Source: Modestobacter sp.
GTDB lineage: Bacteria; Actinomycetota; Actinomycetes; Mycobacteriales; Geodermatophilaceae
DNA length: 37,686 bases
Reading direction: 5' to 3'
Assembly (NCBI GenBank): GCA_025965635.1
Contig: JAOPWO010000302.1
Span: 1-37,686, forward strand
Shown here: positions 1-37,686 of the stretch, piece after piece
How the letters are laid out: each line of letters opens with the position of its first letter
Numbering within the stretch: the stretch's first letter is position 1
Position numbers and translations under genes: made by a program
Notes under the pieces: generated by a model
The model's input: only the letters and a program-made list of their open reading frames with translations
Databases searched by the model: none
What the model was told of the DNA's origin: nothing

Positions 1-171
1 CGCCAGCACGGCCTTGCTGTGCGGCGGCCGGTCGTAGGGCAGGTGCGGCTCCGCGCCGAGCAGCACGAGCTCACCGTCCCAGCCGCGGCGGCGCAGCTGC
101 GCGATGGTCCGCACCGCGCCCACGCCGGCGCCGGCGACGACGATCCGCCGGGGACCTCCGGCGACGGTCAC
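1..171 (-). CDS. N-terminal fragment of an NAD(P)/FAD-dependent oxidoreductase (ferredoxin/rubredoxin reductase-like), truncated by window edge
   Basis: Reverse strand reads VTVAGGPRRIVVAGAGVGAVRTIAQLRRRGWDGELVLLGAEPHLPYDRPPHSKAVLA: GxGxxG-type dinucleotide fold followed by the YDRPPLSK-like motif of this reductase family; GTG start at 171. Not in the ORF track because it runs off the edge. Confidence 0.8.
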   Translation of the reverse strand, partial: MTVAGGPRRIVVAGAGVGAVRTIAQLRRRGWDGELVLLGAEPHLPYDRPPHSKAVLA

Positions 172-290
172 CGGTCGGACCCCGTCGCCTCCGCCATGGC
201 CGCCACCTCTCGATCGGGAGCGCCCCGTCCTCCGGGTGGCGCGGGCCTCCAGGCCCGATCGAGACTTTACATCACTCGGTCATGAGTCTC

Positions 291-2126
291 CTAGCGTGTA
301 GAGCGTTGCGACGACGAGCGGAGGACGACCCGCACCGGCGGCGGGTCGGCCGTCAGCAGCGCGGCCAGGCCGGCACGGCGGTCGCGGACGGCGGCCTGGT
401 TGACGTAACCCTTGTCGGTGATCTCCCCGGCGTCCAGCTGGGCCGGCTCGGTGAGGACGAGGAGCCGCTCCACGCACTGCGACGAGCCGCCCCCCTCGGC
501 GGCGAGGCGCTGCATCGTGGCGGCCAGGTCGGCCCGCAGCGACTCCTCGGGCACGCCGTCGGCGTCGACCCGGCCGGCGGCGTCGGGGTGCAGCCACACC
601 ATCGCGGTCACGCAGTCGCCGTCCTGCCCGCAGATCACCGCGTCGATGAGCAGCCCCTGCGACGCCGACAGCAGTGCCGGCCGCAGCGTGCCGACGCTGA
701 CGAAGGTGCCGGTGGCGAGCTTGAAGTCCTCGGCGATCCGGCCCCGGAACAGCAGCCCGGCGGCCACGTCGTCCGGGTCGGCCAGGACCACCGCGTCGCC
801 GGTGCGGAAGAAGCCGTGCTCGTCGAACGCGGCCTCGGTGAGCTCCGGCCTCCGGTGGTAGCCCGGGGTCACGTTGACCCCGCGCACCCGCACCTCGGTC
901 TTCTCCCCGACCGGGACCAGCGCCAGCTCGAGGCCGCACAGCGGCACGCCGAGCACGTCGCTGCGGGTGATCGCGAAGTGCGCCGCCGTCGCCGCGGGGG
1001 AGGTCTCGGTCAGGCCCCAGGCGGTGGTCATCTGCATCTGCGCACCGTGCGCGGCGGCCAGCTGCTCGATCCGGTCCCACAGCTGCTGCGGCAGCGCCGC
1101 GGCGGCGAAGAACCCGATCCGCAGCCGGTCGAAGAAGCCCCGGGCGGCGGCCTCGTCGCGCGCCAGGTGCGGCAGCAGCGCCGCGAAGCCGGCGGGCACG
1201 TTGAGGTAGACCGTCGGGTGCACGTCGGCGAGGTTGCGCACCGTGCGGCCGATCAGCGCCGGTACCGGACGGCCGTCGTCGATCCAGAGCTCACCGCCGT
1301 GGGCGAGCACCAGGCCCAGGCAGAAGTTGCCGCCGAAGGTGTGGCTCCACGGCAGCCAGTCCAGCAGCACCGGCGGCTCGGCGGCGAGGAACGGCCAGGC
1401 CTGCAGCATCTGCTGCTGGTTGGCCGCCAGCATCCCGTGGGTGGTCAGCACGCCCTTCGGCGCGCCGGTCGAACCCGAGGTGAAAAGGATCTTGGCGACG
1501 TCCTCCCGGTGCAGCGCCGCGCACCGGCGGTCGACCTCGTCGGTGGGCTCGACCCCGAACTCCTCCGGCGTCACCGAGCCGGGGACGCCGTCGTCCCGGC
1601 TGAGCACGAGCCGGTCGCCGGCCACCGCGGCCACCGCCCGGGCGAACGAGGCGTCCTCCGCCACGACCAGGCCCGGCTCGACCAGCTCGGCCATCGCGGT
1701 CAGCTCGGCGTGGTCGGCGCTCTGCAGGGAGTAGGCGACGCTGGTCGGCACCACCGGCGTGCCGACCGTCATCGCGGCCAGGGTGACCGCCAGGTGCAGC
1801 CGGCTGTTCCCCGACAGCACCAGCACCGGCCGGTCGGCCAGCCCCCGGTCCAGCAGCCCCTGCGCCAGCCGGTCGACCAGCCGGCGCATCTCACCCCAGC
1901 TGAGCCGCTCCCACGACTCCCCGGCGCGCTCGGCGACCAGCAACCGGTCCGGGTGCGCCGCACTGTGCGCCCGGAAGGAGTGCACCACGCTCACCGGGTG
2001 CTCGGCCAGCACCTCGGACGAGCGGAGCAGCAGCCGGCCGTCGGCCAGCGCCTCGGCCTCGATCCGCGGGCGCGAGAAGGTGGCGACCCCTCCGGGAGCG
2101 GGCGAGGGAGCAGCGTCGGCGGGCAT
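291..2126 (-). CDS. AMP-dependent acyl-CoA synthetase, feruloyl-CoA synthase-like
   Basis: 611 aa; AMP-binding motif LFTSGSTGAPKGVLTTHGML, GLTET, FFRTGDAV; long form with GRIAEDFKLATGTFVSVG typical of feruloyl-CoA synthases; ATG start with upstream GGAGG. Confidence 0.85.
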   Translation of the reverse strand: MPADAAPSPAPGGVATFSRPRIEAEALADGRLLLRSSEVLAEHPVSVVHSFRAHSAAHPDRLLVAERAGESWERLSWGEMRRLVDRLAQGLLDRGLADRPVLVLSGNSRLHLAVTLAAMTVGTPVVPTSVAYSLQSADHAELTAMAELVEPGLVVAEDASFARAVAAVAGDRLVLSRDDGVPGSVTPEEFGVEPTDEVDRRCAALHREDVAKILFTSGSTGAPKGVLTTHGMLAANQQQMLQAWPFLAAEPPVLLDWLPWSHTFGGNFCLGLVLAHGGELWIDDGRPVPALIGRTVRNLADVHPTVYLNVPAGFAALLPHLARDEAAARGFFDRLRIGFFAAAALPQQLWDRIEQLAAAHGAQMQMTTAWGLTETSPAATAAHFAITRSDVLGVPLCGLELALVPVGEKTEVRVRGVNVTPGYHRRPELTEAAFDEHGFFRTGDAVVLADPDDVAAGLLFRGRIAEDFKLATGTFVSVGTLRPALLSASQGLLIDAVICGQDGDCVTAMVWLHPDAAGRVDADGVPEESLRADLAATMQRLAAEGGGSSQCVERLLVLTEPAQLDAGEITDKGYVNQAAVRDRRAGLAALLTADPPPVRVVLRSSSQRSTR

Positions 2127-2192
2127 GTGGGTCCTCCGAGGCGGACGGGAGGTGACCTGCTCATCCAGCCAGGCGACCGCCTCCCGGTCAAG

Positions 2193-2218
2193 ATGGACGG
2201 CTGTCCATCACGATGGAC
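2193..2218. promoter_or_regulatory. Inverted repeat ATGGAC-GGCT-GTCCAT plus a third ATGGAC half-site; candidate operator
   Basis: Sequence atggacggctgtccatcacgatggac in the divergent spacer between the ligase and the XRE-cupin regulator, immediately upstream of the regulator ATG (2221). Confidence 0.6.
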
Positions 2219-2220
2219 GG

Positions 2221-2814
2221 ATGAGCGACGTGGGCGTGGTCGGCCGGAACGTGCGGAGGTTGCGCACCGAACGCCAGCTGAGCATCGGCGCGCTGGCCAC
2301 CCGCGCGGGGCTGGCCAAGCAGACGCTGGCCAACCTGGAGAGCGGCCGGGGCAACCCCACTGTCGAGACCCTGCTGGCCGTCTCCCGCGCCCTCGGGGTG
2401 GGCGCCACCTGGTTGCTCACCGAGTGGGGCAGCCCGGTCGTCGTCCACCGGGCCGACGGCGCCGGCTGGACCGAGGGGACCGGCGGGCGGCGGCGGGACC
2501 TGGACCAGATCTTCGGCACCGGGCAGGTGCTCAGCTCCCTGCTGCAGCTGACCCGGCCCGGCACGCCGTCGCCCGCGCTGGCGCCGGGCACGCTGCTGCA
2601 CGCCTACGTGGTCGCCGGCGTCGTGCTGGCCGGCCCGGTCGAGGACCAGCACCGGCTGTCCGCCGGGGACTTCATCCGCTTCCCCGGCGACGTCCCGCAC
2701 GTGCTCGGGGCGGCGTCCCCGCCGGCCACCGTGCACCTGGTGACCACCGAGCCGCGGGTGCAGCAGTTCTCGGAGCAGGCGCCCCCACCCGGCCCGGGGC
2801 AGGCCCGCTCGTAG
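2221..2814 (+). CDS. XRE-family transcriptional regulator with C-terminal cupin domain
   Basis: MSDVGVVGRNVRRLRTERQLSIGALATRAGLAKQTLANLESGRGNPTVETL (HTH) followed by a cupin-like region (HRLSAGDFIRFPGDVPHVL). Confidence 0.85.
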   Translation: MSDVGVVGRNVRRLRTERQLSIGALATRAGLAKQTLANLESGRGNPTVETLLAVSRALGVGATWLLTEWGSPVVVHRADGAGWTEGTGGRRRDLDQIFGTGQVLSSLLQLTRPGTPSPALAPGTLLHAYVVAGVVLAGPVEDQHRLSAGDFIRFPGDVPHVLGAASPPATVHLVTTEPRVQQFSEQAPPPGPGQARS

Positions 2815-2869
2815 GCCTGCCGCACCGGTCTGGTCTGGGTGCTGCCGATCGGCGCCGGGCTCAGTCCTG

Positions 2870-3430
2870 CGTGCGGACCGACTCGCGCGCAGGACCCCTG
2901 GAGCACCCCGCCGGCGGCGTTGCGGGGCAGCTCGTCCGACCCGGTCCCGGCGCCCGGCCGGCACGGCGAACGCGACCCCGACCTCGCCCACCGGGGGTGC
3001 GGAGCGCCGACGACAGCGGCCTGACCGCCCCCCGGGGCGGGCGTGCAGGACGTTCTCCGCCTCGGCGGGATGCACGTCTCCCCGCCGGCGCTGTGCATGT
3101 CCCCGCTCCTCATGGCCGTCGTCGTCGCCCGGTTCGCTGGCCGGTCGAGCGGGACGACGATCGCGCCGAGCAGCACGCAGGCGTGCACGACCTCGAAGAC
3201 CCGTGTGTCGTTGCGGGACAGCACCGTGACCCGGTCCCCCGGGCCGATCCCGTGCCGCTCGGCGAGCGGTGCGCCGGGCCTGGTGCTCGATCCAGGAGAG
3301 GACCTGCTGCCCCACGCCAGCCGCCTCTCCGCCGTCGCCGCTGGTGCCCCCGACGCCTGGGCTGGACAGCCGGGCCGGGTGGACGGTGTCGCGGAACCGT
3401 CCGGGTGGTGCGGTCGCCGTGCGCACCGGA
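2870..3430 (-). pseudogene. Decayed AMP-dependent synthetase/ligase remnant (N- and C-terminal blocks, core missing, frameshifted)
   Basis: Minus-strand blocks in different frames: QVLSWIEHQARRTA, LAERHGIGPGDRVTVLSRNDTRVFEVVHACVLLGAIVVPLDRPA (N-terminal block), then AAVVGAPHPR / VGEVGVAFAVPAG / SDELPRNAAGGVLQG (C-terminal block). No P-loop/adenylation core between them. Confidence 0.75.
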
Positions 3431-3449
3431 CCGCTGCCAGGCTCCGGGC

Positions 3450-3626
3450 ATGACCTTCGACCTGCACTCCGCCGACGGGGACGTGCACCACCACGGCGAC
3501 GGTGCCCGCTACAGCTTCACGAGCACCGGCCACCTGGTCGTGTACGACGCCGAGGGCAACAAGACCCTGTTCAGCGACCACAGCTGGGACCGGATCGAGG
3601 AGCCGGTGGCCCGTCCAGGCACGTGA
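3450..3626 (+). CDS. Small conserved-looking hypothetical protein (58 aa)
   Basis: MTFDLHSADGDVHHHGDGARYSFTSTGHLVVYDAEGNKTLFSDHSWDRIEEPVARPGT; good GC3 codon pattern, ATG start; lies between two pseudogenes. Confidence 0.5.
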   Translation: MTFDLHSADGDVHHHGDGARYSFTSTGHLVVYDAEGNKTLFSDHSWDRIEEPVARPGT

Positions 3627-3639
3627 CCCGCGCCGTCGG

Positions 3640-4073
3640 CCCCGCGGCTGAGCCGGTGGCCACCGGCGTGCCCGCGGTGTTGACGGCGACGGCGTCCCAG
3701 CGCACCTCACCGTGCTGACCGGCCCGAACGCCTCGACGTCATGCGGCTCGGCCGCCAGCGGGTCGTCGCTGCGCAGCAGCATCGGCGGCAGGAACGCGCC
3801 GCGGTCCCGGTCGGCACCGACGACGTCGAAGGAGTCGGGATCGCCCACCACGAGCTCGGCGACGCCGCGCAGCGCCGTGACCGAGCGGAGCACCTCCTCC
3901 CGCTGGTCCAGGCCGGCCAGCGCGCCCATGGTCACGCCGTCGGCACCGGGCGCCCCGACCACCACGCGCGCGCGCCGCTCGCGGGTGGCTTCGACGACGT
4001 CGTCCACCAGCCCCCGCGGCACCAGCCCACGGCGGATGGCGGTGCACCTCTGCCCGGCCTTGGAGGGGGTCAG
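3640..4073 (-). pseudogene. paaZ: paaZ remnant (aldehyde dehydrogenase part plus C-terminal tail of the MaoC-like hydratase domain)
   Basis: Minus strand KAGQRCTAIRRGLVPRGLVDDVVEATRER...GALAGLDQREEVLRSV...GDPDSFDVVGADRDRGAFLPPMLLRSDDP..AAEPHDVEAFGPVSTV, then in another frame HGEVRWDAVAVNTAGTPVATG resembling the PaaZ C-terminus. Both the ALDH N-terminal half and most of the MaoC domain are absent. Confidence 0.75.
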
Positions 4074-4669
4074 GTCCGGGCGCGCAGGCCCTGGAAGGTG
4101 GTGGCGACCAGGGCGTCGGCGAGGTCGTCGGCGGAGAGCCCGCCGTCGGGGCGGTACCACTCGGTGAGGGAGTTGACGGTGCCGAACAGCAGCCGGCTGA
4201 TGACGCCGGGATCGACGTCGGGTCGCACGTCGCCCTCGTCCTCGGCGGCGCGGACCAGGTCGGTGACCATCCGGTCGAACTCCCGCCGCCGGCGCAGGGC
4301 GTCCTGCTCGACCGGGGAGTTGCCGCGGACCCGCAGCAGCAGGGTGACGAAGGGCAGCTCGGCGGTGAGCACCCGGACCGACCCCCGGACGACGTGCTCC
4401 AGCCGGTCGATCGCCCGGCCGGTGGCCGCGCCGGGCTCGGCCGTGACGGCGAACAGCCCGTCCAGCGCCCGGTCGAGCGCCAGCCGCAGCAGCTCCACCT
4501 TGCTGGGCACGTGGTGGTAGATGGCCGACTTGGTGATGCCCAGCCGGGCGGCCAGCTCGTCCATGCTGGTCGCCTCGTAGCCACGCTCGTTGAAGGCGGC
4601 GACGGCGACGTCCAGCAAGGAGTCGAGGGAGTGGCCGGGTCTGCCCCGCCGCGCCGGGACGACGGTCAC
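4070..4669 (-). CDS. paaR: TetR/AcrR-family regulator, probable phenylacetate repressor PaaR
   Basis: VTVVPARRGRPGHSLDSLLDVAVAAFNERGYEATSMDELAARLGITKSAIYHHVPSKVELL (TetR HTH); next to paaK/paaABCDE. ORF opens to 4762, but the GTG at 4669 fits the family N-terminus better; the extra 31 aa look like translated repeat. Confidence 0.85.
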   Translation of the reverse strand: MTVVPARRGRPGHSLDSLLDVAVAAFNERGYEATSMDELAARLGITKSAIYHHVPSKVELLRLALDRALDGLFAVTAEPGAATGRAIDRLEHVVRGSVRVLTAELPFVTLLLRVRGNSPVEQDALRRRREFDRMVTDLVRAAEDEGDVRPDVDPGVISRLLFGTVNSLTEWYRPDGGLSADDLADALVATTFQGLRART

Positions 4670-4817
4670 CGGCGGTTCCCCCGTCGATCGGTTCGGTCCC
4701 GCGGGGCGCTCCGCTCCTCCCTCCGGAGCCGAGGCCGCCTCCGCGGTCTCTCCGCTCCTCACCGGCTGGCGCTCGCTGCGATGCCCGCCCGCTGCCGGCC
4801 GCCGCCCCGCTGGGTGC

Positions 4818-6164
4818 TCACGACCCTGTCCGCTGGCGTCGGTCGGTGATCCGCTGCAGCTTGCCCATCGACCGGGCCAGCGTCCCGGGGTCGACGACGG
4901 CGACCTCCACGCGCACCCCGACGGTGTCCTTCACCGCCATCTCCACCTCGCGCGCGGCCGGGTCCCGGCGCTCGGGCGGGCAGTCGGGGCGGGCCTCGAC
5001 CCGCACCGCCAGGTGGTCCAGCCGCCCGCTGGTGGTCAGCTCCAGCCCGAAGTGCGGGGACAGGCCCGCCGTACGGAGCACGATCTCCTCGATCTGGGTC
5101 GGGAAGAGGTTCACGCCGCGCAGGATGATCATGTCGTCGGTGCGGCCGGTGATCTTCTCCATCCGTCGCATGCCTGGCCGGGCGGTGCCGGGCAGCAGGC
5201 GGGTGAGGTCGCGGGTGCGGTAGCGGATGACCGGCATGGCCTCCCTGCTCAGCGAGGTGAGGACCAGTTCACCCCGCTCGCCCTCCGGCAGCACCTCGCC
5301 GGTGTCGGGGTCGATGACCTCCGGGTAGAAGTGGTCCTCCCAGACGTGCAGCCCATCCTTGGTCTCCACGCACTCCTGGGCGACACCGGGCCCCATGACC
5401 TCCGACAACCCGTAGATGTCGACGGCCTGGATGTCGAGGCGCTCCTCCATCTCCCGGCGCATCTGCTCGGACCACGGCTCGGCGCCGAAGATGCCGATCT
5501 CCAGCGAGCTGGACCGCGGGTCGAGCCCCTGCTTCTCGAACTCGTCGATGACGGTGAGCATGTAGGAGGGCGTCACCATGATCACCCGGGGCCGGAAGTC
5601 GGTGATCAGCTGCACCTGGCGCGGCGTCATGCCACCGGACACGGGGATGACGGTGCAGCCGAGCTTCTCCGCGCCGTAGTGCGCGCCCAGCCCGCCGGTG
5701 AACAGGCCGTAGCCGTAGGCGTTGTGCAGCTTGTCGCCGGAGCGGCCGCCGGCCGACCGGATCGACCGGGCCATGACCGTGGCCCAGGTGTCGATGTCCC
5801 GCTCGGTGTATCCGACGACGGTGGGCCGGCCGGTGGTGCCCGAGGATGCGTGCACCCGGCGCACCTGGTCCTGCGGGACGGCGAACATCCCGAAGGGGTA
5901 GTTCTCCCGCAGGTCGGCCTTGCCGGTCATGGGGAACCGCGCCAGGTCGGCCAGCTCGCGGCAGTCCTCGGGCCGCACGCCGGCCGCGTCGAAAGCCGCC
6001 CGGTAGTGCGGCACGTTCGCGTAGGCGTGCCGCAGGGTCCACTGCAGCCGCTCGAGCTGCAGCACCCGCAGCTCGTCGACCGACAGGCGCTCCGCCGGGT
6101 CGAGGAGCGCCGGGTCGGGGGCCTGTCCCAGGCGCCGGGTGGTGTCGCTGCTCGCAGCCGTCAT
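4818..6164 (-). CDS. paaK: Phenylacetate-CoA ligase
   Basis: HASSGTTGRPTVVGYTERDIDTW, NAYGYGLFTGGLGAHYGAEKLGCTVIPVSGG, YGLSEVMGPGVAQEC; typical PaaK. Confidence 0.97.
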   Translation of the reverse strand: MTAASSDTTRRLGQAPDPALLDPAERLSVDELRVLQLERLQWTLRHAYANVPHYRAAFDAAGVRPEDCRELADLARFPMTGKADLRENYPFGMFAVPQDQVRRVHASSGTTGRPTVVGYTERDIDTWATVMARSIRSAGGRSGDKLHNAYGYGLFTGGLGAHYGAEKLGCTVIPVSGGMTPRQVQLITDFRPRVIMVTPSYMLTVIDEFEKQGLDPRSSSLEIGIFGAEPWSEQMRREMEERLDIQAVDIYGLSEVMGPGVAQECVETKDGLHVWEDHFYPEVIDPDTGEVLPEGERGELVLTSLSREAMPVIRYRTRDLTRLLPGTARPGMRRMEKITGRTDDMIILRGVNLFPTQIEEIVLRTAGLSPHFGLELTTSGRLDHLAVRVEARPDCPPERRDPAAREVEMAVKDTVGVRVEVAVVDPGTLARSMGKLQRITDRRQRTGS

Positions 6165-6224
6165 GGCCGGTGCCTCCGTGGTCGCAACGTCGTCGCCGGG
6201 AGGGGCGGCGGGCCCGGCCCACCA

Positions 6225-6247
6225 ATACCGACCAGACGGTCAGGTAA
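6225..6247. promoter_or_regulatory. Palindromic operator copy 1 (ataccgaccagacggtcaggtaa), candidate PaaR site upstream of paaK
   Basis: Shares AATACCGACCA with copy 2; imperfect palindrome ACCnGACC...GGTCnGGT. Confidence 0.65.
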
Positions 6248-6334
6248 TCAACTCCCCGGCGCCGGTCGCTGTCAAGACCCCGGAACCGCTCGCCGGATCC
6301 GTCTTGTGCGGCCCCTCCCGATGATGCACACTCA

Positions 6335-6356
6335 ATACCGACCAAGTGGTCAGTAA
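6335..6356. promoter_or_regulatory. Palindromic operator copy 2 (ataccgaccaagtggtcagtaa), candidate PaaR site upstream of paaA
   Basis: TACnGACCA-AG-TGGTCnGTA near-perfect palindrome in the same divergent promoter region. Confidence 0.7.
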
Positions 6357-6391
6357 ATGACTTCCCCGTCCGGTCCGAGCGAGGGAACGAG

Positions 6392-7366
6392 ATGTCAGCG
6401 CCCGCCCTGGAACGCCCCGCCGACGGCCCCGTCGACACTGCCGCGCTGCAGCAGCAGTTCGACGCCGTGATCGCCGCCGGCCACCGGATCGAGCCGCGGG
6501 ACTGGATGCCCGAGGGCTACCGGAAGACGCTGATCCGGCAGATCGCCCAGCACGCCCACTCGGAGATCATCGGCATGCAGCCCGAGGGCGACTGGCTGCT
6601 GTCCGCGCCCAGCCTGCGGCGCAAGGCGATCCTGCTGGCCAAGGTCCAGGACGAGGCCGGGCACGGCATGTACCTCTACTCCGCCGCCGAGACCCTCGGC
6701 GCCGACCGGGCCGACCTCACCGACAAGCTCATCACCCGCAAGCAGAAGTACAGCTCGATCTTCAACTACCCGACGCCGACCTACGCCGACGTCGGCGTCA
6801 TCGGCTGGCTGGTCGACGGCGCGGCGATCTGCAACCAGGTACCGCTGTGCCGAAGCTCCTACGGCCCCTACGCGCGGGCGATGATCCGGGTCTGCAAGGA
6901 GGAGTCCTTCCACCAGCGGCAGGGCTACGAGTTGCTGATGACGATGATGCGCGGCACCCCGGAGCAGCGGGCCATGGTGCAGGACGCCGTCGACCGGTGG
7001 TGGTGGCCCTCGCTGATGATGTTCGGCCCGCCGGACGACGACAGCCCCAACTCGGCGCAGTCGATGGCCTGGGGCATCAAGCGGCACAGCAACGACGAGC
7101 TGCGGCAGCGCTACGTCGACATGTCCGTGCCGCAGGCCGAGGTGCTGGGCGTGACCCTGCCCGACCCCGAGCTGGCGCTGGACCCCGCGACCGGCCGCCA
7201 CCGCTTCGGCGCGATCGACTGGGACGAGTTCAAGCAGGTGATCAGCGGCTCCGGACCGGCCAACGCCGAGCGGATCGCCCGCCGCCGGGCGGCCCGCGAC
7301 GACAACGCCTGGGTGACCGAGGCGGCCACTGCGTACGCCGCGAAGCACGCCGCGGACGCAGCATGA
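6392..7366 (+). CDS. paaA: 1,2-phenylacetyl-CoA epoxidase subunit PaaA
   Basis: [68 protein letters not shown]; first gene of paaABCDE. Confidence 0.97.
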
Positions 7367-7740
7367 GCGGGCCCCTGGCCGAGGTGACCGCCGAGGGCGG
7401 GCACGGCGCCGTCCCCACCGGGCCGCAGGTGCCGGTCGCCGACCAGCCGCGGGTCAGCCGCCGCGACTGGCCCCTGTACGAGGTGTTCGTCCGCGGCAAG
7501 CGGGGGCTCAACCACGTGCACGTCGGCTCGCTGCACGCCCCCGACGACGAGATGGCCGTGCACGCCGCCCGCGACGTCTACACCCGGCGCAACGAGGGCG
7601 TGAGCATCTGGGTGGTCGAGGCAGCCGCCATCACCGCCTCCAGCCCGGACGAGAAGGACCCGATGTTCGCCCCCAGCGGCGACAAGGTCTACCGGCACCC
7701 GACGTTCTACGAGATCCCCGAGGACGTCCCCCACATGTGA
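7363..7740 (+). CDS. paaB: 1,2-phenylacetyl-CoA epoxidase subunit PaaB
   Basis: [51 protein letters not shown]; overlaps paaA stop by 4 bp. Confidence 0.97.
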
Positions 7741-7754
7741 GGAAGGACCCCCAC

Positions 7755-7784
7755 GCCCCACCCTTCGCACACTCAGGGCGGGGC
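7755..7784. repeat. Intercistronic hairpin GCCCCACCCT-N10-AGGGCGGGGC between paaB and paaC
   Basis: 10-bp arms with one mismatch, 10-nt loop, inside the only sizeable gap (about 96 bp) of paaABCDE. Confidence 0.6.
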
Positions 7785-7836
7785 CCTGCGCGGGGGCCGA
7801 CCGCTGGGCACACGTGGCCATGGAGAGGAACCTGCG

Positions 7837-8748
7837 TTGGCGCACGAGGAGACGGTCTACGACGCGCTCGACCACGCCCACGGGGGCGAGGGGCAGTGGG
7901 CCTTCGGCACCGGCTTCGACGAGCCGCTCGCCGGCGTGGACACGACGGTGCCCGAGGGCATCGACCCGGCCGACCTCGGCGCGTACTGCCTCATGCTCGG
8001 CGACGACGCCCTGGTGCTCGCGCAGCGGCTGACCCAGTGGGTCACCGCCTCCCCCGAGCTGGAGGAGGAGGTGGCGGTCGCCAACGTCGCCCTCGACCTG
8101 CTCGGCCAGGCCCGGCTGCTGCTGGCCCGGGCCGGGTCGGTCGGGGTGCTCGGCCGGTCGCGCACGCGGGCCACCGGCTCCATCCCGGACGAGGACGCGC
8201 TGGCCTTCTTCCGCGACCCCGACGAGTTCCGCAGCACCGGCCTGGTCGAGGCGCCGAACGGCGACTTCGGGCAGACCATGGTCCGGCTGCTCGTCGCCGC
8301 CACCACCCGGCTGGCGGTGTTCGCGCAGCTGCGCACCTCCCGCGACCCGGTGCTGGCCGCGATCGCCGCCAAGGGCGTGAACGAGCTGACCTACCACCGC
8401 GATCACGCCGCCCGCTGGGTGCTGCGGCTCGGCGACGGCACCGAGGAGTCCCACCGCCGCGGGCAGGCCGGGGCGGACGCCGTCTGGCCGCTGCTGGCCG
8501 AGGTGTTCAGCCCGACCGACGTCGAGCAGCGGCTCACCGCGGCCGGGATCGCCGTCGACCCGGCGGGCACCCGCGACGAGGTGACCGGCGTCCTGACCCA
8601 GGTGCTCGGCCAGGCCACGCTCGGCGTCCCGGCCTGGCCGGCCGACGCCCCGCCGCGTGGCCGGCTCGGGGAGCACGGCCCTGAGCTCACCGAGCTCCTG
8701 GCCGACCTGCAGGGCCTGGCCCGGCAGCACCCGGCGGCGACGTGGTGA
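7837..8748 (+). CDS. paaC: 1,2-phenylacetyl-CoA epoxidase subunit PaaC
   Basis: Apparent TTG start; LGAYCLMLGDDALVLAQRLTQWVTASPELEEEVAVANVALDLLGQARLLLARAG, ELTYHRDHAARWVLRLGDGTEESHRR. Confidence 0.95.
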   Translation: MAHEETVYDALDHAHGGEGQWAFGTGFDEPLAGVDTTVPEGIDPADLGAYCLMLGDDALVLAQRLTQWVTASPELEEEVAVANVALDLLGQARLLLARAGSVGVLGRSRTRATGSIPDEDALAFFRDPDEFRSTGLVEAPNGDFGQTMVRLLVAATTRLAVFAQLRTSRDPVLAAIAAKGVNELTYHRDHAARWVLRLGDGTEESHRRGQAGADAVWPLLAEVFSPTDVEQRLTAAGIAVDPAGTRDEVTGVLTQVLGQATLGVPAWPADAPPRGRLGEHGPELTELLADLQGLARQHPAATW

Positions 8749-9245
8749 GGGCTGCCCCGGACGCCCGGGCGGTCGCCGAGACGGTCACCGACCCGGAGTT
8801 GCCGATGCTGACCCTGGCCGACCTCGGGGTGCTCCGCGACGTCCGGGACGAGGACGGCACGGTCGTCGTCGAGATCACCCCCACCTACACCGGCTGCCCG
8901 GCGATGGGCGTCATGCGCGCCGACCTGGTGCACGTCCTGCACTCCGCCGGGTTCGCCCGGGTCGACGTGCGCACCGTCCTGTCCCCGGCCTGGACCACCG
9001 ACTGGATCAGCGCCGAGGGACGGCAGAAGCTCGCCGCCGGCGGGATCGCCCCGCCCGGGCCCGCGCCGGTCCGCTCCCCCGGGCCGGTGCCGCTGTCGCT
9101 CGGGCCCACCCGGCGGACCGCCGCGTGCCCGCTGTGCGGCGCAGCCGACACGGTGGAGCAGAGCGAGTTCAGCGCGACCGCCTGCAAGGCGCTGCGCCGC
9201 TGCCGCTCCTGTGGTGAGCCCTTCGAGCACGTCAAGGAGATCTAG
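8742..9245 (+). CDS. paaD: 1,2-phenylacetyl-CoA epoxidase-associated protein PaaD
   Basis: VTDPELPMLTLADLGVLRDV, TYTGCPAMGVM, C-terminal zinc-ribbon CPLCG...CRSCGEPFEHVKEI; overlaps paaC. Confidence 0.95.
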   Translation: MVRAAPDARAVAETVTDPELPMLTLADLGVLRDVRDEDGTVVVEITPTYTGCPAMGVMRADLVHVLHSAGFARVDVRTVLSPAWTTDWISAEGRQKLAAGGIAPPGPAPVRSPGPVPLSLGPTRRTAACPLCGAADTVEQSEFSATACKALRRCRSCGEPFEHVKEI

Positions 9246-10339
9246 TGACCGCCGTCGAGGCACCGACAGCCGCCCCGCGGCGCAGGCCGCAGTTCCACGC
9301 GCTGACGGTCGCCGCGGTCGAGCGGCTCACCGACGACGCCGTCGCGGTGACCTTCGACGTGCCGGCCGAGCTCGCCGAGGACTACCGGTTCGAGCCCGGC
9401 CAGGCGCTCACCCTGCGCCGGGTCGACGGTGACCGGGACGAGCGCCGGTCGTACTCGATCTGCGCGCCGGTCGGTGCCGCGCCCCGCGTCGGCGTCCGGG
9501 AGGTGCCCGGCGGCTTCTTCTCCTCCTACCTGGTGCACGACGTGCGGCCGGGCGACACGATCGAGGTGCTGCCCCCGGCCGGCACCTTCACCGCGGACCT
9601 GAGCACCGCCGCCGACCACGTCTTCGTCGTCGCGGGCTCCGGCATCACCCCGGCCCTGTCGCTGGCCGCCTCGGTGCTGCGCGACGGCAAGTCGACGGTC
9701 ACCGTCCTCTACGGCAACCGGCGCACCAGCACGGTCATGTTCGCCGACGAGCTCGCCGATCTGAAGGACCGCTACGGCACCCGCCTGCAGCTGGTGCACG
9801 TCCTCTCCCGCGAGCCCCGCGACACCGGGCTGACCAGCGGCCGGCTCGACGCCGACCGGCTGCGCACCCTCGTCGACGCCTTCACCGACCCGGGCGGGGT
9901 CGACCACTGGTGGCTGTGCGGCCCGCACGGCATGGTCGACGGCGCCCGCGCGCTGCTGGCCGGGCTCGGGGTCCCGGCCGAGCGGGTGCACCAGGAGCTG
10001 TTCTACGTCGACGACGTCCCCCCGGAGCCGGTCCGCGGCGACGAGGAGACCGTCACCGGCCCCAGCAGCCAGGTGACCATCGTCCTGGACGGGCGCAGCA
10101 CCACCCTCGCGCTGCCCCGCGACGTGCCGGTCCTGGACTCCGGCCAGAAGGTCCGCGGTGACCTGCCGTTCGCCTGCAAGGGCGGGGTCTGCGGGACCTG
10201 CCGCGCGCGGGTGACCGACGGCGAGGTGGAGATGCGCCGCAACTTCGCCCTGGAGGCCGAGGAGGTCGAGGCGGGGTACGTGCTGACCTGCCAGACGCTG
10301 CCGCTGTCCGACGCCGTCACCGTCGACTTCGACGCCTGA
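9245..10339 (+). CDS. paaE: 1,2-phenylacetyl-CoA epoxidase reductase subunit PaaE
   Basis: FNR-type FAD/NAD domain (RRSYSICAP, VVAGSGITPALSL) plus C-terminal 2Fe-2S ferredoxin (FACKGGVCGTCRARV...LTCQT). Confidence 0.95.
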   Translation: MTAVEAPTAAPRRRPQFHALTVAAVERLTDDAVAVTFDVPAELAEDYRFEPGQALTLRRVDGDRDERRSYSICAPVGAAPRVGVREVPGGFFSSYLVHDVRPGDTIEVLPPAGTFTADLSTAADHVFVVAGSGITPALSLAASVLRDGKSTVTVLYGNRRTSTVMFADELADLKDRYGTRLQLVHVLSREPRDTGLTSGRLDADRLRTLVDAFTDPGGVDHWWLCGPHGMVDGARALLAGLGVPAERVHQELFYVDDVPPEPVRGDEETVTGPSSQVTIVLDGRSTTLALPRDVPVLDSGQKVRGDLPFACKGGVCGTCRARVTDGEVEMRRNFALEAEEVEAGYVLTCQTLPLSDAVTVDFDA

Positions 10340-10360
10340 CGGCGGCGCGGAGCCCGCGCG

Positions 10361-10540
10361 GTGACCGTCCCGGTCGGCGCGACGGCCGAGCTGCACGTCG
10401 AGGTGACGGCGGAGACGACGGTCCGGTTCGACGAGCTCGGCCCGGTCCTGGACCGGGGCACGACCGTCCCGGTCGTCCTGCCCGAGAAGGTGCTCGATCG
10501 GCGCATCGGCGCGGCGGCGCGCGGTCGTCAGGCCGACGAA
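10361..10540 (+). pseudogene. Possible remnant of a thioesterase-like gene (both termini, middle missing)
   Basis: MTVPVGATAELHVEVTAETTVRFDELGPV resembles the N-terminus of hot-dog thioesterases, followed at once by a tail-like RGTTVPVVLPEKVLDRRIGAAA; no hot-dog core. Confidence 0.35.
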
Positions 10541-10574
10541 CGCCCGGAGCGGCCGGCCGCCCGGGGGTCCTGCG

Positions 10575-12479
<1,905 letters not shown>

Positions 12480-13937
12480 TCAGCCGGCCGGCGCGTGCCG
12501 CTCCAGGAAGCGGTAGGCCTCGGTCGTGTCCACCCCGGGCGGGGACGCCGATGTCATGCTCGGCGCGGTGGGCAGAGTCGCGAAGAGCGTGGCGTTGAGC
12601 CGCGGGGTGGGCAGCGCCCGGCCGGCCCAGCGCCGGGCCAGGGCCGGCGGCGGCGTGCGGCAGCAGGCCTGGTCGGGGCAGGTCGAGCTGAACCGCTGGT
12701 CGGCGTCCATCCCCCGGAACCACTTGGCGGAGGCGAACGAGGTGCCCACCGACAGGGAGAAGGCGCCACGGCCGGTCGTCTGGATGCTCGACGTGCACCA
12801 GTACGTGCCGCCGGGCTTGTCGGTCAGCTGGTGGTAGGGGGTGAAGCGGTCCTCGACGGCGAACACCCGCCGGGCGGCCCAGTAGCGGCAGACCAGCTGG
12901 CCCTCCACGGTGCCCAGCGGGTCACTGGGGAACTGGACGTCGTCGTTCTCGTAGGCCTTGGCGATCGTCCCGGACTCGTGCACCTTGAGGAAGTGGACCG
13001 GGATGGCCAGGTGCTCGGTGGCCAGGTTGGTGAAGCGGTGCGCCGCGGTCTCATAGGTGACGGCGTAGGCGTCGCGCAGGTCTTCCACCGACAGCTCGCG
13101 CCGCCCCTTGGCCGACGCCAGCAGCGGCACCGCGGTCGACTGCGGGACCAGCAGCGCGCCGGCCAGGTAGTTGCTCTCCACCCGCTGCAGCAGGAAGGAC
13201 TCGTAGTCTTCCGGGGGCCCGTGCCCGAGGACGGCGCCGGCGAGAGCCTGCAACAGGGTGGACCGGGGGTCCCGGCCGGCCTCTGACTGGCGCGGCAGGT
13301 AGATCCGTCGGCCTTCCAGGTCGGTGAGACTGCGGGTCGAGGCGGGCAGGTCACCGACGTGGTGGATGGTGAACCCGAGGTGGCCGGCCAGGTCGGCCAC
13401 CACCCGCTGGGACAGCGGCCCGCCGGTGTGCTGCACCGCGGCGAGCAGCTCGGCGGCGGTCGCCTCGAGGTCGGCCCGGTGGTTACCCCGCCGGCGCATC
13501 GACGCACGCAGCGCGGTGTTGGCCCGGCGTGCCTCCTCCGGGGTCGCCGCCCGCTGCTCGTGCACCTTCTCCAGCTCGCTGAGCAGCGCGAGGACGGTTT
13601 CGATGGCCTGGTCCGGCACGGTCTTGCGGACCGACAGCGGAGCCAGCCCGAGGGAGCCGAACAGCGGGCTGCGCTGGGCGCGCTCCAGGGCGATCTCCAG
13701 CTGCGCGCGCCGGGACCGCGGCGCCTGCGACAGCAGGTCGGCGGCCTCCACCCCGAGCACGCCGGCGACGGCGTGCAGCTCGCCCAGCCGGAGTTCCCGC
13801 TTCCCGTTCTCGACCATCGACAGGTGCGAGGGCGCGCGGCCCACCCGGCCGGCGAACTCCCCCAGCGTCAGGCCGGCCGCGGAGCGCAGCTCCCGGATCC
13901 GGCGTCCGACGACCAGCGGGTCGTAGTCCTCGATCAT
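12480..13937 (-). CDS. ramB: XRE-family regulator of the short-chain fatty acyl / RamB type
   Basis: [63 protein letters not shown], large C-terminal domain (ImmA/IrrE-like plus DUF2083-like), divergent from aceA. Confidence 0.85.
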
Positions 13938-13944
13938 CCGAGGA

Positions 13945-13963
13945 TCTTCCGCGAGCGGGAAGA
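13945..13963. promoter_or_regulatory. Inverted repeat TCTTCC-N7-GGAAGA in ramB/aceA divergent spacer
   Basis: Perfect 6-bp arms starting 8 nt upstream of the ramB start codon; candidate autoregulatory site. Confidence 0.4.
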
Positions 13964-14063
13964 AACGGTCAAGTTCTCGAGGCGGGCACCCCTCTGGCCG
14001 GTCGACGACCCCGCAGGCTCGTCCCCGTACCGCCGATCGCCCAGCCACACCGAGGAGCCCCTG

Positions 14064-15377
14064 ATGAGCCCGCACACCTCCCGCCCCGGCGACGCCGTCG
14101 AGTCCGCCACCGACCTCGCGTTCGCCTGGCAGACCGACCCGCGCTGGGCCAGCACCCGTCGCGACCACACAGCGGAGGACGTCGTGGCGCTGCGCGGCCC
14201 GGTGCTGGAGGACCACACCCTGGCCCGTCGGGGCGCGCAGCGGCTGTTCGAGCTGGTGCAGGGCAGCGACGGGCAGGACTGGGTGTCCGCGCTCGGCGCA
14301 CTGACCGGGAACCAGGCCGTGCAGCAGGTCCGGGCGGGGCTGAAGGCCGTCTACCTGTCCGGCTGGCAGGTCGCCGCGGACGCCAACTCGGCCGGGCAGA
14401 CCTATCCCGACCAGAGCCTGTACCCGGTCGACTCGGTGCCCGCCGTCGTCCGCCGGATCAACAACGCCCTGCTGCGCGCCGGTCAGGTCGAGGCCGCCGA
14501 GCAGGGCGCGGGCTCCGGCCGGGACTGGATGGTGCCGATCGTCGCCGACGCCGAGGCCGGGTTCGGCGGACCGCTCAACGCCTACGAGCTGATGCGCTCG
14601 ATGATCGTGGCCGGCGCGGCCGGGGTGCACTGGGAGGACCAGCTGGCCTCGGAGAAGAAGTGCGGCCACCTGGGCGGCAAGGTCCTGGTGCCCACCGGCC
14701 AGCACATCCGGACGCTGAACGCCGCCCGGCTGGCCGCCGATGTCGCCGGCGTCCCCTCCCTGGTCATCGCCCGCACCGACGCCCTGGCCGCGACCTTGCT
14801 GACCAGCGACCACGACGAGCGGGACCGGCCCTTCCTGACCGGCGAACGGACGGCGGAGGGCTTCCACACCGTGCGCAACGGCCTCGGGCCGGTCATCGCC
14901 CGGGGCCTGGCGTACGCGCCCTACGCCGACCTCATCTGGGTCGAGTCGGCGACGCCGGACCTGGAGCTGGCCCGCCGCTTCGCCGAGGCGGTGCACGCCG
15001 AGCACCCGGACCAGAAGCTGGCCTACAACTGCTCGCCGTCGTTCAACTGGAAGAGCCACCTCGACGACGACCAGATCGCCCGCTTCCAGCGCGAGCTCGC
15101 CGCGATGGGCTACGCCTTCCAGTTCATCACCCTGGCCGGCTTCCACTCCCTCAACCACTCGATGTTCACCCTGGCCCGCGGCTACGCCGAGCGGCAGATG
15201 AGCGCCTACGTGGAGCTGCAGGAGGCCGAGTTCGCCTCCGAGCCGGACGGCTACACCGCCACCCGCCACCAGCGGGAGGTCGGCACCGGCTACTTCGACC
15301 GGATCGCCACCGCGCTCAACCCCACCAGCTCGACCCTGGCCCTGGCCGGGTCCACCGAGGCCGAGCAGTTCCACTGA
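14064..15377 (+). CDS. aceA: Isocitrate lyase
   Basis: Catalytic [39 protein letters not shown]. Confidence 0.98.
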
Positions 15378-15415
15378 CCCGCTCGCCTGCCCCCTCCACC
15401 TCCGGGAGATCCGTC

Positions 15416-17092
15416 GTGACCCTGCTCGACACCCCGCCCGCCACCGCCCTCGCCCCCGCCGCCCTGCCGGACAGACCCGGGCCCACCGCCGGACGGGTCA
15501 CCGTCACCGGCCCACCCGTCGCCCGCAGCGAGGAGGTCCTCACCCCGGAGGCGCTGGCCTTCCTCGGGCGCCTGCACACCCGCTTCGCCCCCCGGCGGGC
15601 CGAGCTGCTCGCCGAGCGGTCCCGCCGGCGCACCCAGATCTCCACCGGCCGGGACCTCGGGTTCCGGCCGGAGACGGCCGCCGTGCGGAACGACCCCGGC
15701 TGGCGCGTCGCCGGCGCCGGACCCGGCCTGGCCGACCGGCGGGTGGAGATCGCCGGCCCGGTCGACCCCGCCTCGGCGGTCTCCGCGCTCACCTCCGGCG
15801 CGCAGACCTGGCTGGCCGACCTCGAGGACGCCACCAGCCCCACCTGGGGCAACGTCATCGGCGGCCAGGTCGTGCTCACCGACGTCGTCGGCCGCCGGCT
15901 GGCCGGGGCCGGGAGCCACACCGGGCCGATCGACTGGCCGGCGGCGCCGACCGTCCAGGTCCGGCCGCGCGGCTGGCACCTGGTCGAGAAGCACCTGTGC
16001 GTCACCGACGCGTCCGGCCGGCGGACCCCCACGTCGGCCTCCCTGGTCGACTTCGGGTTGTACGCCTTCCTCAACGCCGCCGAGCTGGTCGCCCGCGGCT
16101 CGGGGCCGTACTTCTACCTGCCGAAGCTGGAGAGCGCCGCCGAGGCCCGCCTCTGGGAGGACGTCTTCACCGAGACCGAGCACCACCTCGGGCTCCGCCG
16201 CGGGACCATCCGCGCGACGGTCCTCATCGAGACCATCCCGGCCGCGTTCGAGATGGAGGAGATCCTGTACGAGCTGCGCGACCACTGCGCGGGACTCAAC
16301 GCCGGCCGGTGGGACTACCTGTTCAGCATCATCAAGACGTTCCGCGGCCGGGGACCGTCCTGGGTGCTGCCGGACCGGTCGGCGCTGACCATGACGACGC
16401 CGTTCCTGCAGGCCTGCACCGACCTGCTGGTGGCCACCTGCCACCGCCGCGGCGCGCACGCCATCGGCGGCATGAGCGCGGCCATCCCCGACGACGCCGA
16501 CCCGCAGGGCACCGGGCGCGCCCTCGCCGACGTCGCCACGGACAAGCGACGCGAGGCCGGCCAGGGCTTCGACGGGACCTGGGTGGCCTCTCCGGGTCTG
16601 GTCGCCACGGCGCGGACCGCGTTCGACGACGTCCTCTCCGGAGCCACCGACCAGCTCGGCCGGCTGCGCGAGGACGTCACGGTCACCGACGCCGACCTGC
16701 TCGATCCCCGCGGGCTGACCGGCGGCGTCACCGACGCCGGCGTCCGCACCAACGTCTCGGTCGCCGTCCGCTACCTGGAGGGCTGGCTGCGCGGGATCGG
16801 GGCCGTCCCGATCGACGGGCAGCTGGAGGACGCCGCCACCGCCGAGATCAGCCGTGCCCAGCTGTGGCAGTGGATCGCGCACGGGACGGTGACCGCCGAG
16901 GGCACCCGGGTCACCCGCCGCACCGTCGAGGTCCTGCTCGACGAGGTCCTCGCCGGCCAGCCGCGCACGGCCGACGACCGGTTCGACGCGGCGGCGCGGA
17001 TGTTCCGGTCGGTCACGCTGGGCGAGGACTTCCCGACGTTCTTCACCGTCCCCGGCTACGTCGAGCACCTGGTGGAGGCCGCCCGGCACTGA
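15416..17092 (+). CDS. aceB: Malate synthase (AceB type)
   Basis: WLADLEDATSPTWGN, PRGWHLVEKH, FYLPKLESAAEARLW, ATVLIETIPAAFEMEEILYELRDHCAGLNAGRWDYLFS; GTG start. Confidence 0.97.
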   Translation: MTLLDTPPATALAPAALPDRPGPTAGRVTVTGPPVARSEEVLTPEALAFLGRLHTRFAPRRAELLAERSRRRTQISTGRDLGFRPETAAVRNDPGWRVAGAGPGLADRRVEIAGPVDPASAVSALTSGAQTWLADLEDATSPTWGNVIGGQVVLTDVVGRRLAGAGSHTGPIDWPAAPTVQVRPRGWHLVEKHLCVTDASGRRTPTSASLVDFGLYAFLNAAELVARGSGPYFYLPKLESAAEARLWEDVFTETEHHLGLRRGTIRATVLIETIPAAFEMEEILYELRDHCAGLNAGRWDYLFSIIKTFRGRGPSWVLPDRSALTMTTPFLQACTDLLVATCHRRGAHAIGGMSAAIPDDADPQGTGRALADVATDKRREAGQGFDGTWVASPGLVATARTAFDDVLSGATDQLGRLREDVTVTDADLLDPRGLTGGVTDAGVRTNVSVAVRYLEGWLRGIGAVPIDGQLEDAATAEISRAQLWQWIAHGTVTAEGTRVTRRTVEVLLDEVLAGQPRTADDRFDAAARMFRSVTLGEDFPTFFTVPGYVEHLVEAARH

Positions 17093-17118
17093 ATGCCCGG
17101 CACCGGACGCCCGGCGCC

Positions 17119-17148
17119 GTGCCCGTACCCCTTCCGGGGCCCGGGCAC
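17119..17148. terminator. Hairpin GTGCCCG...CGGGCAC downstream of aceB
   Basis: gtgcccgtaccccttccggggcccgggcac, 27 bp after the aceB stop; no U-tract. Confidence 0.45.
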
Positions 17149-17194
17149 GGCAGCCCCGGGGGTCCGCGGGCCCGGATGCGGCATCGTGTCGGGG

Positions 17195-18205
17195 ATGTCG
17201 CTGCCCTCCGCCGAGCTGCCGGGCCTCCCGCCGGAGCTGGCGGGTCCGGTCGGGGTGGCGCTGACCAAGCCGTCGGCCGCTGTTCCCCGGCCCGGCGCGC
17301 TGCCCGGCGGCTGCCGTTACGAACCGAAGTGGGACGGTTTCCGGCTCGTCGTCGTCCGCGACGGGCGGGCGACCCGGCTGTGGTCCCGCCAGGGGCGGGA
17401 CCTCACCGCCGCCTTCCCCGACGTCGCCGGGGCCGCCGCGGCGCAGCTGCCGCCCGGGACCGTCGTCGACGGCGAGGTGGTCGTGTGGCACGGCGACCGG
17501 CTGGACTTCGGCCTCCTCCAGCGGCGGCTGGGCACCGCTCCCGGCCGGATCGCCGCGCTGGTGCGCGCGCACCCGGCGAGCTACGTGGCGTTCGACCTGC
17601 TCGCCGTCGCCGGGGTCGACCAGCGGACCCGGCCGCTGCGGGAGCGCCGGTCCGGGCTCGAGGCGGTCGCCGGCTCCTGGCGTCCCCCGCTCCAGCTGTC
17701 CCCGGTCACCGACGACCCTGCGGAGGCCGCGCGGTGGGCGCGGGACTACCGGGCCGCCGGCGTGGAGGGCCTGGTCGTCAAGGGCGCGGCCGGCCGGTAC
17801 CTCGCGGGCCGCCGGGACTGGCTGAAGGTGAAGTCCTGGGAGTCGACCGAGGTGGTGGTCGGCGGCGTCCTCGGACCGGTCGGGCGGCCCAGGCAGCTCG
17901 TCGCCGGCCGGTACCGGGACGGCGAGCTCGTGGTCGTCGGGCGCAGCGGCCCGCTGTCCCCCGCCCAGGCAGCCGACCTGGCGACCGCTCTGACACCGGC
18001 CGGCCCGGGCCACCCCTGGCCCGATCGGATCGGCACCGGCCGCTTCGGCGGTGGCCGGCTGTCGGTGGCGATGACCCGGGTCGAGCCGTCGCTGGTCGTC
18101 GAGGTCAGTGCCGACGCCGCGCTGCACGCCGGGGTCTTCCGGCACCAGCTCCGCTACGTCCGCCGCCGCCCGGACCTCCGCCCCGATGACCTGCCGCCGG
18201 TCTGA
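17195..18205 (+). CDS. ATP-dependent DNA ligase (LigC/LigD-ligase-domain-like)
   Basis: Motif I EPKWDGFRLVVVRDG, DGEVVVW, SYVAFDLLA, VEGLVVKG, WLKVKSW. Confidence 0.9.
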   Translation: MSLPSAELPGLPPELAGPVGVALTKPSAAVPRPGALPGGCRYEPKWDGFRLVVVRDGRATRLWSRQGRDLTAAFPDVAGAAAAQLPPGTVVDGEVVVWHGDRLDFGLLQRRLGTAPGRIAALVRAHPASYVAFDLLAVAGVDQRTRPLRERRSGLEAVAGSWRPPLQLSPVTDDPAEAARWARDYRAAGVEGLVVKGAAGRYLAGRRDWLKVKSWESTEVVVGGVLGPVGRPRQLVAGRYRDGELVVVGRSGPLSPAQAADLATALTPAGPGHPWPDRIGTGRFGGGRLSVAMTRVEPSLVVEVSADAALHAGVFRHQLRYVRRRPDLRPDDLPPV

Positions 18206-19382
18206 CCGGCCCGGGCCGGGTGCCCCGCGCCCGGAGGACGTCGAGGCTGACCCCGGCACCGGCTGCCGCGGCCACCCCGGCCAGCAGGAACGGCAGCAGG
18301 AACCCCGCCGTCGCCTCGGCGAGGAACCCGCCGAGCGGCGGGCCGGCGACCTGGGCCAGGCCGAAGGCGAGGGTGCAGCGGCCGAAGGCCCCGGCGAACT
18401 CCCGCGGCGTGAGGAAGTCCGACAGGTGGGCGGCGATGACGGCCGGCAGCCCGGACATCGTCAGGCCGAACAGCAGCGCCGACGCCGAGGCCAGCGGCTC
18501 GATCCCGAGCGGCACGAGCAGGATGGCGCCGGCCATGGCCAGGTAGCCGCCGATCAGGGTGCGGCCCCGGCCCCAGCGGTCGGACAGCGGCCCGAGCAGC
18601 ACCCCGCCGCCGACCATGCCGACGCCGACCAGCGTGTAGACCGCCGCGGCGTGTCCCGGCCCGAAACCGGCGTCGTCCTCGAGCGCGGTCACCAGGTAGC
18701 TGGTGTACACGGAGTACGCGAGCCCGTAGGCGGTGTAGCCGGCGGTCAGGCCGAGCCAGCCGGGCACCCGGCGCAGGGCACCGGCGCGCACGGTGGCGTC
18801 GTCGTCGCGGTGCGGCGCCGGCCGCAGCGCCAGCAGGCAGGCGACCAGCACGGCCAGCGCGAGCGCCGCCTCCACGAGGTACACGGTCCGCCAAGAGGCG
18901 TCCCCGCCCGCGGCGTGCAGCTGCGAGGCGAGCGCGCTGGCCAGGACGATGCCGGCGCCGATCCCCGACCCCGCCACGCCGATGGCCGCCCCGCGGCGCG
19001 ACGGCCGGACGACGGCACCGGCCAGCCCGGGGGTCGGCACCCAGACGAAGGCGCCGCCGAGGCCGGTCAGGACGAGCCCTCCCGCCAGGCCCCCCGCACT
19101 GCCGGCCCGGGAAAGCAGCGCCAGGCCGACCGCGCTGCAGCCGAGGCCGACCTTGATCAGCGTGGCCGGCCGGGCCCGGCGGGACAGCGAGCTGACCGCC
19201 AGCGTCCCGACCAGGTAGGCGCCGACGTTGGCCGTGGCCACCAGACCCGCCACCGCGTAGGAGCCCAGCAGGTCACGGTTGATCGCCGGCAGCAGCAACG
19301 CGTAGGAGAACCGGCCGAAGCTCTGCGCGACCCCGGACGCGAGCGAGACCAGCAGGACGAGCACGCGCGGCCGCACCTGCAC
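18105..19382 (-). CDS. MFS transporter (YbfB/YjiJ-like)
   Basis: About 12 hydrophobic segments; VAQSFGRFSYALLLPAINRDL, GPLSDRWGRGRTLIGGYL. The C-terminal ~34 codons overlap the convergent ligase gene. Confidence 0.85.
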   Translation of the reverse strand: MQVRPRVLVLLVSLASGVAQSFGRFSYALLLPAINRDLLGSYAVAGLVATANVGAYLVGTLAVSSLSRRARPATLIKVGLGCSAVGLALLSRAGSAGGLAGGLVLTGLGGAFVWVPTPGLAGAVVRPSRRGAAIGVAGSGIGAGIVLASALASQLHAAGGDASWRTVYLVEAALALAVLVACLLALRPAPHRDDDATVRAGALRRVPGWLGLTAGYTAYGLAYSVYTSYLVTALEDDAGFGPGHAAAVYTLVGVGMVGGGVLLGPLSDRWGRGRTLIGGYLAMAGAILLVPLGIEPLASASALLFGLTMSGLPAVIAAHLSDFLTPREFAGAFGRCTLAFGLAQVAGPPLGGFLAEATAGFLLPFLLAGVAAAAGAGVSLDVLRARGTRPGPVRPAAGHRGGGPGGGGRSGAGAGRPRRAARRRH

Positions 19383-19479
19383 GAGGCTCCTCCTGCGAGC
19401 GTCCCGGGACGACCGGCGCCGTGGCCGTCCGACCGCTGGAGTCCACCACGCCGGAGTCGATCACGCCGGGTCCGGTGGC

Positions 19480-20230
19480 TCACACCAGGGCGGTGGCTCC
19501 GGTCAGCGTGGACCGCGGCTCGGGCCGGCCGGCTCCCACCGCGAGGTCGGCGGCCAACGCGCCGATCAGGGCCGCGAACTTGGCTCCGTGACCGGAGCAC
19601 GGCGAGGCGACGACGACGGGCCCGATCCGGTCGAGGACGAAGTCCTCGTCCGGCGTGGTGGTGTACCGGCAGCTGCCCTGCGCGACCGGCTCCGGCGCCG
19701 GCCCGGGGAGGAACTCCGCCACGTACCGCAGCACCCGCTCGCGGGAGGAGGGGTCGACCCGGCCGTCCCGGTCCGACGCGGTGGTCACGGTGCCGCCGTC
19801 GTGCTGGGCGACCTTGAACGCCGGCGGCACCGTGACCACCGGAGGGCAGGCCGAAGAGCTGCAGCGCCCCCTGGTGCACGAAGACCGGCCACCCGACGTC
19901 CGGCTCACGCCGGCGGAAGTGGAAGACCTGCTGCTGGGTGACCGTCAGCGCGGGAGGGCCAGCGGCACCCCGAGGGAGCCGGCCAGCTCCGGCAGCCAGG
20001 GCCCCGCCGCCACCACCACCGTGTCCGCCGCGATGCCCGGTCCGTCGGTGCGCAGCAGCGCGCCGTCGCCGCGCGCCTCGACCGGCAGCGCCCGGGTGCG
20101 GCCCAGCACGGTGCCACCACGCTCCGCCACCCGCCCCACCCGAGCGGCCACCGCGGCGTCGGCGTCGAGCACGCCGGCCTCGGGGTGGAACAGCACCGGT
20201 CCGTCGAAGCGCATGCCGGGCCAGCGGGCC
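19480..20230 (-). pseudogene. FAD-dependent monomeric sarcosine oxidase / N-methyl amino acid oxidase-like remnant
   Basis: MRFDGPVLFHPEAGVLDADAAVAARV...DTVVVAAGPWLPELAGSLGVPLALPR (stop) / ALTVTQQQVFHFRRREPDVGWPVFVHQGALQLFGLPS / PPAFKVAQHDGGTVTT...RYTTTPDEDFVLDRIGPVVVASPCSGHGAKFAALIGALAADLAVG in three frames; N-terminal GxGxxG domain absent. Confidence 0.85.
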
Positions 20231-20491
20231 GATGACAATCACGTTTCCGCGCGCCGGGCGGCTCGTGCGGTTCTCCTGCGCTGACGGGGTCGTGCACCAC
20301 CGCCACAGCGGCAGCAACACCGCAGGGACCTCGTCCTTCGGGCAGGACAGGGTGACTGGGGCGGCTGGGCTGCCGATCGACTGCTCCGTCGTCTCCACGG
20401 GGACGACCCGGTCCCGGCCAGACCCTCGTACAGTCCCGGTGGTGGCGTCGGCCTCGACGGGGGGCGCGTCGCACGACCTGGAGGTGCCCTC

Positions 20492-23344
20492 ATGAGCGTT
20501 ACCGACCGGCGCACGCGCCGCGCCCTGGCCCAGGACCGGGACGACGACCTGCTGAACCCGGCCGGGCCGCTGCTGGCCGTGCTCGAGGAGGCCGCACCCG
20601 GCGGGGTCGCGGCCCGGGCCTCGGACCGGCTCTCCTTCGCCCACGACGCATCCCACTACCTGCTGGTCCCCCAGGCGGTGGTCACGCCCCGCGACGCCGG
20701 CCAGGTGGCCGCGCTGCTGCAGGTGAGCGCCACCCAGGGCGTGCCGCTGACCTTCCGCTCCGGCGGCACCAGCCTGTCGGGGCAGGCCACCAACGACGGC
20801 GTGCTGGTCGACACCCGGCGCAACTTCCGCGGCATCGAGGTCCTCGACGGCGGCGCCCGCGTCCGGGTGCAGCCCGGGGCGACGGTGCGGGCGGTCAACG
20901 CCCGGCTGGCGCCGTACGGACGCAAGCTCGGCCCCGACCCGGCCAGCGAGTCCGCCTGCACGATCGGCGGCGTGGTGGCCAACAACTCCAGCGGCATGGC
21001 GTGCGGTACCGAGTTCAACACCTACCGGACGCTGGAGTCCGCCGTCCTGGTGCTGCCCAGCGGCACCGTGCTGGACACCGGCGCCCCCGACGCCGACGAG
21101 CGGCTGCGCGCCGTCGAGCCGGAGGTGTACGAGGGGCTGGCCCGGCTGCGCGACCGGGTCCGCGGCAACCCTGTCTCGGTCGACAAGATCCGCAGCCTCT
21201 ACGCCATCAAGAACACGATGGGCTACGGGGTCAACTCCTTCGTCGACCACACCCGGCCCGTCGACGTCCTGCTGCACCTGGTCGTCGGCAGCGAGGGGAC
21301 GCTCGCCTTCGTCGCCGAGGCGACCTTCGCCACCGTGCCGGCCCATCCGCACGCGGCCACCGCGCTGCTGATGTTTCCCGACCTGGCCGCGGCCACCGGG
21401 TCGCTGCCGGCCCTGGTGGACGCCGGCTTCGCGACCATCGAGCTGCTCGACGCGACCAGCCTGCGGGTGGCCCAGGGGGACCCGGAGGCGACCGCGGAGC
21501 TGCGGGCGCTGCAGGTCCGCGACCACACCGCGCTGCTCGTGGAGCACCAGCAGCCGACCAGCGAGGAGCTCGCCGACCGGGTCGCCGCGTCCGCGGCGGT
21601 GTTCGGCGGCCTGCCGCTCGCCTCTCCCGCCGGTCTCAGCAGCGACGCCGTCACGCGGGCGGCGCTGTGGCACATCCGCAAGGGCCTCTACACCGCGGTC
21701 GCCGGCGCCCGGCCGTCCGGCACCACGGCGCTGCTGGAGGACATCGCCGTCCCGGTGGAGCGGCTGCTGCCCACGTGCGAGAGCCTCACCGAGCTGTTCG
21801 ACCGGCACGGGTACGCCGGCAGCGTCATCTTCGGGCACGCCAAGGACGGCAACGTCCACTTCCTGCTGAACGAGGACTTCGACCGTCCGGAGATGATCGA
21901 GCGCTACCTGTCCTTCACCGACGACATGGTCGACCTGGTGCTCGGCCACGACGGCACGCTCAAGGCCGAGCACGGCACGGGGAGGATCATGGCGCCGTTC
22001 GTGCGCCGGCAGTACGGCGACGAGCTGTACGAGGTGATGCAGGAGGTCAAGCGGCTGGTGGACCCTCGGGGTCTGCTCAACCCCGGGGTCCTGCTCGACG
22101 AGGACCCGGCCGCCCACATCAGCCACCTCAAGTCGACGCCCACCGTCGAGGTCGAGGTCGACCGGTGCGTGGAGTGCGGCTACTGCGAGCCGGTCTGCCC
22201 GAGCAAGGACCTCACCACCACGCCCCGCCGGCGGATCGTGCTGCGCCGGGAGATCGCCCGCGCACGGGACGCCGGAGACGCCGATCTGCTGGAGCGACTG
22301 GAGGACGAGTACCAGTACGACGCGATCGACACCTGCGCCGTCGACGGCATGTGCCAGACCGCCTGCCCGGTGCTCATCGACACCGGGGACCTGACCCGCC
22401 GGCTGCGCGGTGAGCAGGCGGGCCGGGTGGAGCAGAAGGTGTGGTCGGCCGCGGCGCGGCACTGGGACGGGACGACGCGGGCGGCGGCCGCCGCGCTCAC
22501 CGTCGCCCGGACCGTGCCCTCCCCCCTCCCCCGCGCCGCCACCGTGGCCGGCCGGGCGCTACTCAGCCGGGACACGGTGCCGGCCTGGTCACCGGAACTG
22601 CCCGGCGGCGGCACCCGGCGGCGCCCCCGCCCGGCGCAGAACGCGCAGGCGGTGTACTTCCCGGCGTGCATCTCCACGATGTTCGGGCCGACCGGCGGTC
22701 CCGGCGTGCAGGACGCGTTCCTGGCGCTGTGCGACCGGGCCGGCGTCCCGGTCCGGGTGCCCGACGGCATCGGCGGACTGTGCTGCGGGACCCCGTGGAA
22801 GTCCAAGGGCCTGACCGGGGGCTGGGAGGCGATGCGCGCCCAGGTGGGCCCGGTGCTGCGCGAGGCCACCGACGACGGCGCCCTCCCGGTGGTCGTGGAC
22901 GCGGCCTCCTGCACGGAGGGCCTGATCCGGCTGCTGGGCGAGGACGAGGGCATCACGGTCGTGGACGCGGTCGCGTTCGTCGACTCCGCCGTCCTGCCGC
23001 AGCTGCCAGCGGCGCGTCGCGTGCCCTCGCTCATGGTGCACCCGACCTGCTCCTCCACCCAGCTCGGGATCAACCCGGCGCTGCTGCGGGTGGCCGCGGC
23101 CGCGGCGGTGGAGGTGCTGCAGCCGAACGACTGGCTCTGCTGCGCCTTCGCCGGCGACCGTGGGCTGCTGCACCCGGAGCTGACCGCCTCGGCGACCGCA
23201 GCCGAGGCCCGGGACGTGGCCCTCCGCCCGGCGACGGCGTACGCGTCGGTGAACCGGACGTGCGAGCTGGGCATGACGCGCGCCACCGGGCACCCCTACC
23301 AGCACCTGCTCGAGGTGCTCGAGGAGGCCACCCGCGAGGGATGA
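20492..23344 (+). CDS. FAD-binding and Fe-S-binding oxidoreductase, D-lactate dehydrogenase-like (FAD_binding_4 / FAD-oxidase C / 4Fe-4S / cysteine-rich domains)
   Basis: 950 aa: FRSGGTSLSGQATNDGVLVDTRRNF, HAKDGNVHFLLNEDF, CVECGYCEPVCPS...CAVDGMCQTACPV, C-terminal CCG-like GGLCCGTPWKSKG / DWLCCAFAGDRG. Confidence 0.92.
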   Translation: MSVTDRRTRRALAQDRDDDLLNPAGPLLAVLEEAAPGGVAARASDRLSFAHDASHYLLVPQAVVTPRDAGQVAALLQVSATQGVPLTFRSGGTSLSGQATNDGVLVDTRRNFRGIEVLDGGARVRVQPGATVRAVNARLAPYGRKLGPDPASESACTIGGVVANNSSGMACGTEFNTYRTLESAVLVLPSGTVLDTGAPDADERLRAVEPEVYEGLARLRDRVRGNPVSVDKIRSLYAIKNTMGYGVNSFVDHTRPVDVLLHLVVGSEGTLAFVAEATFATVPAHPHAATALLMFPDLAAATGSLPALVDAGFATIELLDATSLRVAQGDPEATAELRALQVRDHTALLVEHQQPTSEELADRVAASAAVFGGLPLASPAGLSSDAVTRAALWHIRKGLYTAVAGARPSGTTALLEDIAVPVERLLPTCESLTELFDRHGYAGSVIFGHAKDGNVHFLLNEDFDRPEMIERYLSFTDDMVDLVLGHDGTLKAEHGTGRIMAPFVRRQYGDELYEVMQEVKRLVDPRGLLNPGVLLDEDPAAHISHLKSTPTVEVEVDRCVECGYCEPVCPSKDLTTTPRRRIVLRREIARARDAGDADLLERLEDEYQYDAIDTCAVDGMCQTACPVLIDTGDLTRRLRGEQAGRVEQKVWSAAARHWDGTTRAAAAALTVARTVPSPLPRAATVAGRALLSRDTVPAWSPELPGGGTRRRPRPAQNAQAVYFPACISTMFGPTGGPGVQDAFLALCDRAGVPVRVPDGIGGLCCGTPWKSKGLTGGWEAMRAQVGPVLREATDDGALPVVVDAASCTEGLIRLLGEDEGITVVDAVAFVDSAVLPQLPAARRVPSLMVHPTCSSTQLGINPALLRVAAAAAVEVLQPNDWLCCAFAGDRGLLHPELTASATAAEARDVALRPATAYASVNRTCELGMTRATGHPYQHLLEVLEEATREG

Positions 23345-23555
23345 CCCGGTCAGGACCCGTCCGACCACCCCGACCCGGAGGAGGTCGTCGACGCGACCGT
23401 GCCGGGCAGCGCAGTCGGCCCACCGGCGTCGCCGGCCGAGCCCAGGCTGCCCATCCCGTGGGTGCAGCCGATCGGCATCAGCCGGTCGCCGGGGGTCCCT
23501 CGTCTCCGGCGACACCGGGTACATCCGGGCGGGCCGTTGCCTGGCGCACGCAGGA

Positions 23556-23585
23556 GGCGGACCGGTCCACAGGGACCGGCCCGCC
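23556..23585. terminator. Hairpin ggcggaccggtcc-aca-gggaccggcccgcc between convergent genes
   Basis: Strong GC stem between the LDH-like gene (+) and the phasin gene (-); plausible bidirectional terminator. Confidence 0.6.
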
Positions 23586-23623
23586 TCAGGAGTCCGCAGC
23601 GCGACCTGCGACGTGCGGTGCGA

Positions 23624-24202
23624 CTACTTGGTGTCGTCCTCGACGAGGCGAGCGACGAGCTCGTCGACCGTGCCGGTCTTGAGCAGGTTGCGCTTGCCGG
23701 CCTCATCGGCGAGCTCGACCTTGGTGAGGCCCTCGTAGCGCGCGCGAGCGTCGTCCTGAGCCTTCTTGCGCTCGACCCGCTCGGCCTTGGCGGCCTCCGC
23801 GCGCGCCTCGCGCTCGGCCTTCTCCGCCTGGTCGGCCTGGTCGGCAACCGTCTGCTCGAGGTTGTCGACGCCCGTGCGGGCAGCGTCAGCCAGACCCTGG
23901 GCCTGGTCACGCACGACGGTGGTGACCGACTCGATCTGCTGGCGGGTGACGCCGGTCAGCGTGTTCGCGACCTCGGCGAGCTTGCGGGCGTAGTCGTGGT
24001 TCAGGTCGACGACCTGCTTGATGAAGGAGAACTGGCGCTCCACGACCTCGGTGGCGTCCAGCTGCGGGACGGCGGGGACGGTGGGGAGGGCGCGGAACTG
24101 GTCGGTGACCGAGTTCAGGCTGTTCTTCCACGTGTCGAGCGTGCTGGTGAAGGCGTTCTCGACGCGGCGGGCGGTCTCGGCGTGATCGGTCGTCGAAGTC
24201 AT
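23624..24202 (-). CDS. Phasin-like protein with a lysine/alanine-rich linker and SAP-like C-terminal domain
   Basis: VENAFTSTLDTWKNSLNSVTDQFRALPTVPAVPQLDATEVVERQFSFIKQVVDLNHDYARKLAEVANTL (amphipathic phasin-like), then QADQAEKAEREARAEAAKAERVERKKAQDDARARYEGLTKVELADEAGKRNLLKTGTVDELVARLVEDDTK. Confidence 0.8.
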   Translation of the reverse strand: MTSTTDHAETARRVENAFTSTLDTWKNSLNSVTDQFRALPTVPAVPQLDATEVVERQFSFIKQVVDLNHDYARKLAEVANTLTGVTRQQIESVTTVVRDQAQGLADAARTGVDNLEQTVADQADQAEKAEREARAEAAKAERVERKKAQDDARARYEGLTKVELADEAGKRNLLKTGTVDELVARLVEDDTK

Positions 24203-24208
24203 GCGTTA

Positions 24209-24238
24209 ACTATCCCAAGCACTTGCTTTGTATGTCAA
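24209..24238 (-). promoter_or_regulatory. Phasin promoter: TTGACA - 18 bp - GATAGT, with AAGCA-N2-TGCTT palindrome in the spacer
   Basis: Minus strand reads TTGACATACAAAGCAAGTGCTTGGGATAGTTAACGCATG; the -10-like box ends 6 nt before the phasin ATG. Confidence 0.6.
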
Positions 24239-24312
24239 CCGCTCGGGCGGATGTGACCCGACACACCGGCCGCGCGAGGATGGACCGCCGGGCATCCGGC
24301 GCTGCGTCAGAC

Positions 24313-25125
24313 ATGCCTCTCCTCGCGTCCGACCGCGCCGGCCGCGGTGAGCCGCTCCTGCTCCTGCACGGCATCGGCTCCACCCGGGACGACTTCGCCG
24401 CACTGCTCCCGGAACTGGCGGAACACTTCGACGTCCTGTCCGTCGACCTGCCCGGGCACGGCGCCTCGGAGGTCGGCACGTGGCCACCGACCGTCGCCGG
24501 GCTCACCGACGCCGTCGAGGCCGACCTCGACGCCCGGGGTCTGCACCGCGTGCACGTGCTGGGCAACTCGCTCGGGGGCCGCATCGGCATCGAGCTCGCG
24601 GCGCGCCGCCGGGCCCGCTCCCTCGTGGCACTGTCCCCGTCCGGCCTGGGTCTTCCGGCGGAGCGGTTGCACCAGGGACTCCTCATGGCCACGACCCGAC
24701 ACCTGACCCGGGCACTGCGACCGCTTCTCGGCACCCTCGCCGGCACGCCAGCTGGCCGCACCGCGCTGCTCGGCGGGATGCGCGCGCGCCCGTGGGAGGC
24801 GAGCGAAACCGAGGCACTGGCCATGCGCGGTGGCTTTGCTGACGCCACCGGGTTCTGGTCGATGCTGTGGTGGGCGGTCCTGCGGGACGTCCCGACCGGC
24901 CTGCACCGGGTGGAGTGCCCGGTCACGCTGGCCCAGGGGGCCCTCGACATGGTCGGCGCGGGGCAGACCCCGCGGTACCTGGCGCTGATCCCAGGGTCGC
25001 GCTTCCACCTGCTGCCCGCCGCAGGGCACGCGCCCCAGTCCGACGCCGCGGACGCGATCCTGACCCTCGTCCGGGACACCGCCGGACGGGCCGGCACGCG
25101 CACCGGTGGTCCCGTCCGCACCTGA
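24313..25125 (+). CDS. Alpha/beta hydrolase
   Basis: LLLLHGIGSTRDDFAALLPEL, VLGNSLGGRIGIEL (GNSLGG nucleophile elbow), AAGHAPQSD; start ambiguous (ORF opens at 24223; ATG at 24313 chosen). Confidence 0.8.
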   Translation: MPLLASDRAGRGEPLLLLHGIGSTRDDFAALLPELAEHFDVLSVDLPGHGASEVGTWPPTVAGLTDAVEADLDARGLHRVHVLGNSLGGRIGIELAARRRARSLVALSPSGLGLPAERLHQGLLMATTRHLTRALRPLLGTLAGTPAGRTALLGGMRARPWEASETEALAMRGGFADATGFWSMLWWAVLRDVPTGLHRVECPVTLAQGALDMVGAGQTPRYLALIPGSRFHLLPAAGHAPQSDAADAILTLVRDTAGRAGTRTGGPVRT

Positions 25126-25162
25126 GGACGGCGCGGCGACCACCGGGCGGGCCGAGGCGGAC

Positions 25163-26287
25163 CTACGCGGAGCGCGGGGCGGCCGTCCCGAGGAAGAACC
25201 GGAGCATCTCGGCGGATGCATCCGGTCCCATGGGGTCGGTGCAGGACCCGGCCGCACTCCCGCCGAACCAGGCATGACCGCCCCCGTGGACGGTCCACGA
25301 CTCAGCCAGGACGGCGCCGGCGACGTCGGTGTGCACCACCCGGGTGCAGGGACGGCCTCCCCGGCGCGTCACCAGGGTCGCGTCCGCCACCGGGCTCGGA
25401 GCCGAGACCAGCCGGGCAGCCACCAGCTTCTCCGCGTTGACCGGCGCCACGGTGGCATCCCGGTCACCGTGGAACACGATCAACGGGACACGGCCGGCCG
25501 GGCCCGGCGAGCCCCCGGTGCGCATGGCGGCAAGGGCAGAGATCGGGTCGTGCGCCGCACCGTAGGCGATTCCGCTGTGGACGCCGACGCCGGCGAACAG
25601 TTCCGGGTACGTCGCCGCCATCACCGCGGCCATCGCGCCACCGGCGGACAGCCCGGCGACGTACACGCGGGAGCTGTCGACGGCGTGCTCGGTCATGACC
25701 CGGTGGACGATGGCGGCGATGATCGAGGGCTCACCCGAGCCGGCCACCTGGTCGGCCCGGGAGAACCAGTTCCAGAAGCGACCACTGTTGGCGGCCGCGG
25801 ACTGCTCGGGATAGGCGACGAGGAAGACGTGCTCCTCGGCGTGTTCGTTCATCCGGGTCCCCGCGGCGCAGTCCGCCGCGTCCTGCTCGCCCCCGTGCAG
25901 CATGACGACCAGGGGGACCGGTGCGCCCGTGTACCCGGTGGGGATGTACAGCTCGTAGCTGCGGGTGCCGGCCGGCACCCGGTGGCTCAGACGGCGGATC
26001 TCCCCTCCGGATGGGGCCGTCTCGACCACACCCGGACGTGACCCCACCGTGCGCGTGGGCCCACCGGTCCGCGGGCGGCCGGACATCGCCGCCACCGCGG
26101 CGGAGCCGACATCTGGGGACGGTCCGCTGGGGCGTCGGGGGCCGGACGGGGAAGCCCCGGACGACCGGACGCCGGAAGGAGCGCCGAGCGTGCGCTGGAT
26201 GGTCTCCACCGCCTCGGTCGGGCGCCCGGCGCGGGTGAGCCGCAGGACTTCGGACATGCGGGATCTGCGGTCGCCGTCCATGGTCAC
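25163..26287 (-). CDS. PHB depolymerase-family extracellular-type esterase
   Basis: [95 protein letters not shown]...MLRFFLG. Alternative start at 26257. Confidence 0.88.
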
Positions 26288-26368
26288 CTGTGCGGGTGTG
26301 GGGCTCGGTGCCGCCCGGCCGACCGGCGCCGGACGACTGCCGCCCGCGCGGTGGCGGGGGCAGCGGCC

Positions 26369-26646
26369 TCACGTGGTGCGCGAGGCGCGAGAGTCCTTGA
26401 CCGCCCCCGGCGCCCGGAAGGCGCCGCGGACCTCCACCGTGGCGATCGTCGCCGGCGACGGTTCCGGGGTGACGTCGTCGGCTCGGTGACGGCCGTGGCC
26501 CTGAACTCGAACCGCCACCGGATCGCCGTCCGGAGGAAGGCGGTGCGGTGGGCGTGGGACCCCTCATCGGCCGGTAGGTCGAACCGACCCGGATCGACGG
26601 GCTCGATCTTCATGGTGATCTTCTCGCTCGTGTCCACCTCGGCCAT
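26369..26646 (-). pseudogene. Small hypothetical protein with an apparent frameshift
   Basis: MAEVDTSEKITMKIEPVDPGRFDLPADEGSHAHRTAFLRTAIRWRFEFRATAVTE has good GC3; the sensible continuation DDVTPEPSPATIATVEVRGAFRAPGAVKDSRASRTT* lies in another frame. Confidence 0.45.
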
Positions 26647-26834
26647 CGGCCCCCTCGGCCCGGCCTCCTTCCTCGACCCTCCCACGCGATGGTCCGACGA
26701 GCGACGCGGCGGCCGGTGACCGTCCGGCCCAGGACCGCAGCTCACCGGCGGTGCCGGAACCGCCGGTCAGGACCGGTCGGCCCTCACGTCCCGGATGCGC
26801 GACTGGACACCGTCGTCCACGGACGCTACGACTG

Positions 26835-26850
26835 TGTGACGACGATCACA
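26835..26850. promoter_or_regulatory. Perfect CRP/GlxR-type site TGTGA-CGACGA-TCACA upstream of phaB
   Basis: tgtgacgacgatcaca matches TGTGAN6TCACA exactly; 70 bp before the phaB ATG. Confidence 0.7.
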
Positions 26851-26920
26851 TCGAGTCGGCGGATGCCCGCGCGCGACCCGTCCGCGTTCGTCGCGTCTCG
26901 TCCGACCGGGAGGAACTCAC

Positions 26921-27769
26921 ATGACTCAACTGGATGCCCAGGCCACCGAGGAGGGCGCCGTCGCGGAGGCCGCCCGGGACAGCGTCGGCGACAAGCTGCG
27001 TGGCCGGGTCGCCTTCGTCACCGGCGGCACGAGGGGCATCGGCGCCGCCATCTGCCGCAGCCTGGCCACGCAGGGGGCCACGGTGGCTGCTGGATACAGC
27101 GGCAACGACGAGGCCGCAGCCAGCTTCCGGGACAGCTTCCACCAGGAGTTCCCCGGCGGGGGGTTCAGCGTCCACAAGGGGGACATCAGCTCCGGCGACG
27201 ACTGCCGGCGCACCGTGCAAGAGGTCATCGAAGAGCACGGCACGCTGGACATCCTGGTCAACAACGCCGGCATCACCGTCGATCGGGGCGTGCTGAAGAT
27301 GACCGACCAGGACTGGCAGCGGGTCATCGAGGTGAACCTGTCGGGCGCGTTCTACCTGTCCCAGGCGGCGCTGCGGCACATGCTCGACCGCGGCAGCGGC
27401 CGGATCATCAACATCTCGTCGGTCATCGGCGAGACGGGCAACATCGGGCAGACCAACTACGCCGCCGCCAAGTCGGGACTGTTCGGCCTCACCAAGACCC
27501 TCGCCCGCGAAGCCGCCTTCCAGCTGCAGAGAGCCGGCAAGCTCGACGGCCTCGGTGTCACCGTCAACACGGTGACCCCCGGGTTCATCGCCACCGAGAT
27601 GGTCTCGACCATGCCGGAGAAGGTGCTCGACTCCATCCGCGCCCGCATTCCGCTCGCCCGCCTGGGCGAGCCGGAGGAGATCGCCCGCGTCGTGCACTTC
27701 CTCGCCGCAGACGCCTCCGGCTACATCACCGGACAGGTCTGGGGCGTCAACGGAGGCCTGGACATGTAG
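26921..27769 (+). CDS. phaB: SDR-family acetoacetyl-CoA reductase (PhaB-like)
   Basis: GRVAFVTGGTRGIGAAICRSLATQGATVAAGYSGN, DILVNNAGIT, ISSVIGETGNIGQTNYAAAKSGLFGLTKTLARE, GYITGQVWGVNGGLDM. Confidence 0.85.
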   Translation: MTQLDAQATEEGAVAEAARDSVGDKLRGRVAFVTGGTRGIGAAICRSLATQGATVAAGYSGNDEAAASFRDSFHQEFPGGGFSVHKGDISSGDDCRRTVQEVIEEHGTLDILVNNAGITVDRGVLKMTDQDWQRVIEVNLSGAFYLSQAALRHMLDRGSGRIINISSVIGETGNIGQTNYAAAKSGLFGLTKTLAREAAFQLQRAGKLDGLGVTVNTVTPGFIATEMVSTMPEKVLDSIRARIPLARLGEPEEIARVVHFLAADASGYITGQVWGVNGGLDM

Positions 27770-27872
27770 GTACGGACCCGGCCGTGTCGTGTCCCGGTGT
27801 GTGGCGGAGGTCTCATCGGGTTAACGTCCATCCACTTCGCGGCGCGCAGCGCCGCCGACGAGGAGGTCGCAC

Positions 27873-29051
27873 GTGCCGGTTCCCAGCCCGAGACCGACGA
27901 TGACGCCGGCCTCGATCCTGGCCAGGCAGACGACAGCCAACACCGCTGCCAGTCTCGCCGAGATCGCCCAGGCCGCACAGCGGATGTGGTCGAGTGGTGC
28001 CGCCGGCCCCCTGGCGCCACTGCACCTGGCTGCCCGGAGCGCCCGTTGGTGGACGGCCATGGTCGACCGGAAGGTGCCCGAGTGGCACCTGCCGCACCGC
28101 ACGGTCCTCAGCACACCGTTCGCCCACGTGCACGACTTCTCCCCCGCCGACGCCCTTCCGGGTGTCGTGCCGACACTGGTACTGCCGCCGCAGGCCGGTC
28201 ACTCGTCCCACGTCGTCGACTTCGCCCCCGGACAGAGCCAGCTGACCGCGATCCTCGACGCCGGGCTCACCCAGCTGTACGCGATGGAGTGGCGGCCGGC
28301 AACGGCGCAGACGCGCGGGGTGACCATCACCGACTACCTGGAGGTCATCGACCGGGCGATCCTGCACGCCGGCGGACGGGCGAACCTGGTCGGCGACTGC
28401 CAGGGCGGGTGGCTGGCCGCCATCTATGCCGCGCTGCACCCCGAACGCGTGCACACCCTCACGCTCGCTGGGGCCCCGATCGACTTCCACGGCGGCGAGT
28501 CGGTCATCGCCGCGTCGACCCACCTGTTGACCTCGGCGCTGGGCATGGCGCCGTACCGCACCCTCGTCGCCCTGAACGGCGGGAACATGTCGGGCCGGGC
28601 CGTGCTCAGCAACTTCATCCTCATGCAGCCGCAGTCCGAGGTCGGCCGGCATCTGCAGCTGTTCGAGAACCTCGACGACCCCCAGCACGTCGAGCGTTAC
28701 CGGGTCTTCGAGGACTGGTTCAAGTACACCCAGGACATCCCGGGCGCCTTCTACCTCTGGCTGGTGGAGCACCTCTTCCAGCGCAACGAGTTGATCGACG
28801 GACGGCTCGTGGTCGGCGGGCGCCGGGCCGACCTGGCGAGGATCACCTGCCCGCTGCTGCTGCTGGCCGGGGCGAAGGACCACATCACGCCCCCGGCGCA
28901 GCTGTTCGCCGCTGCCCGTGCGGTCGGTACCCCGCCCGCCGGCATCGTGCAGCGCACGTCGTCGGCCGGGCACCTCGGCCTCTTCACCGGCCGCCAGGCC
29001 CTGACCGAGGACTGGCCCGTCCTCATGGCCGAGGTCCGGCGGTGCAGCTGA
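27873..29051 (+). CDS. PhaC-like alpha/beta-fold protein (short, Cys-nucleophile motif GDCQGG)
   Basis: GRANLVGDCQGGWLAAIYAALHPERVHTLTLAGAPIDFHGG; GxCxGG lipase-like box of PHA synthases; VFEDWFKYTQDIPGAFYLWLVEHLFQRNELIDG; GTG start with GAGGAGG RBS. Confidence 0.75.
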   Translation: MPVPSPRPTMTPASILARQTTANTAASLAEIAQAAQRMWSSGAAGPLAPLHLAARSARWWTAMVDRKVPEWHLPHRTVLSTPFAHVHDFSPADALPGVVPTLVLPPQAGHSSHVVDFAPGQSQLTAILDAGLTQLYAMEWRPATAQTRGVTITDYLEVIDRAILHAGGRANLVGDCQGGWLAAIYAALHPERVHTLTLAGAPIDFHGGESVIAASTHLLTSALGMAPYRTLVALNGGNMSGRAVLSNFILMQPQSEVGRHLQLFENLDDPQHVERYRVFEDWFKYTQDIPGAFYLWLVEHLFQRNELIDGRLVVGGRRADLARITCPLLLLAGAKDHITPPAQLFAAARAVGTPPAGIVQRTSSAGHLGLFTGRQALTEDWPVLMAEVRRCS

Positions 29052-29085
29052 CCTCCGGGAGTCCTCCCGCCGGCAGCAGGAGACG

Positions 29086-29499
29086 TCAGGCAGGTGGCGT
29101 CCGGCGGTCCACGAAGCTCCGGTAGACCTGCACCAGCGCGTCCCGCTCCTCAGGGGTCAGGTCCGGGTCGGTGCGGATGGCCTCCTCGGTGGGAGGCGGC
29201 GCGGGTGCCTCCTCCCGCGCTGCCTCTGGCGCGAAACCAGCCTGCACCAGGAGCGTGTCGGCCGGGATGCCGAGCGCTTGGGCGATCGCGTGCAACACCC
29301 TCAGGGAGGGCTGGTGCAGGCCGCGCTCCACCTGGCTGAGGTAGGCGTTGGACACCTTGGTCAGGCCGGCCATGCCCCGCAGCGACAGGTCGGCCATCTG
29401 CCGCTGCAGACGGATGTACTCGCCGAGCTGCCGAACCCGCGGATCCTCGTTCCCTGCCGCCACCGTGCCCTCCTCGGTCGGGCACCCAGTCTCACCCAT
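29086..29499 (-). CDS. XRE-family transcriptional regulator, possibly PHA-associated
   Basis: LGEYIRLQRQMADLSLRGMAGLTKVSNAYLSQVERGLHQPSLRVLHAIAQALGIPADTLL; directly downstream of phaC. Confidence 0.85.
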   Translation of the reverse strand: MGETGCPTEEGTVAAGNEDPRVRQLGEYIRLQRQMADLSLRGMAGLTKVSNAYLSQVERGLHQPSLRVLHAIAQALGIPADTLLVQAGFAPEAAREEAPAPPPTEEAIRTDPDLTPEERDALVQVYRSFVDRRTPPA

Positions 29500-29656
29500 G
29501 GCGGTGACCGCCCCAGCGGTGCCCCGGCCGCCTCCCCCGGGGAGTGGACCGTCGACGCGCGATCGGGCACGAGGCGCAACGGTGGCGCGGTCGGTGACCG
29601 ATGCGCCCGGCGCCTCGCCGCATGGCGATCGGGCCGCTGACCGGCCCGACCCGCTG

Positions 29657-31402
29657 TCAGGTCCGGACGTACGTGCCCGGGCCCTGCCCCAGGACCGGAT
29701 GTCGATCACTGCCGAGGGTCGGCGGGTCGACGAGGGGTCCGGAGTTCTCGTCCGACCAGCGCGTCCAGTCCTCCCACCACGACCCGCTGCACCGCTCGGC
29801 GGCCGCCGACCAGGCGGACGCCGTGATCGGCAGCGCCTCATCGGTGGGCAGCACCTGGTACCAGGCCTTGGGCCCCGGCGGGTTCACGATGCCGGCGATG
29901 TGGCCACCGCTGCTGAGGACGAAGCGGACGGGTCCGCTCACCAACCCCGTCGTCTTGTACGACGCCTGCCAGGGCACGATGTGGTCGTTGATCGCGCTCA
30001 CCACGTACGTCGGGGCCTTGATCGCCGACAGGTCGATCCTTCGTCCCGCGATCTGCAGATCGCCTGTCGCCAGCTTGTTCTCCACGTAGAAGTTGCGCAG
30101 GTAGAAGGCGTGCATCTCCGCCGGCATCCTCGTGCTGTCGGCGTTCCACGCGAGGATGTCGAAGACCGGCGGCTCCTCGCCCAGCAGCCAGTTGGCGACG
30201 ACGTAGTTGAAGATGAGGTCGTTGGCCCGCAGCACGTCGAACGTGCCCGCCATCGAGGCGCCGTCCAGCACGCCGGAGCGGCGCATCTTGCGCTCGAGGC
30301 GCTCGACGGTCCGCAGGTCGGTGAACGCCTTGAGCGGCCCGGGATCGGCGTAGTCCAGCATGGTGTTCAGCAGGGTGAGTGTGCCGATCCGCTGGTCGCC
30401 GGACTGCCGCAGGTACGCGTCGGTGATCGCCGTGAGTGCGCCGCCCAGGCAGAGCCCGACGATGTCGATCGCCTCCGCGCCGGTGATCTCCGCGATCACG
30501 TCGAGGGCGGCCTGCGGACCGTGGACCAGGTAGTCGTCCATGGTCGTGCCGGCCATCTCCGCGGACGCGTTCTTGTAACTGATCGCGAAGACGGTGCGGC
30601 CGTGCTGGACGGCCCACTCGATGAAGCTCCGCTGCGGCGCGAGGTCCATCACGTAGTACTTGTTGATCCACGGTGGGCTGCACAGCAGCGGGTGGGCGCG
30701 GACCTGTTCGGACTGCGGCTCGTACTGCAGCAACTCCATCAGGTCGTTGCGATAGACGACCTTGGCCGGCGTGGCGGCGAGGTTGCGGCCGATCTCGAAA
30801 GACCGCGTGTCGACCTGCCTCGGGCGCCCGCCGTTGGTCAGCACGTCGTCGACGAGGTGACGGGCGCCTCGCGCGAGGCTCACCCCCCCGGTGTCGAACG
30901 CGCGCTTGAGCGCCGCCGGGTTCGTGGCCAGGAAATTGGTCGGCGCGAGCGAGTCGAGCAGGAGCTCGGTGGCGATGGACGCCTTGCGCGCGGTGTCCGG
31001 GTCGAGCGCGGCGGAGTCGACCACCCCGCGGGCGAAGCGGCAGGCGGCCGCATAGCCGAGGCGCGTGCCGTAGAAGAACGGATTGGTGCTCCACGCCGGG
31101 TCGGCGAACCGCCGGTCCTTCGGGTCCAGCGGGACCGGTGGCTCGATCGGCCGCCCCAACCACTGCGCCGCAGCCGCCAGCGGCACCCGTGCGAGGTCGG
31201 CGGACAGCTGCACGGCCGCCGACGCGGACTGCAGGGGTCGAGCGGCGGACGCGCGCACGACCTGGACCAACGCCTCACCGAGCCCGGCTGCGTCGAGGTG
31301 CTCGAACAGATCGGACTCCGGCGCCAGCGTGCTCGCCGCCCGCTCACCGACCTCCCCCCGCGCTGCCGACGGGTCCTGCGCTGCCGACGGGTCCTGGACC
31401 AT
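29657..31402 (-). CDS. phaC: Polyhydroxyalkanoate synthase (class I-like)
   Basis: WSTNPFFYGTRLGY, PLLCSPPWINKYYVMDLAPQRSFIEWAVQHGRTVFAISYKNAS, DIVGLCLGGALTAITDAYL (GxCxGG), NDHIVPWQASYKTTGLVSGPVRFVLSSGGHIAGIVNPP. Confidence 0.95.
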   Translation of the reverse strand: MVQDPSAAQDPSAARGEVGERAASTLAPESDLFEHLDAAGLGEALVQVVRASAARPLQSASAAVQLSADLARVPLAAAAQWLGRPIEPPVPLDPKDRRFADPAWSTNPFFYGTRLGYAAACRFARGVVDSAALDPDTARKASIATELLLDSLAPTNFLATNPAALKRAFDTGGVSLARGARHLVDDVLTNGGRPRQVDTRSFEIGRNLAATPAKVVYRNDLMELLQYEPQSEQVRAHPLLCSPPWINKYYVMDLAPQRSFIEWAVQHGRTVFAISYKNASAEMAGTTMDDYLVHGPQAALDVIAEITGAEAIDIVGLCLGGALTAITDAYLRQSGDQRIGTLTLLNTMLDYADPGPLKAFTDLRTVERLERKMRRSGVLDGASMAGTFDVLRANDLIFNYVVANWLLGEEPPVFDILAWNADSTRMPAEMHAFYLRNFYVENKLATGDLQIAGRRIDLSAIKAPTYVVSAINDHIVPWQASYKTTGLVSGPVRFVLSSGGHIAGIVNPPGPKAWYQVLPTDEALPITASAWSAAAERCSGSWWEDWTRWSDENSGPLVDPPTLGSDRHPVLGQGPGTYVRT

Positions 31403-31520
31403 GCGCCCATGGTGGCCTGCCCGGCAGCCGTGCGCACCCCTTGCCGGCACACCGACCTGGACGGCTGCCACGACCGTGCACCGACCGCCGCCAGCCCGAT
31501 GGCCCGCACCGGGCCACCGG

Positions 31521-31802
31521 TCAGCGCTTGAGCTGGTCGCGCCAGGCGTTGAGGAAGACCTCCGAGGTCTCCCGGACGAAGTTCGCGTGCGTGGTGGCCA
31601 GCGTGCTCGCCCAGTCCTGCCCGGTGCCCTGGGCCGCCTTCTCCTCGAAGTCGAGCACGTTCTTGAGCATCCGCTCGTAGCCCTCCAGGAACGTGAGCCC
31701 GTTCTTCTTGGCCTGGGCGACGACCTTCTCGCTGAGGTCGCGGACGCGCTGCGTCGCGGCGTCCATGTCGCCGGCCATGTTCGAACTGCTGGTCTCCGTC
31801 AC
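31521..31802 (-). CDS. Short phasin-family protein
   Basis: VTETSSSNMAGDMDAATQRVRDLSEKVVAQAKKNGLTFLEGYERMLKNVLDFEEKAAQGTGQDWASTLATTHANFVRETSEVFLNAWRDQLKR; immediately upstream of phaC. Confidence 0.7.
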   Translation of the reverse strand: MTETSSSNMAGDMDAATQRVRDLSEKVVAQAKKNGLTFLEGYERMLKNVLDFEEKAAQGTGQDWASTLATTHANFVRETSEVFLNAWRDQLKR

Positions 31803-31975
31803 GCGAGTGACTCCATTCTCGGGGTAGGGACGCCCTTCTCCTACGCTAGCGCCCCTCCCACCGCCCGGTCCACGGCCGCGACCGCCGAGGTGGGCGCCTC
31901 GGCGCCGTCCGGCCAGGTTGCTTCCTGAGCGACGACCCGCCCCGGGACGATGCGCCGTCAGCACACCTGTCCCCG

Positions 31976-33931
31976 TCAGCCGAAGGCCACCCGCGCCTCC
32001 TCCGACGCCGGCGAGGGTCCGTTCGACGCCGGGAGGGGCCCGGGCGCGCTGAGGTCCGGGCCAGCCGGTTGCTGCACCGCCACGACCGCGGGATCCAGTG
32101 TCAGGACGGTGTACCCGGCCACTGCTCCCGCGCCGAAGCCGGGCGCGAAGATCCGTACCGGCCTGGAGATGACGCCGTCGCGCACCGCGTCGTGGATGGC
32201 CAGCGGGATGCTCGCCGACGAGGTGTTCCCGACCTCCTCGATGTTGAAGTACAGCTGATCGGGGGTGAGCCCGGCCTGCTGGGCCAGCTGCAGCACCATG
32301 GTCTTGTTGGCCTGGTGCGGGACGATGAGGTCGATGCTGTCCAGCAAGGAGCCCGCCCGGCCGTCCGGGTCGGGCAGGGCGGTGATCTCCTCGATCATCT
32401 GCGCGAGGTAGCGGCCGGCCAGCGCCTTCACGTGCGGGCCGAAGACGGTGATGTTGTTGTCGAAGACCGGGTTGGGCCAGATGATGGAGTTCACCTCGCT
32501 GGCCGGACCGCTGGCGTAGGTCTGCATGTAGTGGAAGTCCGGAGCGGCGCCGTCCGGCGCCGGTCCCACGACCATCGCCGCCGCGCCGTCCCCGAAGATC
32601 ATGCGTGAGGTGCGGACGTTGCCGATCTTGTCGGAGAACTTCTCGACGCACACCACCAGGACCGGCCTGGCCACCTCCTGCAGCAGCCGGGTCGCCTCGG
32701 CCAGCCCGTAGGGCATCCCCGCACAGGCGGCGATGATGTCGTAGGCGGCGTGGGTCTGGTGGATCCCGAGCTGACCGCAGATGTAGGTGGCCAGGGACGG
32801 GATCAGCCGCGAGCTGGTGCAGGTGCACACCAGGACGCCGCCGATCTCCTCCGGTTCCCGCTGGGCCTTCGCCAGCGCAGCCTGCGCGGCCTGCAGACCG
32901 AGCTCCTCCAGGCTCAGCGAGCTGTACCGGCGCTGCTCGATCCCGGTCTTGTCGCGGATCTCGTCGGCACCCATCGGCGACCAGTTGTAGGCGGAGTTGC
33001 GGATCAGGTCCGCGTTGCTGCACACCTGGTCGCCGTGCACGGCCGCCAGCGACTCCAGGCGGGGCAGGACGGCGAACTGGCCGCGCACGTCGATCGCCGG
33101 GAACGGACGCACCGGTGGCCGCGGATCCCGGGCCGCCGCCGCCGGCCGGCTCCGGACGCCGGCGTCCAGCCGCCGCAGGAAGGCCCGCACCTCGGCGTCG
33201 CGGGGGTGGAAGGTGACCACGTGGTCGTCGTCGGCCAGCTGGCCGGCCCTGACCAGCTCCACCTGCGACCGGTCCCACGGGTACTGGTTGTGCAGCACCA
33301 TCGCCCACCGGAGCAGCGCCTCGAGCTCGGGGACCTCCTCGTCACAGTCCAGGATGTCGGTGTAGCCGTAGACCGGGTAGTCCGGGTCGTAGTCCGGCAG
33401 CCGGAAGGTGAGGTTGTCCGGCGTCTCCAGGAACTGGGCCACCGTCGGCTTGATCGCGGGGAGCGTGGTCGCATGGTTCCGGCGGTTGCCGAAGACGTCG
33501 AAGAGGATCTCGAAGATCCGGTCCTCGACCGCCCCGTCCCACTGGGCCGGCAGCGTCGGGTAGGCCGACCGGACCGCGGCGATCTTGGTGTCCCCGTCCT
33601 CCCAGGGTTCCAGCACGGGCAGGAAGACGTCGGTCCGGGTCCGGGGCACGTCGGCCCACCGCGTCGGCCGCTTGTCGTACATGGTCATCGCGAAGCGGTT
33701 GGCCCAGAACAGGTTCAGGGCCAGGTCCCGCATGAGGGCGTACCGGCTCTCGTAACCGCCGATCCGGATCTTCTCCAGGATGTCGGTGCCGCTGGGGGCC
33801 TTGGTCTCGAAGTCCCGGCGGATGACGCTGTCGAGCTGCTCTAGGGACTCCATGGTGGAGAAGTCCAGCTGCGGGAAGATGTTCGAGGGCAGCACCAGGC
33901 GACCGTGCCGGTTGAGAACGAACGCGTTCAT
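31976..33931 (-). CDS. Beta-ketoacyl-ACP synthase III-like protein with a ~275-aa uncharacterised N-terminal domain
   Basis: C-terminal thiolase fold with triad: IIAACAGMPYG (Cys codon 32723-32725), VPHQANKTM (His), EEVGNTSSASIPLA (Asn); N-terminal MNAFVLNRHGRLVLPSNIFPQLDFSTMESLEQLD... not recognised. Confidence 0.85.
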   Translation of the reverse strand: MNAFVLNRHGRLVLPSNIFPQLDFSTMESLEQLDSVIRRDFETKAPSGTDILEKIRIGGYESRYALMRDLALNLFWANRFAMTMYDKRPTRWADVPRTRTDVFLPVLEPWEDGDTKIAAVRSAYPTLPAQWDGAVEDRIFEILFDVFGNRRNHATTLPAIKPTVAQFLETPDNLTFRLPDYDPDYPVYGYTDILDCDEEVPELEALLRWAMVLHNQYPWDRSQVELVRAGQLADDDHVVTFHPRDAEVRAFLRRLDAGVRSRPAAAARDPRPPVRPFPAIDVRGQFAVLPRLESLAAVHGDQVCSNADLIRNSAYNWSPMGADEIRDKTGIEQRRYSSLSLEELGLQAAQAALAKAQREPEEIGGVLVCTCTSSRLIPSLATYICGQLGIHQTHAAYDIIAACAGMPYGLAEATRLLQEVARPVLVVCVEKFSDKIGNVRTSRMIFGDGAAAMVVGPAPDGAAPDFHYMQTYASGPASEVNSIIWPNPVFDNNITVFGPHVKALAGRYLAQMIEEITALPDPDGRAGSLLDSIDLIVPHQANKTMVLQLAQQAGLTPDQLYFNIEEVGNTSSASIPLAIHDAVRDGVISRPVRIFAPGFGAGAVAGYTVLTLDPAVVAVQQPAGPDLSAPGPLPASNGPSPASEEARVAFG

Positions 33932-36900
33932 GTCGACTCCTCCTGGACAACGTGCGGCGTGCCCCGTGTGGCGCGCTGCATCCCTCGCTCCACGGCGGCG
34001 ACGAGGCGGGGCCGGAGCTCGGCGGCGGGGATGATGGCGTGCACGGAGCCCACCTCGCGGGCCCGCTCTATGTTGTGCACCGCCTCGAACTCCGCCGCCA
34101 CCTCGCCCAGCTTCTCCGAGCGGACGGCGCTGCGCAGGGCCGTCAGCTCCGCCCGGAGCCGGGCCTGCCCGACCCCGTCGGCCGCGACCAGCGCCGCCTC
34201 CAGGTCACGCACGCGGGGATCGGCGGCGGTGCGCTTGTCGACCTGCCCCGTGAACACCACTGCGGCAGCGGGCGCCCCGCCGAGGACCGAGGCATAGGAC
34301 CCCTCGACCGCCAGCACCTCCATGTTGTCGTTCAGGACGCCGGAGAACACCACGAACGCCCCGCCGTGGTACCGGGAGATGACGCAGAAGACGATCGGGC
34401 CGTCGAAGTTGACGATCGCGCGGCCGATCTCGGCGCCGTACTCCAGCTGCACGTTGCGCAACGACTCCGGTGAGCCGTCGAAACCCGAGAGGTTGGCCAG
34501 CACCACCAGCGGCCGGTTGCCACTGCACGCGTTGATCGCCCGCGCAGCCTTCTTCGACGACCGCGGGAACAGCGTCCCGGCGGTCCACTGATCGGGCCCG
34601 TCCGCCGGGAAGCTCCCGCGTCGCGGGATGGGTCGGGACTCGATCCCCAGGATCGTGACGGGGTGGCCACCCAGGTGGGCGTCGTGGACGACGGTGGTGT
34701 CGGCGTCGGCCATGCCCGCCCAGCGCTCGAGCACCGGGTGGTCGGAGTCGCTGACGGCCCGCATGACCGTCCGGATGTCGAAGGCCTTCTTCCGGTCGGG
34801 GTTGGCCTCGGCCGAGAAGATGTCGCCGACCGTGGTGAACTCGCTCGACGGGTGCTGGTGCGGGAACGGGCGCACGTCCCGGTCCGTCGGGTCGGCGGTG
34901 TCGGCCGGCCGGGCCCAGCGCTCGCCGGGTGCGACGTAGGCGTGTTCGTAGTGCTGGAACAGCAGCTCGACCGCGGCAGTCAGGTTCGGTGCCCAGTACT
35001 GCGCCTGCCCGTTGGGCCCCATGACGCGGTCGTAGCCGCCGATCCCGAAGTTGTCCTCGGCCGAGACGCCGCCGGAGTAGTCCAGCGAGTGCTTCCCGGT
35101 GAGCACCATCGCGCTGTCCGGCGTCATGACCAGGATGCCCTTGGTGTGCATCAGCATCGTGGCCTCGGCGTTCCAGTACGGCTGCGCGCCGACGTTGATG
35201 CCGGCGACGACGACGTTCACCTCGCCGCCCGCCTGGGTGAACGAGATCAGCCGGCGCAGCGCGCGGGCGACCCAGTCCATGTTCTCGGTGCCGCTGTCCA
35301 TCGAGATGCGCGCTCCGGAGGACAGCGCGAACCACTCGACCGGGATGCCGCGCTGCTCGGCCAGGTCCAGCGCGGCGACCACGCGCGCGCACTCCGGCTC
35401 GGCCACGGTGCCGAGTGCCTTCGTCGGGTCACCGAACAGGACCACCCTCGACATGCCTTCGGGGTACCGCTTCGTCGGTGTCTCCACCACGCCTGCCACC
35501 AGCCCGGCCGTGTTCCGACCGGGTGGACGCTGGACCGGCACCAGCCGGCCGGCCCCGTCCAGGTCGTGCTCGACGAAGGTGCCTCCCGGACCCGCCAGCA
35601 GCGGCGCGAGCTCGTAGGGGTACACCGTGCCGCGGGCGCGGGAGCGCAGCACCTTCTGGGTGTAGTCGTCCAATGGCCGCATCGGCTCGGTCGGCCGGTC
35701 GGTCACCCGCATGCTGACGCCGGTGCCGGGGGCGTAGGAGAAGCGCAGCGCGACCTCCCGGGGCGACTGGGCCCCCTCCTCCTGCAGCCGGGCCAGCAGG
35801 ATGATCTCCTCCAGTCCAGCTCCTGCTGTCAGCGGCGCGGACGCCCGCGCGAGGCTCGCCAGTTCCGACAGCGGGACCTCGATCGAGGGCCAGGCGTAGA
35901 GGAACACCCGGTTGTGGTCCAGGGGGCGAGCGGACCGCCGCTGCGACTGCGCCCGGCGGAGGCCGTCCAGACAGGCCGTCAACTGCCGCTCGACCGTCGG
36001 GTAGGCGACGACCACGCCTGCGTCGTCCCGGACCGCGGTCAGGTCACGGACCTCCGCCATGGCGATGAACCGCTCGTCGCCCGGGTTCTCCTTCGCGACG
36101 ATGTGGAACAGGTAGGTGTCCTCCGCCGACGGCAGGCGGACCCCGTCGAAGTTCTTCAGGCGCCAGAGGTTGAGCCGCTGCGCGGTCAGCGGGTGCAGGC
36201 CGCGGATGAGCCGGTCCTCGACCAGCCCGCCCGCGTCCGGGCCGTCCGTCGCCGGTCGGAAGGTCACGGCCTCGGCATCGCCGTCGGGCGTGGACACCGT
36301 CACCGTCACCCGGCGGGCCGTCCGCAACGGCGCCAGCCCGTCCAGCAGGTCGCGCAGTTCCGCTGCCATCGTGTCGGTGTCCGCCGGACGGTCCGGCCAG
36401 GACAGGTAGAGGTCCACCAGCAGGTGCGGGGGGTCGGCGACGTCTCCGGCCGCCCCCGCGAGCGCGGCGAGGGCCGCGGACAGGGCGTCCCGCTCCGTCA
36501 TCAGGGCGACCAGGTGCAGTCGCGTCCCGCTCAGCTCGTAGTCCGCCGAGACGCAGGAGTGACCGTCGAGCAGGGAGGACCGCACGTGCTCCAGGTCCCG
36601 GCTGCGGTAGTAGCGGCGGGTGAGGACCTCGAGCACCGGGTCGGGCTCCGCCGTCCGACGCCCGGCACGCCGGCCCAACAGCCGGATCAACGGCTCGGGG
36701 CTCGCCACGAGCGTCTCGATCTGCGCCATGCTGTCGCTGGTGTCACCGCGCGCGCCTGCCTCGTCGAGCTGGGCCAGCAGCCGGGAGGCCTCGTCGAGCA
36801 CCTCCTGACGGGCCTGCTGCAACACCGGCTCCTCGAAGAACCGGAAGCGGACGGCGCGGGCCAGGTCACCGACCGACGGATAGCGCAGCTGGGTGGCGGT

Positions 36901-37686
36901 GACCAGCCTGTCGAGCACCTCCCCGACCTCCGACCGCGACGGGCCCCGGGGCGGGGCCCCGGCGCTCAGCCAGCGCCCCAGCAGCGCCTGGACGGCGGGC
37001 AGCTGGTCGGCGATGCGCTGCTGGGCCAGGAAGATGCGGTGCACGGCCCCCTCCAGGGCCGGGCCCGGCTCCAGGTCGCCGACGTCGTAGTGCAGCAGTG
37101 CCCGGCAGAGCCGGCCGCGGAAGCTCTCCGGGAGCGCCTCCCGCTCCACGTCGAGGGAGTGCAGGTAGGCGTGGAAGTACTCCCGCGGGCTGTGCACCTG
37201 CTGGTCGGCTTCCTCCTCCTCGCTGGCCGGGCGGTTGCGGGCCAGCTCGCAGAGATCGGCGAACGTGGTGAGGACGGTCAGCTCGCCGTGCAGCAACTCC
37301 GGGTCGTCCACCGGCAGCCCGCTGTGCGCCGCGCTGTACGCCGCTACCAGCTGTCGCGCGTGGCCGGCGCTGACGTCGTACCCGGTGATCAGCGCCTGCA
37401 GCTCCGCCAGCACCGGCAGTGCCGCGTTGCCCGGGTCGGGCTGCTGCCCGTCCGTGACGGCCGGGAACGCGATCCGCTCACCCGAGGCCTCCTCGACGTC
37501 CCCACCGGTCCGCTCGAGGTCCAGCAGCGCTGCACCGGCATCGACCTGGGCGTTCGCCCCGACCAGCACCGTGCGGACGCGGCCGGTGAACGGCGCCCGC
37601 ACCGCGGTCTCCATCTTCATGCTCTCCAGCACGGCGACCGTCTGGCCGGCCTCGACCTCCTGCCCGGCCTGGACACGGACGGCGAC
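33928..37686 (-). CDS. Eukaryote-like multidomain acyl-CoA carboxylase, partial: BCCP - central region - carboxyltransferase
   Basis: Biotinyl motif VLESMKMETAVRAPFTG; ACC-central-like region (...VPLSELASLARA...DDYTQKVLRSRARGTVYPYELAPLL); CT domain (GRNTAGLVAGVVETPTKRYPEGMSRVVLFGDPT, GIPVEWFALSSGARISMDSGTENMDW, VMTPDSAMVLTGKHSLDYSGGVSAEDNFGIGGYDRVMGPNGQAQYWA). Frame stays open to the window edge, so the 5' end is missing. Confidence 0.9.
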   Translation of the reverse strand, partial: VAVRVQAGQEVEAGQTVAVLESMKMETAVRAPFTGRVRTVLVGANAQVDAGAALLDLERTGGDVEEASGERIAFPAVTDGQQPDPGNAALPVLAELQALITGYDVSAGHARQLVAAYSAAHSGLPVDDPELLHGELTVLTTFADLCELARNRPASEEEEADQQVHSPREYFHAYLHSLDVEREALPESFRGRLCRALLHYDVGDLEPGPALEGAVHRIFLAQQRIADQLPAVQALLGRWLSAGAPPRGPSRSEVGEVLDRLVTATQLRYPSVGDLARAVRFRFFEEPVLQQARQEVLDEASRLLAQLDEAGARGDTSDSMAQIETLVASPEPLIRLLGRRAGRRTAEPDPVLEVLTRRYYRSRDLEHVRSSLLDGHSCVSADYELSGTRLHLVALMTERDALSAALAALAGAAGDVADPPHLLVDLYLSWPDRPADTDTMAAELRDLLDGLAPLRTARRVTVTVSTPDGDAEAVTFRPATDGPDAGGLVEDRLIRGLHPLTAQRLNLWRLKNFDGVRLPSAEDTYLFHIVAKENPGDERFIAMAEVRDLTAVRDDAGVVVAYPTVERQLTACLDGLRRAQSQRRSARPLDHNRVFLYAWPSIEVPLSELASLARASAPLTAGAGLEEIILLARLQEEGAQSPREVALRFSYAPGTGVSMRVTDRPTEPMRPLDDYTQKVLRSRARGTVYPYELAPLLAGPGGTFVEHDLDGAGRLVPVQRPPGRNTAGLVAGVVETPTKRYPEGMSRVVLFGDPTKALGTVAEPECARVVAALDLAEQRGIPVEWFALSSGARISMDSGTENMDWVARALRRLISFTQAGGEVNVVVAGINVGAQPYWNAEATMLMHTKGILVMTPDSAMVLTGKHSLDYSGGVSAEDNFGIGGYDRVMGPNGQAQYWAPNLTAAVELLFQHYEHAYVAPGERWARPADTADPTDRDVRPFPHQHPSSEFTTVGDIFSAEANPDRKKAFDIRTVMRAVSDSDHPVLERWAGMADADTTVVHDAHLGGHPVTILGIESRPIPRRGSFPADGPDQWTAGTLFPRSSKKAARAINACSGNRPLVVLANLSGFDGSPESLRNVQLEYGAEIGRAIVNFDGPIVFCVISRYHGGAFVVFSGVLNDNMEVLAVEGSYASVLGGAPAAAVVFTGQVDKRTAADPRVRDLEAALVAADGVGQARLRAELTALRSAVRSEKLGEVAAEFEAVHNIERAREVGSVHAIIPAAELRPRLVAAVERGMQRATRGTPHVVQEEST

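Follow-up and report, generated by a model that had tools for sequence, protein, structure and literature searches.

Can a phasin hold a polyhydroxyalkanoate (PHA) granule on the nucleoid by means of a SAP domain? The question is raised by a gene in a 37,686-nucleotide stretch of Modestobacter sp. DNA (contig JAOPWO010000302.1; the whole stretch is called the window here), whose product joins a phasin-like N-terminus and a charged linker to a SAP-like C-terminal tail. The known phasin-type route to keeping granules on the nucleoid is non-specific DNA binding by the C-terminus, as in PhaM, PhaF, and PhaH (PMC13052382). By analogy with these proteins, the likeliest role of the SAP tail is that of a nucleic-acid tether, and we assign a probability of roughly one half to the reading that it links granule and nucleoid through weak nucleic-acid contacts. 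Features of the locus are summarized in Table 1.

Table 1. The SAP-tailed phasin gene and PHA-related genes in the window. Positions count from the first letter of the window; residues are those of the phasin.
Feature	Positions	Strand	Basis
SAP-tailed phasin ORF, 192 aa, ATG at 24202	23624..24202	-	ORF and full-length relatives
Phasin_2 domain (PF09361), residues 11-82	23957..24172	-	Pfam, 27.8 bits, curated cut-off 24.9
Charged A/K/E linker, residues 83-154	23741..23956	-	AlphaFold2 model
SAP domain, residues 155-190: helix, extended loop R171-NLLKTGTV-179, helix	23633..23740	-	Pfam, profiles, AlphaFold2, Foldseek
Likely promoter: TTGACA 24238-24233, 18 bases, GATAGT 24214-24209	24209..24238	-	By eye
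PHB-depolymerase-type esterase	25163..26287	-	NF050058, 294 bits, cut-off 150
PhaB-like SDR acetoacetyl-CoA reductase	26921..27769	+	TIGR01829, 294.1 bits, just under cut-off 302.1
PhaC/PhaZ-like alpha/beta hydrolase, GDCQGG box	27873..29051	+	Profile matches
PHA synthase PhaC	29657..31471	-	PhaC_N, 197 bits

A phasin in a PHA gene neighborhood

The open reading frame proposed in a sequence-only reading of this DNA exists; its strand, which that reading had left out, is the minus strand. The phasin-like N-terminus proposed with it is supported by the Phasin_2 match, which exceeds the curated cut-off, and by the PHA gene set of the window, where the SAP-phasin gene is accompanied by phaC and by genes resembling phaB and PHB depolymerases. 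The TIGR01841 phasin model of NCBIfam scored 15.3 bits against the 192-residue protein, under its cut-off of 30.2. The N-terminal part is a phasin domain, and from its family and gene neighbors we infer that it coats granules. In two other genomes of the same family (loci L066 and L067), the neighbors of the SAP-phasin gene are phaC, a phaB-like SDR gene, and a short gene for an HTH protein. The PhaC/PhaZ-like hydrolase of the window matches DUF3141 and PHB_depo_C, with scores far below the PHA synthase cut-offs.

AlphaFold2 gave a low-confidence model for the phasin body and placed the linker within one long helix (residues 87–156), for which confidence is low at the start and 81–89 in the last part.

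The mRNA of the window gene is probably leaderless, since only 6 bases separate the putative -10 element GATAGT from the ATG. The pattern TTGACAT...TGCTTGG[GC]ATAGTTA looks conserved in the upstream regions of the window gene (24203–24238, minus strand) and of its orthologues L003 and L005; in these two, unlike in the window, the leader is about 40 bases long. A palindrome upstream of the phasin, AAGCANNTGCTT, was considered and dropped; it has one exact copy in the window and none upstream of the orthologues.

The C-terminal tail is a SAP domain

By sequence profile and predicted structure, the last ~36 residues of the protein form a SAP domain, as the sequence-only reading had proposed. Residues 155–190 match the Pfam SAP model (PF02037) with a score of 17.6 bits (E = 0.0029), which falls short of the curated cut-off (23.9); the relatives L091, L010, and L081 score above it, and eight of nine family members have a SAP match (best 4.9e-8). 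A hidden Markov model built from the tails of relatives, with the window left out, scored the window tail at 55.9 bits, vs. 7.9 for the best of 2000 shuffled tails. Searched against the PDB, a profile of 11 tails (A2) found the yeast Tho1 SAP at 8.5e-6, then MKL1 and SF3B2.

Structure prediction, the check suggested in that reading, pointed the same way. The AlphaFold2 model of the tail is a helix, an extended loop, and a second helix (pLDDT 81–93), and its top Foldseek matches were to the Tho1 SAP (PDB 4uzw and 1h1j; 1.0 Å over 37 residues, 51% identity, probability 0.99–1.00). The SAPs of 3′hExo, DEK, Hcc-1, SDE2, PIAS1, and Ku70 were also listed. Foldseek E-values were poor, none being below 0.18, which the small size of the domain would lead one to expect. 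Neither Pfam nor Foldseek gave a helix-hairpin-helix match in the tail; sequence and fold both indicate SAP. In the window's genome, which is 68% complete, the phasin tail is the only SAP at E-values up to 0.1.

Distribution and conservation

The closest named relative is a full-length protein, 72% identical, from a Blastococcus metagenome-assembled genome, which was also the single relative found in a contig scan; a search of plasmids with the SAP-phasin protein gave no match. Beyond the window's genome, phasins or phasin-like proteins with a SAP tail were found in no fewer than nine genomes, which belong to two actinobacterial families: the window's own (f1; G086, G038, G052) and a second (f4; G144, G174, G186, G616, G161, and, more weakly, G604). 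Their distribution is patchy. Within the window's genus, PhaC was found in 15 of 23 genomes, and the only phasin match besides that of the window (in G020) is without a SAP.

Where present, the tail is better conserved than the rest of the protein: among nine SAP-phasins, mean identity was 63.5% for tails and 32.8% for bodies, with the tail higher in 36 of 36 pairs, which are not independent. Tail architecture varies. One protein (L010) carries three tandem SAPs and another (L091) a histone-H1-like lysine/alanine/proline stretch plus a SAP; the phasin variants L005, L011, and L017 have no SAP. Three phasin-like proteins of the window's family have only H1-like AKKA/PAKK tails (L033 in G086, L034 in G062, and L035 in G039). 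The idea that SAP and H1-like tails neatly replace each other did not hold up, as G086 encodes an H1-tailed phasin-like protein alongside its SAP phasin. Two phasin-like proteins from genome G226 of a further family (f34), L099 and L122, end in two Rho_N modules (Pfam 52.9 bits for the L122 protein).

The tail might be a mere structural cap, or an element governing solubility or degradation, with no ligand. Its loss from the L005 orthologue, which is 56% identical to the window protein, would agree with this, but the tail is strongly conserved even between divergent paralogues, is present as three tandem copies in one protein, and recurs on gas-vesicle proteins, which makes such a role very unlikely.

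Tail charge and loop residues

The sequence-only reading had offered a SAP tail as an alternative to the tails of known granule tethers. The literature searched, where no SAP tether came up, is consistent with this; two precedents had been missed, PhaH with its folded DNA-binding tail and MLDS. PhaH of Caulobacter crescentus is a phasin whose DNA-binding tail is of helix-hairpin-helix type and for which DNA binding and granule positioning have been reported (PMC13052382; Salinas et al., 2023). It shares with the window protein a granule-binding N-terminus followed by a folded, helical C-terminal domain of nucleic-acid-binding type, but here, in another phylum, that domain is a putatively DNA-binding SAP. 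PhaF of Pseudomonas putida and PhaM of Ralstonia eutropha likewise pair a phasin or phasin-like part with a C-terminal extension; theirs are histone-like tails that bind DNA non-specifically, whereas the present one is an acidic folded SAP. MLDS of Rhodococcus jostii, also an actinobacterial inclusion-coat protein with a C-terminus of DNA-binding type, tethers lipid droplets rather than PHA granules to DNA, through a lysine-rich PAKKA tail and not a SAP; changing the tail lysines to glutamate abolishes DNA binding (PMC5504291).

The tails of PhaF and MLDS are lysine-rich, unlike the acidic SAP tail. The window protein has no lysine-rich histone-like tail and no AAKP/PAKKA repeats; its tail has a pI of 4.40 and a net charge of -2 to -3, according to the ends chosen, and the whole protein a pI of 4.96. 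Tails are acidic in nearly all members (pI 4.2–4.6; the exception, L019, is at 6.4), as are whole SAP-phasins (pI 4.5–5.4). The Tho1 SAP, a domain of a eukaryotic mRNP protein, is close in fold and sequence but less acidic (pI 8.38). The acidity of the phasin tail speaks against strong DNA binding.

Some basic residues are nevertheless kept. In the aligned phasin tails R171 and R185 are retained, G177 is invariant, and a single tail lacks K or R at position 175, two before that glycine. Two residues after it, phasin tails have valine (once methionine) and gas-vesicle modules lysine; the loop-end lysine of RAD18-type SAPs is a valine in the window tail. The SAP of SDE2, which has a hydrophobic residue at this place, binds ssDNA with micromolar affinity, and its loop residues C415, G417, and T418 are those most shifted by ssDNA (PMC9399289), so a valine is compatible with nucleic-acid binding.

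Tether, protein contact, or RNA

The tail could instead be a protein-interaction module that plays no part in DNA binding and recruits PhaC, the regulator, or further proteins of the granule. Helix-extended-helix domains of LEM type can mediate protein interaction, and the acidity of the tail, its highly conserved surface, and the co-occurrence of a separate H1-tailed phasin-like protein in G086 would all fit. With an H1-tailed protein already in that genome, the SAP may have another job. We nonetheless consider this role rather doubtful, given that the closest matches in sequence and structure are nucleic-acid-binding SAPs and that L091 has an H1-like stretch and related proteins have Rho_N tails.

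Binding to RNA instead of DNA, be it mRNA, ribosomes, or transcripts close to the granule, is unlikely. Rho_N is an RNA-binding type of module, and the structural matches include the 3′hExo SAP as found in stem-loop RNA complexes, but no RNA-specific feature was seen in the tail and the Tho1 SAP binds DNA, not dsRNA (PMC4909252).

For a tether, then, speak the Phasin_2 score, the PHA gene context, a predicted fold nearest to the DNA-binding Tho1 SAP, the conservation of the tail and its basic residues, the tandem SAPs of L010, the H1-like stretch of L091, and the paired Rho_N modules on phasins of another family; against it stand the acidity of tail and protein, the MLDS charge mutants, the valine in place of the RAD18-type lysine, the tail-less L005, and the two kinds of tail in G086. 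Were the SAP tail a tether, the phasin domain would coat the PHA granule, and the long, partly helical linker would hold the SAP domain out from it. Each granule would carry many SAP tails, which would bind nucleic acid weakly and non-specifically, with nucleoid DNA the likeliest partner, and hold by avidity; contact would run through loop residues R171, K175, G177, and T178. The granule would stay on the nucleoid and so be shared out at division.

SAP modules on gas-vesicle proteins

When the phylum was searched with the tail profile, gas-vesicle clusters of other actinobacterial families came up. In two of these (L061:6049–9537 and L062:6183–9257, plus strand), GvpO and a GvpA/J-like protein carry a fused SAP, with Pfam scores well above cut-off, and proteins of 577–604 residues carry two or three SAPs each. 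The same small module is added to proteins of cytoplasmic inclusions, though the inclusion is an unrelated one and the loop reads S-G-[SNT]-K rather than the K-[TS]-G-[TN]-V of phasin tails.

In Pseudomonas, PhaF and AlgP carry the same DNA-binding tail on two inclusions (PMC13052382). By analogy with these H1-like tails, on PHA granules and polyphosphate respectively, one SAP module may be an interchangeable actinobacterial adaptor that attaches unrelated inclusions to the nucleoid, PHA granules in one case and gas vesicles (via GvpO, the GvpA/J-like protein, and the multi-SAP protein) in the other; we propose this only tentatively.

Phasins, SAP domains, and tethered granules have all been described before, and PhaH already provides a phasin whose tail is folded and of DNA-binding type. 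For the combination of phasin and SAP, and for a module shared with gas-vesicle proteins, we found no earlier description: the literature searched, which lay mostly outside subscription journals, held no relevant pairing of phasin or polyhydroxyalkanoate with a SAP domain, and none of gas vesicles with one.

Granule positioning is understood in a few proteobacteria only. The SAP-phasins of actinobacteria offer a compact, mutable module for probing how inclusions are tethered to the nucleoid, and the presence of the SAP on gas-vesicle proteins as well suggests a general strategy, not the quirk of one granule.
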